Shown here piece after piece: positions 1-64,000 of a stretch of DNA of 64,000 bases; the first letter of the stretch is position 1; each line of letters opens with the position of its first letter. This DNA comes from Bacteroidales bacterium (GTDB lineage: Bacteria > Bacteroidota > Bacteroidia > Bacteroidales > P3). Location: positions 1-64,000 of the forward strand of contig JAGBJI010000001.1 in NCBI GenBank assembly GCA_017934545.1, written 5' to 3'. Under the pieces are notes generated by a model that saw nothing but the letters and a program-made list of their open reading frames with translations, ran no database searches and was not told the origin of the DNA. The translations under genes and the position numbers were made by a program.

Positions 1-174
1 CCTTCTTTTTTGCTTGATGAAATTGATATATACTACATGCTTGTAGTTTTCCTCTGCGAATAACTGGGAGATATAAGTCTTTCCGCATTGACGAATGCCC
101 ATGATGACAAGTGGGAAATGGTTTGGTTGTTCCTTCCACTTTTTTAATGTCTCAGATATTTTTCTTTTAAGCAT
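1..174 (-). CDS. AAA-family ATPase (DUF4143-type), N-terminal fragment
   Basis: Only the first 58 codons are in the window; the gene continues past the left edge. The start is the ATG at 172-174. The visible part reads as a short amphipathic helix followed by a P-loop: the residues GIRQCGKT near position 26 fit the Walker A motif of the AAA_14/DUF4143 ATPases that are common in Bacteroidota genomes. These are predicted P-loop ATPases of poorly known role. The partner DUF4143 domain would lie beyond the window. A good promoter lies just upstream (197-227). Confidence 0.75.
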   Translation of the reverse strand, partial: MLKRKISETLKKWKEQPNHFPLVIMGIRQCGKTYISQLFAEENYKHVVYINFIKQKRR

Positions 175-196
175 AACACATTAATTTTTTTGCGTG

Positions 197-227
197 CAAA
201 AATACGTTTTTCTAACGACTTTCGCAA
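197..227 (-). promoter_or_regulatory. Bacteroidota-type promoter for the ATPase gene
   Basis: On the minus strand a TTG (225-227) is followed after 20 bases by TATTTTTG (197-204), matching the -33/-7 pattern of Bacteroidota sigma-ABfr promoters. It lies about 23 bases before the ATG. The rest of the 175-389 spacer shows no gene. Confidence 0.55.
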
Positions 228-389
228 TAGTTGATGTCATTTTTCCAGCGACTTTTATATATTTTTATGCCTTTTTCCTAACGAAATTCACAATTCCGTT
301 GCATTTTACCCCAAATTGCATCTATAAGTTCAATGCCGAAATCCTCAAAGGTTTATTGTTGGAATATGCCGAAATTCTCAATGGAAATC

Positions 390-1550
390 CTATCCGAACA
401 GTCCATTAGTCAGGTTCACGGCATCCGCTTTCTTCTCCATCACCACGTCAGCATAAATCTCTGTGGTGTGGACGCTGGTATGCCCAAGGAGCTTGCTGGT
501 CGTATAGATGTCCGCCCCGGCTGTCAAGGTCATAGTGGCGAAGGTGTGACGGCTGGTGTGGAAGGTGACCAGTTTGTTAATTCCGGCACGTTTCGCCATA
601 TGCTTCAAAGCCCTGTTGGATGCGCCCAATGACGGAGCGTTGGGGAAAATCAACTGCTCATTTGCGTCCTTCGGTCTTTCTGGCATCCATAACTTTGCCT
701 GTTGACCCAAAGGAACAATGACGGGATGCTTGGTTTTCTGCATGGATGGCACAAATATCACCTCTCCCTCATCTGTCTTGCGGATGTCCTTCCAGCGGAG
801 TGTAGCCATGTCACCATGTCGCAGTCCCGTGAAACAGCAGAACATGAAAGTCTGTTTGGTGGCTGGGCTGCCTGTTGCAGCCTTGGCCATGCTGTTAACC
901 TCCTCTATGGTGAGAAACGTCCTGTCGCTTGGTATTTTTCCAAATTTCTCTTTCACTTCTATCTCATAGAAGGGATTCCGCAGAAGGAGTCCCTTCTTGA
1001 CGGCATAGTTGAGCATCGTATTGAGTGTTGTTTGGAAAACAAGCTTGGTATTGCCAGACAATTCCTTGGGGTTATCTGGCGACTTGGTGTTTTTGTAGGT
1101 GTCCCTGACATAAGCGAGAAGGTTCAGGTAAAAACGTTTGTCCACTTTGGATAGCAATATCCGTGGTCTTCTAATGCTCGTCAGGTATGATTTGACGATG
1201 TTGATGGTGGAACGGTTCATCTTCTGGTATGACTCTGACGCCCGTTTGATGTCCCTGAGATACACTTGGTATTCGTCCAAGAAATCGACAAACGCCTTTG
1301 AAGGAAGTTTCTCTTCTCCCGTTTCCTGCGGATGATCTATTCCCAGAACACGCTCGGATTTTAGTTTGAGGGCATGTTTGAGCGTGTTCTCGTTAACTCG
1401 CCTGTCATTCTCGTCCTTTTCTGGAATGAGATACAGGTTAAGCGATTCGTACCGCCGCTTGCCGCCCTTCTCATAGAACTCCAAATATAGTGACTGGTTG
1501 CCACTGGAAAGTGTTCTGTGCCGTAACTCAATCTTCTGATTTTTCTCCAT
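390..1550 (-). CDS. tyrosine recombinase / integrase, second of a tandem pair
   Basis: A site-specific integrase of about 386 residues when started at the ATG at 1550; an ATG at 1586 would add 12 residues but overlaps the upstream integrase more. An N-terminal arm-binding segment and a SAM-like core-binding segment are followed by the catalytic domain. Visible catalytic residues are Arg in TGLRHGD (about 244), HTSR (His331, Arg334), His357 in LLGHTS and the nucleophile Tyr366 in TEIYAD. All are intact, so the protein should be active. The start lies inside the 3' end of the first integrase, so the two are translated from one message. Such tandem integrases occur at ends of Bacteroidota integrative elements. 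Confidence 0.92.
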   Translation of the reverse strand: MEKNQKIELRHRTLSSGNQSLYLEFYEKGGKRRYESLNLYLIPEKDENDRRVNENTLKHALKLKSERVLGIDHPQETGEEKLPSKAFVDFLDEYQVYLRDIKRASESYQKMNRSTINIVKSYLTSIRRPRILLSKVDKRFYLNLLAYVRDTYKNTKSPDNPKELSGNTKLVFQTTLNTMLNYAVKKGLLLRNPFYEIEVKEKFGKIPSDRTFLTIEEVNSMAKAATGSPATKQTFMFCCFTGLRHGDMATLRWKDIRKTDEGEVIFVPSMQKTKHPVIVPLGQQAKLWMPERPKDANEQLIFPNAPSLGASNRALKHMAKRAGINKLVTFHTSRHTFATMTLTAGADIYTTSKLLGHTSVHTTEIYADVVMEKKADAVNLTNGLFG

Positions 1551-2739
1551 GTGACTCTTTTGATTGTTGGGTAAATAGTTCGTCAACGAGGCTGACGGCC
1601 TCCGTCTTCTTCCTGTCTATGATTTTACTATATATTTGGGTCGTGGTCACGTTGGCATGACCAAGCAGTTTACTTGTCGTGTAGAGGTCTGCGCCAAGAG
1701 TGAGCATCATTGTAGCGAAGGTATGGCGGCTGCAATGGAATGAGATTGTCTTGTCTATATGACCGTTCTTCACCCACTTTTTTATATGGTAGTTGATGGT
1801 GGCATCACTTGTAGGCAGCTTGAAGATGGGTTCATCAGGATTATTCTTCTCAACAAGAACTTTGAGGGCTTCACCTGACAGGGGAACGTTCAAAGGCTTC
1901 TGTGTTTTTTGCATAAAGACATGGACGTAGAGCGTCTTGCCATCAGGCATCTTATGTATCTTGTTCCAAGTAAGTGTACGCACGTCGCTGAGACGCAAGC
2001 CGCAGAAGCAGGAGAAGATGAACGCTTTCTTCACCTGCTCATTGGAACATGGCACATCTATCAAGTTACGCAGTTCCTCGATGGTAAGGAACTCGCGTTC
2101 CTCTGGTGATGGTTGGAATTTCTCTCTTTTGTCGAGCATCTTCATGGGGTTCTGCTGCAAGATACCTTCACGGACAGCCTTGTTCAGCGCACCATTCAAT
2201 ACCGCCTGATGATGGTGGGCGCATCCTTTGCTGATGGTACGGTTTTTCTGTTTCTTGGCTACGCTGTTCTTAGCCGTTTCAAGAAAGCGGAGGAAACCAC
2301 GGCAGAAGTCCTGATCTACTTCGTTCATGCCGATATATGATAGTCCTTCTTGCTCCAAATACAACTCAACTTTCTTGCGCATGTCTTGACGGCCTTTCAG
2401 AGTAGAAGACTGGAAGCCCATACTGTCCTGCTCATATTGGATAAGCCATTCCACGAGCGACATATTTGACCGTTTTATCTTGTCCCACTGCTTAATGCCA
2501 CGGTCTTGCAGGGCGATAATGCGGTCAGATTTTATCTTCTCGGCAATACTCCTTGTCCTGGCATTGACAGCTTTGGCATTGGGCAGACTCTCAGGAATGA
2601 GATACAGCCCAAGTGATTCATACTTGCGAGTACCCTTCACATAGATGTCAAGGTATAGACTGATGTTGCCATCCGCTAGTTTGCGTTCTCTGATGCGGAT
2701 GGGTTCTTTTACCTTCAATGGTTTCTTCGGCCTTGCCAT
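1528..2739 (-). CDS. tyrosine recombinase / integrase, first of a tandem pair
   Basis: A 403-residue paralogue of the next integrase, with the same order: basic N-terminal arm-binding region, SAM-like domain (about 95-200) and catalytic domain. Catalytic residues Arg249 (CGLRLSD), His335/Arg338 (HCSR), His361 (LLGHAN) and Tyr370 (TQIYSK) are all present. It is first in a two-gene unit read leftward, with its 3' end overlapping the second integrase by about 23 bases. No excisionase or transfer gene is visible, so the rest of the element is probably to the left, outside the window. An attachment site might lie in the spacer to the right. Confidence 0.93.
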   Translation of the reverse strand: MARPKKPLKVKEPIRIRERKLADGNISLYLDIYVKGTRKYESLGLYLIPESLPNAKAVNARTRSIAEKIKSDRIIALQDRGIKQWDKIKRSNMSLVEWLIQYEQDSMGFQSSTLKGRQDMRKKVELYLEQEGLSYIGMNEVDQDFCRGFLRFLETAKNSVAKKQKNRTISKGCAHHHQAVLNGALNKAVREGILQQNPMKMLDKREKFQPSPEEREFLTIEELRNLIDVPCSNEQVKKAFIFSCFCGLRLSDVRTLTWNKIHKMPDGKTLYVHVFMQKTQKPLNVPLSGEALKVLVEKNNPDEPIFKLPTSDATINYHIKKWVKNGHIDKTISFHCSRHTFATMMLTLGADLYTTSKLLGHANVTTTQIYSKIIDRKKTEAVSLVDELFTQQSKESHGEKSED

Positions 2740-3058
2740 TTTACTTCCTTGTGTTTACTTTGACGGTTACAAAATACACTTGTTTTCGGGTGCAAAGATA
2801 CAAATAATATTTGAACTACGTAACAAATATGCAACAAAATGTGTCGTAAAATGATAGAAGTTAGCAAAGTTTAATAATTATAGGAAATAACGCTAAAATG
2901 CTTTAATACAATGGCTTTTGATTACTTTTGTTATATATTCTTCGTTTTGTTTTCTGTCATCAAACCCTATACAGTGTAGGGTTCGGGGTGAAAAAACTGC
3001 GTTGTAAAAATGTAAATCCAGAAGACAAAAAATCCTTTTCAGAATAAATTTTATTTTA

Positions 3059-3136
3059 GACCGTCCAAAACCTCATTTCAAACCGTCTGAAATTAAGTTT
3101 TGAACCGTCTAAAACTGTGTTTCGGACGGTTCAAAA
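3059..3136. repeat. 22-bp periodic intergenic array 1 (core ACCGTC, 4 units)
   Basis: The core ACCGTC occurs at 3060-3065, 3082-3087 and 3104-3109, exactly 22 bp apart, and inverted as GACGGT at 3125-3130. A- and T-rich tracts separate the cores. The last two units form a perfect 12-bp inverted repeat, TTTTGAACCGTC (3098-3109) and GACGGTTCAAAA (3125-3136), with a 15-base spacer. It lies between divergent genes and has no T tail, so it is not a simple terminator. It matches the other nine arrays in period but has T-core-A rather than A-core-T polarity. Confidence 0.8.
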
Positions 3137-3279
3137 TAAATCGGTTTAAGAAAAGAATTTTTTCTTTGCATAAAATAAGAAATTCTCTTCTCAATAGAAT
3201 ATTTTTAAGTGTTACATTAATAGATGAGAAATAACGTTTTATATTGTGCATGGGGTATAAAAAAACAGAAAAATCTTTG

Positions 3280-3287
3280 TAATTTTG
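3280..3287 (+). promoter_or_regulatory. -7 box TAATTTTG for the esterase gene
   Basis: TAATTTTG matches the TAnnTTTG -7 consensus of Bacteroidota and lies about 43 bases before the ATG. No clear -33 TTTG was found at the usual spacing. Confidence 0.4.
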
Positions 3288-3329
3288 CAAAGTCTTTTGA
3301 TTTGAAATGAATAAAAAGGAAATAAAGTG

Positions 3330-4502
3330 ATGAGAAAAATAGCAGTAATAATTATTTTATGTTTGTTTGCGGCGGTTGGGTATGCACAAGAGGTGAAAGA
3401 ATGTTCGTTCGCTTGGGACGGCGTGACAAGGCAATACATTTGTATAATACCCTCCTGTTGCAATGAGTCGCAACCAAGAGGTATGATATTGATACTTCAC
3501 GGGTTAGGTGACGACAAAAACGGTTTTGCTGCGGCATTGAATGCAAAATCATTTGCAGAATCATCTGGTTGGGTGTGTGTTATTCCGCAGGCATTGAGTT
3601 CGGAGATAAAAGTGATGGGATATACTATCCCGTTGGGCAGTTGTTGGAACGCCGCCGTGTCAATAAATATAATGGGAAGTGATTATGTTCTTAACGGCAA
3701 TACAGATGATGAGGGCTTTTTGATGTCATTGCTTGACACAATGACAAAGAATTACAATATATCTACTGACAGCGTGTTTGTTACGGGCTTTTCCATGGGC
3801 GGTTTTATGACCCAACGCTTGTTGGTTGAACACGGAGATAAGTTTGCTGCCGCAGTGTCCGTAAGCGGTATGCTGCCCGCTGCATACAAACAGACAATGC
3901 CTTCGTACAACCGTCATCCTAACGTTATGCACGTGCATTCCCCCGATGATAATACCGTATTGTATAACGGTCAATTTGATTACTCCGATATTAATATGAA
4001 GTTTCAGGTCGGCTTGAGCGTGCCGCAGACGATAGAATATTGGAGAAGTTTTAACCAATGCCGCGATTCATATGTTACGGATACGTTCCCCGATACACGT
4101 GACGACGGATTGTTGTTTGTAAGAAAGAGTTACCATGACGGTATTGACAACTCGCGGGTGGTTTTGATAGATGTTGAAGGCGGCGTGCATACGTGGTACG
4201 GAGATACAAATGCCTATGACATTGATTACATGGAAGAGATATATAATTTTTGTACTGATAAAAAGCAGTCGCTTTGTGTGCATGAGGCAAATACAATGCC
4301 TTTTTCGGTTTATCCGAATCCTGCAAAAGACGGTATAACAGTATATGCTTCGGGCAGCGTGTCAATATTCAATGCAGAAGGGCAATTGATTAAGACTTTA
4401 AAGTGCATTAACGGCGGAACAAGGCTTGATACAAAAGGTTGGAACAGCGGTGTGTATTACCTCAAGTGCGGAAGTAAGGTGCAGAAACTTATTATTAAGT
4501 AG
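3330..4502 (+). CDS. secreted esterase (PHB-depolymerase/feruloyl-esterase-like) with T9SS sorting domain
   Basis: An alpha/beta-hydrolase of 390 residues. A signal peptide ends at GYA with Gln next. The hydrolase part shows an oxyanion-type LHGLGD segment, the nucleophile elbow GFSMGG and a late His in GGVHTWYG, as in the LpqC/PHB-depolymerase esterases. From about residue 315 a type A T9SS C-terminal domain begins with VYPNPAKDG and ends SKVQKLIIK, so the enzyme should be exported across the outer membrane and released or surface-anchored. The start is the ATG at 3330; a GTG three bases earlier is possible. It is a single gene. The substrate cannot be told from sequence. Confidence 0.85.
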   Translation: MRKIAVIIILCLFAAVGYAQEVKECSFAWDGVTRQYICIIPSCCNESQPRGMILILHGLGDDKNGFAAALNAKSFAESSGWVCVIPQALSSEIKVMGYTIPLGSCWNAAVSINIMGSDYVLNGNTDDEGFLMSLLDTMTKNYNISTDSVFVTGFSMGGFMTQRLLVEHGDKFAAAVSVSGMLPAAYKQTMPSYNRHPNVMHVHSPDDNTVLYNGQFDYSDINMKFQVGLSVPQTIEYWRSFNQCRDSYVTDTFPDTRDDGLLFVRKSYHDGIDNSRVVLIDVEGGVHTWYGDTNAYDIDYMEEIYNFCTDKKQSLCVHEANTMPFSVYPNPAKDGITVYASGSVSIFNAEGQLIKTLKCINGGTRLDTKGWNSGVYYLKCGSKVQKLIIK

Positions 4503-4634
4503 GCAAAGCGTAATTGCAGAATATTCGGGCGGGCTTTTATTTACGGTACAATCAATTGCAATTGCGTTGCATTGGGCAAAGAAGAAATTTTATTGATACT
4601 AAAAACTTAAAAATTTATAAAAACAAACAGAGAA

Positions 4635-5250
4635 ATGAAAAAACTGATTATTGGATTGCTATTAGGAATGGCGTTTCTTCCTTGTTCGGCACAAACATCA
4701 TCGCAAACTGCATTCGGAAAGCATGAATTGGGCATTTCGGCGGGGCTTTTGCCTACGACAGACAGCCGTATGTTTGCCGATATTTTAGTTGAGATTATTA
4801 CTTTCGGGCTTGTTGCTCCGGATGATATGACCGCTTACGGTTCGTATGCTTTAGATTACGGTTATCATTATTCGGATGAAATTACTTTCGGGGCGTTTGC
4901 AGGTTACAGTGCCAACAAAACGGATTATAAAAAGACGTATCAAGGCGTGGATTACAAAGAAGAAAACCTTAGGCGGTATTATTACTTTGTACCTACGGCT
5001 AAATTGACTTGGTCGCACGGCAATACGGTTAATTTTTATTCCTATGCAGGTGTCGGCGTATGCTACAAAAGCGAGCGGACAAAGGCAACGGATAACAACA
5101 ATGTGCCGACCGAAACCGACAACAGCGTAAAGTTGGCGTTTCAAATCACGCCTATAGGAATGGAAATAGGAAAAGCATTTAAATTCTTTGTTGGATTTGG
5201 GCATCGGCAACAGAGGCTTGGTCGCCGCAGGTTTGAGATATAATTTCTGA
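4635..5250 (+). pseudogene. outer-membrane beta-barrel protein gene, frameshifted near its 3' end
   Basis: The reading frame from the ATG at 4635 gives a signal peptide (ending CSA, then Gln) and alternating-hydrophobicity strands typical of a small beta-barrel of about 200 residues. As read it stops at 5243 with a basic tail, GRRRFEI, unlike any barrel end. One base less in the T run at 5196-5198 opens the frame LGIGNRGLVAAGLRYNF, ending at the TGA at 5248-5250. A final strand ending in an aromatic residue is the expected signal for BAM insertion. So this is a one-base frameshift: a mutation or a sequence error. Its function beyond barrel is unknown. It follows the esterase by 130 bp. Confidence 0.75.
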
Positions 5251-5383
5251 TTATTCGGATAACGGAATTCGTTTTCAATGTTTGCGGTAGACAGTGCGGC
5301 ATAGGAGTTTAATCCGTTCGGGTATTTAGGATTTTAATTGCCGTACATATAATAGCAAACAGAGAAATAGCAATTAATAAAAA

Positions 5384-5412
5384 CTCCGTCAGCTGAAATA
5401 AAGCCGACGGAG
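5384..5412. terminator. bidirectional terminator hairpin
   Basis: CTCCGTCAGC (5384-5393) pairs with GCCGACGGAG (5403-5412); A runs precede and T runs follow, so it can act in both directions. It separates the rightward barrel gene from the leftward DASS transporter. Confidence 0.85.
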
Positions 5413-5452
5413 TTTTTATTTTAAAATATATTTAGACAATGTTTTATTATAA

Positions 5453-6919
5453 TCAGCCGAAGTAGCCTACTTGTCCTAAAACAAACAAGATTACATATCC
5501 GAGTACCATTCCTATAATACCCATCAAAAGTCCTATACGCAACATTTGCTTTTGTTCAACCAAACCCGTGGAGTATGCTATTGCGTTAGGAGGTGTGGAT
5601 ATCGGCAAACACATTGCACATGAGGCCGAAATAGCTATACCTATCAATATAGTAGCTACGCCGCCTATTGCACCCAAGCTGTCGCCCATACCTTTGGAAA
5701 CCATTGCCAATATCGGCACGAGCAATGCTGAGGTTGCAGTGTTGGAAATAAAGTTGGACAACAGATAACAAATCAAGCCCGAAACAACCAATATAACCAA
5801 CGGAGAGAATGAACCGAACGGTATACTGTCTATTGCAGCTTCGGCAAGTCCCGAAGAGTTAAGGGCAAGTCCCAATGCAAAACCTCCGGCAACCATCCAA
5901 AGAACGTCCCAACTCAATCCCTGCAAATCTTTTGCTTTGATTACGCCCGTGACTGCGAATACTGCGATAGGCAACATTGCAACGGCGTTGGCGTTTATAC
6001 CCGTTACACGGTCCAAAAGCCAAAGCAATACGGTAACTATAAACGTTACGGCAACAACTACAGTACGCCAATCTTTCTTTACTTCACCCTCTATTTTCAA
6101 ATCTATAGTTTTTGCTTTGAACGGGAACATTTTCTTTAAGAAGAACCATCCTATTATAAGCAAAAGTATAGCATAAGGCATCATAACTATCATCCATTGA
6201 CCGAAACCTATATTCATGTTCAAACCTTCAGGGTCGTTGAGATACTTAAGTGCAATCATGTTCGGCGGAGTACCGATTGGCGAACCCATACCTCCTATGT
6301 TGGCAGCAACAGGTATAGCCAGCGTTAAGGCTATACGCCCTTTTCCGTCCGCAGGCAAAGCTTTGAAAACGGGAGCAAGAAACGTAAGCATCATCGCTGC
6401 AGTTGCGGTGTTGGAAACGAACATTGAAAACACACCCGTTACAAGCAAGAAGCCCAAAAGAACAATCTCGCTTTTCTTTCCGAAAGGTTTTAACAGCGAA
6501 CGAGCAAACACTACGTCCAAACCAGTCTTACTTGCAGCCTCTGCTAAAATGAAACCGCCCAAAAACAAAATGACGATAGGGTCTGCGAAAGTTGCAAGCA
6601 ATGCTTTGTAACTTAAAAGTTTTACATCTTCGGGCAGATTGGCTGAAAACAAAGACAACGAACTGTCGGAAGAGGTAAAAAGCAAAATACCTATCACCGC
6701 AACAGATGTAGCCCACGCAGGAATACATTCGGTTATCCAGCACAAAATGGCAAAAGCAAATACTGCTATTATGCGGCGGTGAACAATGGTAAGCCCGTCT
6801 ATGCCGAAAGCGTCCAAGGGCAGATTCCATACGGTTAAAGTTATGATACACGCAATTGCAAAGGCAATGAATTTGCGTGTACCCAAGCCTTTAATGAATT
6901 GTTGTGTTGGTGTTGACAT
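5453..6919 (-). CDS. DASS/SLC13-family sodium:anion symporter
   Basis: A 488-residue inner-membrane carrier with about 12 hydrophobic segments. It carries both diagnostic repeats of the family: SNTATAAMM followed by GSPIGTPPN in the first half, and SNTATSALL followed by PISTPPNA in the second. Family members take up C4-dicarboxylates, sulfate or tricarboxylates with Na+. The substrate is not readable here, but the adjacent AspT-type exchanger and aspA at 20.3 kb make dicarboxylates the most likely. A -7-like CAAAATTA (minus TAATTTTG) is at 7038-7045, about 120 bases before the start, so it appears to be transcribed on its own. Confidence 0.9.
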   Translation of the reverse strand: MSTPTQQFIKGLGTRKFIAFAIACIITLTVWNLPLDAFGIDGLTIVHRRIIAVFAFAILCWITECIPAWATSVAVIGILLFTSSDSSLSLFSANLPEDVKLLSYKALLATFADPIVILFLGGFILAEAASKTGLDVVFARSLLKPFGKKSEIVLLGFLLVTGVFSMFVSNTATAAMMLTFLAPVFKALPADGKGRIALTLAIPVAANIGGMGSPIGTPPNMIALKYLNDPEGLNMNIGFGQWMIVMMPYAILLLIIGWFFLKKMFPFKAKTIDLKIEGEVKKDWRTVVVAVTFIVTVLLWLLDRVTGINANAVAMLPIAVFAVTGVIKAKDLQGLSWDVLWMVAGGFALGLALNSSGLAEAAIDSIPFGSFSPLVILVVSGLICYLLSNFISNTATSALLVPILAMVSKGMGDSLGAIGGVATILIGIAISASCAMCLPISTPPNAIAYSTGLVEQKQMLRIGLLMGIIGMVLGYVILFVLGQVGYFG

Positions 6920-7079
6920 ATTTTTAATTTCTTTGCGGGTAGTGTGTTATGTTTGTTTTATGTTAATAAATATCCGTATCCGGCAGGCAACCCGCTTTAC
7001 CCCTGCAAAAACGGACTATGGTTGAAAAATAAATTTGCAAAATTATAACTTTTTTCCTTTTTAGCCAAACATTTTGCCC

Positions 7080-8789
7080 TTACAAACTTATCAAAACAAG
7101 CAATTGTGCGGCAAAAATACGCAAAAACATACTCAAAGGATAGACCGTTGCATATGCAGTGGCAGGTTGGTCGGTTTCGGTTGCGGCGTTTGCAAAAGCC
7201 AATGCGGGAGGGTCGGTGTGCGAACCTGCAATCATTCCCACTATTGTGTAGTAAGGGAATTTGAAAACAACCCTTGACAAAACCGAAACTATAAGAATAG
7301 GTACCAAGGTAATGATAAATCCGTACAATATCCACATATATCCCCCGTCAATGACGGTTTGAACGAATTTATCTCCGCAGGTAAGGCCGACGGCTGCTAA
7401 AAACATGGCTATTCCTATCTCACGCAGCATCATGTTAGCACCCGATGTGACGAATGTAACCACTTTGTACATAGGTCCGAAGCGGGCTATAAGGATGGCA
7501 ACAATCAACGGACCGCCCGCCAAGCCCAATTTAACGGGTTGCGGTATGCCCGGAAATTTAATCGGAACCAATCCCAAGACCACTCCGAGAAAGATTCCCA
7601 AGAAGATAGGTATCAAATTAGGAACGTCCAATTTCTTTAAAGAGTTGCCCAACTTGTTTGCAACTTTGTTGATATGCTCTTCGCTGCCCACAACTTTGAC
7701 CCTGTCGCCCAATTGCAACTGAAGATGGTCGTTAGGCACAAGTTCCACACCCGCACGTATTACCCTTGCGATAGTAATATTATAAAGCGATTCAAGGTGA
7801 AGGCTTCCCAAAGTCTTGCCCTGTATTTCTTTGTTGGTCACAACTATGCGGTGGGCTTCCAATTTGCCGTGGTCTATGTTCCATTGCTTGTCGTCCAAGT
7901 CCACTTGTTCGCCCAGAACCTTGATTATTTCGTCTTTGTATTCATTAAGCACCACCACGCGTAAGGTATTGCCCGTGTTGATGACGGTATCTTTGGTTGC
8001 GGGCAAAATAAGACCTTTGTCGTTTTTGATTCTTGTCACCGTTGCCGGTTTGTCAAAGAGTTTCAAAAATTCCCCGACCGTAAGTTTGTCCCATTTGTCG
8101 TTGGTGACGCGTATGGCAATGCCGTCGGGTTTGATTTTTGCCTTGTTTCTTGCCGCAAGTTCTTCCTGTTTGACATCTATTTTGCAGATATAACGCATTA
8201 TCATCGGCACGAATATTATGCCTATAACGCCCAAAGGATAAGCCATTGCATAAGCCGACGACAAAAACGAGCCGTCTTGGCCCGCATCGGCAAGGGTTTG
8301 TTGGGCTGCACCCAAGGACGGCGTGTTGGTTACCGCACCTGTCATTATACCCGTCATAGTTGCAAGCGGAGTGTCGGTAACAACGCTCAATACGGCGGTG
8401 GTTATGCAGGCAAGCAATATGACGGCAACGGCCATAAGATTGAGGTTCAATCCGCCGTGACGCAGAGATGAAAAGAAATTCGGTCCTACCTGCAAGCCTA
8501 TTGCATAGACAAACAGTATCAATCCGAACTCTTTGATAAATCCGAACAGCACGGGGTCAACGAAAGGGCGGTCTTCAACGCCCATGGAGAGTATTGCCTG
8601 ATAGCCGAAATGGCTTATGATTATACCCGTGAACAATACCCACGTAATACCGAGCGAAATGCCCTTGATTTTGAACCGTCCGAGATAAATGCCTATTGCT
8701 ATTGTTATACTCAACAGCAATATGGTCTGACCCATAAGCGAAGCCTTGTCACCGTAATTCAACAAGATGCCTTCAATCCATTGTTTCAT
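7080..8789 (-). CDS. AspT/YidE-type amino-acid:anion exchanger with two TrkA-C (RCK-C) domains
   Basis: A 569-residue transporter of the aspartate:alanine exchanger family. Two membrane halves carry the duplication motif: GLQVGPNFF and GAVTNTPSLG in the first, GLTCGDKF and GMIAGSHTDPPAL in the second. Between them lie two TrkA-C domains (about residues 225-290 and 305-375), likely a regulatory ligand site. The founding AspT swaps aspartate for alanine, and YidE/YbjL homologues are less defined. An aspartate ammonia-lyase is encoded 11 kb away, so aspartate or succinate exchange is plausible but is inference. Repeat array 2 lies upstream. Confidence 0.88.
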   Translation of the reverse strand: MKQWIEGILLNYGDKASLMGQTILLLSITIAIGIYLGRFKIKGISLGITWVLFTGIIISHFGYQAILSMGVEDRPFVDPVLFGFIKEFGLILFVYAIGLQVGPNFFSSLRHGGLNLNLMAVAVILLACITTAVLSVVTDTPLATMTGIMTGAVTNTPSLGAAQQTLADAGQDGSFLSSAYAMAYPLGVIGIIFVPMIMRYICKIDVKQEELAARNKAKIKPDGIAIRVTNDKWDKLTVGEFLKLFDKPATVTRIKNDKGLILPATKDTVINTGNTLRVVVLNEYKDEIIKVLGEQVDLDDKQWNIDHGKLEAHRIVVTNKEIQGKTLGSLHLESLYNITIARVIRAGVELVPNDHLQLQLGDRVKVVGSEEHINKVANKLGNSLKKLDVPNLIPIFLGIFLGVVLGLVPIKFPGIPQPVKLGLAGGPLIVAILIARFGPMYKVVTFVTSGANMMLREIGIAMFLAAVGLTCGDKFVQTVIDGGYMWILYGFIITLVPILIVSVLSRVVFKFPYYTIVGMIAGSHTDPPALAFANAATETDQPATAYATVYPLSMFLRIFAAQLLVLISL

Positions 8790-8878
8790 AGTGTTGATGT
8801 TGTTTTTTTGTTATTTTTATTCTTTTATATGTTTATTGTTTTTTGCCTTTAAAATTCCGCCCTTTGCGGTTTTGCTGC

Positions 8879-9027
8879 CGCCTTTTGCCTTTCGGTCGCC
8901 GCCCCTTCGCACTTTAATTCGGAAAAAATCTGATTTTTTGCCCTAAAAAACCTATTTTTTTCAGTTAAAAAATCTGATTTTTTCGGGATTGTTTCCGCAA
9001 AGGGCGGACGTTAAAAGTAAAAAGGCG
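8879..9027. repeat. 22-bp periodic intergenic array 2 (3 units, GCCC-type arms)
   Basis: Core units TCTGAT (8929-8934), ACCTAT (8950-8955) and TCTGAT (8973-8978), each with an A run before and a T run after, are 21 and 23 bp apart. They are framed by imperfect inverted arms: CGCCTTTTGCC then CCGCCCCTT on the left, and AAGGGCGG then AAAAAGGCG on the right. The element fills the spacer between two leftward genes and ends 5 bp from the stop codon of the OmpA-like gene. Confidence 0.85.
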
Positions 9028-9032
9028 TGATT

Positions 9033-11378
9033 TTATTTAGATATAGCACCGATATCCATACTGTTTGTCTTCTCCCATCCTTGTACTATATTTTTGTTGC
9101 CGTATCCGGTAACTATAAGATTGTCTTTGCCCATGCCGTTTTTAACCAAAAAGTCAAAAATTTGCTTGGCTTGTTTTTGCGAAACCTCTTCGGCGGAAAG
9201 TTTGTCGCGTGCTTGCAGGCAATGAACCCCTACGGTAAGTATGCAGGGCTGCGAAGCAAATTTGCGGGCAAGCATTTCCAAGTTCTTTTTTCCCGAAGGT
9301 GTAAGGTTTGAATTGTTGTCAAACGGCGATTCAACGGTAACAAGTTCCTGTTTGTTGACCATATTGTCAATGAAATATACCTTTACGACCGAATCGTTAA
9401 GCGGTGAAAACGCTCCTTGCAGTGAACAATTGACCATAAACTCTTTCTGCGGACGGATAAAACAAAAATATCCGCTTTTAGATTCGGTCTTTACCGTGTT
9501 GACAAGCGTTGCGGTCTTTTTGTCCCATATATTTATTTGTGCAGATGCACCGTCTTTGCCGTTCTTTTGTTTTATGTATCCGCTTAAGACTGAAAACTGC
9601 GTATTGCCTTCAAGATAAATATTGTTTTGTTCGTCAAAGGTTTCGTCCTGTGATACAACTACGGCGTTGGGCAGCACATTGATAATGTAATCATCGTCTT
9701 TGGTGTTGAAATCTTCGCTCAACAATACGGGTTCGCTCCATATGTCCCACGACGAAGTGTCCTTGCGGAACGATACATATATATCTTTGCCTCCGAAGTT
9801 CAGACTGCGGTTTGAAGAAAACCAAAGCGTAGTGCCGTCGGGCGAAAGTACGGGACGGCATTCGTCGTAACGTGAGTTCAAAGGCATGGGCAGAACCGAC
9901 GGTTTGCTCCATTTGCCGTTTTCTTTTATACATACGTATATGTCCCTTGACAACGAGCCGTTGTAATATCCGTATCCGTCGGTGTCGGCTTTGGAATAAA
10001 GAGCCGCAGTTTGCTCTTGGTTGACAAACAAATCGTCAGGTACGGAAGTTTCTCCCTCGGGTATGAATTCGGTTTTTGTTCTTAACAGTTTGGGGTCTGC
10101 ATCGGAAAGCACAAAGTCGTATTCGCTTTGTCTTGCGTTGCAAAACTGAATGTATTCCGTGTCATCGTCCAAGCCGAAGTTCAGGGATTTGTTTTTCGGC
10201 ATCTGATTGTTCAACTCTTCAAACGATGCAAAAACTTCCGCACATGCGTGTGCGTTGAGGTTTTTGAACAATGTCTTGTGTTTTTTGTAGTCTTCAAGGG
10301 TGAGTTTTTGTTTGTTTTTCAATGTCAAAAGCGTTTCGGCATTGCTTTTGGCATGCTTTACAAACTCTGTTTCCGCAAGAAAAGGGAATTCCGTTGTCAA
10401 TGCGTCAATGCTGATAGTTTCCCAATCCGACACATAGGCTTTTGCAAACTCTTCCAACCGCAAAGAATCATCGGTCAAAAGAAAATATTTTTTCATTGCA
10501 ATCAGTGAATAATGTTCCAAGGCCTTAACGGCCAATCTGTCAAGCACGTCTTTGTAGTTTTTGTCCGACGGTGAGTTGTTGTCCAAATAGTAAAGCATGT
10601 CGGTAATTGAGCCTTGGGTTACGTATTGTTCGTAACGGGCTTTTTCCATGTTGATACGTGCCATTTTGGAATAGTTTCCGTTGGGAAATTCCTGCAAATA
10701 TTTGTTGTACGATTCGGCGGTGTTTTCTTTCAATGCTTGGTTGAACGAAAGTTTGTCAATTTCTTCCGTCGCTTTTTTGCGGTATGCTTCCGATTGGGTC
10801 TGCGAAGCGAATAAACGCAATGAGTCCGTATAAGAATGGCGTACGTAATGGCGGATAAGATTTTCATTTATCCATTGCGTAGCTTCATCGGCCTGAACGG
10901 CATCAGGGTATTTGCTTACAAAATCTTGGTAGGCATAAATGTTCTGCGATTGCTTTACTTGGTCGTAAGCCAACTGATTGCGTATTCTTTCCGCCTCTTT
11001 GACAAGTGCGGAGTGTTGTTTGGCTAGTTCAATATACTTGTCAAACCTTGCTACATCCTTGCTTCTGTATATTTGGGGCAGAAGTTCACGGGCAAAATCG
11101 CCGTCATCAATTTTCTTTTTTGACTCTGCGTTGTATTTAATCAAATAATCAAAGGCAACCAAAGAGTCCCTGTCTTCGTTTTGGGGGTGTGTATAGTAGC
11201 GGTATAACAGGTAATATCTGTCAACATTGGAGGTATCTTCGGCATAAACGCTCCGTATAAGTTCATATGCTTTGGTTACCTCGCCCTTATCCATCAACTT
11301 GGCAATATCATTCACTTGGGCATTGGCCAAAAACGGTATTATCATCAATACCAATAAACTCCGAATCGCTCTTTTCAT
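9033..11378 (-). CDS. PD40 beta-propeller / OmpA-domain envelope protein
   Basis: A 781-residue exported protein. A signal peptide ends at ANA with Gln next. Residues 20-400 are helical, TPR-like. A WD40-like PD40 region follows (motifs SPDGTTLWFSSNR and GGKDIYVS, about 490-560), then a carboxypeptidase-regulatory-like strand region (about 595-650), and a C-terminal OmpA-like peptidoglycan-binding domain. That order resembles PorE of the T9SS, but PorE is a lipoprotein and no lipobox is visible here, so the identity is open. It is the last gene of a leftward unit: its ATG directly abuts the stop codon of the 892-aa gene. The role is probably in linking an outer-membrane machine to peptidoglycan. 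Confidence 0.75.
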   Translation of the reverse strand: MKRAIRSLLVLMIIPFLANAQVNDIAKLMDKGEVTKAYELIRSVYAEDTSNVDRYYLLYRYYTHPQNEDRDSLVAFDYLIKYNAESKKKIDDGDFARELLPQIYRSKDVARFDKYIELAKQHSALVKEAERIRNQLAYDQVKQSQNIYAYQDFVSKYPDAVQADEATQWINENLIRHYVRHSYTDSLRLFASQTQSEAYRKKATEEIDKLSFNQALKENTAESYNKYLQEFPNGNYSKMARINMEKARYEQYVTQGSITDMLYYLDNNSPSDKNYKDVLDRLAVKALEHYSLIAMKKYFLLTDDSLRLEEFAKAYVSDWETISIDALTTEFPFLAETEFVKHAKSNAETLLTLKNKQKLTLEDYKKHKTLFKNLNAHACAEVFASFEELNNQMPKNKSLNFGLDDDTEYIQFCNARQSEYDFVLSDADPKLLRTKTEFIPEGETSVPDDLFVNQEQTAALYSKADTDGYGYYNGSLSRDIYVCIKENGKWSKPSVLPMPLNSRYDECRPVLSPDGTTLWFSSNRSLNFGGKDIYVSFRKDTSSWDIWSEPVLLSEDFNTKDDDYIINVLPNAVVVSQDETFDEQNNIYLEGNTQFSVLSGYIKQKNGKDGASAQINIWDKKTATLVNTVKTESKSGYFCFIRPQKEFMVNCSLQGAFSPLNDSVVKVYFIDNMVNKQELVTVESPFDNNSNLTPSGKKNLEMLARKFASQPCILTVGVHCLQARDKLSAEEVSQKQAKQIFDFLVKNGMGKDNLIVTGYGNKNIVQGWEKTNSMDIGAISK

Positions 11379-14057
11379 CTATTTTATTTCACATTCTCTC
11401 ATTTTGCTCCATTGGCCGTTGATATACAAACTTATATTGTAAACACCTTTGTCCAATGAAAACGTATATACTTGGTTTGAAGGAACATCGTGTTCCGCTG
11501 CAATTGTATTGTTCTTATATATTCTTATCTTTTCCGCATCGGAGGCTTCTTTGTTGAAGTACAAAATGCGGTTCTTGTCGCTCCAGAGAAAGATGTCGTA
11601 CGAATCTTTTCCCAATATATCTTTGTCAACCGATTTTAAAATATGTATACGGTATCTTTCGGTTGTCCCGCTGTTAAGATATGTTCTTACCGTTGCCCTG
11701 TCGCAGAAGTTAAAGAACTCTCCCGTCTGTTTGTCTTCTAAAAATATCATAACATAATCGGGCATTATGGTCACATTGTTCAGTCCTATCTCCACTTCCG
11801 ACGGGTTGCCGATATAAAGGCCTACATCGTACACGGCAGGATAATCAGGAAAAACGTTTACCGACAGTTCTTCGCCTTCGCAGACAAGATAAATGTCGGG
11901 CATGTCGGGATTGTTGCCGAACATTTTGTGACAGTCGTATTCGTCAAATCCGTATTCGCTCCTTTCATCCATACCCAAAAGGGCGTATTGCCAACTTTTG
12001 TCTTTTGAAACCGACAGGTTAAGGTAGTTGGCATTCATTTTACCGCTGTGTTTTTCGTCAGGGATATATTGATGCGTACGTTTGAAAGTTATTTCCGTAG
12101 GTTCGGGCAACGCTTCTACGAAAAAACTCTCCAGCGAAGGTATGGTTACTTCCTGTTTGGAGTCAATTATCAGCGGATTGTAGACCTTTGTCTGTCTGTC
12201 AAACAACATTATGGTATTGCCTTGTATCTTTCCGTCAATGTCTTCAAACAATTTCTTGCTTGAAAGCGGAGCCGTGTACGGATTACCCACCAAATTCCAA
12301 CGGTCTTCTTCGGAAGAAACCAATGCAATGTTTATTGCACTGTTGCAAAGCAACCCTTCGTATTTGACATCCATAGCTCCGTGGGTGTAGACTGCGTATC
12401 CCTTGCCGGGGATAAGCATATACTCGGGGTCGGTTATATAATCGCTCCAATAATCGTCCATTTTACTCTTGATGCCTGTATTGTATTGCATGAACCAAGT
12501 GTCGTTGTCCGAAGACAGATTCTTCATTGAAAAGATTGCGGCACGTGCTTGGTTGACGGGAGAGGAGATATAGTTCCATCTTCCGGGCAATAAATATTGG
12601 TGAACGGAGAACCAAGAGTTTTTATTGTAGTATATGTCGGACGAAACATAGAATATTTTTCCTGTGTTTATACTTACGTTTGAACTGTCATCCAATATTA
12701 ACATCTTGCAGTCCGCATCCGTGTCCACCTTTGCACGCACTCCTTTGCCTATAACCACAAAATCGTTTGCTTTTGGCGAGCCTGACGGCAACCAATTGTC
12801 ATCCTGCGACCACAAGCCCGACTTTACCATCGTTTTAACCTTAGGTGAGCCGAAGTAATACTCATCAAAAATTATTTCATTGCCTGCCGACAGATGTATT
12901 TCCAAGTTTGTGGCTGACGGAGGGGTGGTAAGCGTAAGGCAATAGTTAATTGATTTTGCCGTATCGCATTGTTGCGAAAGCAAAGTGCGGTCGCGGTACC
13001 ATTTATAGTATATATAAATATTTTGTAACTTGTCTTTGTTTTGCGTAAATCTGTATTGATAATCCATATTTGAGAAAACAGGGATATTATATACTGAATT
13101 GTCGCTTACGGCAATTGTTCCGGGCAAAAGATTTACGTCGTACGCCACTTGTTTGGCACAAAATCCTTCAATCGGAATCTCTATCCGTTGCATTAACTTG
13201 TCAGTACTGATTATAAGTTCGGCTCTGTGTTTGCCCTCTTTCTTCGGATTGTAGATGATGTTTACTGTTTTCTGCAGATTTTGTTTTGCAGGTATTGATG
13301 TTTGTGACAGAGAAAACGCCGACGCACCGTCACCTTCTATTTTTAAAGAGATACTGTCGCGGATGTTTTCTCCGCTTATGACGATACGTTTGTCGGAAGG
13401 ATAGACGTAATGCAGCGGAATTTTGTCAAAAATCAGACTGTTTACTTCGTTTTTTTCATCATCGCCGTTCATATATACGCTGATTTTGGCAGGTAAACCG
13501 AAGTATTTGTCATAGTCAGAACTGATTTCAATGTTTTTGAACATTATTTCGGGGTAACCAGATTTGTTTGCCGAGTACGCATCTATCAACCAACAAAGTT
13601 GGATACAGGATTTGTTGTTGCAACTTGCGTCCAAGATGATGTCGTCAAACGTTCTGCTGATGCGTTTGGACTGCGTAACGAATTCAACATTGCGTCCGCG
13701 TTTGTCCGTTACGTTTTTCCATTCGTCCGAACTGTTTAAACGGTATTGCAAACGCACAAACCATTTGTTTTTTGAAGATTTTAAAGTGTTGTTAGTCCAA
13801 GATACGCTGATGTTTTCTTGGTTAAGGGTGTTTAAATTGATGATTAAACGGCCTGAATGTCCGTCTTTACCGTTTTTTTGCATGTATATACTGCCCGAAG
13901 TGTCGGAATAAGCATCGGTATTGAGTGAACGTATGATAAGAGGTGTCTGCAAATCGTAAACGTTTGCCGTTTGTGCTGCGGCTTTTGTGCCGAAATATTG
14001 CGGTAAAGCGGCAAACAGAAGCAATATATATATAATGTATCGTTTTAATAGTTCCAT
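11379..14057 (-). CDS. large exported protein of unknown function (892 aa)
   Basis: A signal peptide ends at KAAA with Gln next. The rest is nearly all beta strand, with several Ig-like or jelly-roll-like stretches; the segment WNLVGNPYTAPLS (about 595) resembles repeats found in T9SS cargo proteins. However, the C-terminus (GVYNISLYINGQWSKMRE) is not a clear T9SS sorting domain. Its 5' end overlaps the LysM gene by 13 bases, and its 3' end touches the PD40-OmpA gene, so all three should be co-translated. Working with the OmpA-domain neighbour at the cell surface is a reasonable guess. I do not recognise the family. Confidence 0.7.
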   Translation of the reverse strand: MELLKRYIIYILLLFAALPQYFGTKAAAQTANVYDLQTPLIIRSLNTDAYSDTSGSIYMQKNGKDGHSGRLIINLNTLNQENISVSWTNNTLKSSKNKWFVRLQYRLNSSDEWKNVTDKRGRNVEFVTQSKRISRTFDDIILDASCNNKSCIQLCWLIDAYSANKSGYPEIMFKNIEISSDYDKYFGLPAKISVYMNGDDEKNEVNSLIFDKIPLHYVYPSDKRIVISGENIRDSISLKIEGDGASAFSLSQTSIPAKQNLQKTVNIIYNPKKEGKHRAELIISTDKLMQRIEIPIEGFCAKQVAYDVNLLPGTIAVSDNSVYNIPVFSNMDYQYRFTQNKDKLQNIYIYYKWYRDRTLLSQQCDTAKSINYCLTLTTPPSATNLEIHLSAGNEIIFDEYYFGSPKVKTMVKSGLWSQDDNWLPSGSPKANDFVVIGKGVRAKVDTDADCKMLILDDSSNVSINTGKIFYVSSDIYYNKNSWFSVHQYLLPGRWNYISSPVNQARAAIFSMKNLSSDNDTWFMQYNTGIKSKMDDYWSDYITDPEYMLIPGKGYAVYTHGAMDVKYEGLLCNSAINIALVSSEEDRWNLVGNPYTAPLSSKKLFEDIDGKIQGNTIMLFDRQTKVYNPLIIDSKQEVTIPSLESFFVEALPEPTEITFKRTHQYIPDEKHSGKMNANYLNLSVSKDKSWQYALLGMDERSEYGFDEYDCHKMFGNNPDMPDIYLVCEGEELSVNVFPDYPAVYDVGLYIGNPSEVEIGLNNVTIMPDYVMIFLEDKQTGEFFNFCDRATVRTYLNSGTTERYRIHILKSVDKDILGKDSYDIFLWSDKNRILYFNKEASDAEKIRIYKNNTIAAEHDVPSNQVYTFSLDKGVYNISLYINGQWSKMRECEIK

Positions 14058-15517
14058 TCTGATTTTATCTTATAGTCTTCAATTTTGTAAATAGTGGTAT
14101 TGCGGTTCTGCCATCCGCATGAAGAATCTTTTCTGTAGAAACGGTAACGGTTTATCATGTGTTTACCGTCTTTCATTTCGGGGTTTTCGGTAAGCAATCC
14201 GCCTTTTTGTGCTGCCAAAGGTATAAAATAACTCATTATGTCGTAACCTATGGACGCATATATGCGGTCGGGGTCGGTTTTGAAGTTGTCGCGGTATTGT
14301 TTGACAAAGTTTGCAAAGTTGGGATTGGTATAATCGTTGTAATAACCCATTGCAAAATGGAAATTCAAGTCCTGCAATTTCTTGTAATCATTGCTCGTAA
14401 ATTCCATCCATGAGTAATCGGCAAAAAGCGTTATGTTGCCTTGCGTTTGCAAAAGCGTGTTGATAAGCGATTGGGCATAGGCTTTGTTTTCTTTTTCGTT
14501 GGTTTTGTTTATAAGATTTACTACAAACGTGCTGCCTGTTTTGCTTATATAGTTTTTTATTTTGCCTGCACTCTTGCGGTAATTGAGTATTGTCCACTTG
14601 TCAGTTATTTTCGGAAGCATTTCTTTCCAATAGTTAACCACCTGCATAGGCACTGTCTTGTCATCGAATATGACTAAAATATGCGATGATGATTGTTTTT
14701 GTTCAATATATTTGATTAGCGAAGACGACAGAGCCATTGCATCGGGTTGGATTTTGAAAACATATTTGTTGGATAAGATGTCGTCGTTTTGACTCATAGG
14801 ATTGATTAAAGGAATTGCGTTTTGCCCGGAGAACTTGCTGATAAGATTGAAACTGTTTTTAAATACCAGCGGAACAATCATATCCATTTCTTTCATCTGA
14901 GGATATTGCAGGGCTTTGTTTACTTTGTTCGTGTCATCTTCTCCCGAATCGAATACATACAACGATACATTGTAACCTTGTTTTTCCAAGTTATCCAAAG
15001 CTATTCTCGCTCCTTCGTAAAAACCGATGTAAGAAAAACATTTGTATTTTCCCGCTCTGCGTTCGTCAATGTTGTATTGGTTGAAAGCCAACTCGTCTAT
15101 GTTTTCGTAAAACAGCGGCAAAAGCATTGCAACTTTCAACCTGCGGTTTTTGTTCAGCGTCGCATCGGTTTTGGACTTGTTTTTGTTTTTTGCAGGAAAC
15201 AACGCATCGGTATTAATCTCCTCACTGACAATTTGCTTTTTGTTTTTGCCTTCAAACAATGAAGAATTTCTGACCGTCAACGGTATTTTAATTGATTGTC
15301 CTGTCTTTATATTGCTTTTGTCAAGGCCTTTGTTTGCTTCCAAAACATCGTCCACTGACAGAAAATAACTTTTGGCTATGGAATAAAGCGTTTGACCTTG
15401 TTGTACAACGTGTATTCCGTAACTTTCCGAGGCGTTTTGTGCGTGCAAACACCCGCCTGCGTACAGTGAAAACAGTACACACAAGATTAAAATCAGACAA
15501 TGCTTTAATTTTTCCAT
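14045..15517 (-). CDS. LysM domain plus periplasmic-binding-protein-like domain
   Basis: 490 residues. A signal peptide ends at LHA with Gln next. One LysM peptidoglycan-binding repeat follows (about 34-80: VVQQGQTLYSIAKSYF ... TGQSIKIP). The main body (about 125-470) has the fold pattern of type 1 periplasmic-binding proteins (LKVAMLLPLF, then a two-lobe pattern with GYYNDYTNP and RIYASIGYDIMSYF). No transporter genes are adjacent, so it more likely senses or scaffolds at the cell wall than feeds an ABC permease. It lies 19 bp downstream of guaA and overlaps the next gene. Confidence 0.8.
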   Translation of the reverse strand: MEKLKHCLILILCVLFSLYAGGCLHAQNASESYGIHVVQQGQTLYSIAKSYFLSVDDVLEANKGLDKSNIKTGQSIKIPLTVRNSSLFEGKNKKQIVSEEINTDALFPAKNKNKSKTDATLNKNRRLKVAMLLPLFYENIDELAFNQYNIDERRAGKYKCFSYIGFYEGARIALDNLEKQGYNVSLYVFDSGEDDTNKVNKALQYPQMKEMDMIVPLVFKNSFNLISKFSGQNAIPLINPMSQNDDILSNKYVFKIQPDAMALSSSLIKYIEQKQSSSHILVIFDDKTVPMQVVNYWKEMLPKITDKWTILNYRKSAGKIKNYISKTGSTFVVNLINKTNEKENKAYAQSLINTLLQTQGNITLFADYSWMEFTSNDYKKLQDLNFHFAMGYYNDYTNPNFANFVKQYRDNFKTDPDRIYASIGYDIMSYFIPLAAQKGGLLTENPEMKDGKHMINRYRFYRKDSSCGWQNRNTTIYKIEDYKIKSEWNY

Positions 15518-15536
15518 ACCTTTGACAGTTGAAATA

Positions 15537-17063
15537 TTATTCCCACTCTATTGTTGCGGGAGGTTTTGAAGATATGTCGTAACAAACACGGTTCACGCCT
15601 TTGACTTGGTTGATGATTTTGTTTGATACATCGGCCAAGAATTCATAAGGCAGATGGCACCAATCGGCAGTCATTCCGTCAACGCTTTCAACCGCACGCA
15701 GTGCAACCACTCTTTCGTACGTACGTTCATCGCCCATAACTCCCACGCTCTGAACGGGCAGAAGTATTGCTCCTGCCTGCCATACTTTGTCATAGAGATT
15801 GCTTTGTTTCAAGGCGTTTATAAATATGCTGTCCACTTCCTGCAACACTGCAACCTTTTCCGGCGTCACTTCACCCAATATACGTATTGCCAAACCAGGA
15901 CCCGGGAACGGATGACGCTTCAAAAGCGAGTCTTTCAATCCCAATTCCCTGCCTACTTTACGCACTTCGTCTTTGAACAACAGCCTCAAAGGTTCAACCA
16001 ATTTGAGTTTCATGTAGTCAGGCAGACCTCCGACGTTGTGGTGTGACTTTATTGTCTGCGACGGACCTTTGACCGACGAAGACTCTATAACATCGGGGTA
16101 AATAGTTCCTTGTCCCAACCATTTGACATCATGCAATTTGCCCGCCTGTGCGTCAAATACGTCAATGAATGTTCTGCCTATTGCCTTACGTTTTTGTTCT
16201 GGGTCGGTAACTCCGGCCAATACTTTGTAAAAGTCCTGTTTGGCATCTGCCCCTATTACGTTCAATCCCATGTTTTGATAGGATTGCAAAACTTCGGTGA
16301 ACTCATTTTTACGCAACAATCCGTTGTCGACGAATATACATGTAAGGTTTTGTCCTATTGCACGGTGCAACAGCATGGCGGCAACCGAAGAGTCAACTCC
16401 GCCGCTTAACCCTAACACCACTTTGTCATCTTTCAACTGTTCTTTCAGACTTTGCACCGTAGATTTTACGAAGTTGGCAGGCGTCCAAGAGCCGTCGCAA
16501 CGGCAAATGTCCAAAACAAAATTGCGTAACAACTGACTTCCGAACTGACTGTGGTGAACTTCCGGGTGGAATTGTATGGCATAGGTTTCTTCGCCTTTGA
16601 TTTTGTAACCTGCGTTGGCCACGTTTTCTGTTGAACAAATCACCTGGCAGTTGTCAGGCATTTGCAATATGGTGTCGCCGTGCGACATCCACACCTGTGA
16701 GTTTAGTTCTACGCCTTTGAGCAATGCACACGTATTGTCAACATGCACCAATTTTGCACGGCCGTATTCCCTTATGACGCTTTTTTCCACTTTTCCGCCC
16801 ATAAGATGTATCATGTATTGGGCTCCGTAGCATATTCCCAAAACGGGAACTTTGCCTTTGAACTGCGACAAATCGGTATGCGGGGCTTCGCTGTCGGTCA
16901 CCGAATACGGACTGCCCGAAAGCACCACGCCTTTTATGTCCGGGGTTATCTCGGGTATTTTGTTGTAAGGATGTATTTCGCAATATACGTTTTGTTCCCT
17001 TATTTTGCGGGCAATCAATTGAGTATATTGGCTGCCGTGGTCTAAAATCAATATGGTCTGCAT
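15537..17063 (-). CDS. guaA: GMP synthase (glutamine-hydrolysing)
   Basis: 508 residues, full length. It converts XMP to GMP using glutamine and ATP, the last step of guanine nucleotide synthesis. The class I glutamine amidotransferase domain has its nucleophile Cys78 in GICYGAQ and His in QFHPEVHHS. The ATP-pyrophosphatase domain has the P-loop LSGGVDSS. The C-terminal dimerisation domain ends PPATIEWE. The start ATG is at 17061-17063. A minus-strand TAATTTTG is at 17107-17114. It heads the leftward unit that continues into the LysM gene. Confidence 0.98.
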
Positions 17064-17523
17064 GGTTGTTACGCTTCTTTATTATTAATACTACCAAAAT
17101 AAATTTCAAAATTACAACATTTTTTGCAATTGACGTAATATAAAATCATATTACTGCAAAATCCCTTTGTGAAAATGCAAATGCTTTTTGCTGTTTTGTT
17201 TTTGCCCCTTGCGAAAGTAATCTCAAAAAAACCACATTTTTTGACCCAAAAAATGTGGTTTTTTGCATGAAAAAATCTATTTTTTTTGAAATTAAATTCA
17301 GAAGGGGCAAAAATAAAATCACAAAAGGCACGGTTAAAACTGCAAAAAGCAAAAATTATACGTGTCTTTATAATTGCAGGGCAAATGTTTTATGGCGTAA
17401 AAGCCCGAAAAAATTTGTTTTACAGGCAAAAAAGTTAAAAATATTCTTCACCGTAAGATATTTTTTCCTATTTTTGCAAAACTTAACATTGGAAAGCATT
17501 TTCAAAAAGAGAATATAACAACT
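17064..17523. other. divergent spacer between guaA and the WecA-type gene
   Basis: 460 bp without a supported gene. It contains array 3 (17183-17350) and, on the minus strand, a possible guaA -7 box (17107-17114). On the + side, TATTTTTG at 17466-17473 is a candidate -7 box for the following gene. Confidence 0.6.
17183..17350. repeat. 22-bp periodic intergenic array 3 (3 units, GCCC-type arms)
   Basis: Cores CCACAT (17232-17237), ATGTGG (17253-17258) and ATCTAT (17275-17280) are 21 and 22 bp apart, each between A and T runs. Units 1 and 2 are inverted copies and could pair. Inner arms TTTTTGCCCCTTGCGAAAG and GAAGGGGCAAAAA are inverted repeats; outer arms GCTTTTTGC and GCAAAAAGC extend the symmetry. 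The element lies between divergent genes. Confidence 0.87.
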
Positions 17524-18681
17524 ATGAGTATAGGATTCAGTGTCATTACTTTTTTATTGGGATTGGGCATTTGTTTGGTTTTGATGCCTCCGTTCATAAA
17601 ACTTATGGTCAAATACAAGGTTTTGGATAAGGCGGGCGGCAGAAAAATACACACGGGCTACACCGCACACATGGGCGGAATAATTATATTTCTGTCCTTT
17701 GCGTTGAGTGTCGTGGCAATGAGTTTTACTTATGTTGAACAAACGAATATTACCCGTATGATATTTATGGGTATAATCCTTGCTTTTATGCTTTTCTTGG
17801 GTGCAAGGGACGACATGCACAACTTAAGTCCGTGGAGCAAACTGTTTTTTGAGATTTTGGTCGGCATATTCATGTCGTATATCGGAGTGAGAATAGAAAA
17901 TCTGAACGGTTTTTTGGGTATATACCAAGTGCCGATGATACTCAGTTACGGATTTACCGTATGTTTTTTCATCGTAGTGGTCAATGCTTACAATTTGATT
18001 GACGGTATAGACGGACAGGCTGGCATGCAAGCGGTCAACGTCTTCTTTTTCTGTTTTTTGTTCTATCTTTTGATGGTGGGACAAGGCGTTATAAACCACA
18101 ATATTGCCACTCCGACCTTTATGTATGTATGTTCCTTGGCAATACTCGGCTCGCTTGCAGGATTTTTGCGTTTCAATTGGCAGAAAGCATCTATATTTAT
18201 GGGCGATACAGGCAGTTTGTTCTTGGGTACATTGATAACCATATTTATTATAGTGAGCAGCCGCTACGCCTTTTTGGGCAACCAATACGATTTGGTTCAC
18301 AATTCTTCGGCACATACTCTGTTCGGGTTGAGGCTGAAAGCGACTTTGTCGCCGTTTTTGTTCTTATTCTATCTGCCTCTTGCCGATACACTGCGGGTAT
18401 TTATCAACCGTGCCAGACGGCACAAGAGTCCGTTCTCGGCGGATAAGACCCACATCCATCATATGTTCATCCGCTTGGGATATTCCCACCAAAGATGTAC
18501 GCTGACAACATTCTTTATATCGTTTTTTATCTCAATTGCAGGTTTTATTCTTGCATTTTTGTTCAACGACAACGTATGTATACCTATTATAATAGTGTCT
18601 TGGTTTGCTTACGTTATGCTTTTGCATAGGTTTGTTGTCAAAAAACTCAGGGGGGGGGGAAATATAAACACTAACCTTTAG
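17524..18681 (+). CDS. WecA/TagO-type undecaprenyl-phosphate sugar-1-phosphate transferase
   Basis: 385 residues with about 10-11 membrane helices. It joins a UDP-sugar (usually GlcNAc) phosphate to undecaprenyl phosphate, starting O-antigen or another surface polymer. Family motifs are in order: GGRKIHTG, GARDDMHN, NAYNLIDGIDG (Mg2+ site), FMGDTGSLFLG and a late HIHH in DKTHIHHMF that marks the WecA rather than MraY group. A run of ten G at 18650-18659 encodes the last residues, so slippage would swap the short tail. ftsE starts 5 bp after the stop codon. The WaaL and lpx genes elsewhere in the window fit the same pathway. Confidence 0.9.
   Translation: MSIGFSVITFLLGLGICLVLMPPFIKLMVKYKVLDKAGGRKIHTGYTAHMGGIIIFLSFALSVVAMSFTYVEQTNITRMIFMGIILAFMLFLGARDDMHNLSPWSKLFFEILVGIFMSYIGVRIENLNGFLGIYQVPMILSYGFTVCFFIVVVNAYNLIDGIDGQAGMQAVNVFFFCFLFYLLMVGQGVINHNIATPTFMYVCSLAILGSLAGFLRFNWQKASIFMGDTGSLFLGTLITIFIIVSSRYAFLGNQYDLVHNSSAHTLFGLRLKATLSPFLFLFYLPLADTLRVFINRARRHKSPFSADKTHIHHMFIRLGYSHQRCTLTTFFISFFISIAGFILAFLFNDNVCIPIIIVSWFAYVMLLHRFVVKKLRGGGNINTNL
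18650..18659 (+). repeat. G10 tract at the 3' end of the WecA-type gene
   Basis: Ten consecutive G lie inside codons for the last residues (RGGG then NINTNL). Loss of one G ends the protein after RGGEI; gain of one ends it after GGGKYKH. Only the tail and the distance between stop codon and ftsE start change. Confidence 0.9.
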
Positions 18682-18686
18682 AATTT

Positions 18687-19364
18687 ATGGAAACCAACGA
18701 ATCACAATTGTCCGTTTATATGAAAAATGTATGTCTTGCATACGACAAGACAGTGTTGACGGACGTAAATCTGAATATAAAAAAAGGAGAATTTGTTTAT
18801 CTTATAGGTAAAACCGGAGCGGGCAAGTCCACGCTTTTGCGGTGTTTATACGCCGACGTAGCCATAGGAAGCGGCGAAGCATCGGTGTGCGGTTTTAACC
18901 TTAAAAACATTTCCAAGAAAAACATTCCGCTCTTACGCAGAAAACTCGGCATTGTTTTCCAGGATATGCAGTTGTTGAACGACCGTACGGTTTACGAAAA
19001 CCTTGCTTTTGTTTTGAAAGCAACGGGAAACAAGGACAAAAACTTTATAAAGGAAAGAGTAACTCAATGCCTTAAAGACGTAGGATTGGACGACAAAGCC
19101 GCGGTTTACCCTTACAATCTTTCGGAAGGGGAGATGCAGCGTATTGTTTTGGCAAGAGCGATGGTCAATTCGCCCGAAATGATTATTGCAGACGAGCCTA
19201 CGGGCAATTTAGACCCGATAACAAGCGAGGAGATTGTCAAACTGTTGTTCCGTCTTAACAAAGAAAAAGGAACAACGGTGCTTATGGCAACGCACGATTA
19301 CCTTATAATAAACGATTTCCGCAGCCGTGTCATCTCATGTGAAGACGGCAGAATCATTGAATAA
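18687..19364 (+). CDS. ftsE: FtsE-like ABC ATPase
   Basis: 225 residues. It has Walker A GKTGAGKST, Q-loop VFQDMQLL, a signature variant LSEGEMQR in place of LSGGE, Walker B MIIADEPTGNLD and the switch His in ATHDY. The pattern VFQD...NDRTVYENLAFVL and the length fit FtsE, the cytoplasmic ATPase of FtsEX that activates peptidoglycan hydrolases at division. No ftsX is adjacent, so its membrane partner must be elsewhere. It follows the WecA-type gene by 5 bp, and its 3' end overlaps the convergent glycosyltransferase by 11 bases. Confidence 0.85.
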   Translation: METNESQLSVYMKNVCLAYDKTVLTDVNLNIKKGEFVYLIGKTGAGKSTLLRCLYADVAIGSGEASVCGFNLKNISKKNIPLLRRKLGIVFQDMQLLNDRTVYENLAFVLKATGNKDKNFIKERVTQCLKDVGLDDKAAVYPYNLSEGEMQRIVLARAMVNSPEMIIADEPTGNLDPITSEEIVKLLFRLNKEKGTTVLMATHDYLIINDFRSRVISCEDGRIIE

Positions 19365-20217
19365 AGAAATACAACTTGTAAATGTCCAACAACCGCAGGA
19401 TAGGGCGGTTTGAATGCAATTGTTTGTCAATGCACCCTGACACGGTGCGTACAAAACCTTTGTAAAGGGCGGTCAGACGGTATTTTTCCAACTTTTTGTA
19501 TGCACGGATTATGGAAAGATTGCCCAGCAAATCAGTATACGACGGATTGTTGTACAGTTTACGCAGATTTTTTTCTGCATTGACAGTGTCCGAAATAAAT
19601 TTGTCCGTAGTTTTAAGCCCTAAATGATAGACGCAATTGTCAATGTGCAGGATTGAAAATCCTTTTTGTTTCAGTTGTTCGCCGAAAACGGTGTCTTCGT
19701 GTCCGTATCCTTTAAGCGAAGAATCAAATTCAACGGCGTTGAACACGTCTTTGCGGATAAGGAAATTGTTTGTAGTGAAATGTTTTCGGCCTTCTTCCCT
19801 GTTTTTTCCGTTTTTCCAATGCAAAAAATATTCTTTCGTTACTGTTGAACGGTCTTTGTATTTTGTTCCTCCGCAGATAACGCAGTGTGAAGCGTCAATG
19901 TGGCGGAGATAGGTTGCGATGAAATTGTCCTCACAAGGCATGCTGTCGCAGTCCAAGAACAAAAGCCACTGTCCTTTTGCCTCTTTGGCAAGAAAGTTTC
20001 TTATTTTTGCTCTGCCCAAGTTCTCTTTCAATACAGTGTAGCGGGCATTCCCTGCCGTTATTTTGCCCAGATTTGACTGCACAAGTGATGTATCGGGCGA
20101 ACAATCGTCGGCAAAAATTATTTCATAATCAATTCCTGCTTTGCTGCATTGGGATACTAATTCCCCGCAAAGCCCGCTTACGTCATAATTATATACAGGT
20201 ACAAGTATTGAAAGCAT
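19354..20217 (-). CDS. family 2 glycosyltransferase
   Basis: 287 residues. A GT-A fold starts at once with LSILVPVYNYD, then FADDCSPD and the metal-binding FLDCDSMP (DxD-type). A C-terminal half has KGYGHEDTVFG, a segment often seen in GT2 polymer transferases. It is likely to transfer a sugar to a cell-surface polysaccharide. It is not in an operon with a recognisable polysaccharide cluster; its neighbours are aspA (tandem, upstream) and ftsE (convergent). Donor and acceptor are unknown. Confidence 0.85.
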   Translation of the reverse strand: MLSILVPVYNYDVSGLCGELVSQCSKAGIDYEIIFADDCSPDTSLVQSNLGKITAGNARYTVLKENLGRAKIRNFLAKEAKGQWLLFLDCDSMPCEDNFIATYLRHIDASHCVICGGTKYKDRSTVTKEYFLHWKNGKNREEGRKHFTTNNFLIRKDVFNAVEFDSSLKGYGHEDTVFGEQLKQKGFSILHIDNCVYHLGLKTTDKFISDTVNAEKNLRKLYNNPSYTDLLGNLSIIRAYKKLEKYRLTALYKGFVRTVSGCIDKQLHSNRPILRLLDIYKLYFFIQ

Positions 20218-20231
20218 ACATATATAATATA

Positions 20232-20266
20232 TAAGTCCTATCGGTTGTGTTAACCAATAGGACTTA
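20232..20266. terminator. hairpin between aspA and the glycosyltransferase gene
   Basis: TAAGTCCTATCGGTT (20232-20246) pairs with AACCAATAGGACTTA (20252-20266) with one mismatch and a 5-base loop. It is placed just after the aspA stop codon on the minus strand. The T tail on that strand is weak (TATATATTATA). Confidence 0.7.
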
Positions 20267-20283
20267 TACTTTTAATTAACGGA

Positions 20284-21744
20284 TTAAAGTTTTGCAAGTA
20301 TTGCTTCCAAAGTGTCTTTAATCTTATCTTGGTCAGCTTTTATGTCAAGGTTAACAGGTTGTATCATATTCTCAGGTTTGAATATGGTATCAAGTTGTTC
20401 TTGTGTAAGCACGCCGTTCTCCAATGCTATTTCGTAAACACCTTTTCCTGTTTTCTTTGCAATTTTTGCTATACGGGTGGAATTTTTGTAACCGATGTAA
20501 GGGTTCAATGCAGTAACCGTACCTATAGCTTTAGCAATAAAGTTTTTGCAGTTCTCTGCATCTGCTTCTATTCCGTCAATACACAATGTGCGTAACGTAT
20601 CAAAACCGTTGGTCAACAAGTTGATTGATTCAAACAAGCAATAAACTGCAACAGGTTCCATAACGTTAAGTTCCAATTGTGCGTTTTCGGAAGCCAACAT
20701 AACGGCTGTATCGTTTCCTATTACCTTGTAGCAAAGTTGGTTCATAACTTCAGGGATAACAGGGTTTACTTTACCCGGCATGATAGAAGAACCCGGCTGC
20801 ATTTCAGGCAAATGTACTTCTGCCAAACCGCAACGAGGACCCGAACCCATCAAACGCAAGTCGTTGCAAATCTTTATTGCACGCAATGCCGTTCTCTTCA
20901 ATTCGCTTGAAAGTCCAACCAAAGCACTTGTGTCAGGAGTTGCTTCTATTAGGTTTTCAGCCAATGTTACGTTCCAACCAGTGATTTCTCTCAACGCTTT
21001 AATACATAGTTCGGAATAACCCGGTTCTGCACAGATACCCGTACCTATTGCAGTAGCACCCATGTTTACTTCCAAAAGGTTTTCCCTTACTTTTTCAACG
21101 TCTTTTGCAGCTTTTCTCATCATCGTTGCAAATGCTCCGAAGCTTTGTCCCAATGTCATAGGAACTCCGTCCTGCAATTGCGTACGTCCCATCTTAACTA
21201 TATTCTTGAACTCTTCTGCTTTCTTTTCCAAAGATGCAGCACAGTCGTTGATGGCTTTAACTAATTTTTCTGCTTCTAAGTATAATCCAAAGTGGAATCC
21301 CGTAGGATAAGCATCGTTTGTTGATTGCGATGCATTGCTGTGGTCGTTAGGCGAGCAATATTGGTATTCTCCCGGTTTGTGACCCATTATCTGCAATGCA
21401 CGGTTAGCAATAACTTCGTTAGCATTCATGTTAACGGTAGTTCCTGCACCTCCTTGAATCATGTCGGAAAGGAAATATTCGTCAAGTTTTCCTTCTTTCA
21501 TTTCTTCACAAGCCTGAACCATTGCTTTGAATTGCTCGTCTGTCAATTTTCCCTGTGCATGGTTGGCAATTGCAGCACCGTGTTTAGTGATAGCAAAACC
21601 TTTGATAAAATTAGGATAAGCATTCATAGGAACGCCGGAGATTTTAAAATTGTTAAAACCTCTCAAACTCTGTACTCCGTACAACGCATCAACAGGCACG
21701 TTTAGTTCGCCTATCAAATCGCTTTCTTTTCTGAAATCTGCCAT
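20284..21744 (-). CDS. aspA: aspartate ammonia-lyase
   Basis: 486 residues. It deaminates aspartate to fumarate, which anaerobic Bacteroidales can reduce to succinate. Fumarase/aspartase superfamily signatures are clear: the SS-loop GSSIMPGKVNPV carrying the catalytic Ser, the SQSTNDAYPTGF block and the GRTQLQDGVPMTLGQ block. Length and the start (MADFRKESD) are typical. It is a single gene with a terminator behind it and array 4 upstream. It may work with the AspT-type and DASS transporters at 5.4-8.8 kb. Confidence 0.96.
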   Translation of the reverse strand: MADFRKESDLIGELNVPVDALYGVQSLRGFNNFKISGVPMNAYPNFIKGFAITKHGAAIANHAQGKLTDEQFKAMVQACEEMKEGKLDEYFLSDMIQGGAGTTVNMNANEVIANRALQIMGHKPGEYQYCSPNDHSNASQSTNDAYPTGFHFGLYLEAEKLVKAINDCAASLEKKAEEFKNIVKMGRTQLQDGVPMTLGQSFGAFATMMRKAAKDVEKVRENLLEVNMGATAIGTGICAEPGYSELCIKALREITGWNVTLAENLIEATPDTSALVGLSSELKRTALRAIKICNDLRLMGSGPRCGLAEVHLPEMQPGSSIMPGKVNPVIPEVMNQLCYKVIGNDTAVMLASENAQLELNVMEPVAVYCLFESINLLTNGFDTLRTLCIDGIEADAENCKNFIAKAIGTVTALNPYIGYKNSTRIAKIAKKTGKGVYEIALENGVLTQEQLDTIFKPENMIQPVNLDIKADQDKIKDTLEAILAKL

Positions 21745-21917
21745 TTTTTAATAAAAATTTTTATTAATTAGTTAATATTATTTAAATAACGAATATATAA
21801 CTTGAATTTTGTGATTTTATTGTGCGGTGTTGCAAAAAAAATATTAAAATACCGCCCGCAAACCGTAGATAAAAGGTTTTTTAACCGATGCCTTTTCATA
21901 TTTTACTATTGCCCTTT

Positions 21918-22057
21918 GCCTTTTTGTTTTCGCCCCTTCTGAAGATAAAAGCAAAAAAATCACATTTTTTGAGTCAAAAAAATAGGTTTTTTTAATAAAA
22001 AAATGTGATTTTTTTGAGATTGTTTCCGCAAAGGGCAAAAACCAAAACGCAAAAGGC
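21918..22057. repeat. 22-bp periodic intergenic array 4 (3 units, GCCC-type arms)
   Basis: Cores TCACAT (21960-21965), ATAGGT (21982-21987) and ATGTGA (22003-22008) are centred 22 and 21 bp apart, with runs of 7 A before and 6-7 T after. Arms GCCTTTTTG plus CGCCCCTTCTGAAG on the left face CCGCAAAGGGC plus GCAAAAGGC on the right. It occupies the tandem spacer between aspA and the macrodomain gene (21745-22106), where nothing else is seen. Confidence 0.88.
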
Positions 22058-22106
22058 AGATATGATTTGCGTTCGGGCTTTTGTAAATATTGCGTTTGCA
22101 GTTGTG

Positions 22107-22889
22107 TCAGTGCAAATTAAGCAGTTGTTTGTATATATTGAAATCCGTATCTTTGAATACGTTGAACACAACGGTCATTTCACTTGCACGGGTTTTGACA
22201 AAATCCCTGACGGTTGTGTATGCAATCTCGGCAGCCGACTGATTGGGAAAATGAAATTCGCCCGTGGATATGCAGCAAAAGGCAATGCTTTTCAAATTGC
22301 GGTTTAGGGCAAGGTCAAGGCATGAAAGATAGCAGTTTTTCAACAACGTACATTCTTCTTCGGTGGGTTGGTTGCCGTGTATTATAGGTCCGACGGTATG
22401 GATTACGTATCGGCACGGCAGATTGTAGGCTTCGGTGATTTTTGCCGACCCTGTAGGTTCGGGGTATCCTTGTTCATTCATCAAATCACTGCATTCGTTA
22501 CGCAATTGTACGCCTGCGGCGGAGTGGATAGCGTTGTCAATGCAGGCATGCAACGGATAAAAACAGCCGAGCAATTGACTGTTGGCTGCATTCACTATTG
22601 CGTCGGCAGCCAATTGCGTAATATCGCCCTGCCACAACTTTATATTGCTGCAAGACGCATCCTCAAGTTCAATATCGCTCAATTTAACCACGCCTTTTGC
22701 CTTCAATTCATTTTGAAGATACTCATCTTGCCGCCGTAAAAACTCTTCGCTTACGGGGCGTGGCATACGCATGTTGCACAATGCACGGAAAAGCCGCCGT
22801 TTTTCCTCCTTATCACACGGAATCTGCATTCCTGCAAAGCGGTTTTCCTCTTTTAAAAGATAATCAATCAAAAAATCCAAGCCTTCCAT
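22107..22889 (-). CDS. zinc-dependent macrodomain ADP-ribosyl hydrolase
   Basis: 260 residues from the ATG at 22889; an in-frame ATG at 22964 is further upstream but the -7 box lies between, so the shorter form is preferred. An N-terminal helical cap (about 1-75) precedes the macrodomain: GDI (88-90), VNAANSQLLGC (99-109), the zinc-site segment CFYPLHACIDN with Cys109, His114 and Cys116, and a late STGEFHFP loop. This is the Zn-macro class, which removes ADP-ribose from proteins and in several bacteria is paired with a class M sirtuin. Such a sirtuin is encoded 14 kb away (36946-37782). No lipoyl genes are adjacent. Confidence 0.88.
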   Translation of the reverse strand: MEGLDFLIDYLLKEENRFAGMQIPCDKEEKRRLFRALCNMRMPRPVSEEFLRRQDEYLQNELKAKGVVKLSDIELEDASCSNIKLWQGDITQLAADAIVNAANSQLLGCFYPLHACIDNAIHSAAGVQLRNECSDLMNEQGYPEPTGSAKITEAYNLPCRYVIHTVGPIIHGNQPTEEECTLLKNCYLSCLDLALNRNLKSIAFCCISTGEFHFPNQSAAEIAYTTVRDFVKTRASEMTVVFNVFKDTDFNIYKQLLNLH

Positions 22890-22908
22890 ATATTTATATG
22901 TGTTTGAT

Positions 22909-22917
22909 GCGTGCAAA
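22909..22917 (-). promoter_or_regulatory. -7 box TATCTTTGC for the macrodomain gene
   Basis: On the minus strand a perfect TATCTTTG-type box lies about 20-28 bases before the chosen ATG at 22889, which supports that start over the upstream ATG. Confidence 0.5.
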
Positions 22918-23025
22918 GATACAAAGGATTTGCAAAACTGCATTGATTGACCGCAGAAATTCAACTTTTTTGTTTACTTTTGCAGCAATGAAACCTATTT
23001 TTTAACCTTGATAAATCAATATAAT

Positions 23026-23484
23026 ATGAAATTATCTCGTGCATTTACGGCTATTGTGTTTGCCTTGATGTCGGCAGGTGCTTGTTTTGCAACCGCAGAT
23101 AACAAAACGGACAACAAGGAATATGAAGACATTTTGGTGCAATCCGCAACGGAAATTGACAAGATGTTCGGCGACAAAATAGACGAACACACCGTTGTCT
23201 TGGGTGCTGATTATATTAAAGACGGTTCGGTAAACAGATTTGTTTATTACTACGGTGTTTCGCCTTTGTTGTGGGACGATTTTGTGGAATCGTATTATTC
23301 GGGCGATGAGATGAAAACGGCGGTTTTTGAAGAGTTGGCAGCAACGGTTAAAGAGGACAATGATTTCAAACTGTTCATAAACATTTTGATTGAAATGAAT
23401 GCAGAGATGGCATACACCTATATATGCAGAAGCGAATACGTGTCATTAGTGTTTTCAACCGAAGATTTAAAGCAGTTGAAATAA
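23026..23484 (+). CDS. small secreted protein of unknown function
   Basis: 152 residues. MKLSRAFTAIVFALMSAG is a signal peptide ending near CFA. The mature part is acidic with mixed helix and strand, with no Cys pair or known motif that I recognise. A TACTTTTG -7 box lies at 22975-22982, which fits the start at 23026 rather than the in-frame ATG at 23008. It is a single gene closed by a strong terminator. Unlike most exported proteins here, it does not start with Gln after the predicted cleavage. Confidence 0.7.
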   Translation: MKLSRAFTAIVFALMSAGACFATADNKTDNKEYEDILVQSATEIDKMFGDKIDEHTVVLGADYIKDGSVNRFVYYYGVSPLLWDDFVESYYSGDEMKTAVFEELAATVKEDNDFKLFINILIEMNAEMAYTYICRSEYVSLVFSTEDLKQLK

Positions 23485-23541
23485 AGAATTACTTGTAATA
23501 TTTTTTGTTTCCGTACTAATGTAAAGCGGAAATAAAAATAT

Positions 23542-23567
23542 AAAGGGCAACCCAAGGGTTGCCCTTT
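23542..23567. terminator. bidirectional terminator hairpin
   Basis: AAAGGGCAACCC (23542-23553) pairs perfectly with GGGTTGCCCTTT (23556-23567) around a 2-base loop. It separates the convergent secreted-protein gene and ridA. Confidence 0.9.
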
Positions 23568-23594
23568 ATTGCAATCATCATCATACCAATGGTT

Positions 23595-23975
23595 TTAACC
23601 TTTGTAGGCTATGGCTTCTATTTCAACCAATACACCTTTAGGCAGTTTGACTACTGCAAACGCCGCTCTGGCAGGGAATGGTTCGTTGAAATATTGTGCA
23701 TATACTTCGTTCATAGCAGCGAAATCGTCCATTGAACTCAACAGGCACGTGGTTTTAACAACATCTGAAAAACCGTAACCTGCCTCTTTCAATATCGCTC
23801 CTACGTTTTCCAAAGCCTGTTTTGCCTGTGCGGTTATGCCTTGCGGCGTTTCGCCCGTAGCAGGATTGACAGGAATTTGGCCCGATATGAATAGCATTCC
23901 GTTACCTGCCTTTATTGCCTGTGAATAAGGTCCGATTGCGGCAGGTGCATTGTTTGTATGAATAGGTGTGTTCAT
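23595..23975 (-). CDS. ridA: RidA-family enamine/imine deaminase
   Basis: 126 residues, full length. It is a small trimeric protein that hydrolyses reactive enamines and imines formed by PLP enzymes such as threonine dehydratase. Family blocks are present: IGPYSQA near 14, the FISGQIP strand, and the C-terminal PARAAFAV with the conserved Arg, then VEIEAIA. It follows the M6 protease gene by 15 bp and may be carried on its message. Confidence 0.95.
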
Positions 23976-23990
23976 GATTTTTATCCGTTT

Positions 23991-26900
23991 TTATTTGTTT
24001 ACAATTAATTTCTTTGTCACAATCTTGTCACCGTTTAAGATTGTAATCACGTAAGTGCCTTCTTCAGCATTGTCAAGGCTTATCACTTTGTCGGTAAGGT
24101 CTGCGTTGGACTGCGAGTAAACGACCTGTCCCAAGGTGTTGGTGATAACAATGCTTTGAGCGTTTGCCATATTGCTTTTTACGTTGAACGTTCCGTTGTT
24201 TGTAGGGTTAGGCATTATGGTTACAAACTCTGCATTGTCAGCATCCGTAAGTGCATTGCTGTTGATAGTTATCTGTTTGGTTGACGAGTAAGCAGGGTCG
24301 CATTGACCGTTCTGTACTTTTACTCTGAACGAGTACGCACCTTCTTGGTTTATAATCTGGGTGAAAGTAGCCAAACCTGCATTTCCTGCAGACGACCACG
24401 ATTGTTCGTTGTCCGAAGATTGTTCCCAATCAACTACGCTTCCCTTGTATTTTCCTAAAGTCAGAGTGAAAGATTCTCCGGCTGTATAAGAGTCGGACAC
24501 AGAGGTGATAGAACCTCCTACGGATTCCAAAACTTCGATTGTAACGGTGTTTGAGTTTTCCTCAACCTTGCCGTCGGATATTGCAACACGGCGGAAATAA
24601 GTTGTTGAAGTCAATGCCTGCGGTTGGTAATTCACTTGGTCGTAAGTTCCGCTTGCAGTTTTCCATGCCGAACTTCCCGATTGTTCTTCCCATCTGTATG
24701 TAAACGAACCTAAACCTCCCGTTGCCTGTTGTCCGGTTAACTGTGCAGGAGTGGAACCTTTGCAAATTTGTTGGTCGGAAGCAATGGTGTTGTTGTTGAT
24801 TGCAGGATATTTGGTTGTGAAATTAGTCTTCGCACCGTAGAATGTGCCGTAAGAATTGGTTATATACGCACGGTAATAATATGTTTGGCCTGTTTCAAGT
24901 CCCGTAATATCGTGTGTAAACGCTCCCGTAGTTGCATCAGTTAAAGAAATAACGGTAGAATTCTCGTCATCCAACGCCGGAGCGGTCGCAGAAGAAGTGT
25001 TGTATACGAATCCTTTTGCAACGAATTCACCTGCACCCGTAAAGGTTAGGCTGCCGCGTAGAGTGGCAGAGTTCATTGTTATGTTGGTTGCTGATTGTGT
25101 GGAAATATAACCCAATCCTGTGCTGGTAGTTGTTGATTTTATGTTACCCAAAGCTATTTTTCCTTCGCTTGTTTTAACGAATGCACGGTAGTAATACAGT
25201 GTTCCGGGTTGCAAACCGGTGATTGTAGCACTGATAGAAGTCAAATCGCTGTTGTCGGTGTCGAAAACGGCACTGTCTTCGTTGAAATTGCAACTTGAAA
25301 GAGTGGAATAAACAATACCTTTTGCGGTTATTGTGGCATTGCCTAAATAAACTACTTTGCCGCTTGTGCTGAAAGACGAAACGGTGTTGCTGCCCGATAT
25401 GTTGTTAGTCTGAACGTCAGGAAGCGAAGAGTTGAAATTGAATATCATAACAGAGTCATTCACGTATTGGATGCCCGTTATGGAGATGTCAATCGTATCT
25501 CCCGAAACATATTTAGGCTCATTAGGGGCGCCAGCTGCGAAGAAAGTGGTGTTAGAAGAGCCGGGGAACGGAGTGGCTGCAGTGCTTATGTCACCGTCAG
25601 GACTTTTCTTGCCTACTTTTCCGTTGGCTGCTTCCAAGTACCATCCGCGTTTTTCAGGTTCGCAGTTGATTGTGTTTTTTCCGTATGACAACCAGTTGTT
25701 GATGGAATCCATCTGCCCGTGGTAGATTAACAATCCTTCGCCCGGAAGATAGGCATCAAAACCTTGTTTCTTCCTATGTTCAATGACAAGGAACTCTTTG
25801 TTTTTGTTAAGGTTTATTCTGTATGCTTTGTCTGTAGAAGCCCCTGATATGTAAGGCAACAGGATTGAATCCTGTGCTGCACTCAAAGTGTCAAAATCGG
25901 TAATCCAACCCGTTTCAAGTTTTTGTGCTGCACTCCAAAGACAAGGTGAGTTTGCATTGTTGTTGTAACATCCTTCGCACATAACGCTCCATGTACCCGT
26001 TGCGATTGAAGAACCGGTTGTAGTGCCTGACGGGCCGTAGTCAGTGTCGTATTCGTCAGGCAAACCCAATGCATGACCGAATTCATGGCAAAGAGTACCG
26101 ATGCTGGTTATGGTTTTGGACGGATAGTTCAACTCCGACTGAACGTTGTATGTGTCAATTTTTTTGTTGTTTTTAGGTGTCATGCCGCCGTATGCTTCCA
26201 ATGAGCCGCAGTGAGGCCAGATTTCGTTAGGATTACCCGAAGAACTTTGAGGTGTACCTGCATAGAAAATAATTATGTCGTCAACATATCCGTCGTTGTC
26301 GTTGTCAAAATGCGAGAAATCAACTCCGTCGTTGTATGCGGCGTTGACTGCATGTTTTACAAGGTTGCCCGTATTGTTTGCATATGCTGCCATAGTGCTT
26401 GAAAGTTGGTAAGGTCCGACAACCCTTATAGCAAGGTCAAACTTGCCTCCCGAATTGGTGTAGAAATAATCTCTTACACTGCCCGTACCTTTGTAATTCT
26501 GGGCGTAGCAAAGAGAATCAAAATCAGCCTTTGGCAAGCTGAAAGGTTTGTCACTTGAACCTACAAGGATTACCAACATGGAATCTTTTCCGATAGGCGG
26601 AACCAATTTCTTTGAAGCTTTAGTTCCCGCTTTGGCTTCCCAAGCTTTGTTGAATTGTTTTACCTGCGTTTGGGAATAGAACATGTGTTTGTCCTGCGTA
26701 GCAAGAAATTCGTTTTCCTTGGTGCTTCTCTCTTCTTTGTTTGCTGCAAGATAAGGCGAAGCCACCATGTTGCCCTGAATGTCTTTTGTGGCATAAACAA
26801 ACTCTCCGTTTGAGTTGTGAACCAAAGCGTAACCGTCTGTGGTTTCAGCCCAATGCATTCTTTCGTCACCTTTAAGTATAAAGGTCAATGTTTTGCCGTT

Positions 26901-27008
26901 AGATTGTTTGATTGTAACCGGTCTTTTGTCTGCCGGAACGGCCCATGCCATGATGCCCGTGAAGAGCAAAAGGCATAATGTCAGTGTTTTAATTACTTTT
27001 TTATACAT
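23991..27008 (-). CDS. secreted M6-type metalloprotease with fibronectin-like repeats and T9SS sorting domain
   Basis: 1005 residues. A signal peptide ends near AWA. A propeptide-like region follows (about 25-130), then the M6 metalloprotease domain with the zinc motif HEFGHALGLPDEYD (about 310) and a downstream SVMCEG Met-turn. Several Fn3-like repeats (about 535-740, with LYYYRAFV and TYYYRAYI) and an Ig-like stretch lead to a type A T9SS domain, from IMPNPTNNG to KKLIVNK. It should be a large cell-surface or released protease. It is transcribed leftward with ridA behind it; array 5 is in the divergent spacer upstream. Confidence 0.9.
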   Translation of the reverse strand: MYKKVIKTLTLCLLLFTGIMAWAVPADKRPVTIKQSNGKTLTFILKGDERMHWAETTDGYALVHNSNGEFVYATKDIQGNMVASPYLAANKEERSTKENEFLATQDKHMFYSQTQVKQFNKAWEAKAGTKASKKLVPPIGKDSMLVILVGSSDKPFSLPKADFDSLCYAQNYKGTGSVRDYFYTNSGGKFDLAIRVVGPYQLSSTMAAYANNTGNLVKHAVNAAYNDGVDFSHFDNDNDGYVDDIIIFYAGTPQSSSGNPNEIWPHCGSLEAYGGMTPKNNKKIDTYNVQSELNYPSKTITSIGTLCHEFGHALGLPDEYDTDYGPSGTTTGSSIATGTWSVMCEGCYNNNANSPCLWSAAQKLETGWITDFDTLSAAQDSILLPYISGASTDKAYRINLNKNKEFLVIEHRKKQGFDAYLPGEGLLIYHGQMDSINNWLSYGKNTINCEPEKRGWYLEAANGKVGKKSPDGDISTAATPFPGSSNTTFFAAGAPNEPKYVSGDTIDISITGIQYVNDSVMIFNFNSSLPDVQTNNISGSNTVSSFSTSGKVVYLGNATITAKGIVYSTLSSCNFNEDSAVFDTDNSDLTSISATITGLQPGTLYYYRAFVKTSEGKIALGNIKSTTTSTGLGYISTQSATNITMNSATLRGSLTFTGAGEFVAKGFVYNTSSATAPALDDENSTVISLTDATTGAFTHDITGLETGQTYYYRAYITNSYGTFYGAKTNFTTKYPAINNNTIASDQQICKGSTPAQLTGQQATGGLGSFTYRWEEQSGSSAWKTASGTYDQVNYQPQALTSTTYFRRVAISDGKVEENSNTVTIEVLESVGGSITSVSDSYTAGESFTLTLGKYKGSVVDWEQSSDNEQSWSSAGNAGLATFTQIINQEGAYSFRVKVQNGQCDPAYSSTKQITINSNALTDADNAEFVTIMPNPTNNGTFNVKSNMANAQSIVITNTLGQVVYSQSNADLTDKVISLDNAEEGTYVITILNGDKIVTKKLIVNK

Positions 27009-27422
27009 ATTACGTGTTGTTTTTATTATTTCAAAAAAAATAAAATACCAGTACCATAACGCAAAATTTTGAAATAAATTATATCAAAACCCGTACCACT
27101 GTCAAAAATTTTCATTTTTATGTGTTTTATTCACGCTTGTGAACCGCTGTAAATTGAATTTATAGTTGCCTTTTGTGAAAATAAAAATGCCCTTTCGCAT
27201 TTGATTTTTGCCCCTTCTGAAAGCAATGTGAAAAAAAATAGGTTTTTTGCCTCAAAAAAATAGGTTTTTTTACTCAAAAAATCACATTTTTTTTGAGATT
27301 ACTTTCGCAAGGGGCAAAATTAAAATGTAAAAGGGCGGCATTTTTAACGCAAAGGGGGTTAAACATTTGCACAATGATTTTGTCTAAATTACAGTTGATT
27401 TTCTTTTGAAAACGTATTTGTG
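27009..27422. other. divergent spacer between protease and TolC-type genes
   Basis: 414 bp without a supported gene. Array 5 (27183-27345) fills its middle. The rest is AT-rich and should hold the two promoters, but no clear -33/-7 pair was found. Confidence 0.6.
27183..27345. repeat. 22-bp periodic intergenic array 5 (prototype, long arms)
   Basis: Cores ATAGGT (27238-27243), ATAGGT (27260-27265) and TCACAT (27282-27287) are exactly 22 bp apart, between runs of 6-8 A and 6-8 T. Arms of about 45 bp are inverted: left AAAAATGCCCTTT then TTTTTGCCCCTTCTGAAAG; right CTTTCGCAAGGGGCAAAA then AAAGGGCGGCATTTTT. The whole could form one long hairpin or cruciform of about 160 bases. It lies between two divergent genes. 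Confidence 0.9.
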
Positions 27423-28706
27423 ATGAAAAAAACGGTTATCAGTATTGTGTGTCTGGTTTTTGCTTTTGTGTCTTACGGGCAGAAAGTGTGGACATTGGAA
27501 GAGTGTATAAAATATGCACAAGACAATAATTTATCAGTTAAACTTTCCCGTTTGAACGATACTTTGACCAAGGACAATATCCTTACCGCCAAAGCAGGAT
27601 ATTATCCGTCGGTGGCTTTTTCGTCGGGTCAGAATTTTACATATACCAATGACATCGGCGAAGGGGTATACAACGGTTCGTACGGTCTGAACGCCAACGT
27701 GAATATTTACGACGGAGGAAAGACATATAACAATATAAAGCAAAAAAGTCTTGCAAGTGAGATAGCCGAGCTTGAAGTCAAACATGCCGAAGACAATATA
27801 ATGCTGTCGGTATTGCAGACGTATATCCAAATTTTGTATGCCAAAGAAGCCGTTACCACTGCCAAAAACAATACGGAGTTGAGCGGCAAGACGCTTGAGA
27901 GGGCTTATGCCATGTATGAAGCGGGAAGCATATCGTCGGTTGATGTGGCGGTGTTGGAAAGCGAGAACGCATCGTACAACTACCGCTTGATTGAAGCCGA
28001 AAACACTTACCAAAAACAGAAATTGGAGTTGAAACAATTGATGGAATTGACCGAAAACGCCGAAATACAGGAGATAACCATAGGTGATGACGACGTGTTG
28101 GTGACTTTGAACGATGTTAATACCATATATAATAAGGCTCTGACATTCGTACCCGATATTTTGGCGGCACAAAAAGACAAACAGTCGGCACAGTTGGGCG
28201 TTTCCACAGCCAAAGGCGGCTATTTGCCCGAAGTGTCTTTAGGTGCAGGCGTTTCGGCAGGGCATAACAGCAAAAGCGATTTAGAGGTTATGAAACAATT
28301 GAAGAGTTCGGTCGGCGAGAATATAGGACTGAATATATCGGTTCCTATTTACGACAGGCGGCAAACAAAAAACGCCGTCATTCAGGCGAAAAACCAAGTC
28401 CTTGTTGCCGAGAATTCAATCGCCCAACAGGAAAAACAATTGTACAAAACCATAGATGAGTTGCATTTGGATTGCATTTCATACCAGCAATCTTACAAAA
28501 GTGCCAAGGCAAATTTAATTGCAAGCGAGAAATCGTACGATTTGGTTGAAAAACAATTTGATTTGGGAATGAAAAATATAATAGAATTGTTGAACCAAAG
28601 AACCGCTTTGTCGTCGGCACAACAGGCAACATTGCAGGCAAAATACCAAGCATTGATGAAATTAAAGCTTTTGGATTATTACCAAGGCAAAGAAATAAAA
28701 TTGTAA
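27423..28706 (+). CDS. TolC-family outer-membrane efflux protein
   Basis: 427 residues from the ATG at 27423. A signal peptide ends at SYG with Gln next. Two homologous OEP halves of long amphipathic coiled-coil helices are separated by short strands, as in TolC. It forms the outer-membrane channel of a tripartite exporter. The adaptor follows 20 bp downstream and then the MacB-like ATPase and permease, so the four genes make one operon. Confidence 0.92.
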   Translation: MKKTVISIVCLVFAFVSYGQKVWTLEECIKYAQDNNLSVKLSRLNDTLTKDNILTAKAGYYPSVAFSSGQNFTYTNDIGEGVYNGSYGLNANVNIYDGGKTYNNIKQKSLASEIAELEVKHAEDNIMLSVLQTYIQILYAKEAVTTAKNNTELSGKTLERAYAMYEAGSISSVDVAVLESENASYNYRLIEAENTYQKQKLELKQLMELTENAEIQEITIGDDDVLVTLNDVNTIYNKALTFVPDILAAQKDKQSAQLGVSTAKGGYLPEVSLGAGVSAGHNSKSDLEVMKQLKSSVGENIGLNISVPIYDRRQTKNAVIQAKNQVLVAENSIAQQEKQLYKTIDELHLDCISYQQSYKSAKANLIASEKSYDLVEKQFDLGMKNIIELLNQRTALSSAQQATLQAKYQALMKLKLLDYYQGKEIKL

Positions 28707-28726
28707 ACACTTAAAACCATAATACC

Positions 28727-29941
28727 ATGTCAACAAAGAACAGCGGAAAGAAGAAAATAATTGTAATATGTGCAGCAGTTGTTGCACTGGTTGTAGTTGC
28801 GGCGATATTTTTGCGTCCTAAAAAGGACAAACAGGTGCAATTGACAACGGCAAAGACCGAAAAGCACAGCATAAACACATCAATCACGGCAACGGGAACA
28901 ATAGAGCCTATAAACAAGGTGGACGTCGGCACGCAGGTGTCGGGTATCGTTACCAAGTTGTACGTGGATTACAATTCTTTGGTGAAGAAAGGTCAGATTT
29001 TGGCGGAGTTGGATAAGGTCAACTTGCAGAACGAAGTCACCAATGCCCAGAACAATGTTGAGTCGGCCAAGACACAATACGAGTATGAGAAGAAAAATTA
29101 CGACAGGGTGAAATCGTTGCACGACCAAAAGTTAATATCCGACAGTGAATACGAAGATGCTTATTATAAATATAGGACTGCCAAGATTTCGTACGACAAA
29201 TCCAAGACCGATTTGTCACGCGCCCAGACCAATTTGGGCTATGCAACCATCTATTCCCCTATTGACGGAACGGTAATCAGCAAGAGCGTGGAAGAAGGTC
29301 AGACAGTGGCAGCGTCGTTTTCAACTCCTACCATTTTTACTATTGCAAACGATTTGACCAAGATGCAGGTTGTTGCCGACGTTGACGAAGCCGACATAGG
29401 CGGAGTGCAGGAAGGTCAGCGTGTAACGTTTACCGTTGACGCTTATCCCGGGGAAAAATTTGACGGTACGGTAAAGCAGGTTCGTTTGGAGGCAAAAACC
29501 ACTTCCAATGTGGTGACCTACGAAGTTATTATTGACGCTCCTAATAACGACTTGAAACTTAAACCCGGCCTTACGGCAAACGTCAGCATTTATACGCAGG
29601 AAAGAAACGATGTTGTGGCGGTGCCTGCCAAGGCATTGTCGTTCAACGCCGACATAGACTTAATCGGCAGCAAGTATACGGTGGACAATTCCAAGATAAC
29701 GTCCAACGACAAGCATGTATACACGCTTTCGGGCAACAAACTGACCGCCCTGCCTGTCAAAACGGGAATCACGGGCGGCGGATACACGGAAATCGTTGAC
29801 GGATTGACATTGGGGCAAATTATAGTGACGGGTACGTCCGACGATTTGGGCGAAGGCAAATCGTTAGAGCAGGCCCAACAGTCGTCTTCTCCGTTGTCAA
29901 TGCCCGGACCGGGACAAAGAAACAACAAAAACAAGAAATAA
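28727..29941 (+). CDS. MacA/HlyD-type periplasmic adaptor
   Basis: 404 residues. One N-terminal membrane anchor (about 7-27) precedes the split biotinyl-lipoyl domain (GTIEPINKVDVGTQVSGIV, then GYATIYSPIDGTVISK), a coiled-coil hairpin between them (about 100-165), and beta-barrel and membrane-proximal regions (ADVDEADIGGVQEGQ). It bridges the inner-membrane MacB-like pump and the TolC channel. The C-terminal tail is rich in Ser, Pro, Gly and Lys. Confidence 0.93.
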   Translation: MSTKNSGKKKIIVICAAVVALVVVAAIFLRPKKDKQVQLTTAKTEKHSINTSITATGTIEPINKVDVGTQVSGIVTKLYVDYNSLVKKGQILAELDKVNLQNEVTNAQNNVESAKTQYEYEKKNYDRVKSLHDQKLISDSEYEDAYYKYRTAKISYDKSKTDLSRAQTNLGYATIYSPIDGTVISKSVEEGQTVAASFSTPTIFTIANDLTKMQVVADVDEADIGGVQEGQRVTFTVDAYPGEKFDGTVKQVRLEAKTTSNVVTYEVIIDAPNNDLKLKPGLTANVSIYTQERNDVVAVPAKALSFNADIDLIGSKYTVDNSKITSNDKHVYTLSGNKLTALPVKTGITGGGYTEIVDGLTLGQIIVTGTSDDLGEGKSLEQAQQSSSPLSMPGPGQRNNKNKK

Positions 29942-29952
29942 CTTTCCGTCTT

Positions 29953-30690
29953 ATGTCTGAAATTATCAAAGTAGAGAACATTGAACGCAATTTTACGGTG
30001 GGCGGTGAGATTGTGCGGGCGTTACGCGGCGTTAGTTTCACTATCAACACCGGAGAATTCGTCACTATAATGGGACAGAGCGGCAGCGGAAAGAGTACGC
30101 TTCTGAATATTTTGGGTTGTTTGGACACTCCGTCGTCAGGAGAATACTATTTGGACGGCAACAATGTGAAGACTATGAACCGCGATGAGCGTGCAATGTT
30201 GCGTAACCGCAAGATAGGGTTTGTTTTTCAGAATTACAATCTTTTAAGCAAGACAACGGCATTGGAGAATGTGGAACTTCCGTTGATGTACAATAGTGCT
30301 TATTCCAAGAAAGACCGTGAAGAAAAGAGCCGGCAGGCACTTATACGCGTTGGATTGGAGAGTAGAATAAATCACAAGAGCAATCAGATGTCGGGAGGTC
30401 AGCAACAACGAGTGGCAATTGCCAGAGCATTGGTCAACGACCCCGTTATGATTTTGGCGGACGAGGCTACAGGCAATTTGGATACGAGAACATCGTTTGA
30501 AATTCTTACCTTGTTCCAAGAATTGCACAAAAACGGTTCTACGATTGTATTTGTAACTCACAACCCCGAGATTTCGCAATACTGTTCCCGCAACATAGTG
30601 CTTAAGGACGGCAAAGTGATTGAAGATACTTACAATTCAAATATCAAAGATGCCGCAACGGTACTTGCATCTTTACCAAAGGAGGATTAA
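29953..30690 (+). CDS. MacB/LolD-type ABC transporter ATPase
   Basis: 245 residues. It has Walker A GQSGSGKST, VFQNYNLL Q-loop, signature MSGGQQQRVAIARA, Walker B MILADEATGNLD and switch THNPE. The NVELPLMY block is typical of the MacB/LolD group. The permease is a separate gene 6 bp downstream rather than fused as in Escherichia MacB. It powers export by the operon. Confidence 0.94.
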   Translation: MSEIIKVENIERNFTVGGEIVRALRGVSFTINTGEFVTIMGQSGSGKSTLLNILGCLDTPSSGEYYLDGNNVKTMNRDERAMLRNRKIGFVFQNYNLLSKTTALENVELPLMYNSAYSKKDREEKSRQALIRVGLESRINHKSNQMSGGQQQRVAIARALVNDPVMILADEATGNLDTRTSFEILTLFQELHKNGSTIVFVTHNPEISQYCSRNIVLKDGKVIEDTYNSNIKDAATVLASLPKED

Positions 30691-30696
30691 AAAGCG

Positions 30697-31923
30697 ATGA
30701 ATATAAAGAATTTAATTACCGTTGCCCTGCGCAGCATGAACAATAACAAGATGCGGTGCTTCCTTACGATGTTAGGAATCATCATCGGCGTGTCGTCCGT
30801 TATAATTATGATGGCGGTAGGTCACGGAAGCAAGGTCGGAATCAAGCAACAAATCTCCGAAATGGGCAGCAATATGGTGATGATTCACCCGGGCAACATG
30901 AAAAGGGGAGGAGTGCAGCAATCGTCTTCAAGTATGCAGTCGCTGAAGATGGAAGATTATACGTCGTTGAAAGAAAACTGCCGGTACATTACTGCAATCT
31001 CGCCTACGGTTTCATCTTCGGGACAATTGGTGTTCGGAAACAATAACCACCCTTCAAGTATCACGGGTTGCAATGAAGATTACCTTGACATACGTCAATA
31101 TAAAATCGGCTCGGGCAGTATGTTTACCGAATCGGATATACAAACTGCCGCCAAGGTTTGCGTAGTGGGCAAAACAGTTGTAGATGAACTTTTCACCAAC
31201 GGCGAAGAACCCATCGGGCAAACTATACGTTTCGGAACTATACCCTTTACTATTGTCGGTGTATTGAAATCCAAAGGTTACAATTCTATGGGGCAGGACC
31301 AAGATGACGTGGTTATCGCTCCTTATACTACGGTTCAAAAACGTATTTTGGCAATTAACTATCTTCAATCCATAGTTGCATCGGCTGTAAGCGAAGAATT
31401 GACCGAAAAAGCCGTGGAAGAAATGCGTGTAATCTTAAGAGAAAACCACAAAATCACAACTGACGACGAAGACTTGGACGATTTCTCAATCCGCAGTCAA
31501 GAAGAATTGACTTCAATGATGACTTCGGTTACCGATATGCTTACAATACTTTTGTCATGCGTTGCAGGAATTTCTTTGATTGTGGGAGGAATAGGCATAA
31601 TGAATATAATGTACGTGTCGGTGACAGAAAGAATCAAGGAGATAGGGCTTCGTATGAGCGTGGGAGCGAAATCAAGGGATATTCTTTCGCAGTTCTTGGT
31701 TGAAGCGGTGATAATGTCGGTTGCAGGAGGGTTGATTGGTGTGTTATTCGGCGTGATAGTGTCAACGTTGCTTTCGCTTGTAACGTCATGGACTATCGTT
31801 ATTTCGCCGTCATCCATTGCAATCAGTTTCGGCGTATGCTGCGTTATAGGAATCTTTTTCGGATGGTATCCTGCCAAAAAGGCCGCTAATTTAGACCCGA
31901 TAGAGGCTATACGCTATGAATAA
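30697..31923 (+). CDS. MacB-type permease (FtsX fold)
   Basis: 408 residues. One helix near the N-terminus (about 20-40), a large periplasmic MacB_PCD domain (about 45-270) and three C-terminal helices of the FtsX domain (about 280-400; GGIGIMNIMYVSVTERIKEI is the typical coupling segment). It drives periplasmic substrate toward the TolC partner by mechanotransmission. The substrate is unknown: antibiotic, peptide or lipid are all possible. A terminator follows. Confidence 0.93.
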   Translation: MNIKNLITVALRSMNNNKMRCFLTMLGIIIGVSSVIIMMAVGHGSKVGIKQQISEMGSNMVMIHPGNMKRGGVQQSSSSMQSLKMEDYTSLKENCRYITAISPTVSSSGQLVFGNNNHPSSITGCNEDYLDIRQYKIGSGSMFTESDIQTAAKVCVVGKTVVDELFTNGEEPIGQTIRFGTIPFTIVGVLKSKGYNSMGQDQDDVVIAPYTTVQKRILAINYLQSIVASAVSEELTEKAVEEMRVILRENHKITTDDEDLDDFSIRSQEELTSMMTSVTDMLTILLSCVAGISLIVGGIGIMNIMYVSVTERIKEIGLRMSVGAKSRDILSQFLVEAVIMSVAGGLIGVLFGVIVSTLLSLVTSWTIVISPSSIAISFGVCCVIGIFFGWYPAKKAANLDPIEAIRYE

Positions 31924-31985
31924 ATGTTTTTAAATCAATGTCTGCGGATTTTACTGAAAAGATTTGCGTGTAATAATGATGAAGT

Positions 31986-32020
31986 CGGGGAATACATTAA
32001 TATATAATAAGTATTCCCCG
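31986..32020 (+). terminator. terminator after the efflux operon
   Basis: CGGGGAATAC (31986-31995) pairs perfectly with GTATTCCCCG (32011-32020), followed by TTATGTTTTTGCTTTTT. Confidence 0.8.
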
Positions 32021-32065
32021 TTATGTTTTTGCTTTTTAATCATTATAAGTCCGAAGATAAAAAGA

Positions 32066-32099
32066 AAAAGACCTTGCAATTGATTTTGCAAGGTCTTTT
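32066..32099. terminator. hairpin downstream of tRNA-Val
   Basis: AAAAGACCTTGCAA (32066-32079) and TTGCAAGGTCTTTT (32086-32099) are a perfect 14-bp inverted repeat with a 6-base loop. On the minus strand it directly follows the tRNA gene and has a TTTTTCTTTTT tail. Confidence 0.85.
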
Positions 32100-32105
32100 G
32101 TTTTG

Positions 32106-32180
32106 TGGGAGTAATAGGAGTCGAACCTATGACCCTCTGCTTGTAAGGCAGATGCTCTAAACCAACTGAGCTATACTCCC
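32106..32180 (-). tRNA. tRNA-Val (anticodon TAC)
   Basis: On the minus strand the gene starts GGGAGTATAGCTCAG, has the anticodon loop CTTACAA (anticodon TAC, Val) in a stem CTGCC/GGCAG-type context, the T-loop GGTTCGACTCC and ends TACTCCCA. The acceptor stem GGGAGTA/TACTCCC is perfect. The 3' CCA is not encoded. It is a lone tRNA with a terminator after it; no integrated element is visible at its 3' end. Confidence 0.95.
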
Positions 32181-32588
32181 CTTTGCTGTTTGCGTTTGCA
32201 AAATTACAACAAGTTTTTATTCTGACCAAGAAAAAACAGAAAAAAATTGAAAAAAAATGTTTTCAACGTTGCTTTGTTGCAATAAGTCAAAGAAATAGAA
32301 CGGAAATTTAATTGTCGGAATTATTTTAAGAAAACATGAAAACAGGGTGTTGTTGAGGTGTTTTTTAATTCATCTTTTAAATTTTTAAGGTGAGATAACG
32401 CTAAAAAGACTGCGGAGAATAGAATTTTCTTTTCACTCCTTATTTTAAAGATATGCGGAAAGCATCTCCGTTAAAACAGATGATTTATCCGAATTGTGTG
32501 TTTGTTATATAAAACATCAGCATTTCTGCGTGCTGTTTGCACAGAAATGCTGATACTTGAAGTATATAAACCGGTGTCTTGTGCGGTG
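32181..32588. other. spacer between tRNA-Val and the higA-like gene
   Basis: About 400 bp. I see only the toxin-antitoxin terminator at its right end (32516-32554) and AT-rich sequence that should contain the tRNA promoter. No gene is supported. Confidence 0.5.
32516..32554 (-). terminator. terminator of the HigBA-type unit
   Basis: ATCAGCATTTCTG (32516-32528) and CAGAAATGCTGAT (32542-32554) form a perfect 13-bp stem. On the minus strand it is followed by GTTTTATAT and lies 35 bp after the antitoxin stop codon. Confidence 0.8.
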
Positions 32589-33071
32589 TTATCTTGCGGC
32601 GGACATCTGATGGTTTTGTTGCTGCAAAGAAATCAAAACACTGATTTGAGATTTCAATTCGTCCATTGACTTAAGCATTTTTTCAGCCCAGTCCGCAGTC
32701 AAAACTACGCTTTCTTTCTTTTGCAGTTTTTTCTCCGTATCGTAATCGTCCTGCAGTTTTAACCAATAATCTTCGGGATAATCCAAATTTGTTTCCAGTC
32801 TTTGTGCTACCAAAGGCGTTATTCTGCGTTTGCTTTGCAGTAATTCAGTGAGATTTGACTGCGACATATTCATCATTACTGCAAAATCTTTGAGTTTTAT
32901 TTTCTTTTGTTTTATGCTTTCACGGATATAATCTCCGGGGCAAGTGTATTTTGCATTTGTTTTTGCAAGGTCTTTTGCTAATTTTGCCTCGTATTTATCT
33001 CTGTTCGGAGTTCCCTTTTTGCCGAGATATTTATCTTTCATTTCTTCAAATGTATAAACTGTCATTGCCAT
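32589..33071 (-). CDS. HigA-type XRE antitoxin
   Basis: 160 residues. A helix-turn-helix XRE domain (about 45-100: YIRESIKQKKIKLKDFAVMM, then NLTELLQSKRRITPLVAQRL) is of the HigA/VapI kind. Residues 1-45 are basic and residues 105-150 form a likely coiled coil. As antitoxin it should bind the toxin and repress the shared promoter. It lies 19 bp downstream of the toxin gene. The toxin-first order is typical of higBA. Confidence 0.85.
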   Translation of the reverse strand: MAMTVYTFEEMKDKYLGKKGTPNRDKYEAKLAKDLAKTNAKYTCPGDYIRESIKQKKIKLKDFAVMMNMSQSNLTELLQSKRRITPLVAQRLETNLDYPEDYWLKLQDDYDTEKKLQKKESVVLTADWAEKMLKSMDELKSQISVLISLQQQNHQMSAAR

Positions 33072-33090
33072 TGTTACAACTCCTTTCTCT

Positions 33091-33429
33091 TTATTCTTGT
33101 CCGTAATATTTCTTTCTTATTTGTTGTGCTTTTTTTATTTCTTTGGAAGGCGTCTTTTGTGTTTTCTTAACGAATCCGTGTGTTGCTACGACGAATGCAC
33201 GCTTGTTTTTGTCCCAAAAAGCCAACAAACGGTATTCAATGTTTTTTAAATCAGTGCGGAATTCCCAGATACCGTCGGTGTTTTCTAATTTTTTGAACAC
33301 TCTGCTATCTCTTCCTTTCCGTGACTTGTCTATATCGTAAAATATTTTATCTCTTGTTTTTTCATTAAGGGTGTCAAGGAAGTCGCATGCTTGCGGTAAA
33401 AACAGTATTTCAAAGTTATTTCCGTTCAT
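33091..33429 (-). CDS. HigB/RelE-superfamily toxin
   Basis: 112 residues. Pattern of the Gp49/HigB-like family (PF05973): LPQACDFLDTLNEKTRDKI helix pair, then WEFRTDLKNIEYRLLAFWDK strand core with conserved Arg residues, and a late GFVKKTQKTPSKEI with Lys and Thr. Members are mRNA interferases acting at the ribosome. It heads a two-gene leftward unit with the XRE antitoxin. Array 6 lies in the divergent spacer upstream. Confidence 0.88.
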   Translation of the reverse strand: MNGNNFEILFLPQACDFLDTLNEKTRDKIFYDIDKSRKGRDSRVFKKLENTDGIWEFRTDLKNIEYRLLAFWDKNKRAFVVATHGFVKKTQKTPSKEIKKAQQIRKKYYGQE

Positions 33430-33580
33430 TGTGTAATGATTACCATTGTTTTAATATTGCAAATTTACAACAATAAATTTAATTGAGTAAATTTTTATCA
33501 GAAATTTTTTGATAAGGTTGTTTTGTTTTTCGGGTGTTTTCGGACGTATGAACGGGAAGATTGCGGGAAATAAAAATTTC

Positions 33581-33701
33581 TTTTCTGACTACAAAGAAAA
33601 AAAAACATATGTTTTTCGTTTCAAAAACATATGTTTTTTGATTAAAATTCATATGTTTTTTTACAAAAATACATATGTTTTTTATTTTTAGATTCAGAAA
33701 A
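33581..33701. repeat. 22-bp periodic intergenic array 6 (CATATG x4, TTTTCTGA arms)
   Basis: CATATG occurs at 33606, 33628, 33650 and 33672, exactly 22 bp apart four times, each set between A and T runs. The arms TTTTCTGA (33581-33588) and TCAGAAAA (33694-33701) are perfect inverted repeats, shared with array 8. It lies between divergent genes. Confidence 0.92.
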
Positions 33702-33746
33702 CAGTCGGGCGGTTTGAAGAAAAAAAGAAAGAAAATCAGAATTTTA

Positions 33747-33778
33747 GTTGCCGTATATTGAAAAAAGTTTATATCTTT
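33747..33778 (+). promoter_or_regulatory. promoter of the phase-variable surface-protein gene
   Basis: TTG (33747-33749) is followed after 21 bases by TATCTTTG (33771-33778), a good Bacteroidota -33/-7 pair, about 40 bases before the ATG at 33819. Confidence 0.65.
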
Positions 33779-33818
33779 GCGGCTTAATAATTAATAACAT
33801 AAAATTTTTAAACGTAAA

Positions 33819-36498
33819 ATGAAAAGATTTAATTTCATTAAGCAAGCGTTGCTTTCCCTGATTCTTATAGGGGGGGGGGTATAACGCTTACTGTCAAGGC
33901 GTAACATTGCCTTACAGCACGGATTTCTCCGATTCCGACGGCTGGTTCTTGGCCAACGGACAAGCAACAAACGGATGGCACCTGGGTAAACCGCAAGGTA
34001 TGACGGAAAATGCTGTTTTTGTTTCCAAAAACGGCTATGATACCGTGTTTGCATACGATAAATATGCAAGGGTTTTCGTGTACAAAAAGTTTCAAATGGG
34101 ACAGAGCGAACGTATAACCGTGGAATTTGACATCAGAGTCGGCGGCGGTTATTACGAGTCTGACGATTATGTAAAGGTTTATCTGTTTGCCAATGACAGT
34201 TACATAAACCCGCAGTGGGGTAATTTGTACAACGAATATTTTCCGTACAATTATTCGTCGTATGAGTCGTGCGGACAGTTCAACGAAACATCGTACGGCA
34301 TCAGCAAGTACAAAGGCCATGTAAAAATGCAGATACCGAATCCGAACAAAGGCGGAGAAGCATACTTGGTTTTCCTTTGGCGTAACGAAGAACATTACCA
34401 AGAATCGTCAGCCACGCAACCTGCACCGATTATCACTAATTTGAGTTTAAAGGAAACGCCTGACAATGAAGTCAGATTGGAAAAACCTAAATTCAGTTAC
34501 TGTGAAGTTAAGGACGAAGCAACGGAACATTTTGTTTGGACGCCGGGCCGTGATGAAAAAGTATGGCAGGTGACCTTGGATACGACCGTTACTCCCGTTA
34601 CGGTGGAGGAAAATTCTTACGATTTCGCAAATCTGACCAACCATACCACATACACGGGGTACATAAGGGCAAAGAAAGGCGACTATTACTCAAACTGGAT
34701 GGCTCAAGAGTTTTATTTCAACACCGACCCTGAGATTTGGACGCACGGACCGGACTCATTGTCTTCCGATTTTGCCCGTCTGACAGGTGCGGTTACCTAT
34801 CAACCGGGTTTAGAACCCAAAGCATTCGGCTTAACCTACAGAAAAATTACGGAAACCGAATGGACATATATAGAGGGTAAGGTAAGCGACAGTTGGGACG
34901 GCCATTACGAGATTTACGGTGACGCAGAAAACTTGCAACCTTTCACTTGGTATACCGTAGGTGCGTGGGCAGTGACCAAGGACGGCGATACAATCACGGC
35001 GGATGCGGAAATGGCACACTCGTTCATAACTCCGGACAATTATAATGTAGAAGCAACGCCGTTGCCGTACAAATCAACTTTTGCAGGCGATGATTACTGG
35101 TCGTTGAGTAAAGGATTTTACAATTTCTATACTGATAAACCTACGGGATATACGCAAAACGTTTTGTTCGTTTCGCCTGACGGCAAAGACACTGCGATGA
35201 CTTACGACGCAGAGTTTATGATTTCTTACGCACAAAAGGTTTTCAAAGCACCGCAAACTGAATATATTACCGTGAAAATGAACTTGAATGTGGACGGACG
35301 CCACTTTATGGGCAAGAATGTGGACGGTATCAGCGTGTCTGCAACTCTTGATGAAGTGGGAGGTTACAGTTTTTGGTCATCAGAGCCGAAAGTGATAACC
35401 AAATCCAGTGACGGACAGATAGAATTCTACGTTCACAACCCTGTACTTGATTGGCAACCGCCTTACGGACAGGAAGACGAAGCTCAAAAACCCGAAAACT
35501 TCGTTCTTGTTATAGAATGGTCGGGATTGGGCGGTGTATACGGCGTTGATGAATACGAAAAAGGCGACTTTGCGGCTATAATCCGCAGCATTGAAATCAG
35601 CGAAACTCCGCAGGCAGTGTCCGATGCGTTTCCTAAATGCGTTGCTCCGCAGATTTACAACGTAACTACGCCGAGCTTAACTTCCGCTTATTTTTCATGG
35701 GATAACATTCAAAGACATTACCAATACAAATTGAACGAAGACGGAGAGATTGTAGACGAAACTTCTTTGTGCAATACTTCGTTTACGGACTTAACTCCGG
35801 GTACGGACTATAAGTTTTATCTGCGTTATTTGTGCGACGACGAAACGTGGACCGATTGGACGGTGTACGAATTCAACACCAAAGCCTTGCCTGAACTGTA
35901 TACTTTGCCTGTAAACACGGACGAAGACTCGCAGGCTGAACTTTCGGCTTATTTGACTTCGGAATTCATTCAGTTCAACGGTATAGAAGAGTTCGGATTT
36001 GAATATCAGAAATCATCGCCTGCACAAAACGTCAAAGCGGGTGATGAATGGCAGAAACTGCCTTATGCAAAGATTGACACCATAAGGGATGACGGCTACT
36101 CATGTATTTACCGTATCTATGCCCAATTGTCAAATTTGGATAAGAATACGGAATACAACGTCAGGGAATACGCCGTTACCCAGAACGGATTTACGGTTTA
36201 CAGCAACGAACGCAAGTTTGACACCAAATCTTCGGCATTGCAAAACATTGAAAACACATTGGCGTTGAACGTTTACCCTAATCCTGCAAGCGACGTTGCG
36301 GTTTTGGACGTAAAGGGATTGAACAGTGTGGCATACGTTTATGTTTTGGATTTGCAGGGCAGGGTTTTGCAAAAGCAGATGCTCGGTCAAGGAGAACGAA
36401 GCGTTGCATTGGACGTAACGGATTTGCCTTCGGGAGTATATTATGTAAGATTGCAAACGCAGAAGGGCAGCACAACACAGAAACTTGTGATAAAATAA
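33819..36498 (+). pseudogene. cleaved-adhesin-like T9SS surface protein, out of frame at a G10 tract (phase OFF?)
   Basis: The ATG at 33819 has a good promoter and starts a signal peptide (MKRFNFIKQALLSLILIG), but the frame stops at a TAA at 33882 just after ten G. The long downstream frame (about 870 residues) has no good start of its own. With nine G the two join to give IGGGYNAYCQG, a normal signal peptidase site with Gln next. The body has two choice-of-anchor J/cleaved-adhesin-like domains (LPYSTDFSDSDGW near the start, LPYKSTFAGDDYW in the middle) with Fn3-like stretches between, and a type A T9SS domain (VYPNPASDV to KLVIK). The domain resembles haemagglutinin parts of Porphyromonas gingipains. 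It is likely a switchable adhesin. A sequencing error in the tract is the alternative. Confidence 0.85.
33870..33879 (+). repeat. G10 tract in the signal-peptide region of the adhesin-like gene
   Basis: Ten consecutive G lie in codons 18-21. Ten leaves the gene out of frame; nine or twelve would put the adhesin in frame. It is a classic arrangement for slipped-strand ON/OFF switching. Confidence 0.92.
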
Positions 36499-36945
36499 CA
36501 TAAATCATCAGAAATTAAATCACAGGAGTGCAAATCAGTGCTTGCGGCAAGTGTTTTTGTTCTGTACGGAGTGTCATAAGATTTCTGCCTATATACAGAA
36601 GAAAAACGCCTATGGGCTGAAAAATTCCGCCACAAGCCTGTTTGCAGATGAAAAGAGGGGGTATTTTTACTGAAAATACCCCCTCTTTTTGACAAAAATA
36701 CCCGGTATTTTTACTGAAAAAACCGGGTATTTTTATCGGTAAAAGGGCTTTTGGCAAAAATTAAACATTGTTCGGCGGCAAAAAACGTGGTTTAGGCGGA
36801 ATTTTTATATAATTTTGCTTTTTGTATACCGGCACAGTGTTATTTTTGTGGGTACATATTATTATTGTGTATATACATTTATTAACGGTATAAAAAGTAT
36901 TTACTGATTGTTGAAAGAGAAAATATTGATTATACATATATATTT
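36499..36945. other. spacer between the adhesin-like and sirtuin genes
   Basis: 447 bp. Array 7 (36651-36734) lies in the middle. TATTTTTG at 36841-36848 is a possible -7 box for the sirtuin gene. No gene is supported. Confidence 0.55.
36651..36734. repeat. 22-bp periodic intergenic array 7 (GGGGGTA/TACCCCC-type cores, 4 units)
   Basis: Four units with cores GAGGGGGTA (36655), TACCCCCTC (36677), TACCCGGTA (36699) and AACCGGGTA (36721) start exactly 22 bp apart, each between A and T runs. Units 1 and 2 make a very stable hairpin ending in CTCTTTTTG, so this copy could also terminate the upstream T9SS gene. Confidence 0.9.
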
Positions 36946-37782
36946 ATGGAGAAAATTTTGCAATTAAAAGCGGTATTGGACGGTTGCGATGCCGTAATAA
37001 TAGGAGCGGGGAGCGGTCTTTCGGCGTCTGCGGGTTATGAATATGCAGGTGCGAAGTTTGAAGAAGATTTTAAAGATTTTATTGATAAGTACGGCTTTAC
37101 CGATTTGTACAGTGCTAGTTTTTTTGAGTTCACAGACCAAAGGGAAAAGTGGGCGTTTTGGTCGCGGTTCATATATGCCAACCGTTATGTGATGCCTCCC
37201 AAGCCTGTGTACGCAAATCTTTTGCGTGCGGTGCAGGACAAAGACTATTTTGTCATAACTACCAATGTTGACCATGTGTTCCAACGCAGCGGATTTGACA
37301 AGCAAAGACTTTTTTACACGCAGGGCGATTACGGATTGTGGCAGTGTGCAACGCCTTGTCACAGCAAAACTTACGACAATGAAACCCAGGTGCTTCAAAT
37401 GCTAAAAGAACAACGCTCAATGCAGATACCCGAAGAACTTGTTCCGCATTGTCCCGTTTGCAACGGCATGATGGAAGCCAATTTGCGTAAAGACGGAACC
37501 TTTGTACAGGACGAAGGGTGGTACAGGGCGTCACAGCGTTATACTGATTTTCTGCACAACCACTCCGAAGGCAAGGTTGTTTACTTGGATTTGGGGTCGG
37601 GCATGAATACTCCCGCAATATTCAAGTATCCTTTTATGCAGATGACACTTGCCAACAGTCAGGCAACGTATGTAAGTATAAATAAAGGACAGAATTTTAC
37701 CGCAAGGGAAATCAGTCAAAGAAGCATTTTGATTGACGGAGATATAGGAGAAGTTTTGGAAAAATTGCTTGCAGTGGAATAA
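36946..37782 (+). CDS. class M-like sirtuin (SirTM), probable protein ADP-ribosyltransferase
   Basis: 278 residues. NAD-binding GAGSGLSASAG (20-30), TTNVDHVFQRSG (105-116) with Asn107 and Asp109, and a zinc site of Cys134, Cys138, Cys169 and Cys172. At the place of the usual catalytic His the motif is YTQGDYG (Gln126). From memory, a Gln there and the segments around LWQC and TYDNE mark the SirTM class, which ADP-ribosylates proteins rather than deacylating them. The paired hydrolase would be the Zn-macrodomain at 22107-22889. No lipoyl carrier gene is adjacent. It is upstream of rnfA by about 100 bp with a -7 box between, so probably a separate unit. Confidence 0.85.
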   Translation: MEKILQLKAVLDGCDAVIIGAGSGLSASAGYEYAGAKFEEDFKDFIDKYGFTDLYSASFFEFTDQREKWAFWSRFIYANRYVMPPKPVYANLLRAVQDKDYFVITTNVDHVFQRSGFDKQRLFYTQGDYGLWQCATPCHSKTYDNETQVLQMLKEQRSMQIPEELVPHCPVCNGMMEANLRKDGTFVQDEGWYRASQRYTDFLHNHSEGKVVYLDLGSGMNTPAIFKYPFMQMTLANSQATYVSINKGQNFTAREISQRSILIDGDIGEVLEKLLAVE

Positions 37783-37821
37783 AAAATGCAAATAAATTTC
37801 GTTCGGTACGGTTATTTTTCT

Positions 37822-37829
37822 TAAATTTG
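37822..37829 (+). promoter_or_regulatory. -7 box TAAATTTG for rnfA
   Basis: Matches TAnnTTTG and lies about 50 bases before the rnfA ATG, suggesting rnfA has its own promoter. No good -33 was found. Confidence 0.4.
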
Positions 37830-37879
37830 CAATTTGATTGAAATTTGAACATAAAAAAATCTTAAAAACAGATAAAACG

Positions 37880-38458
37880 ATGGAATATTTGAAGCTTTTT
37901 GTATTTGCTGTATTCGTTAGCAATGTAGTCCTTTCACAGTTTTTGGGAATATGTCCTTTCTTGGGCGTTTCAACCAAAGTAAGTACGGCATCGGGAATGG
38001 GAATGGCAGTGGTGTTTGTTATGGCAATAGCCACGTTGGTGACATTTCTTATCCAGCATTGTATACTGAACCCGTTGGGATTGGAATTTTTGCAGACCAT
38101 TATGTTTATTTTGGTCATTGCGGCATTGGTTCAAATGGTTGAGATTATACTTAAAAAGATTTCTCCCGCACTTTATCAGGCGTTGGGAGTGTTTTTGCCG
38201 TTGATAACCACCAACTGTGCGGTTTTGGGAGTTGCAATACTTGTAATACAAAAAGATTTCAATCTTTTGCAGGGCTTGGTTTATTCAATCAGCATAGCCT
38301 TGGGCTTCACGCTTGCGTTGGTTTTGTTCGCAGGTATCAGGGAACATTTGGAGTTGACGGGCGTTCCCAAAGGCGTTAAAGGCACTCCGATAGCATTGAT
38401 AAGTGCAGGAATATTGGCAATGGCGTTTATGGGATTTGCAGGATTGGTTAAAATCTGA
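37880..38458 (+). CDS. rnfA: RnfA-type electron-transport complex subunit (orphan)
   Basis: 192 residues from the ATG at 37880, with six membrane helices. Typical RnfA blocks: SQFLGICPFLGVS near the N-terminus with the conserved Cys, and LPLITTNCAVLGVA with the second Cys; these coordinate an intramembrane iron-sulfur centre in Rnf/Nqr complexes. RnfA is one of two homologous core subunits of the ferredoxin:NAD+ ion pump and is usually the last gene of rnfBCDGEA. None of the others is nearby, which is unusual. Its neighbours are a sirtuin and a small unknown gene. Confidence 0.93.
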   Translation: MEYLKLFVFAVFVSNVVLSQFLGICPFLGVSTKVSTASGMGMAVVFVMAIATLVTFLIQHCILNPLGLEFLQTIMFILVIAALVQMVEIILKKISPALYQALGVFLPLITTNCAVLGVAILVIQKDFNLLQGLVYSISIALGFTLALVLFAGIREHLELTGVPKGVKGTPIALISAGILAMAFMGFAGLVKI

Positions 38459-38473
38459 TAAAAACTTTTTGTT

Positions 38474-38836
38474 ATGATTGATAAATCCGCAAACAAACGT
38501 TTGAACAAAGGGCTTAACGCTAAAAAACGCAAACCCTCTTGGTTTGCACGCTATTCCCGCAAAAAATTAGTGGAGAAAATATGCACTGCGTTGAGAAACG
38601 AAGGCGTTAAAAAGGCGTGGGCTCATGAAGAATTTGTGTCGGCAGTGGAGAAAAAACCGCAAACCATAGTGGTTTATACGGAATTTGATGCCTCAAGTGC
38701 CGAAGGTATTGCCAATACGGTGGACGGCAAGATGGATACGTACTTTACAAAGTACAAAGTAAACATAATTGACGTCAAGTCTTTGCTGCCTGCCATCAAG
38801 GAATCGGTATTCAAAGAATTGGTTCAGATTATTTAA
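38474..38836 (+). CDS. hypothetical protein, 120 aa
   Basis: It starts 16 bp after rnfA. The N-terminus is very basic (KSANKRLNKGLNAKKRKPSW), followed by a mixed helix/strand body (TIVVYTEFDA, then YKVNIIDVKSLLPAIKESVF). The last part loosely recalls the end of minimal nucleotidyltransferases, but the GSxARG motif is absent. The 3' end overlaps the convergent glycosyltransferase by 8 bases. No function is assigned. Confidence 0.6.
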   Translation: MIDKSANKRLNKGLNAKKRKPSWFARYSRKKLVEKICTALRNEGVKKAWAHEEFVSAVEKKPQTIVVYTEFDASSAEGIANTVDGKMDTYFTKYKVNIIDVKSLLPAIKESVFKELVQII

Positions 38837-39596
38837 GTTTCTTTTCCAGTATTTTTGCAACGGTGAAGTATTGATATTGGGCTTCCATGTGGGCTTTGAT
38901 AAATCCTCTTATGCCGTGCATGAATCCTTTTTGCAGTATGTAACTGCGGAAAAAGTACCAAAACGGACGGTAAAACAATGCCCATGCTCCGAAGTTACGG
39001 TCTTGTTTCTTTTCAACCTCGTTGTCGGTGTATCGGTTCAGTTTTTCCAACCTGTCATGCAGGTATTCTTCTGCCAAATGCAAGAAAATAGCGTTGTCAA
39101 TAGTCAACGGAATTTTCTCCGTGCGGCCTTTTACCTGCGGAATACTGTGAATCACTTCAGGCCAAAAGGTTTTTTCTTTGTTGAAAAACCGTAACTGCCA
39201 ATCGTCAACCGACTCTTCAATATATTTTCCCATGAATTTGTTTTTTCTTCTTATAAACAATCCGTCGGGACAATCGGTTTTGACGCATTGGTAAAGATAA
39301 TCTTTCAGTTCTTTTGTCACAATCTCGTCAGCGTCAACAACAAGTACGTATTTGTAACGGGCGTTTTGCAGGGCAAAATTGCGTGCATGCTCCACTATAT
39401 TGTACTTTTTGCGGGGAAAAGTCACCGTATCGCACCCGTATTTTTGTGCAACGGCAAGGGTGGAGTCCGTACTCTCCATATCGCAGATGAGTATTTGGTC
39501 AAAATCTTTTACGGCTTGCAGAACCTTTTCCAAGTATTGTTCTGCATTGTATGTGTTTATAACAACCGATATTTTATACGGGGTATTGTCAGTCAT
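38829..39596 (-). CDS. family 2 glycosyltransferase (WaaE/KdtX-like)
   Basis: 255 residues. GT-A fold with ISVVINTYNAEQYL, ILICDMESTDST, and the metal site VVDADEIV; a C-terminal helical part follows. The pattern resembles small LPS-core glucosyltransferases of the WaaE group. It overlaps the upstream O-antigen ligase gene by 8 bases and belongs to the leftward clpP-TlpA-lpxD-ligase block, which fits a role in LPS core assembly. Confidence 0.88.
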   Translation of the reverse strand: MTDNTPYKISVVINTYNAEQYLEKVLQAVKDFDQILICDMESTDSTLAVAQKYGCDTVTFPRKKYNIVEHARNFALQNARYKYVLVVDADEIVTKELKDYLYQCVKTDCPDGLFIRRKNKFMGKYIEESVDDWQLRFFNKEKTFWPEVIHSIPQVKGRTEKIPLTIDNAIFLHLAEEYLHDRLEKLNRYTDNEVEKKQDRNFGAWALFYRPFWYFFRSYILQKGFMHGIRGFIKAHMEAQYQYFTVAKILEKKLK

Positions 39597-41253
39597 GGTT
39601 TTGTTGAACGTACTTACGGTTTAAACAGAAAAAAGACATGAACGAAGAGATGAAAGTCATACCTTCGTAAGATTCAAAACTGCTTTCGGCAAACATCCAA
39701 CACAAAGCGATGATGAAAAAAGCGAGGAATGTGCCGTTGTAAAAAAGTTTCATCTTTACAGACAGGTAGAATACATATATCAACATCACAATCAAGCCCA
39801 AAATACCGAACGCTGCCATGGAATAAATGAACTGATTGTGGGGATTGCAAAACGTTGTACACAGTTCGGGGTGGGTTTTGATGACGGGTTTTACCAATTC
39901 GTCTTTTGTATCTCCCGTACCCGTACCTATTAATATATGTTGTTTGATAACGGAAAAGGCATTCTTGGACCAAAAATAGCGTTGTATGACGGACATATCG
40001 TCAACTTCGTGTGTGCGGAAGTAACGTTCGAATTCATAGAACGTTTGATATAATCTGGGTTTTAGTGAAAACCGTTGGGCATAAATATAATTGGAATAGC
40101 CTTTTTTAATGTTTAGGATGTCTTTTTCATTCAGTGACATTACTCCGTTGTAATCTTTTTTCAGTCCTTTGGAGTTTAAGTACCGCAGAAGTATTGTGTG
40201 GTATTTGTAATTCTCATTTCCCTGTCTGCCTTCGCAATATTCGTCTGCGTCCATTCCCGTCAGCTCTTTCCAAGCTTCGGCCATCTCCTGCGGACAGCAA
40301 TACGAAGCTACGTAGTATCCGTTTTCAATAAATTTACTCTTAGGTTCAATGTAATGGTTTCCCTTTGCGGTTAATTGTCCTACGCTTGCGTAAAGATTTT
40401 CTTTGGGTGTGAAATAATTGTTGTACTGTCTGTAAATCCAATAACCGCCTGCACATACGGCAATAAGCGAAAGGGCGATGACAAGAGCGGAAAGGGTTTT
40501 GTTGAATTGTCTTAACAGAATCACAACTCCCAAAGCCGCCGAAATCAAAAGTGTGATTATTCCGCTGACAAGTTGTGCGGTGAAAAGATAAAGGCAGAAC
40601 AACGCTATAAGCAATGCAGTGCAGATATTAAAGCGTTTGTTTCTTGCCGTGTGAACTGCCATTATTGATACGGCAAAGCAAATGTTAAGAGCGAAAGATA
40701 TATTGCGTGCAGTGGGGATAAGCAAGCGTGTGTTTGCATACGGGTTTACCATGTAATGAATGAATCCCCACAGAATTCCGATAAGCAAAGCCGCAATATA
40801 AAACACCGTAACCAATCTTACGCCCTGCGGTTTCAGCCCCGCAGTAGCGGCAAAGAACAACGGAATAATCAGAAACGGCAGTTTGTGGTTGAGTTCGAAC
40901 AATCCTCCGGCAATGTTTTGCGTCCACAGCATACCTATTATATTTAGCAAATAGACGGATGTAAGACACAAAAGTACGGGCAGTGAGTTTTTAATATTGT
41001 TTAGTGTGTTTTTTCTGTTACCTATAAATAATATTCTCACCGTCATCATTATCAGCGACAGCGTAAACACAAACGGAGAGTACAGAATGCCGCTTATAAG
41101 CATTATGCAGCACACTGCATCAGTCCAATCGCAGAAATCAAAACTGCGTAATGCGTTTTTCAGTTCACTGATACTGTTATCCGTTTTGCTTGGAATGGTT
41201 TTCAAGTTCGCGTAATCTTTTTTCCATCTCGGGAAGTTTCTTAAACAAAGCAT
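39589..41253 (-). CDS. O-antigen ligase/WaaL-family membrane protein
   Basis: Up to 554 residues with about a dozen membrane helices and a large periplasmic loop (about residues 275-440). The late block [20 protein letters not shown] (NPHN and the following helix) is typical of O-antigen ligases, which move finished polymer from undecaprenyl diphosphate to lipid A-core. The first ATG (41253) lies 77 bases inside lpxD; a TTG at 41205 would shorten this overlap and lose only 16 soluble residues. It is coupled to lpxD and to the GT2 gene. Confidence 0.85.
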
Positions 41254-42205
41254 AGGCCCTCATCCACTCTTTAGGGTTTATGGCCGGAGAGCCGAACAAT
41301 CTGCTTGCGTCAGGGGTGTTGCTCATTACACCGCTTTGCGCCCCAATCTGAACGTTGTCGCCTATGGTTATATGGCCTGCAAATCCTACCTGACCGCCTA
41401 TGAAACAGTTGCTACCTATGGCAGTGCTGCCCGCTGCACCCGTTTGTGCGGAAATGACGGTGGAGCGTCCGATAGTTACGTTGTGGGCTATTTGACATAA
41501 GTTGTCAATCTTAGTTCCCTCTTCAATAACAGTGGAACCCATAGTGGAGCGGTCTATACATGTGTTCGCCCCAATCTCAACATTGTCCTTTATGATAACG
41601 TTTCCCGTCTGCGGAATCTTTTTAAAACTTCCGTCTTCAAGCGGTGCAAAGCCGAAACCGTCCGCTCCGATGACTGCACCCGAATGAATGATACAGTTGT
41701 CGCCGATTGTAACGTCGTGGTATATCTTCACACCTGCGTAAACGGTCACATTGCTGCCTATTTTTACGTTTTCGCCGATGTATACCTGTGGATATATTTT
41801 GCTGTTGTCACCGATAACGGAATCTTTTTCCGCAACGGTAAAATCCCCGATGTAAACGTTCTGACCCAAAGTGGCATTTTCGTGTACGGAAGCCTTGTCC
41901 GATATTCCCGTACGGTTGAAACGGTATTGGTTGTACAGCTCAAGCAAAGAGGCAAATGCACTGTAAGCGTCTTTAACCCTTACAAGCGTAGCCTGTACGG
42001 GCTTTTGGGCGGTGAAGTTTTCGTTTACCACCACAACCGATGCCTGTGTGGAATAAATATACGGTTCGTATTTGGGATTGGCCATAAAAGACAATCCCCC
42101 GTTAACACCTTCTTCTATACGGCAAACTTTGTTTACCTTGACCTTTTTATCGCCTTCCGTAGTTCCTTGCAGAAATTCCGCAATCTGTTCAGCACTAAAT
42201 TCCAT
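41177..42205 (-). CDS. lpxD: UDP-3-O-acylglucosamine N-acyltransferase
   Basis: 342 residues. It adds the second primary acyl chain in lipid A synthesis. An N-terminal uridine-binding domain (about 1-100) is followed by a long left-handed beta-helix of hexapeptide repeats (about 105-300), with the catalytic His in [10 protein letters not shown], and a short C-terminal helix. Its ATG shares one base with the TlpA stop codon (TAATG), so translation is coupled. Usual lipid A neighbours lpxA/lpxC are not here. Confidence 0.96.
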
Positions 42206-43305
42206 TATTTGTTAAGATATTCAGGGATAAATTGCTCCAATTTGTTTACTTCTATTCCTTTTTTCAATATTTTGCCGTCCTTGTCGGCTATCAATACATA
42301 AGGTATGTATTTGAAATTGTATCTTTGCGTCAGTTCGTTGCCGTCGCCCAAAAGACTTGTCCATTGAAACGGATTGCTTTTGATGTATTTCTGCCAATCG
42401 TTAGGGTTCATGTCAACGCTGATGCTCACCATTTCCAAACCTTTTGAGTGGTAACGGGCATACAATTCCTGTAAATGGGGAATAGCTTCCCTGCACGGCT
42501 TGCACCATGTAGCCCAAAAATCAATCAATACAAGTTTGCCTTTGTTGATGTCACGGTCGGTAACAGTGTTGCCGTCTTTGTCAACGGCGGAAAAAACAAG
42601 CGTGGAGGCCGTAGCCGCTCTTACCTTGCGGTCTTTGTATGCCGCAATCAAATAGTTCAGCCATACGTTGTCGCTTTTTGTTTCCGAAAGTTCTTCGCAA
42701 TATTTTAAAACAGGGTTGTTGTCATCTTCTATCATAGTCATTTCGCCTATTATTATAGAATAAACAAAACCTGTTTCGGGGTGACGCTCAATAAATTGTT
42801 TGTAAATGCCGACCTGTTTTTCGTAAGTCTGAACGGCGTTGTTGTTTGACGACAACTCCATGAACGAATCGTTGACTTGCTGCCAAAACTGCGAGAATTC
42901 TTCGGCGTATTTACTGCCGCTGTAAGACACTTTGAGCGGAGATTTTTTGTTCAGATAATCATTTACCCCGTCAATGTGCAGGGTTACGGTTTTGCCTTTC
43001 TCAACGGCAAGCGGCAGATTGCATGCAAATTGACGCTCTTGGTTGATTATGGTAACCGAACATTCCTTAATTTTGCCTTTGAAATCGGAAGAATCAAGTT
43101 TTATCTCGCACCTGCCGTTTTTTATAACCGCATGTGCCAATTCTTCCTGCGTGCCTGCGTTAATCATGTCAGGGTCTGCATAGACTATGTATACATCGCC
43201 TTTTTCCAATTCGGGTATTTCAATGACAACCCCTTTCTTTGCTCCGCACGAACAAAACACAAGTCCGAAAAACGCAAAGATTACGGCAAACAATGTCTTT
43301 TTCAT
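42205..43305 (-). CDS. TlpA-type thiol-disulfide lipoprotein with DUF4369-like N-terminus
   Basis: 366 residues. Signal peptide with lipobox-like FCSC (Cys20), so probably a membrane-anchored periplasmic lipoprotein. An N-terminal beta-rich DUF4369-like domain (about 28-120), a helical middle, and a C-terminal thioredoxin domain with ATWCKPC (about 270) and cis-Pro region YIPYVLIAD. It should reduce or exchange disulfides of envelope proteins. It lies 5 bp after clpP and overlaps lpxD by one base. Confidence 0.9.
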
Positions 43306-43310
43306 ACGTT

Positions 43311-43994
43311 TTATTTTTTACGGATAAGTATTTCGTCTATCATTCCGTATTCTTTGGCTTGGGTACTTGTCAACCAATGGTCCCTGTCGCCGTCCTGTTC
43401 AATCTTTTCGTATGGCTGTCCGCTGTGCTTTGAGATTATGGTATAGAGTTCTTTTTTTGTTTTAAGTATCTCTTCAACGGCAATAGCCATGTCCGAAGCC
43501 TGACCTTCGGCTCCTCCCATAGGTTGATGTATCATCACGCGTGAGTGTTCCAACGCCGAACGTTTTTTAGGAGCTCCCGCACACAGAAGAACGCTTGCCA
43601 TAGAGGCTGCAAGACCCGTACATATGGTTGCAACGTCGGGATTTATGTATTGCATGGTGTCGTATATGCCCAAACCTGCCTGAACATAGCCTCCGGGAGA
43701 GTTAAGATAAATCTGTATGTCGCTCACCGAGTCCGTGCTTTCCAAGAAAAGCAACTGTGCCTGTATGATATTGGCAACGTCATCGTCTATTGCAGTGCCT
43801 AAGAATATGATGCGGTCCATCATCAAACGTGAAAAAACGTCCATCTGTGCCACGTTCAACTGTCTTTCTTCTATGATGGTCGGGTTTATGTACGCACTTT
43901 TGGTGTTGAAATATTTGTTGTAACGCTCTAAAGTCAAAGAATTTATGTTTCTGCCTTTAGTTGCAAATGCCTGAAATTCTTTTCTGAAATCCAT
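43311..43994 (-). CDS. clpP: ATP-dependent Clp protease proteolytic subunit
   Basis: 227 residues from the ATG at 43994; an in-frame ATG far upstream at 44210 would run through the promoter and is rejected. Catalytic Ser131 in GLAASMAS and His156 in VMIHQPMGG are in place, with the usual oligomer contacts. It forms the barrel degraded into by ClpX or ClpA/C. Neither tig nor clpX is adjacent, unlike the common tig-clpP-clpX order; here it heads an envelope-gene block. Confidence 0.96.
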   Translation of the reverse strand: MDFRKEFQAFATKGRNINSLTLERYNKYFNTKSAYINPTIIEERQLNVAQMDVFSRLMMDRIIFLGTAIDDDVANIIQAQLLFLESTDSVSDIQIYLNSPGGYVQAGLGIYDTMQYINPDVATICTGLAASMASVLLCAGAPKKRSALEHSRVMIHQPMGGAEGQASDMAIAVEEILKTKKELYTIISKHSGQPYEKIEQDGDRDHWLTSTQAKEYGMIDEILIRKK

Positions 43995-44059
43995 GATTGT
44001 ATTGTTTTGTTTAAAATTTATAATTCTTACAATTGTCCGTTTTGCATTATAACGGAATG

Positions 44060-44067
44060 CAAAGATA
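44060..44067 (-). promoter_or_regulatory. -7 box TATCTTTG for clpP
   Basis: A perfect -7 box on the minus strand about 66 bases before the clpP ATG. No TTG is seen at the usual -33 distance. Confidence 0.5.
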
Positions 44068-44164
44068 CAATATTTTTTTATACTGTGTTTTTTTACTTGC
44101 CAAAGGTACTGAAAAATTGTACAAAAGGACGCTTTGTGCGGTTTTTGCGGCGTTTTATTGATAT

Positions 44165-44333
44165 TGTTTTCTGATTTTACACTAAAATAAATCACATTTT
44201 TATTATACATAAGTCACATTTTTACATGATAAAAGTCACATTTTTTATATACAAAAGTGTGATTTTTGTGTAATAAAAGTGTGACTTTTTTGTAATAAAA
44301 AACACATATTTTGAGTGGTGTTTTCAGAAAACA
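44165..44333. repeat. 22-bp periodic intergenic array 8 (TCACAT/GTGTGA, six units, TGTTTTCTGA arms)
   Basis: TCACAT at 44192, 44214 and 44236, then inverted GTGTGA at 44257 and 44279, then ACACAT at 44302: steps of 22, 22, 21, 22 and 23 bp. The arms TGTTTTCTGA (44165-44174) and TCAGAAAACA (44324-44333) are perfect inverted repeats. The three forward and two inverted units give the array an overall dyad. It lies between divergent genes. Confidence 0.92.
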
Positions 44334-44354
44334 AAAAAATAAAGCGTTAAACAA

Positions 44355-44383
44355 TTGCATTGCACTGAATTTTTGTATCTTTG
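44355..44383 (+). promoter_or_regulatory. promoter of the porin gene
   Basis: TTG (44355-44357), 18 bases, then TATCTTTG (44376-44383), about 50 bases before the ATG at 44435. Confidence 0.55.
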
Positions 44384-44434
44384 CAACTTAATTTTAAAAC
44401 GGTTTAATATATTTTAACAAAACAAAGAATAAAC

Positions 44435-45421
44435 ATGAAGAAACGTTTTTTAATGCTTGCAGCGTTTGCAATGGCTTGCTACGGAACCGTAAATGCACAA
44501 AACCTTGTAGATGAGATGTATTTCAACGCCAGAGGAAGTTTTGATTTTCATTCGGACAAGAACAAAGACACTAAAGGCGTATCGGGCGAATATTTTAACT
44601 TCAACATGCTCGGCACAATATCGGACAACTTGACTTACCGTGTGCGTCAGAGGCTGAACAAATCCATTACGTCGGACAACCCTTTGAATGCAACCGATTT
44701 TTTGTACTTCGATTGGAAACTGAACGACAAATGGTCGTTCGCATTCGGTAAACAAGAAATATTTATCGGCGGATATGAATACGATTATGCACCGATAGAC
44801 GTTTATTTCTATTCTGATTTTTGCAATACTTTGCCCGAATGCTATTCTTTTGCGGCAACGGCGTTTTACAACATTACCGACCGTCAGCAGTTGGTTCTGC
44901 AGGTAAGTAATTCACCTTACTTCGGAGGATTTTCAAATGAACTGTCATACAATTTAGCATGGTTCGGCCGTATCGCTCCTTGGTGGGAAACCATTTGGTC
45001 GGTCAACGAAGCGGAATTCCAAGACGGAAAGTTTATGAACTATATAGCATTGGGTAACCAGTTTTTGTTGGGTGATTTTACCGTTGACGTGGATTTTATG
45101 AACCAATATTGCAGCGATTACGACGATTTTCTGTTTACCGATTGGAATATTGTGGGTAAAGTCAACTACAAATACAAAGACTTCAATTTCTTTGTTAAAG
45201 GAGGATACGACAAAACCCCTGTCAATGCACCGTTGTGGGCGTTGTCGTCTGCGGTTTACGACGGCGAATATTCTTATTTCGGAGGCGGATTTGAATATTT
45301 CCCTTTGAAAAATAAGGATTTGAGATTGCATGCAGTTTATTATTGGGAAGACAAAAATGAAGGCAGACACAACGTAAGCATAGGTGCTACTTGGATGATG
45401 AACGTTATAAAGAAAAAATAA
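44435..45421 (+). CDS. OprP/OprO-type outer-membrane porin
   Basis: 328 residues. The signal peptide ends at VNA with Gln next. The mature part is a run of amphipathic strands with aromatic girdles (for example YFNFNMLGTISDNLTYRVRQ and FAFGKQEIFIGGYE), as in the phosphate-selective porin family, ending in a charged MMNVIKKK rather than a plain aromatic residue. The substrate is unknown. A Gate-type inner-membrane transporter starts 18 bp downstream, so the two likely form an uptake pair. Confidence 0.82.
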   Translation: MKKRFLMLAAFAMACYGTVNAQNLVDEMYFNARGSFDFHSDKNKDTKGVSGEYFNFNMLGTISDNLTYRVRQRLNKSITSDNPLNATDFLYFDWKLNDKWSFAFGKQEIFIGGYEYDYAPIDVYFYSDFCNTLPECYSFAATAFYNITDRQQLVLQVSNSPYFGGFSNELSYNLAWFGRIAPWWETIWSVNEAEFQDGKFMNYIALGNQFLLGDFTVDVDFMNQYCSDYDDFLFTDWNIVGKVNYKYKDFNFFVKGGYDKTPVNAPLWALSSAVYDGEYSYFGGGFEYFPLKNKDLRLHAVYYWEDKNEGRHNVSIGATWMMNVIKKK

Positions 45422-45439
45422 CAAACATTGTTTTTGGTT

Positions 45440-46600
45440 ATGGCAAAAAGTAAATTGAAACCCTCGCAGAGAATAATCATTGAAGCGATTGTATTTCTTG
45501 CTGTTCTGATAGGCTGCGGTTGCGTTTTGGGACACCGTATGGGTACTGCCAACATGCTTAACACCATTATGAACACGGCACACAGTCTGTTGATGAACAC
45601 TTGTTTTTATCTTATGGGTATAACCGTGTTGACCGGAGCGTTGAGCAAACTGTTTGCAGAGTTCGGTGTGGTCAATTTGTTGGAGAAAGTATTGCGGCCG
45701 TTGATGAAACCCTTGTACAATCTTCCGGGTGTTGCGGCATTGGGCGGCGTTATGACCTTTCTTTCCGACAATCCGGCAATCATAGCATTAAGTAAGGATA
45801 AACGTTTTGCTTCTTACTTCAAAAAATATCAACTTATATCGTTGACCAACTTCGGAACGGCATTCGGTATGGGCTTTATTGTAATCATTACAATGATAGG
45901 TTACGGCCATGCAGACGGAGCCGTGATAGGATTTATAGGTGCCATATGCGGCTCGGTTATCTCCACCCGTTTGATGCAACGCTTTTTGTTGAAGAAATAT
46001 CCTGAGTTGCAACAACCCGTTTCGCAACTTACACCGCAGGAAGTGGAACAGGAGGAATTGATTGCAGAAAGCAACGAAAGTACTTTCATGCGTTTTTTGA
46101 ATGCTTTGCTTGACGGCGGTAAGAACGGCGTGGAATTGGGTTTGGCTATCATACCCGGAGTTTTGATTATCACAACTATGGTCATCATGGTCACTTTCGG
46201 AGCCGACCCGGCGACGGGTACGTATACCGGAGGGGCTACGCAGGGCGTTCCTATCTTGCCTTGGTTGGCCGAAAAGGTACATTGGATATTTGAATGGTTG
46301 TTCGGATTCAATCATATGGAGTTGATAGCCTTTCCGATGACGGCATTGGGTTCGGTAGGTGCTGCATTGGGTTTGGCAAAGACATTTTTTGAGAGCGGAT
46401 TTTTTGACGGCAACGCCGTAGCGGTTTGTACTGCCATAGGCATGTGCTGGTCGGGTTTTCTTTCAACCCATACCGCCATGTTGGATTCTTTGGGTTACCG
46501 CAAATGTATATCCAAAGCATTGCTTGCACACACCATTGCGGGTCTGTGTGCGGGCGTTATAGCACATTTTGTTTATTTAGCCGTTACGGTTATCTTTTAA
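45440..46600 (+). CDS. Gate-domain (nucleoside-recognition-like) membrane protein
   Basis: 386 residues from the ATG at 45440, about nine membrane helices. Two Gate-type helix hairpins are visible (LTGALSKLFAEFGVVNLLEKVLRP with LSDNPAIIALS; and MTALGSVGAALGLAKTF with CWSGFLSTHTAMLDS). It resembles SpmA/NupC-like and CD0519-type membrane proteins. The transported compound is unknown. It follows the porin by 18 bp. A hairpin terminator separates it from mtnN. Confidence 0.75.
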   Translation: MAKSKLKPSQRIIIEAIVFLAVLIGCGCVLGHRMGTANMLNTIMNTAHSLLMNTCFYLMGITVLTGALSKLFAEFGVVNLLEKVLRPLMKPLYNLPGVAALGGVMTFLSDNPAIIALSKDKRFASYFKKYQLISLTNFGTAFGMGFIVIITMIGYGHADGAVIGFIGAICGSVISTRLMQRFLLKKYPELQQPVSQLTPQEVEQEELIAESNESTFMRFLNALLDGGKNGVELGLAIIPGVLIITTMVIMVTFGADPATGTYTGGATQGVPILPWLAEKVHWIFEWLFGFNHMELIAFPMTALGSVGAALGLAKTFFESGFFDGNAVAVCTAIGMCWSGFLSTHTAMLDSLGYRKCISKALLAHTIAGLCAGVIAHFVYLAVTVIF

Positions 46601-46620
46601 TTCATTAAAATAATATGCAG

Positions 46621-46679
46621 GTTTAATACAAACAATCGTACGGTAAAACGTTTTTTTGCGGCGGTTGTTTGTATTAAAC
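46621..46679 (+). terminator. long-stem hairpin after the Gate-type transporter
   Basis: GTTTAATACAAACAA (46621-46635) and TTGTTTGTATTAAAC (46665-46679) are a perfect 15-bp inverted repeat with a 29-base loop, followed by TTTATTA. A terminator is the simplest reading. Confidence 0.6.
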
Positions 46680-46702
46680 TTTATTAACAATACATTGGTT
46701 AT

Positions 46703-47353
46703 ATGAATATATTGATTTTAACTGCAATGGAAAAGGAACGGCAGATGTTTGCAGATGTTCAAAACGACCCTGCGTTCAAAGGACATGTGTTTGCAGTTCA
46801 GCCTTGCGGCATAGGCAAGGTGAATGCATCCGTTTCAACGGTCAATTACATACATTCGTTTTCGCCCGATGCGGTTATATCAACGGGAGTTGCGGGCGGA
46901 TGCGGCGAAAAAACGGAGATAATGGATGTGATTGCAGCCAAAGAAGTAGTATATCACGATGTATGGTGCGGACAACCCAACAAATTGGGACAGATTCAGG
47001 GAATGCCCGAAGCGTTTTATGCTCCTAAAGAGTGGATAAGCCGCATTGAAAACTTTAAAATGCAGGGCGTAAAAATCGGAACTACGGTTTCGGGCGATTG
47101 GTTTGTGGATACAAAACAAAAGATGGAAGAAATAAAACATTGTTTTCCGCAGGCCGATGCCGTAGACATGGAATCCGCAGCCATAGCACATGTTTGCCAT
47201 ATGTACAAAACGCCGTTTATTTCCTTGAGGGTTATAAGCGACCTTCCTCTGAAGGGAAACAATACCCAACAATACAAGGATTTTTGGGCTGATGTGCAGC
47301 AAACCTCTTTCAATACGGCAATACAGGTTATGAAATGTATCTTGCAACAGTGA
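46703..47353 (+). CDS. mtnN: 5'-methylthioadenosine/S-adenosylhomocysteine nucleosidase
   Basis: 216 residues. It cleaves MTA and SAH to adenine plus a thioribose compound, clearing inhibitors of methyl transfer. Family motifs: ILTAMEKE near the start with the conserved Glu, STGVAGGC, and the active-site block VDMESAAIAHVC with catalytic residues Met-Glu-Ser, then RVISDLP. Full length. It is a single gene. Confidence 0.94.
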   Translation: MNILILTAMEKERQMFADVQNDPAFKGHVFAVQPCGIGKVNASVSTVNYIHSFSPDAVISTGVAGGCGEKTEIMDVIAAKEVVYHDVWCGQPNKLGQIQGMPEAFYAPKEWISRIENFKMQGVKIGTTVSGDWFVDTKQKMEEIKHCFPQADAVDMESAAIAHVCHMYKTPFISLRVISDLPLKGNNTQQYKDFWADVQQTSFNTAIQVMKCILQQ

Positions 47354-47510
47354 AAATACGGTAAACAAATCTTGTTAAGAAAGGTTTTGCGATACTGAAA
47401 TTATCATTGCGGAAAGTATAAAGTAAAATATGAAGCGGAAAAATCCGTTATACATATATATAATCAACATGCAGAACCGTTGAATCCTTAAGATAAAAGA
47501 ATAAATAAAC

Positions 47511-47837
47511 ATGGAAGATAAATTTTATTATTCTATCAGCGAGGTAGCAAAAGAGTTTAACGTAACGCTTCCCACTTTGCGTTATTGGGAAAAGGAGTTT
47601 AAAATGCTTCAACCCGATAAAAACAAACGCGGAGTGAGGTTTTACAAGAAAAAAGACGTGGAAATAATACGGCAGATAATATATTTGACCAAAGAAAAAG
47701 GATATACTATCAGCGGGGCAAGAAACATTTTGGAGAACAAAACTCAAAACGATACCGACGGACAGTTGCTTCAAAATCTTATCAAGGCCAAAGAAATGAT
47801 TGTTTCGTTGAAAGAGAAATTAAAAATAGAAGACTAA
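47511..47837 (+). CDS. MerR-family regulator
   Basis: 108 residues. The winged helix-turn-helix begins YYSISEVAKEFNVTLPTLRYWE and continues with RFYKKKDVEIIRQI; a short coiled-coil tail (about 80-105) allows dimer formation. There is no Cys-rich effector domain, so the inducer is unknown. It is 16 bp upstream of ddl and probably shares its message. Small MerR proteins of this kind are common in Bacteroidota. Confidence 0.9.
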   Translation: MEDKFYYSISEVAKEFNVTLPTLRYWEKEFKMLQPDKNKRGVRFYKKKDVEIIRQIIYLTKEKGYTISGARNILENKTQNDTDGQLLQNLIKAKEMIVSLKEKLKIED

Positions 47838-47853
47838 AAACAGCAGATTTATA

Positions 47854-48828
47854 ATGAAAAATATTGCATTGGTTGCCGGCGGCTATACAGGGGAATATGA
47901 AATATCCATACAGAGTGCCGAACAGGTGTACGATAACCTTAAAAATGATTACAACCTGTATACAATAATAATAAATAAGGATGAATGGTATTACGATTAT
48001 AACGGAACGAAAATAAACGTAGACCGCAATGATTTTTCTCTTAATATTGACGGAAAAACAGTAAGATTTGACGCAGCATTTATTATTATCCACGGCACAC
48101 CGGGTGAAAACGGTTTGTTGCAAGGTTATTTTGATATGATAAATATGCCTTACAATACATGCAATGCACTGGTTTCCGCCGTTACTTTTGATAAAGTTAC
48201 GTGCAATGCAGTGGTTAAGCAGATGAATGTAGTAAACGTTGCCGATAATGTGTTCGTTTATAAAGATGATATGCCGCTTCAAACGGACGAAATCTTAAAA
48301 CGCATATCGTTACCTGTTTTTGTAAAACCCTCCCAGGGCGGTTCGTCGTTGGCAACATTCAAAGTAACCCGTGAGGATGAGTTGTTGCCTGCCGTAAAAG
48401 AGGCTTTGAACTTTCACGGCAAGGTGATAATTGAGCAATATATAAAAGGAAGGGAATTCAGTTGCGGAGTTATGACAGTGGAGGGTAAAGTAAAAGCCTT
48501 GCCTGTTGCAGAAATCGTACCCGATTCGGATTTCTTTGATTATAAAGCCAAGTATAACGGGTTGAGTAAAGAGATTGTACCTGCACCGATTGACCAAGCA
48601 ACGACATCGCTTATACAATCCACTACCGAGAAAATATACAAAGAATTGAACTGTAAGGGAGTTTGCCGTATTGATTACATATTGCAGCAGGATACAAACC
48701 GATTGTTCTTTTTGGAAGTTAACACTACACCCGGACAAAGCAGGGAAAGCATAGTTCCAAAACAGATAAGGCACATGGGAAAAGACGTAAGATGGTTGTA
48801 TAAGACGCAATTGGAAGCCATTGTTTAG
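47854..48828 (+). CDS. ddl: D-alanine--D-alanine ligase
   Basis: 324 residues. It makes the D-Ala-D-Ala end of peptidoglycan stem peptides. ATP-grasp fold: N-terminal VAGGYTGEYEISIQSA with the catalytic Glu-x-x-x-Ser region, glycine-rich loop KPSQGGSSLATF, FDYKAKYNG loop, and metal site FLEVNTTPGQS. The Tyr in FDYKAKYNG suggests a normal D-Ala rather than D-lactate specificity. It is part of a rightward run MerR-ddl-ABC exporter-LTA-synthase-like protein. Confidence 0.94.
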   Translation: MKNIALVAGGYTGEYEISIQSAEQVYDNLKNDYNLYTIIINKDEWYYDYNGTKINVDRNDFSLNIDGKTVRFDAAFIIIHGTPGENGLLQGYFDMINMPYNTCNALVSAVTFDKVTCNAVVKQMNVVNVADNVFVYKDDMPLQTDEILKRISLPVFVKPSQGGSSLATFKVTREDELLPAVKEALNFHGKVIIEQYIKGREFSCGVMTVEGKVKALPVAEIVPDSDFFDYKAKYNGLSKEIVPAPIDQATTSLIQSTTEKIYKELNCKGVCRIDYILQQDTNRLFFLEVNTTPGQSRESIVPKQIRHMGKDVRWLYKTQLEAIV

Positions 48829-48836
48829 CAAAACAA

Positions 48837-50654
48837 GTGAAAAATATATTTAAATTATTAAAGTACGTTCTCAATTACAAAAAGGAAGTTTCGCTTAACA
48901 TCCTTTTTAATATTCTCTATGTGTTTTTCAATCTGTTCTCCATAGTGATGATAGTTCCTTTTGTGAGCATATTGTTCGGATTGACCGAGGCTCCTTTAGA
49001 ATATCAGGAATTCTCATTGTCAAAAGACGCCGTCATAGGCTATGTTTCCTATTGGCTTAATTATTATAAACAGAGCAAAGGGTTGTTTGCGTGCCTTGTA
49101 TACGTATGTGCCGGATTTGTATTGTTTACTTTCATCAGCAATTTGTGCAGATACTTGGGTTTTTACTTCCTTGCACCCGTACGTAACGGCGTATTGCGGG
49201 ATTTGCGTAACGATTTGTACAAAAAGATTACCATTCTGCCCGTTTCGTTCTTCGCTTCGCAAAAACGCGGCGACATAATATCGCGTATGACCTCGGATAT
49301 ATCAACAGTGGAGTGGAGTGTATTCACGGGATTGCAGATGGTAATCAAAGACCCTGTGATGATAATTGTTTATTTAGCCGCATTGTTGATAGCGTCATGG
49401 AAATTTGTGTTGATAATATTAGCAATACTTCCCGTTCCTTTCTTACTTATAAAAAAGGCAGGGGAATCCCTGAACAGAAATTCCGTAAAAGGCCAACGCA
49501 AAGCGGGCGAATTGCTCTCGGTAGCCGAAGAAGCACTGTCTATGGTTAAGACTACAAAATCGCTTAACGCCGAAAGAGCGGTTACGGACAGGTTTGTTGC
49601 AGCCAATGATTCGTACACAAAGACGATGACAAGGGTTATTGCAAGAAACGAATTAGCTTCCCCGTTAACCGAATTTTTTTCCATTGCAATACTTGCAACA
49701 GTGGTTTTGATAGGAGGCAGCATGGTGCTGAATTCACAGATGCATCCTGCCGTGTTAATAGCTTTTACCGTAATCTTTTCACGCATTATTTCACCCGTTA
49801 AAGAGTTGATTATTGCGTATTACAATTTCAAAAAAGGCGAAGCGGCGGCACAGCGAATCAATGCAGTGTTTGAGCAAAAAGAAGGTATAGAAGAAAAAGC
49901 CAATCCTATACAAAAATGCACGTTTACGGACAATATAACATTTGAACATGTAAGTTTTCAATACAATGATAATTCTAATTTTGCCGTAAGCGACGTGAAT
50001 TTCACCGTACGCAAAGGACAGAAAGTTGCATTGGTAGGCAGTTCGGGTGCAGGTAAAAGTACGTTGTTTGATTTGTTCATGCGTTTTATTGACCCAGCAA
50101 AAGGAACTGTGCGGATAGACGGAACGGACATACGGGAGTATAACATCAACGCCCTGCGTTCATGTTTCGGAATAGTGACACAGGAAAGCATACTGTTTAA
50201 CGACACGGTAAGAAACAATATAGCATTCGGTTTGGACGATGTAAGCGACGAAGACATTGTCCGTGCCGCACGTATAGCCAATGCGGAGGAATTTATTGAG
50301 CAGTTACCCGACAAATACCAAACCGTAACGGGCGACAGAGCGGTAAAACTTTCGGGCGGACAGCGTCAAAGACTGTGCATAGCACGTGCAGTGTTGCGTA
50401 ACCCTGACATATTGCTGATGGACGAAGCCACGAGTGCCATGGATACGGAAAACGAACACAAAGTCACGCAGGCCATAAACAATGCCATGCAGGGACGTAC
50501 TATGATTATGATTGCCCACAGGCTTTCTACCGTTGTGGACAGCGACATGATATTGGTCATGGACAAGGGCAGGATAGTTGAATGCGGAACCCATCAACAG
50601 TTGCTTCAACTCAACGGGGTATATTCGGAACTTATAAAATTGCAAACACTTTAA
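48837..50654 (+). CDS. MsbA-like ABC exporter (fused permease-ATPase)
   Basis: 605 residues starting at a GTG 8 bp after ddl. Six membrane helices in the first about 330 residues, then the ATPase with Walker A GSSGAGKST, signature LSGGQRQRL, Walker B LLMDEATSAMD and switch MIAHRLST. The family includes MsbA lipid A flippase and drug or peptide exporters. With lpxD, lpxK and a ligase in the same window, lipid export is plausible, but it is inference. The next gene starts 8 bp downstream. Confidence 0.9.
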   Translation: MKNIFKLLKYVLNYKKEVSLNILFNILYVFFNLFSIVMIVPFVSILFGLTEAPLEYQEFSLSKDAVIGYVSYWLNYYKQSKGLFACLVYVCAGFVLFTFISNLCRYLGFYFLAPVRNGVLRDLRNDLYKKITILPVSFFASQKRGDIISRMTSDISTVEWSVFTGLQMVIKDPVMIIVYLAALLIASWKFVLIILAILPVPFLLIKKAGESLNRNSVKGQRKAGELLSVAEEALSMVKTTKSLNAERAVTDRFVAANDSYTKTMTRVIARNELASPLTEFFSIAILATVVLIGGSMVLNSQMHPAVLIAFTVIFSRIISPVKELIIAYYNFKKGEAAAQRINAVFEQKEGIEEKANPIQKCTFTDNITFEHVSFQYNDNSNFAVSDVNFTVRKGQKVALVGSSGAGKSTLFDLFMRFIDPAKGTVRIDGTDIREYNINALRSCFGIVTQESILFNDTVRNNIAFGLDDVSDEDIVRAARIANAEEFIEQLPDKYQTVTGDRAVKLSGGQRQRLCIARAVLRNPDILLMDEATSAMDTENEHKVTQAINNAMQGRTMIMIAHRLSTVVDSDMILVMDKGRIVECGTHQQLLQLNGVYSELIKLQTL

Positions 50655-50662
50655 CATTTACC

Positions 50663-52495
50663 ATGGATATAAACAAAAATATCAAAAACATTAACTCAAA
50701 TATTACAAATACGGTTAAAAGTTATCTTCCGCTGCAAATACAGTATCTGTTCGGAGTTTTCGGACTCGGATTGTTTTTTATGTTGCTTTACCGTGTGATA
50801 AATTTTGCCGTACACAGCTTTATGACTTTTTCGGATGTCAACATAATACTTTTGTTGCGTAGTTTGTTGATGGGTATTGTGTTTGACACCGTCACAATGG
50901 GCTGGATATTTCTGCCGTTCGCCTTGTTGATGGCAGCGGCTGCGGTTTTCAATATAAACAAACGTTGGTTTTACCGTCCGTTGCACCTTTTGTTGTGTGC
51001 GGTATGTGCGTTTGCGTTTTTTATAACCTGTGCCGATATAGCTTATTCCATATATTTCGGAACGCATATCAACATCATAGCGGTTTCGTGGCTGCAATCG
51101 CCTTCATATCTCAAGGCTTTGTTTTTGCGTCACCCCATTTACCTGTTGTATTTGTCGGGTTATCTGTTTTCAATGGTGTGGTTCGTGTGGTTGATGTACT
51201 GTTTGTACAACGCAACCCTTTTGAAGACCATACCGCCCTACCGTCAGGTGAACCGCAGGCTGAATACGGCGGTGTCGTGTCTGATAACAGCCGTGTTTTT
51301 CTTCGCCGCAACCTATGCAAGAATACCCGGAAAACAACCGTTGAACGTTTCCGACGCATACATTTCCAACAACGAATATTTCAATCAACTTTCGGTCAAC
51401 CCGTTGTTCAACATAGCCAAGAGTATGCAGGAAGAAAGCCTGTCAAACATACCTCCGATTACCGTTGTCAACGGTTCTACGGCAAAGAAAGTGGTTGAAG
51501 AACAGATGTTTATGCGTAACGACAAAACCTCTTCGCAAATCTCTCTGCCCGCAGCGTCAAACATAGTGATAGTATTTATGGAAGACGTGCTTGCAGACAG
51601 CGTTTCATCAAAGGACATGCCGTTTTTGAACTCGCTTATGCGTAATTCGGTGTCGTTTTCCGAATTCTATCCCGACGGGGAGAACGTTTACAACGGCATA
51701 TATTCCACTTTGTTTGCCATGCCTAACGTTTTGTCGGAAAATTCCATGAACACAACCATCGTTCCGCGTATGCAGGGCATGGCGTCCGTAGTTAAAAACC
51801 ACAGATATTCCCGTATATTTTCCGCCCGCCGCGAACAAAAATACGCAAACATATCACGCTTCTTGGCGTACAATGATTTTAACGTCATACAAATGCAAAA
51901 GGATTTGAAACTTCAACAACAGATAAAAACATTGTCCGAACAGCCGTTTGCCTTTTTGGCATGCGTTTTAATCAATGCCGGTAAAGACAAGGGCAAACCT
52001 TCGCAAAACACCGACAGGGAGATAAAACAATTTATCAATCAAGCCAAACAACAGACTTGGTTCAACAATACTCTTTTCGTGTTCACGGGTACGAACGGCA
52101 AAGACCGCATCCCGTTGATTTTCTATATGCCTAAAGTTTTGAAAAAGGCGGTTGTGGACAACGTGGCTTCGCAAACTGACGTCATGCCTACCGTTTTGAC
52201 CATGTTGGACGCCGATTACCAGAACGAAAACATATTGGGTTTGAACATCTTATCTTCGCAGCGTACGTTTGCCGTGTCTTCCTATGCACACAGTTTGGTT
52301 GTGCGTGACAAAGATTGGAAATACGTTTGGAGGGATTCGGGACAGGAGAGCCTTTATTATAAAGGCAGCGACAAGCAAGGCGTAAACTATATCAAGGCCA
52401 ATATACAACAGGCCGAGAAAATGAAGACTTACGGCTTTTCAATGCTTCAAATGACGCAGTATAAGATAAATCAATACAAACTTTTGCGTAGATAA
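50663..52495 (+). CDS. degenerate LTA-synthase/sulfatase-fold membrane protein
   Basis: 610 residues from the ATG at 50663; an in-frame upstream ATG lies within the ABC gene. Five membrane helices (about 20-210) precede a periplasmic alkaline-phosphatase-superfamily domain (about 285-600) as in LtaS or phosphoethanolamine transferases. Active-site parts look lost: where active members have a nucleophile Thr after a Gly (as in GRRT), this has GENVYNG, and the metal-binding TADH segment reads FTGTNGKD. So the protein is probably not a working phosphotransferase, or uses another chemistry. It is last in the run with the ABC exporter. Confidence 0.78.
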   Translation: MDINKNIKNINSNITNTVKSYLPLQIQYLFGVFGLGLFFMLLYRVINFAVHSFMTFSDVNIILLLRSLLMGIVFDTVTMGWIFLPFALLMAAAAVFNINKRWFYRPLHLLLCAVCAFAFFITCADIAYSIYFGTHINIIAVSWLQSPSYLKALFLRHPIYLLYLSGYLFSMVWFVWLMYCLYNATLLKTIPPYRQVNRRLNTAVSCLITAVFFFAATYARIPGKQPLNVSDAYISNNEYFNQLSVNPLFNIAKSMQEESLSNIPPITVVNGSTAKKVVEEQMFMRNDKTSSQISLPAASNIVIVFMEDVLADSVSSKDMPFLNSLMRNSVSFSEFYPDGENVYNGIYSTLFAMPNVLSENSMNTTIVPRMQGMASVVKNHRYSRIFSARREQKYANISRFLAYNDFNVIQMQKDLKLQQQIKTLSEQPFAFLACVLINAGKDKGKPSQNTDREIKQFINQAKQQTWFNNTLFVFTGTNGKDRIPLIFYMPKVLKKAVVDNVASQTDVMPTVLTMLDADYQNENILGLNILSSQRTFAVSSYAHSLVVRDKDWKYVWRDSGQESLYYKGSDKQGVNYIKANIQQAEKMKTYGFSMLQMTQYKINQYKLLRR

Positions 52496-52535
52496 TCCCA
52501 AGACATTTTACACTTAATTTGAACGGAAAAAGAAT

Positions 52536-52570
52536 AAAAGGCAGCCCTTTTGCATAAAAAGACTGCCTTT
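52536..52570 (+). terminator. terminator after the LTA-synthase-like gene
   Basis: AAAGGCAG (52537-52544) pairs with CTGCCTTT (52563-52570), followed by CTTTGTTTGG; the loop is 18 bases. Confidence 0.6.
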
Positions 52571-52580
52571 CTTTGTTTGG

Positions 52581-52695
52581 TTTCTGCCCTTTGTGAAAGT
52601 AGGAGCGAAAAAATCAGATTTTTTGCCTCAAAAAAATAGGTTTTTTCACTCAAAAAACCACATTTTTTTCAAGTTACTTTCGCAAAGGGCAGAAA
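52581..52695. repeat. 22-bp periodic intergenic array 9 (3 units, GCCC-type arms)
   Basis: Cores TCAGAT (52614-52619), ATAGGT (52636-52641) and CCACAT (52658-52663) are exactly 22 bp apart. Arms TTTCTGCCCTTTGTGAAAG (from 52581) and CTTTCGCAAAGGGCAGAAA (to 52695) match at nearly every base as inverted repeats. It lies between two convergent genes and between their two separate terminators, so it is not needed for termination. Confidence 0.92.
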
Positions 52696-52710
52696 TGTTT
52701 TCACAAAAAG

Positions 52711-52737
52711 CCGCCGCCTTTTGAAAAAAGGCGGCGG
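52711..52737 (-). terminator. terminator of the lpxK-punA unit
   Basis: CCGCCGCCTTTT (52711-52722) and AAAAGGCGGCGG (52726-52737) form a perfect 12-bp stem with a 3-base loop; on the minus strand CTTTTTGTG follows. Confidence 0.9.
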
Positions 52738-52758
52738 TAAAGGTTAGGAAAAATTAGG

Positions 52759-53571
52759 TTAAATCTCTTTTACAATGTCTTTGACCAACATCACCATCTT
52801 TTCAGTTGCGGCGTTGACGTTTTCCAATACCTCGTCATGGGTTTGGCATTCGTTTGCGTTTTCGTTGAAGACATTGCTTATAACCGACAGTCCTAAAACT
52901 TTCATATTGCCGTGTACGGCTACGATAACCTCGGGTACTGTACTCATGCCTACGGCACTGATTCCCATATTGCGGTACATGATATATTCGGCAGGAGTTT
53001 CAAAACTCGGTCCCGTTCCAGCAACATATACGCCTTGTTGCAGCGGTATGTTAAGTTTTTTTGCACAGTTCAGGGCAATATTACGCAGATTCTGGTCATA
53101 GGCTTCGTTCATTGACGGAAATCTGACGCCGAACCGTGTGTCGTTTTTGCCAATCAACGGGTTGGGCATGAAGTTTATATGGTCGGTTATCAGCATTATG
53201 TCGCCTGCGGAAAAGTTTTTGTTGACGCCTCCCGCCGCATTGGTGACAATCAAATTGCGTATTCCCATCAGCGAAAACACCCTTTGGGGAAATGTGACTT
53301 CGTCCATGGAATATCCTTCGTAGTAATGAAACCGTCCCTGCATACACAGCACGGTTTTTCCGCCCAATTGACCGTAGATAAGATTGCCTTTGTGACCCTC
53401 AACGGTGGAAACGGGGAAATTGGGTATATCTTTATAGTTGATAACTACGGGATTTTCAATCTCATCGGCCAACGGACCCAAGCCGCTTCCCAAAACAATG
53501 GCTGCCGAAGGTGTACGGCCTGTTTTGCTTACTATATATTGTTCAGCTTCTGCAATTTTTGCGTAATTCAT
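52759..53571 (-). CDS. punA: purine-nucleoside phosphorylase
   Basis: 270 residues. It splits inosine or guanosine with phosphate for purine salvage. Class I trimeric PNP motifs: VLGSGLGPLADE with the phosphate-site Ser, GRFHYYEGY, TNAAGGVN, MSTVPE with the conserved Met/Ser, and VISNVFNENA. It starts inside the 3' end of lpxK (29-base overlap), so the two are co-translated. It ends before a strong terminator. Confidence 0.95.
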   Translation of the reverse strand: MNYAKIAEAEQYIVSKTGRTPSAAIVLGSGLGPLADEIENPVVINYKDIPNFPVSTVEGHKGNLIYGQLGGKTVLCMQGRFHYYEGYSMDEVTFPQRVFSLMGIRNLIVTNAAGGVNKNFSAGDIMLITDHINFMPNPLIGKNDTRFGVRFPSMNEAYDQNLRNIALNCAKKLNIPLQQGVYVAGTGPSFETPAEYIMYRNMGISAVGMSTVPEVIVAVHGNMKVLGLSVISNVFNENANECQTHDEVLENVNAATEKMVMLVKDIVKEI

Positions 53572-54502
53572 GTCTTATTGTGTTTATAAATTCTTCGTCT
53601 ATATTGTTTTCTATTGCCAAAACGTCAAAATCAAGGTCGGTTTCTTTGAGTTTGACTGCGTCTTTTTCGGTAGTTAAAAGTATTCTGTTGTCAGTAAGGT
53701 TTTGTTTGATGAGGTTGATGTCGCTTGTTGAAAACGTGTGATGGTCTGCAAATTTCATCAATTTGACATCGCAGATGAGTGTTTTTTGCAAATACTCAAC
53801 GGCAGGTGACGGATTGTCTATGCCCGAAACGAAAAGTATTTTTTTGTTTCTTATTTCTTTGTCCGTCAAACAGTAATTGATGAAAGAAAAGAATACTTTT
53901 TGATGTTTTAAAGGGTGGATATGTTTTATGAAATTCTCTTTTTCGCTTTGTGAAATGTTTTCAGGGCATTTGGTTACCACTATATAATCCGCCCGTTTGT
54001 ATCCCTGCCTTAATTCTCTCAGACGTCCGTACGGCATAATGCAATCTTTGAAAAACGGACGGCGGTATTCGGTAAGCAGGACGGATTTGTCGGGCGATAT
54101 TTTGCGGTATTGAAAGGCGTCGTCAAGGATTATTAACTGCACGTGGGGATAATGCCGATGTATATGCTCAACGGCGGTGTTGCGGTTCTTGCATACGAAA
54201 AACAAAACGTCGCTGAACTTGCGTTTCATCTGCAAAGGTTCGTCGCCTGTGTCCGATGCACTGTCAGAAACATTGACTTGCCTCAAACCTTTTGTCTTTC
54301 TTTTGTAACCAAGCGATACAACGGCCAACGGGAATTCATCTTTCAGATTTTTTATCATATACTCCGCCATCGGCGTTTTGCCCGTTCCGCCTACGCGGAT
54401 GTTGCCTATGCAGAGTACGAATATGTTTTTATGTTGGCGGGATTTGACAATACGGGTATCAAACAACAGATTGCGTATCCAAGTAATTAATGCGAATAAC
54501 AT
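53543..54502 (-). CDS. lpxK: tetraacyldisaccharide 4'-kinase
   Basis: 319 residues. It phosphorylates the lipid A disaccharide at the 4' position at the inner membrane. An N-terminal hydrophobic helix precedes the P-loop GNIRVGGTGKTP (about 33-44); also ILDDAFQYRKI (matching the DDGxQ/DDAFQ catalytic region) and LLTTEKDAVKL near the end. It is 2 bp after the Rieske-like lipoprotein gene and overlaps punA. Full length. Confidence 0.95.
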   Translation of the reverse strand: MLFALITWIRNLLFDTRIVKSRQHKNIFVLCIGNIRVGGTGKTPMAEYMIKNLKDEFPLAVVSLGYKRKTKGLRQVNVSDSASDTGDEPLQMKRKFSDVLFFVCKNRNTAVEHIHRHYPHVQLIILDDAFQYRKISPDKSVLLTEYRRPFFKDCIMPYGRLRELRQGYKRADYIVVTKCPENISQSEKENFIKHIHPLKHQKVFFSFINYCLTDKEIRNKKILFVSGIDNPSPAVEYLQKTLICDVKLMKFADHHTFSTSDINLIKQNLTDNRILLTTEKDAVKLKETDLDFDVLAIENNIDEEFINTIRHELRKNCRS

Positions 54503-54504
54503 TT

Positions 54505-54936
54505 TCAGCGGTTACAATTATTTACGTACAGTTTCCATCCGTCGTAATACGTGCAGTAAGCGTACAGCATGCGTTTTGCCTTTGACCCGTCAAGCGGTGA
54601 ACCGTCCACGGCGAGCCATTGACTCTGGCATTGCGGACAAAAAATCAGTACATTGTTGGTTGTGTCCGCTTCAAGTACGCCTTTGCAGTTTTTAAGTACG
54701 CACGAACGTTCGTAAGCCATGAATTCATAATAAGAGTTTCTGACTATGATTATTCCGCGGTTGCCTCCGTGCATGTATTCCCACTTTCTGTTGGAGATAT
54801 TCAGGTTGTAATATTCCGTGGAATCGGGTTCTATGTAGAAATTTACGTAACCCCATTCGTCAAAATCATCGTTGCATCCCGTAAAACCAAGAAGCATTAA
54901 CAATAAGACGGCATATTTACTTACTCTTGTGTGCAT
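54505..54936 (-). CDS. small lipoprotein with a Rieske-like fold lacking His ligands
   Basis: 143 residues from the ATG at 54936. Lipoprotein signal with FTGC (LGFTGC). The rest follows the pattern of Rieske domains: CVLKNCKG, then CPQCQSQW followed by DGSPLDG and a strand ending WKLYVNN. In true Rieske proteins the two blocks are CxH and CxxH; here Cys is seen in both, but the His positions are Asn/Lys and Gln. A [2Fe-2S] Rieske cluster is therefore unlikely; a metal or disulfide role is possible. It lies 16 bp after the cyclase gene. Confidence 0.7.
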   Translation of the reverse strand: MHTRVSKYAVLLLMLLGFTGCNDDFDEWGYVNFYIEPDSTEYYNLNISNRKWEYMHGGNRGIIIVRNSYYEFMAYERSCVLKNCKGVLEADTTNNVLIFCPQCQSQWLAVDGSPLDGSKAKRMLYAYCTYYDGWKLYVNNCNR

Positions 54937-54952
54937 TTTAGGCGGTAAAGCG

Positions 54953-55951
54953 TTATTGTTGTTCGGCTGCAAAGAAACTTACCAACAGTACTTTGCCCAC
55001 CGTTGCTAACGATTGTTTGTCTATGCAGTTTATATCGTCCTTTGAAGTGTGCCAATACGGAAAGAACGACACTCCGTTGCTGTTTTGGACTATGTCAATT
55101 GTAGGAATTTTTGCGTAATGGTTAATCCAAATGTGGTCATCCATCACCGAATTGGTTTGGTCTGCGATAAATATGCTGTCAAAACCCAAATCCGATGCAA
55201 TATTCCATATATTGTTCATTATTGAAGAGGCATATCCCATGCTCTGAACTTCTTTTGTGAAGCGTAAATCCTTATATCCTACCATGTCAAGCAGAACTCC
55301 GTATTTTGCACGGTAATAAGGAATGTGCAGATTCTGCGACCAATATTGCGAACCCAAGCACCAATCCGTTTGGTCTTCCCTTCCGTCTTCTTCCCATTGC
55401 GGTGCGCCTTGGTCTTCAAGGTCAAAAAGGACAATATCCAGCCCTTGTGTCAGGGTTTGTGCATGAAGCAAACGTGCTATTTCCAGCAATACGCCCACTC
55501 CGCTCGCACCGTCGTTGGCTCCGATTATGGGTTTGTTGCGGTTGGAAGCCTCTTCGTCACGGTCAGCCCACATCCTGGAGTCCCAATGCGAAGCAAAAAG
55601 CACCCGGTCTGTCGCTTCAATGTTGAAAGACGCTATTATATTGCGGCCTTTTACCTTTTTGCCGTTCCAAAGCGTTGCATCAAACTCCTGTATATAGACC
55701 GTATCGGCTTTGGACGACAGATAAGAAGCAAGGAATGCGGCACAGTCTTCGGCAGCCTTGCTTTCGGGTATGCGGGGACCGAAACCGCACTGGATTTTTA
55801 CGAAGTTGTACGCACTGTCTGCGTTGAAATCGGGCGTTTTTACTTCTTTGTAATTGACAAAACTCTCGTTTGAAGAAGTGTTTTTATGTTTGTTGCATGC
55901 AACAAGCACGCCTACGCAGACAAATATTATGATTAAAACTTTTTTGTTCAT
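54953..55951 (-). CDS. M28-type glutaminyl-peptide cyclotransferase lipoprotein
   Basis: 332 residues. The lipobox VLVAC (Cys19) indicates a lipoprotein. The M28/QC fold is clear: SHWDSR, GANDGASGVG, FDLEDQG and a late zinc His in YWHTSKDD. Bacterial QCs convert N-terminal Gln of exported proteins to pyroglutamate, and in Bacteroidota most signal peptidase I substrates start with Gln. Eight of ten such proteins in this window do. An aminopeptidase role of the same fold is the alternative. It precedes the Rieske-like lipoprotein and lpxK in a leftward unit. Confidence 0.85.
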   Translation of the reverse strand: MNKKVLIIIFVCVGVLVACNKHKNTSSNESFVNYKEVKTPDFNADSAYNFVKIQCGFGPRIPESKAAEDCAAFLASYLSSKADTVYIQEFDATLWNGKKVKGRNIIASFNIEATDRVLFASHWDSRMWADRDEEASNRNKPIIGANDGASGVGVLLEIARLLHAQTLTQGLDIVLFDLEDQGAPQWEEDGREDQTDWCLGSQYWSQNLHIPYYRAKYGVLLDMVGYKDLRFTKEVQSMGYASSIMNNIWNIASDLGFDSIFIADQTNSVMDDHIWINHYAKIPTIDIVQNSNGVSFFPYWHTSKDDINCIDKQSLATVGKVLLVSFFAAEQQ

Positions 55952-56003
55952 ATTTCTTAATTGTATAATGTTGATAACCTTTTTGCAAAGATACGAATAT
56001 TTT

Positions 56004-57221
56004 TTATTTTGTTTCTTTAATTCTCAATGTTACTGCATATACCGACAGACATCCTATGATTATAACCGCAGCAAAAGTCAAAAGAATGTCCGTAAACATA
56101 ATCTTAACGGGGAAAGCATCCACAACGAAACTGTCCTTGGCTAACTTTACAACGCCAAAGTGCTGTTGAATCAAACACAAAATCAATCCTGCAACCAATC
56201 CCGTTATACATCCCAAAGTGTTTATCACCGTTCCGAAAGCGAAATATATCTTCCGCAAATCCTTGAACCGCATACCTATTGCAAGGAATATGCCGTTCAT
56301 TTTTTCTTTTTGTATATACAGGATAATCATTGCGGTGATTATGTTGACCGTTGCTATAAAAACGATGAACGCAAGTATGATAAACACCGCAAGTTTCTCG
56401 CTTTTCACTATTCTGAAGTAAACGGGTTCCTGTTGCAATATGTTTTTGACGCTGTACTCTGCGGGTAAAATCTCCTGTATTTTCTTTTGTATGTTTTCAA
56501 TGTTGTTTTCATTGTCGGTAAGAATGTAAAGATAATTGCATTTGTCCGTATCAATGCCCGTAAGTTCCGCTGCACGATGGTAGGATATGAACACAAAATC
56601 TTGGTCTAAATCGCTGTGGGTTTGATAGCACGCAGTGTAGACAAGGTTTATGCTTTTCAGATTGTCGTCCATAACCATTGCGTCATTGGGTTCAGTATTT
56701 GGGACGGTAAGTTTTACGGGTATTGACATTTTTTCGCTTCCGCGGTTCAGCCCCATGTCCACTGCCTGATTCACACCCGTTATACAGGTCAGCGAATCCA
56801 TAGAGGAAAACATTTCTTTGCCGTTTACAATCTTTTCGTTCAACGCATTGTAATAAAAATACGAACTGTCAATGCCCATAACCGTGACAACCGAGCGGTT
56901 TTCACCCACTGTCATCAGTGCCGTTTGCTTGATTACGGGAATTACATGGCTTACTCCTTTGACGTCAGATAGTTTTACGCACAGGTCTTTGTCAATTATG
57001 CGGCCTTTTACGGGTTCTGCCAAAAGGGGAGGGCAAGTGTTTTTCAGCATATTGCCCGCCGTGTCGGTAAAACCGTTGAACACACTCAATACCGTCACCA
57101 TTGCCAACGTTCCTACGGCAATTCCCGTCAGGGCAATCAACGAAATAATGTGGACTATGCCCCTTTGCTTTTTGCCAAAGCACAAACGCCTGACTATAAA
57201 TGACAGTGTGCGGAAATTCAT
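56004..57221 (-). CDS. LolC/LolE-type ABC permease
   Basis: 405 residues. One N-terminal helix after a conserved amphipathic start (FIVRRLCFGKKQRGIVHIIS), a periplasmic MacB_PCD-like domain (about 50-265) and three FtsX-type helices (about 275-400). This matches the LolCE permeases that release lipoproteins from the inner membrane for transport to the outer membrane. Its LolD ATPase is not adjacent. It starts 4 bp after rbfA, an order often seen in Bacteroidota. Confidence 0.85.
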   Translation of the reverse strand: MNFRTLSFIVRRLCFGKKQRGIVHIISLIALTGIAVGTLAMVTVLSVFNGFTDTAGNMLKNTCPPLLAEPVKGRIIDKDLCVKLSDVKGVSHVIPVIKQTALMTVGENRSVVTVMGIDSSYFYYNALNEKIVNGKEMFSSMDSLTCITGVNQAVDMGLNRGSEKMSIPVKLTVPNTEPNDAMVMDDNLKSINLVYTACYQTHSDLDQDFVFISYHRAAELTGIDTDKCNYLYILTDNENNIENIQKKIQEILPAEYSVKNILQQEPVYFRIVKSEKLAVFIILAFIVFIATVNIITAMIILYIQKEKMNGIFLAIGMRFKDLRKIYFAFGTVINTLGCITGLVAGLILCLIQQHFGVVKLAKDSFVVDAFPVKIMFTDILLTFAAVIIIGCLSVYAVTLRIKETK

Positions 57222-57225
57222 TGCA

Positions 57226-57573
57226 TTATTGTTTCAACAACTCGTCAATACGTTTGGCATATTCCAACGTATCGTCAATATAAAACATTAAATCGGGTAT
57301 GATTCTCAACTGATGGCGTTCTTTTTGGGCTAAAATCATACGTATCAAATCCTTTTTTTCTTTCAGCAGTTCAAGTATTTGCTGCGGGGTGTATTTGTTT
57401 TGGATTACAAATATGCTGACATATATGCGGGCAAACGACAAATCGCTTGTAACCGATACCTTGGTTACCCCCATCATTGCACCCAAAAACTCCGATTTTG
57501 ACTTATCCCTTAAGATTTCAGCCAAATCTTTTTGTATCAATCTGTTGATTTTGTCTATTCTTTTACTCTCCAT
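57226..57573 (-). CDS. rbfA: ribosome-binding factor A
   Basis: 115 residues from the ATG at 57573; an in-frame ATG four codons earlier is possible. It is a KH-like fold protein that assists maturation of the 16S rRNA 5' end in the 30S subunit. RbfA pattern: RIDKINRLIQKDLAEIL, VTKVSVTSDLSFARIYVSI and a C-terminal LRIIPDLMFYIDDTLEYAKRID. It heads the unit with the LolE-type permease. Confidence 0.94.
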   Translation of the reverse strand: MESKRIDKINRLIQKDLAEILRDKSKSEFLGAMMGVTKVSVTSDLSFARIYVSIFVIQNKYTPQQILELLKEKKDLIRMILAQKERHQLRIIPDLMFYIDDTLEYAKRIDELLKQ

Positions 57574-57679
57574 AACAGTTTGCAAATATACGAATTTTCT
57601 TTCACTTTGTGATTAAACTTTGCATAACGCAGGGTTTCACCGTGCTTTTTTTCATTTTGCCGGTGCTTAATCTGATATT

Positions 57680-57795
57680 GTTTTTGCCTTTTCAGAAAAG
57701 AGTTAGGAAAAAACCCCCTTTTTTCACCGAAAAAACCCGGTTTTTTCAGTCAAAAAACCGGGTTTTTTGTCAGCAAAGCGTCGTTTGGCAAAAAC
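57680..57795. repeat. 22-bp periodic intergenic array 10 (CCCCC/CCCGG cores, 3 units)
   Basis: Cores ACCCCC (57713-57718), ACCCGG (57735-57740) and ACCGGG (57757-57762) are exactly 22 bp apart, between runs of A and T. Arms GTTTTTGCCTTTTC and GTTTGGCAAAAAC are partly inverted. It lies between two leftward genes (57586-57831). Cores resemble array 7, arms resemble the GCCC type. Confidence 0.85.
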
Positions 57796-57831
57796 GAAGT
57801 GTCAAACGGCGGCAGTGTTTTGCAATTAGGC

Positions 57832-59250
57832 TTAAAGAATGTTGCGTTTTAATTTTTCAGTGTAAGCGTCTATTTTCTGCATTTCCGTAGGTATGGCTAT
57901 TCTTTGCGGACAATGCGGCGAGCATTCGTTGCATCCCGTACACATATTGGCCTGACGCAGTTTGGGAACGCTGCGGTCGTAACCCACAAGAAAGGCTTTA
58001 CGTGCTTTTTTGTAGTTGCTGTCGTTGACGCTTTGGCTTATATTGCCTTCGTTTATACATTTGTTGTAATGGGTGAAGATTGCAGGAATGTCCAATCCGT
58101 AAGGACAAGGCATGCAATATTGGCATTCGTTGCACGGAATGTTGTTCAACTCCATCATCTGTTTGGCTATTGAGAACAAAAACTCTTTGTCCTGTTCGGT
58201 AAGCGGTTTTAACGGGCAATGCGTACGCAGGTTGTCTTTCAAATGTTGCATTTCGGTCATTCCGCTTAACGATGTCAGCACTTTAGGATAAGAGCCTAAA
58301 AATCTGAATGCCCATGAAGCCATGCTCATTTCGGGTTCTCTTTGTTTCATTTGCTTAACCAAAGGGTCTGCCATCTTGACCAAACGTCCGCCGAGCAACG
58401 GTTCCATGACGACAACGGGGATATCCAATGCAGCCAATTGGTTGTAAAGATATTCGGCATTGGTGTTGCGGGCGTTTATTTCTTTGGCATATTGCCAATC
58501 TACGTAGTTCATCTGTATTTGAACGAAGTCCCAATGATATTTTCCGTGCTGCGAAAGCAGGTAATCAAATACTTTGATGTCGCCGTGATAGGAAAAGCCC
58601 AAGTTGCGTATGATTCCTTTTTCCCTTTGTTGCAAAAGAAAATCCAAAACTCCGTTGTCCAAATATCTTTGGTGCAATGCCTGCATTCCGTCTTCGCCCA
58701 TCCCCACGCCGTGAAGCAAAAGGTAGTCAATGTAATCAACCTGCAATTCTTTCAAAGAGTTGTTGAACATCTCCACGCTGGCTTCGTAACTCCATGTCTG
58801 CGGAGCGAAATTGGAAAGTTTGGTGGCAATAAAATATTCGTTTCTCTTGTGACGCGAAAGGGCAATGCCCGTAGAGTGTTCGCTCTTGCCTTTGCAATAA
58901 GCGGGTGATGTGTCAAAGTAGTTTACTCCGTGTTCAATGGCGTAATCAACCAAACGGTTTACGGCTTCTTGGTCAATGGGAGCGTCAGTGTCCCTTGCAC
59001 TGCCTGCGTTTTTTGAATTTTCACTCTGCACAATCGGCAGACGCATCATTCCGTAGCCCAAAAGACTGACTTTTTCTTTGGTTTTAGGGTTTTCCCTGTA
59101 CGTCATCTTGCCCTTGGGTATGTCTTCACCGCCGTCAGTTTGCTTTGCATTGTCTGAACATGCCGAAGCTATGACGCTTGTTGCGGCAACGCCCAAACCG
59201 AATTTCTTAAAAAATTCCCTGCGTGATATATTTTTACTGTTGTTATCCAT
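57832..59250 (-). CDS. Tat-exported aldo/keto reductase with C-terminal 4Fe-4S domain
   Basis: 472 residues. The N-terminus has a twin-Arg signal (SRREFF, Arg10-Arg11) and a lipobox-like ASAC (Cys31), so it should be folded, exported by Tat and perhaps lipid-anchored. The AKR barrel (about 50-370) has DTSPAY with the catalytic Asp/Tyr and YIDYLLLHG. The tail has two Cys clusters (CNECQYCMPCP and CTGCNECSPHCP). The partner electron source may be the NapH/NapG-like protein upstream. Substrate unknown. tatC and tatA are in the same cluster. Confidence 0.9.
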   Translation of the reverse strand: MDNNSKNISRREFFKKFGLGVAATSVIASACSDNAKQTDGGEDIPKGKMTYRENPKTKEKVSLLGYGMMRLPIVQSENSKNAGSARDTDAPIDQEAVNRLVDYAIEHGVNYFDTSPAYCKGKSEHSTGIALSRHKRNEYFIATKLSNFAPQTWSYEASVEMFNNSLKELQVDYIDYLLLHGVGMGEDGMQALHQRYLDNGVLDFLLQQREKGIIRNLGFSYHGDIKVFDYLLSQHGKYHWDFVQIQMNYVDWQYAKEINARNTNAEYLYNQLAALDIPVVVMEPLLGGRLVKMADPLVKQMKQREPEMSMASWAFRFLGSYPKVLTSLSGMTEMQHLKDNLRTHCPLKPLTEQDKEFLFSIAKQMMELNNIPCNECQYCMPCPYGLDIPAIFTHYNKCINEGNISQSVNDSNYKKARKAFLVGYDRSVPKLRQANMCTGCNECSPHCPQRIAIPTEMQKIDAYTEKLKRNIL

Positions 59251-59270
59251 GTTTGATTTTGGTTTTAGGG

Positions 59271-60833
59271 TTAAATAATTTTGTGTGTTGCCAATCCTTC
59301 AACATAAATGGCACTGAACGGACGTGACGGACATACGTATTCGCACATTCCGCAGCCTATGCAACGGTTTTCGTTCACAGTCGGAATCATCAGCTGCTTA
59401 TCATCCTGTTGGTCCAATGCCGAGGTTGAGTTAGGTATTTCTTTTTTGTCTGCAGGATTTGCGTTGTTTTTAACATACGGCACCATTATGATTGCCCCTA
59501 CGGGACAATGGCGGGCGCAGTTTCCGCAGTTGTGGTCGTTGCTTATAACCACACAGTTTTGTTTTACCCATTTGGCAGTACCTATTTGCGTGGACGATTT
59601 GTCCTCACGGCTTATTTTTTGTATCGCTCCCGCAGGACACACCTCGCTGCAGGCAGTACATTCAGGACGGCATGCCCCTTTTTCAAAACTCATAACGGGT
59701 TGCATCAAATGCAACAAGTCATCAGACGGTCTTAAAACATTGTTCGGGCATTTGCTTACGCACAGTTGACATCCCGTACACTTGTTCTGAAGATTTTTAA
59801 TGCTTTTCGCTCCCGGCGGAACTATTTGTTCGGAGCGTTTATACGGCTTTTTGTCTTCAATAACTGCCAATCCGCCGTCGGTTTTCTTCTTTTGCTGGGC
59901 AAAAGCAAGTGTTGTACCCATAACGGCAGATGAAAACAAAAACGCACGTTTTGATTCGTTTACTTTGTTTTCCGTAGGTTTTTCTTCAGCAGCCTTTTTT
60001 GTGCTTTTTTTGCAAGTATACGAAACGGCGTCTTTAGGACATACCGCCATACAATTGCCGCACACAACGCACCGTGAGCGGTCTATGAAATGTTCTTCGC
60101 CTTTTATACAAGAGGATTTGCAGTTCTTGGTACACTTTCCGCATTTTATACATTTGTTTTCGTCAATGCGTATTTTGAAAAACGAAAAACGCGAAAAGAA
60201 ACTCAACGTCGTACCTACGGGACAGACTGCATTGCAATAGCCTCTTCCCGTTTTCCAAGCCAAAACGGTGATAATTACAAACGAAAGAGCCGCAATGACG
60301 AAAGTACTTATACTCCGTATCCAAACTTCTTTTGACCAAAATGCGTACGAATCGGCACGTGCTGCCAAGAATGCGAAGAAATTGTTTGCCCAGATGTACA
60401 ACGGTTGGAATAAATTCTGAACCATTCTTCCCCATGACGAATACGGAGCTAATAAGGCAACAAAAGAATTAACGCCCGCAATCATTGCAATGACAAACAA
60501 TGTCCAAACACTGTAGCGTAACCATTTGATTTCTTTTGTAAAACGAAATCTGTTTTTCTTTCTTACGCAGTGAATATGACTGACTGCGTCCTGAAACACT
60601 CCCAAGGGGCATATCACCGAGCAATAAATACGTCCGAAGACCAAAGTCAGTACAATCAATGCAATAATCACTCCTAAATTCAATGCCATAACGGCGGGCA
60701 GAAACTGAATCTTTGCCATAAAAGCAAGATAATGTTGCAGCGTACCCGTGAAATCCAACAACAAAAGGGTAATCAAAGCGAAGAAAACGCTGCCCGCAAT
60801 TACCCTTATTGTTTTCAAAAGTTTTTTGTCCAT
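59271..60833 (-). CDS. NapH/NapG-like fused membrane ferredoxin
   Basis: 520 residues. The first half has four or five membrane helices and the two CxxxCP motifs of NapH/RdxA-type proteins (Cys71-Cys75 and Cys200-Cys204). Several 4Fe-4S motifs follow (from Cys228 on). About residue 293 comes a Tat-like segment, SKRAFLFSSAVMGTTLAFA, then more 4Fe-4S motifs of NapG type (from CTGCQLC to CIGCGMC). This reads as NapH fused to a Tat-carried NapG-like ferredoxin, and could pass electrons from menaquinol to the periplasmic aldo/keto reductase 20 bp downstream. No nitrate reductase gene is present. Confidence 0.85.
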   Translation of the reverse strand: MDKKLLKTIRVIAGSVFFALITLLLLDFTGTLQHYLAFMAKIQFLPAVMALNLGVIIALIVLTLVFGRIYCSVICPLGVFQDAVSHIHCVRKKNRFRFTKEIKWLRYSVWTLFVIAMIAGVNSFVALLAPYSSWGRMVQNLFQPLYIWANNFFAFLAARADSYAFWSKEVWIRSISTFVIAALSFVIITVLAWKTGRGYCNAVCPVGTTLSFFSRFSFFKIRIDENKCIKCGKCTKNCKSSCIKGEEHFIDRSRCVVCGNCMAVCPKDAVSYTCKKSTKKAAEEKPTENKVNESKRAFLFSSAVMGTTLAFAQQKKKTDGGLAVIEDKKPYKRSEQIVPPGAKSIKNLQNKCTGCQLCVSKCPNNVLRPSDDLLHLMQPVMSFEKGACRPECTACSEVCPAGAIQKISREDKSSTQIGTAKWVKQNCVVISNDHNCGNCARHCPVGAIIMVPYVKNNANPADKKEIPNSTSALDQQDDKQLMIPTVNENRCIGCGMCEYVCPSRPFSAIYVEGLATHKII

Positions 60834-60921
60834 AAAATACGTGTTTTTATAATTTGTTCCTTTTATATATTATTATATTATTGTAAGGAGTTGACGCTCC
60901 TTATATATAATACTGACGGAA

Positions 60922-61677
60922 TTAATTTTCCGTTCTTTTCACTACCAAGACGGAAATCTCGTACAAAATCCATATCGGCAAAAAGACGATTGTCAAAGTA
61001 AAGACGTCGCTTGTAGGAGTGATGACGGCAGCCATGATTAAAATGACAACTATTGCGTGACGGCGGTACTTACGCATCCATCTGCTTTTCATCAAACCGA
61101 ATCTGCCCAGCAGCCAAGACACTACAGGTATTTCGAAAACTACGCCGAAAACCAGTGTCATCATAAGCAAAGTGTCCATGTACGAATCCAAAGTAAGCAT
61201 ATTCTTAACTTCGTTGCTTACTTCGTAGGTTCCCAAGAACCGAAGCGTTAAAGGAAATATCAGAAAGTAGTTGACAACAGCCCCGAGTATGAACATGATG
61301 TAAGCAGACAAAACTATACGGGAAGAATATCTCTTTTCGTTGTCGTATAGTGCGGGCGAAACGAAACGGAACAACTCATATATTATATAAGGAGAAGAAG
61401 CAATGATGCCCGTTACTAAAGAAACTTTAAGATGCATCATAAACTGTCCCGTCAGTTCGGTATTCATCAACGATATGTTGAAGTTTTCCCCGCCTAAAAA
61501 CTTATAACTGACAAACGAAGAGCTTTTCGGAGCGAAAATAATGCTAAACAGCCATTCTTTAAAAAAGAATGCTGCAAGTGAAAACACCGCTGCAATAATT
61601 ATTATACGGATTAAAACCGAGCGTAAATCGTCAAGATGTTCCCAAAATGTTTCCTGATAATCCTTTGTATCGGTCAT
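60922..61677 (-). CDS. tatC: Tat translocase subunit TatC
   Basis: 251 residues with six membrane helices. The conserved N-terminal FWEHLDDLR binds twin-Arg signals. It is the receptor of the twin-arginine export pathway. Its ATG overlaps the end of tatA by 4 bases. The two genes upstream of likely Tat cargo (NapG-like fusion, aldo/keto reductase) make a compact export-plus-cargo cluster. Confidence 0.95.
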
Positions 61678-61868
61678 TGGGAAACACCGTCCTCTGTTTT
61701 TTTCTCTTTTTTGTCCTCTTCAATGTCGCCGTTCATACCGTCCTTGAAACTTTTTACGCCTTTGCCTAAACCTTTCATCAATTCGGGTATCTTTTTTCCG
61801 CCGAATAACAGCAAAACAACCAATGCTATTATCAGTATTTCGGGCATTCCTACTCTCATCTTTTGCAA
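61674..61868 (-). CDS. tatA: Tat translocase subunit TatA
   Basis: 64 residues. One membrane helix ([22 protein letters not shown]) with the typical FG-KK-PEL hinge, then an amphipathic helix [16 protein letters not shown] and an acidic/basic tail. It forms the Tat pore. A start at the ATG at 61859 is equally possible. No tatB is adjacent; in such two-gene systems TatA serves both roles. Confidence 0.94.
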
Positions 61869-61957
61869 AAAATTTAATGGTTTGTAACTATAATCTTTGC
61901 AAATTTACACAAAATAAATCAAATGCAGAGTATTTTAACGGTTAAATGTGAACGTTT

Positions 61958-62854
61958 TTAATTGTTTATAGTGTCTTTGCACTTACGGTATTGTTTTGGT
62001 GATAATCCTGTCTGGTTTTTGAAAAATTTTCCGAAGAATGACAGACTCGGAAAGTTCATATCGTTGCATATTTCCTGAATGCTTTTGTCAGTATACTTCA
62101 ATCTGCGGATTATTTCCTGCGTTGTGTAATGATGGATTATCTCCAAAGCTTTCTTACCGCTTGAAGATTTTATCACGGTTGAAAGATATTTTCCCGAAAC
62201 ATGCAACCTTTCGGCTGCTTGAGCGACCGAACGTATCATTCCTTTCTCTTTTGCAAGCAATTCAATGAAGCGTTTGAACAACAAATCGCCCTGTTTGATT
62301 TCGTTACCTGCCAAAGAATCGTTGTTAATTATGTATCTGTCGGTGATAACCAAGAATTCGTATATAAGACATGATAGAAGTGAATGGATTATTTCGCGGT
62401 AATAAAGATTGTTTTTCAGACTTAATTTCGCTTCGGCGATATAATAATAGTTAATCATTATCCTCATATCGTCTTCTTTTAAGTGTATGACGGGATTTTG
62501 GAAGACATAATATAAGTTGTGCCACACATTTTTGGAGATATACATAGCAGTGTCAACCGCATCTACTGAAAAGCCGATAATCTTTGCATCAAAATCTTTG
62601 CTCAAAGCATACTTGTCAACCAATGTATCGGGCGAACAAATCAACACATCGTTCTTCATAATGCGGTGTATGTTGCCGTTGAGAACTACATTTGCGGAAC
62701 CTTTTAAGCAGAAAATCATTGCAACCATGTTGACCGACACTTCGGCGAATTTACCTTTCTCCAACATGGAAATATCATCAATAATTATTATATCACCATC
62801 ATTATATTGTACCCAATTTTCTTGTTTCAGGTTTTTTATATCCACTACTTTCAT
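61958..62854 (-). CDS. AraC-family transcription regulator
   Basis: 298 residues from the ATG at 62854. A cupin-like sensing domain (about 15-140) is followed by an AraC helix-turn-helix pair (about 200-292): VAQAAERLHVSGKYLSTVIK and IQEICNDMNFPSLSFFGKFFK, then TGLSPKQYRK. The ligand is unknown. A minus TACTTTTG -7 box lies at 62874-62881. It stands alone between the divergent/tandem tatA and mntP genes. Confidence 0.93.
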   Translation of the reverse strand: MKVVDIKNLKQENWVQYNDGDIIIIDDISMLEKGKFAEVSVNMVAMIFCLKGSANVVLNGNIHRIMKNDVLICSPDTLVDKYALSKDFDAKIIGFSVDAVDTAMYISKNVWHNLYYVFQNPVIHLKEDDMRIMINYYYIAEAKLSLKNNLYYREIIHSLLSCLIYEFLVITDRYIINNDSLAGNEIKQGDLLFKRFIELLAKEKGMIRSVAQAAERLHVSGKYLSTVIKSSSGKKALEIIHHYTTQEIIRRLKYTDKSIQEICNDMNFPSLSFFGKFFKNQTGLSPKQYRKCKDTINN

Positions 62855-63187
62855 CAGCAAATTAAATTTTTTGCAAAAGTAGGATATATTTCATTTCTGG
62901 CAAAGGATAAGAAAGAGAAAAAAGTGTATTATTTGGGTTTAAAATTCGTCGTTTTTCATTTAATTGAAATGTAAATATATAATGTTGTCCCGCAACTTTT
63001 GAAGTAATGCTTTTGCAAAAAGACCGTAAAAACATGAAAAATGCCTGTTTTTTAGCAGAAATGATTGCGTGCAAGTCTGAATTTGTCGGGGGGGGGGGTA
63101 GAGTTGATTATTTTACAGGCAGAGTGTAAGAAAATATCTTGTTGAAATAAAACGGAATTAAGACCATGTGTTTTTTGCCGTGATACA
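62855..63187. other. spacer between the AraC gene and mntP, with small possible ORF
   Basis: 333 bp. It holds the AraC -7 box and a G11 tract (63088-63098). A 40-residue frame (63007-63129, +) reads through the tract, but it has no visible ribosome-binding site and no recognisable product, so I do not call it a gene. Confidence 0.5.
63088..63098 (+). repeat. G11 tract upstream of the AraC gene
   Basis: Eleven consecutive G (C11 on the coding strand of both neighbours). It lies about 235 bases before the AraC start and 90 bases after the mntP stop codon. Confidence 0.9.
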
Positions 63188-63763
63188 TTATAATAAATAG
63201 TGTATCACCAAAGATTTTACTCCTAACAGAATCAAAATTACTCCTCCTAACGAAAGAGCGAAGCGGGGTTTGATAAAAGTAAACCGTTCGCCCATCTTCC
63301 AGCCTATAAGTGACATTACAAAAGTGATGACGGTGATTACAACGGAAGTGAATACTTGTTGGAAGAAAGTCTGATGCATTGCAAATCCGATACCTGCCAA
63401 GAATGCGTCAATGCTTGTAGCAATGCTTAAAAGCAAAATAACTTTAAAACTTCCCGTATCAAAAAGTTTTTCCCTTAAAGTGAATCTCCGTCCCTCCATA
63501 ATCATTTTCAATCCGAGTATGAACAGAAGTGCAAAACTTATCCAGTGAGCCGAATACTCTACGGCTTGTTTGAAAAGTCCGCCTGTTACACATCCCAAAA
63601 ACGGCATCAGACCTTGGAACAGTGCGAACATAAACGCCATAAACAAAGCCCGTCTTAAAGACAATGATTTCTGCAATCCGCATGTTATACTCACGGTAAA
63701 ACAATCCATAGACAGAGCCAAGCCGAGTAAAAAGGCTTCGGAAAGAAACGCAATGCTATTCAT
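63188..63763 (-). CDS. mntP: manganese efflux pump MntP
   Basis: 191 residues with six membrane helices. The family signature is LSMDCFTVSI near residue 18 and the matching ATSIDAFLAGIGF in the second half, whose Asp residues bind Mn2+. It exports excess manganese. The start overlaps the end of rsmA by 8 bases. No yybP-ykoY riboswitch is visible because the upstream gene is directly fused by overlap. Confidence 0.95.
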   Translation of the reverse strand: MNSIAFLSEAFLLGLALSMDCFTVSITCGLQKSLSLRRALFMAFMFALFQGLMPFLGCVTGGLFKQAVEYSAHWISFALLFILGLKMIMEGRRFTLREKLFDTGSFKVILLLSIATSIDAFLAGIGFAMHQTFFQQVFTSVVITVITFVMSLIGWKMGERFTFIKPRFALSLGGVILILLGVKSLVIHYLL

Positions 63764-64000
63764 GGTAAATCATTCTTGTTAAGTTGATAAAATCTTGTGT
63801 ATCCATTTGCTCGGGACGCAAAGTCAAAAACTTTTCATCTACATCCGTTAAATCTTTTTGCAGACTTTTCAAACTCTGACGCAGCATTTTGCGTCTGTGG
63901 TTAAAAGCGGCTTTGACCACACGGACAAAGTCTTCGGTATTTACGCCCAATGTGACATCGTTTTTACGCTTCAAAGTGATGACTGCACTTTGTACGGCAG
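63756..64000 (-). CDS. rsmA: 16S rRNA dimethyladenosine transferase, C-terminal part
   Basis: The last about 80 codons are in the window; the frame is open to the right edge. The sequence AVQSAVITLKR, then FVRVVKAAFNHRRKMLRQSL matches the C-terminal rRNA-contact region of RsmA/KsgA, which dimethylates two adenines near the 3' end of 16S rRNA. The catalytic N-terminal domain lies beyond the window. Overlap with mntP shows co-translation. Confidence 0.88.
   Translation of the reverse strand, partial: AVQSAVITLKRKNDVTLGVNTEDFVRVVKAAFNHRRKMLRQSLKSLQKDLTDVDEKFLTLRPEQMDTQDFINLTRMIYHE

What the first reader, a model, noticed from the sequence alone, without database searches (positions are those of the whole stretch)
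27183..27345. A family of ten intergenic arrays with a 22-bp period
Seen directly: ten spacers contain 3-6 units of A-run, short core, T-run whose centres are 22 bp apart (single steps 21-23): 3059-3136, 8879-9027, 17183-17350, 21918-22057, 27183-27345, 33581-33701, 36651-36734, 44165-44333, 52581-52695, 57680-57795. Cores differ between arrays, but spacing is kept, so selection seems to act on spacing rather than one word. They lie in divergent (five), tandem (four) and convergent (one) spacers, so neither promoter nor terminator function fits all. A 22-bp step is about two helix turns, which puts all A-tracts on one face and would bend the DNA. Inference: an array for an oligomeric DNA-binding or nucleoid protein, or a non-autonomous mobile repeat.
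Basis: partly seen in the sequence, partly recalled or inferred. Interest (0 to 1): 0.9.

Follow-up and report, generated by a model that had tools for sequence, protein, structure and literature searches.

The report
Promoter-aligned 22-bp intergenic DNA arrays
Many gaps between genes in this gut-type bacterium hold DNA built from 22-letter blocks that is predicted to be strongly bent; the letters change freely, but the position on the turn of the helix tends to match the start signal of the neighbouring gene, which suggests a gene-control element defined by shape rather than by sequence.

Summary
In detail: nine of the ten arrays fit one rule (A-run/core/T-run, 22-bp step); the tenth (3059-3136) is another class with the same step. 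They belong to a family of about one per 5.6 kb (108 in 610 kb sampled, 2 in called genes) with eight sequence classes. Relatives carry the same frame with other words. Mobility is not supported: between two relatives at 95% identity, 29 of 29 and 33 of 34 aligned arrays are shared. Arms change slightly more slowly than other intergenic DNA (4.6% against 6.2%). No hairpin is conserved. Predicted curvature is extreme. New: the distance from array centre to promoter -7 box (TAnnTTTG) follows the helix (10.6 bp) in this genome (n=62), in a held-out contig (n=29, p about 5e-5, phase as predicted) and in a second species (n=73, p about 2e-9), but not to stop codons. Two other relatives (n=14, 7) do not show it, a third only weakly, and the headline array has no detectable -7 box. 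Best reading: promoter-upstream DNA-shape elements in rotational register with RNA polymerase. No expression data exist.

The parts
3059..3136 (.). Class VI array: GACCGTY words between A/T runs, 22-bp step
   Evidence: letters; class VI scan hit 3059-3155; generic-scan centre 3084, score 30/36
8923..8983 (.). Class I array, three A6-N5-T6 units; outer inverted-repeat arms at 8841-8869 and 8995-9023
   Evidence: generic score 36/36
17225..17287 (.). Class I array, three units; inverted-repeat arms span 17182-17330
   Evidence: -7 boxes on both sides; the orthologous spacer in three relatives also holds an array, of class I or VI
21953..22015 (.). Class I array, three units; inverted-repeat arms span 21910-22058
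   Evidence: G001 has an array with other words upstream of the same gene, G004 one of another class (L113 position 4795)
27231..27294 (.). Class I array of the finding, three units; inverted-repeat arms span 27169-27356
   Evidence: no TAnnTTTG box found on either side
33600..33683 (.). Class III array, four CATATG units
   Evidence: letters
36651..36734 (.). Class IV array, four units (CCCCC/CCGGG words)
44165..44333 (.). Class V array, GTCACA/TGTGAC words; four units at 44231-44312 fit the rule
52608..52669 (.). Class I array in the only convergent spacer; inverted-repeat arms span 52581-52695
57708..57768 (.). Class IV array, three units
3435..3442 (+). putative -7 box TACATTTG, 350.5 bp from array centre 3084
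2793..2800 (-). putative -7 box TATCTTTG, 283.5 bp from array centre 3084
17469..17476 (+). putative -7 box TATTTTTG, 212.5 bp from array centre 17256
17107..17114 (-). putative -7 box TAATTTTG, 141.5 bp from array centre 17256
33460..33467 (-). putative -7 box TAAATTTG, 163 bp from array centre 33630.5
36841..36848 (+). putative -7 box TATTTTTG, 159.5 bp from array centre 36681
44376..44383 (+). putative -7 box TATCTTTG, 115.5 bp from array centre 44260
44060..44067 (-). putative -7 box TATCTTTG, 192.5 bp from array centre 44260
57583..57590 (-). putative -7 box TATATTTG, 147.5 bp from array centre 57738

Best explanation
The arrays are cis-acting DNA-shape elements of promoters. A short half-site alternates with its complement about every 11 bp, so that all half-sites face one side of the helix and, where they are A/T tracts, should curve the DNA strongly (architecture shown; curvature predicted only). 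The element lies between operons, usually upstream of a promoter, and tends to be in rotational register with the -7 box (shown statistically). Inferred: the curved face, bare or bound by an HU/IHF-type or other architectural protein, guides upstream DNA towards RNA polymerase or pins a supercoil loop there, and so sets promoter output. Because mainly the geometry matters, the words drift and whole classes are replaced while position and frame stay.
For: Helical phasing of array centre to -7 box at 10.6 bp: discovery set n=62 nR2 10.4; held-out contig n=29 nR2 9.9, phase 47 degrees where 50 was expected; species G001 n=73 nR2 20.2. In 20,000 permutations of -7 positions among genes none reached the observed value (own with C4 n=91, G001 n=73). 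Stop codons pooled over own, G001 and G009 are not phased (n=143, nR2 0.2). The signal survives stricter array thresholds, a shorter 5'UTR limit, d>120 bp and one value per array, and is seen in classes A6-type, III and VI/VIII of own and both groups of G001, and in divergent and tandem spacers. A -7 box lies between array and start in 52 of 70 five-prime sides. Arms evolve more slowly than other intergenic DNA (P 0.034 and 0.021). 51 of 60 arrays lie below the genome's 1% quantile for end-to-end distance. Precedent: IS5 activates glpFK through a phase-dependent upstream A-tract bend (PMC2753651, passages read).
Against: G002 (n=14, nR2 0.9) and G006 (n=7, nR2 0.3) show no phasing; the first G009 set (n=12) has nR2 1.1, and new G009 loci (n=19) are phased (p about 0.024) but 58 degrees from the predicted phase, V-test p 0.073. 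Own and G001 phases differ by 67 degrees, about 2 bp. With a strict -33/-7 promoter rule the signal is weaker (own n=20, p about 0.035; G001 n=27, p about 0.009). Opposite-strand copies of the motif show some phasing (n=37, nR2 5.4 at 10.5 bp), as do own start codons (n=79, nR2 3.9). Other A/T tracts in the same zone are phased too, with lower R (0.16 and 0.28 against 0.46 and 0.53), so the register belongs to the promoter region, not to the -7 box alone. At least two rarer letter-permuted motifs reach similar R (from n and nR2). Beyond 260 bp own shows little (n=10, nR2 1.3). Arrays also occur in convergent spacers (7 of 58). Four of ten window arrays, the headline one included, have no detected -7 box. 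No expression data.
Confidence: 0.6

Rival explanations
1. A chromosome-packaging code: arrays pin supercoil loops or bind a nucleoid protein, and promoters are merely fitted into the same rotational frame without being controlled by it.
For: Strong predicted curvature; arrays in 7 of 14 convergent spacers of 200 bp or more; the register extends to A/T tracts around promoters; the Synechocystis authors raise this reading for their own promoter phasing (PMC9825172, passages read).
Against: Array spacing along C1 is random (CV 1.01); no phasing to stop codons; divergent spacers are occupied more than convergent ones (22 of 45 against 8 of 45, P 0.003).
Confidence: 0.2
2. Multi-site operators for a family of paralogous sequence-specific regulators, one per class of words.
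For: Limited core vocabulary in class I; palindromic units on one helix face; class-specific words.
Against: Core and linker positions change at the background rate; classes replace each other at orthologous spacers; no candidate regulator family was searched for or identified.
Confidence: 0.1
3. Non-autonomous mobile repeats (MITE or REP-like) tolerated between operons.
For: Two class III copies 53 kb apart share 84 of 84 inner bases and reversed copies up to 82 of 84; element-like inverted flanks.
Against: 29 of 29 and 33 of 34 aligned arrays shared at 95% identity; class III identity stops inside the element, leaving different flank words in the same frame; no Y1 transposase; insertion alone does not predict helical register with promoters.
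Confidence: 0.08
4. RNA-level elements: long hairpins, terminators or dsRNA.
For: Elements are quasi-palindromic.
Against: No complementarity within arrays beyond the shared frame: core 1 with core 3 P 0.28, linkers P 0.57, flanks P 0.93 and 0.91; a promoter box usually lies between array and gene; no Rfam match in the window apart from a tRNA.
Confidence: 0.02

Closest known systems
Helically phased A-tracts aligned with the transcription start in Synechocystis (PMC9825172, passages read, part of the abstract among them)
   Same: A-tracts at helical spacing are in phase with the promoter and start site genome-wide.
   Different: There a statistical enrichment along promoters; here discrete elements of about 60-190 bp, repeated, palindromic, in several sequence classes with a 22-bp frame, with phase seen out to about 260 bp from the -7 box.
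IS5 3' bend (IB) upstream of glpFK in E. coli (PMC2753651, passages read, part of the abstract among them)
   Same: Upstream permanent bend of A-tracts that acts only at the correct phase angle to the promoter (10-bp insertion tolerated, 5-bp not).
   Different: There one mobile element with an IHF site and measured activation; here many position-stable arrays with changing words and no measurement.
BrickBuilt minisatellite-MITE of Porphyromonas gingivalis (PMC4596501: abstract, sections 5 and 8, and part 1 of 2 of section 7 read)
   Same: Intergenic tandem repeats of 23 nt with flanking inverted ends in another Bacteroidales; bidirectional promoter activity reported.
   Different: BrickBuilt: 19 copies, up to 22.8 direct repeats, IS5-like ends. 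Here: many more copies, mostly 3-4 alternating-palindrome units, several classes.
H. pylori sabA T-tract rheostat (PMC4081817, abstract read)
   Same: Tract geometry upstream of the core promoter changes its axial alignment with UP-like elements.
   Different: A slipping homopolymer tract, not a modular array.
REP/BIME repeats (recalled; PMC3733652 seen in a search listing only)
   Same: High-copy intergenic palindromes in tandem.
   Different: No Y1 (RAYT-type) transposase in 14 genus genomes; no conserved hairpin; rotational register with promoters.

Membership tests
Promoter-upstream phased curved DNA | A/T tracts at helical spacing with predicted curvature that depends on phasing | tested here: met
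   end-to-end ratio 0.64-0.69 against genome 0.93 and 0.88-0.90 when tract order is shuffled (wedge values recalled; classes I-IV only)
Promoter-upstream phased curved DNA | Rotational alignment with the promoter | tested here: met
   own, held-out contig and G001; not seen in G002 (n=14) and G006 (n=7); weak in G009
Promoter-upstream phased curved DNA | Changes promoter output in a phase-dependent way | not testable with these tools
   needs a reporter assay
BrickBuilt MITE | 23-nt tandem direct repeats | tested here: not met
   alternating palindromes at 21-23 bp, 3-4 units in 59 of 60 arrays, variable words
BrickBuilt MITE | IS5-like terminal repeats | tested here: inconclusive
   GAGACCTTTGCA: 2 matches with 2 mismatches in the window, 4.65 expected, none at an array. 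The variant GAGCCCTTTGCA with up to 3 mismatches: 42 matches, 47 expected, but a few lie in class I flanks, which share GCCCTTTGC
MITE in general | presence/absence polymorphism and target duplications | tested here: not met
   29 of 29 and 33 of 34 arrays shared; target duplications not tested formally
REP/BIME | associated RAYT (Y1_Tnp) transposase | tested here: not met
   0 of 14 genus genomes; REPs can exist without a RAYT (recalled)
REP/BIME | conserved hairpin-forming palindrome | tested here: not met
   no complementarity beyond the frame for class I cores, linkers and flanks and class III flanks; other classes not tested
Intrinsic terminator | lies at 3' ends of transcription units | tested here: not met
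   19 of 58 arrays in divergent spacers; a -7 box lies between array and start in 52 of 70 sides

The most novel reading that the evidence does not exclude
A class of bacterial cis element defined by geometry alone: a 22-bp frame of alternating half-sites, rotationally locked to promoters over more than 200 bp, whose letters turn over so freely that orthologous promoters in sister species carry unrelated words in the same frame. Such elements would be invisible to motif-based annotation and could be widespread in Bacteroidales, since the 17+5 frame also appears, in few copies, in a sister genus and in another family.
Probability: 0.4. Interest if true: 0.95.

Novelty: new variant of a known kind. 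Interest (0 to 1): 0.85.

Why it matters
Whether helically phased A-tracts upstream of bacterial promoters do anything, and whether they serve transcription or packaging, is an old open question (raised again in PMC9825172, passages read). Here the tracts come as discrete, repeated, position-stable elements with measurable phase, mildly constrained geometry and free sequence, at many natural promoters of one genome. That makes the question directly testable by insertion of half or whole helix turns, and warns that geometry-only elements escape motif search.

Tried and rejected
Long hairpin or RNA: not supported by within-array complementarity tests. REP/RAYT: no Y1 transposase. MITE: no gain or loss at 95% identity apart from one weakened copy of 34; BrickBuilt ends inconclusive. 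Regular chromosome ruler: spacing on C1 is random. Regional clustering of classes looked suggestive by eye but was not significant (P 0.26). Word swaps by copying between arrays: weak (both 14-mers found elsewhere at 9% of 194 variable array sites). Quantised distance between divergent promoters: not significant (n=25, nR2 0.8; n=18, nR2 2.4). HU/IHF family: present in 14 of 14 genus genomes, so not discriminating. Synteny with 927 kb of G001: 58 own gene pairs were syntenic and 2 of these held an own array, so a wide orthologous comparison with G001 was not possible. Broad search in 295 Bacteroidales: 7 genomes, own included, hold a relaxed three-unit A-tract pattern, some of them plain AT-rich sequence.

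Literature. A report of such arrays was sought and of phased upstream A-tracts; apart from BrickBuilt none of the listings seen describes such arrays. The library lacks most subscription papers.

Full report
What is there. The window comes from a metagenome-assembled Bacteroidales genome. Of eight named records whose aspartate ammonia-lyase is 94-99% identical, three name deer rumen; a record at 75% is titled Paludibacteraceae, so the family is an inference. All ten arrays are real. Nine follow one rule and none appear in 200 Markov simulations; the tenth, 3059-3136, has the same 22-bp step with different letters.

Family. In 413 kb (contig C1 1-300000, C2, window) 60 arrays were found by an A-run/T-run rule; 58 could be placed and all are intergenic although 82-88% is coding. 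By core word they fall into classes I (27), II (6), III (22), IV (4) and V (1), with further classes VI (GACCGTY), VII (TTTTCTGAAAA) and VIII (TGCAAAACCGTCTTGCA) in spacers that the rule had missed; 1 of 11 of these lay in a called gene. A scan that knows only the frame (6-bp arm, core, complementary arm, linker, three times) finds 76 in this sample and 108 in 610 kb, 2 of them in called genes, against 0-2 per simulation of the pooled intergenic DNA. At threshold 32/36 hits come almost only at steps of 21-23 bp; at 30/36 steps of 18-20 and 24-26 bp give 35 and 42 hits against 76.

Other species. Of 14 genus genomes 5 have strict A6N5T6 pairs at 22 bp, with counts 304 (own), 63, 15, 6 and 1; G001, G009 and G002 use other cores than own. 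The frame scan finds further words in the same frame in other relatives (samples are small). Spacers that could be compared: upstream of aspA own and G001 have class I arrays with different words and G004 one of another class, while no array was noticed in the 420 bp shown for the other relatives; the spacer 17064-17523 holds class I in own and G001 and class VI in G009 and G004; upstream of tolC own and G001 have class I, G009 only flank-like modules and G004 another array of roughly 22-bp step; in two C1 spacers G001 has GGCG words where own has class I (read by eye). These few cases were chosen by synteny, not at random.

Not mobile, frame mildly constrained. G006 and G002 align at 95% over about 199 kb and 229 kb after one more fetch. 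29 of 29 aligned G006 arrays keep the frame in G002 (2 not aligned, 9 in ORFs set aside) and 33 of 34 G002 arrays in G006 (20 not aligned, 12 in ORFs set aside). About 11% of 175 random noncoding windows reach that retention score by chance. Arms differ at 4.6% of sites, other intergenic DNA at 6.2-6.3% (P 0.034 and 0.021); cores and linkers do not differ from background (P 0.28 and 0.81). The two directions are not independent and the effect is modest. Seven indels fell within 45 bp of 30 array centres: 1, 1, 1, 13, 21, 22 and 26 bp.

Not a hairpin. Core 1 with core 3 (n=23, P 0.28), linker 1 with linker 2 (n=20, P 0.57) and left with right flank (class I n=27, P 0.93; class III n=22, P 0.91) are no more complementary than re-paired ones.

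Curvature. With recalled Bolshoy wedge values, 130-bp stretches centred on arrays have an end-to-end ratio of 0.64-0.69 against 0.93 for the genome and 0.88-0.90 when tracts are kept but their order is shuffled; 51 of 60 fall below the genome's 1% quantile. This is a prediction.

Position. Median distance is 159 bp to a facing start codon and 89 bp to a stop codon; a TAnnTTTG box, the Bacteroidetes -7 consensus (at -12 to -5 in a Flavobacterium, PMC9723704, passages read), lies between array and start in 52 of 70 cases, with 61 boxes on the correct strand against 22 on the other. With all classes, spacers of 200 bp or more hold an array in 22 of 29 divergent, 34 of 49 tandem and 7 of 14 convergent cases.

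Helical register. With frame-defined centres the distance to the -7 box peaks at 10.60 bp in own (n=62) and G001 (n=74); permuting -7 positions among genes gives P 0.0003 and less than 1 in 3000. In one search (d>60 bp) nR2 at 10.6 bp is 10.4 (own, n=62), 20.2 (G001, n=73), 1.1 (G009, n=12) and 0.9 (G002, n=14); G006 has 7 values (nR2 0.3). Stop codons pooled over own, G001 and G009 give 0.2 (n=143; own alone 2.4, n=51); start codons give 3.9 in own (n=79) and 0.3 in G001 (n=95). With a strict -33/-7 rule the signal is weaker (own n=20, p about 0.035; G001 n=27, p about 0.009). Contig C4, fetched afterwards, gave n=29, nR2 9.87, phase 47 degrees against 50 expected, V-test u 4.44; its stop codons gave 1.9 (n=21). 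Classes agree roughly: own A6-type 53, III 92, VI/VIII 4 degrees; G001 A6-type -5, others -33. The result holds for stricter arrays, shorter UTRs, d>120 bp and one value per array; by distance it is seen to about 260 bp, and beyond that own shows little (n=10, nR2 1.3). New G009 loci: 14 arrays, n=19, p about 0.024, phase -53 degrees.

Controls that cut the other way. Opposite-strand motifs show some phasing (n=37, nR2 5.4 at 10.5 bp). TAnnTTTG ranks first of 30 letter permutations by summed nR2 (39.9, next 11.6), but at least two rare ones have similar R. Other A/T tracts in the promoter zone are phased with lower R (0.16 and 0.28), and tracts in 5'UTRs with R 0.12 and 0.26, the latter still nR2 8.9. 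In array-free upstream regions A/T5 tracts are at most weakly phased (11 and 61 promoters, nR2 2.0 and 2.9), against 29.3 and 22.4 in array-bearing ones. The register is thus a property of the upstream region, in which the -7 box is the most coherent feature measured.

Mechanism. Inferred: the array presents curved DNA, or a protein on it, on a fixed face of the helix relative to the polymerase. If the -7 box starts at -12, hand arithmetic from the phases puts A/T tract centres near -41, -51 and -62 in own and about 2 bp nearer in G001; recalled E. coli UP subsites lie near -42 and -52. The nearest tested precedent is the IS5 bend upstream of glpFK, which works only at the right phase (PMC2753651, passages). 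Synechocystis shows genome-wide alignment of phased A-tracts with starts, and its authors note that this may reflect packaging (PMC9825172, passages). HU/IHF-family proteins are present in all 14 genus genomes, so a generic partner is available.

Limits. Gene calls are home-made, no transcription starts are mapped, Rayleigh p values are taken as exp(-nR2), and the genome is listed at 8.1% contamination. The headline array has no TAnnTTTG box on either side, so the promoter link is shown for the family, not for that copy.

Noticed in passing
window 390-2739: Two adjacent tyrosine recombinases with arm-binding and SAM-like domains beside the class VI array at 3059; possibly an integrated element.
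   Followed up: partly
window 32589-33429: HTH_3 protein next to a Gp49-like protein, an apparent HigBA-type toxin-antitoxin pair (system name recalled), directly beside the class III array.
   Followed up: no
own contig C1 190926/193650 and 202514/205902: Two pairs of neighbouring class I arrays share nearly identical patches of roughly 80-105 bases whose edges lie inside the element, as if copied into an existing frame.
   Followed up: partly
own class III copies, e.g. C1 78454, 131436, 261991: The inner 84 bp are nearly identical between distant copies while flank words differ but keep the frame; an exchange mechanism is unexplained.
   Followed up: partly
G027 and G304: A sister genus and another Bacteroidales family carry a few matches (2 and 4) of the same 17+5 frame, with linkers (ACCCT, ACATA, GCATG) resembling those of this genome.
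   Followed up: no
genomes G002 and G006: 23 and 13 HU/IHF-family matches against 2-9 in the other 12 genus genomes; these are also the two species in which no promoter phasing was seen.
   Followed up: no
class VI arrays, e.g. window 3059-3136: The word ACCGTCTGAA is one letter from the recalled Neisseria DNA uptake core GCCGTCTGAA; probably coincidence.
   Followed up: no
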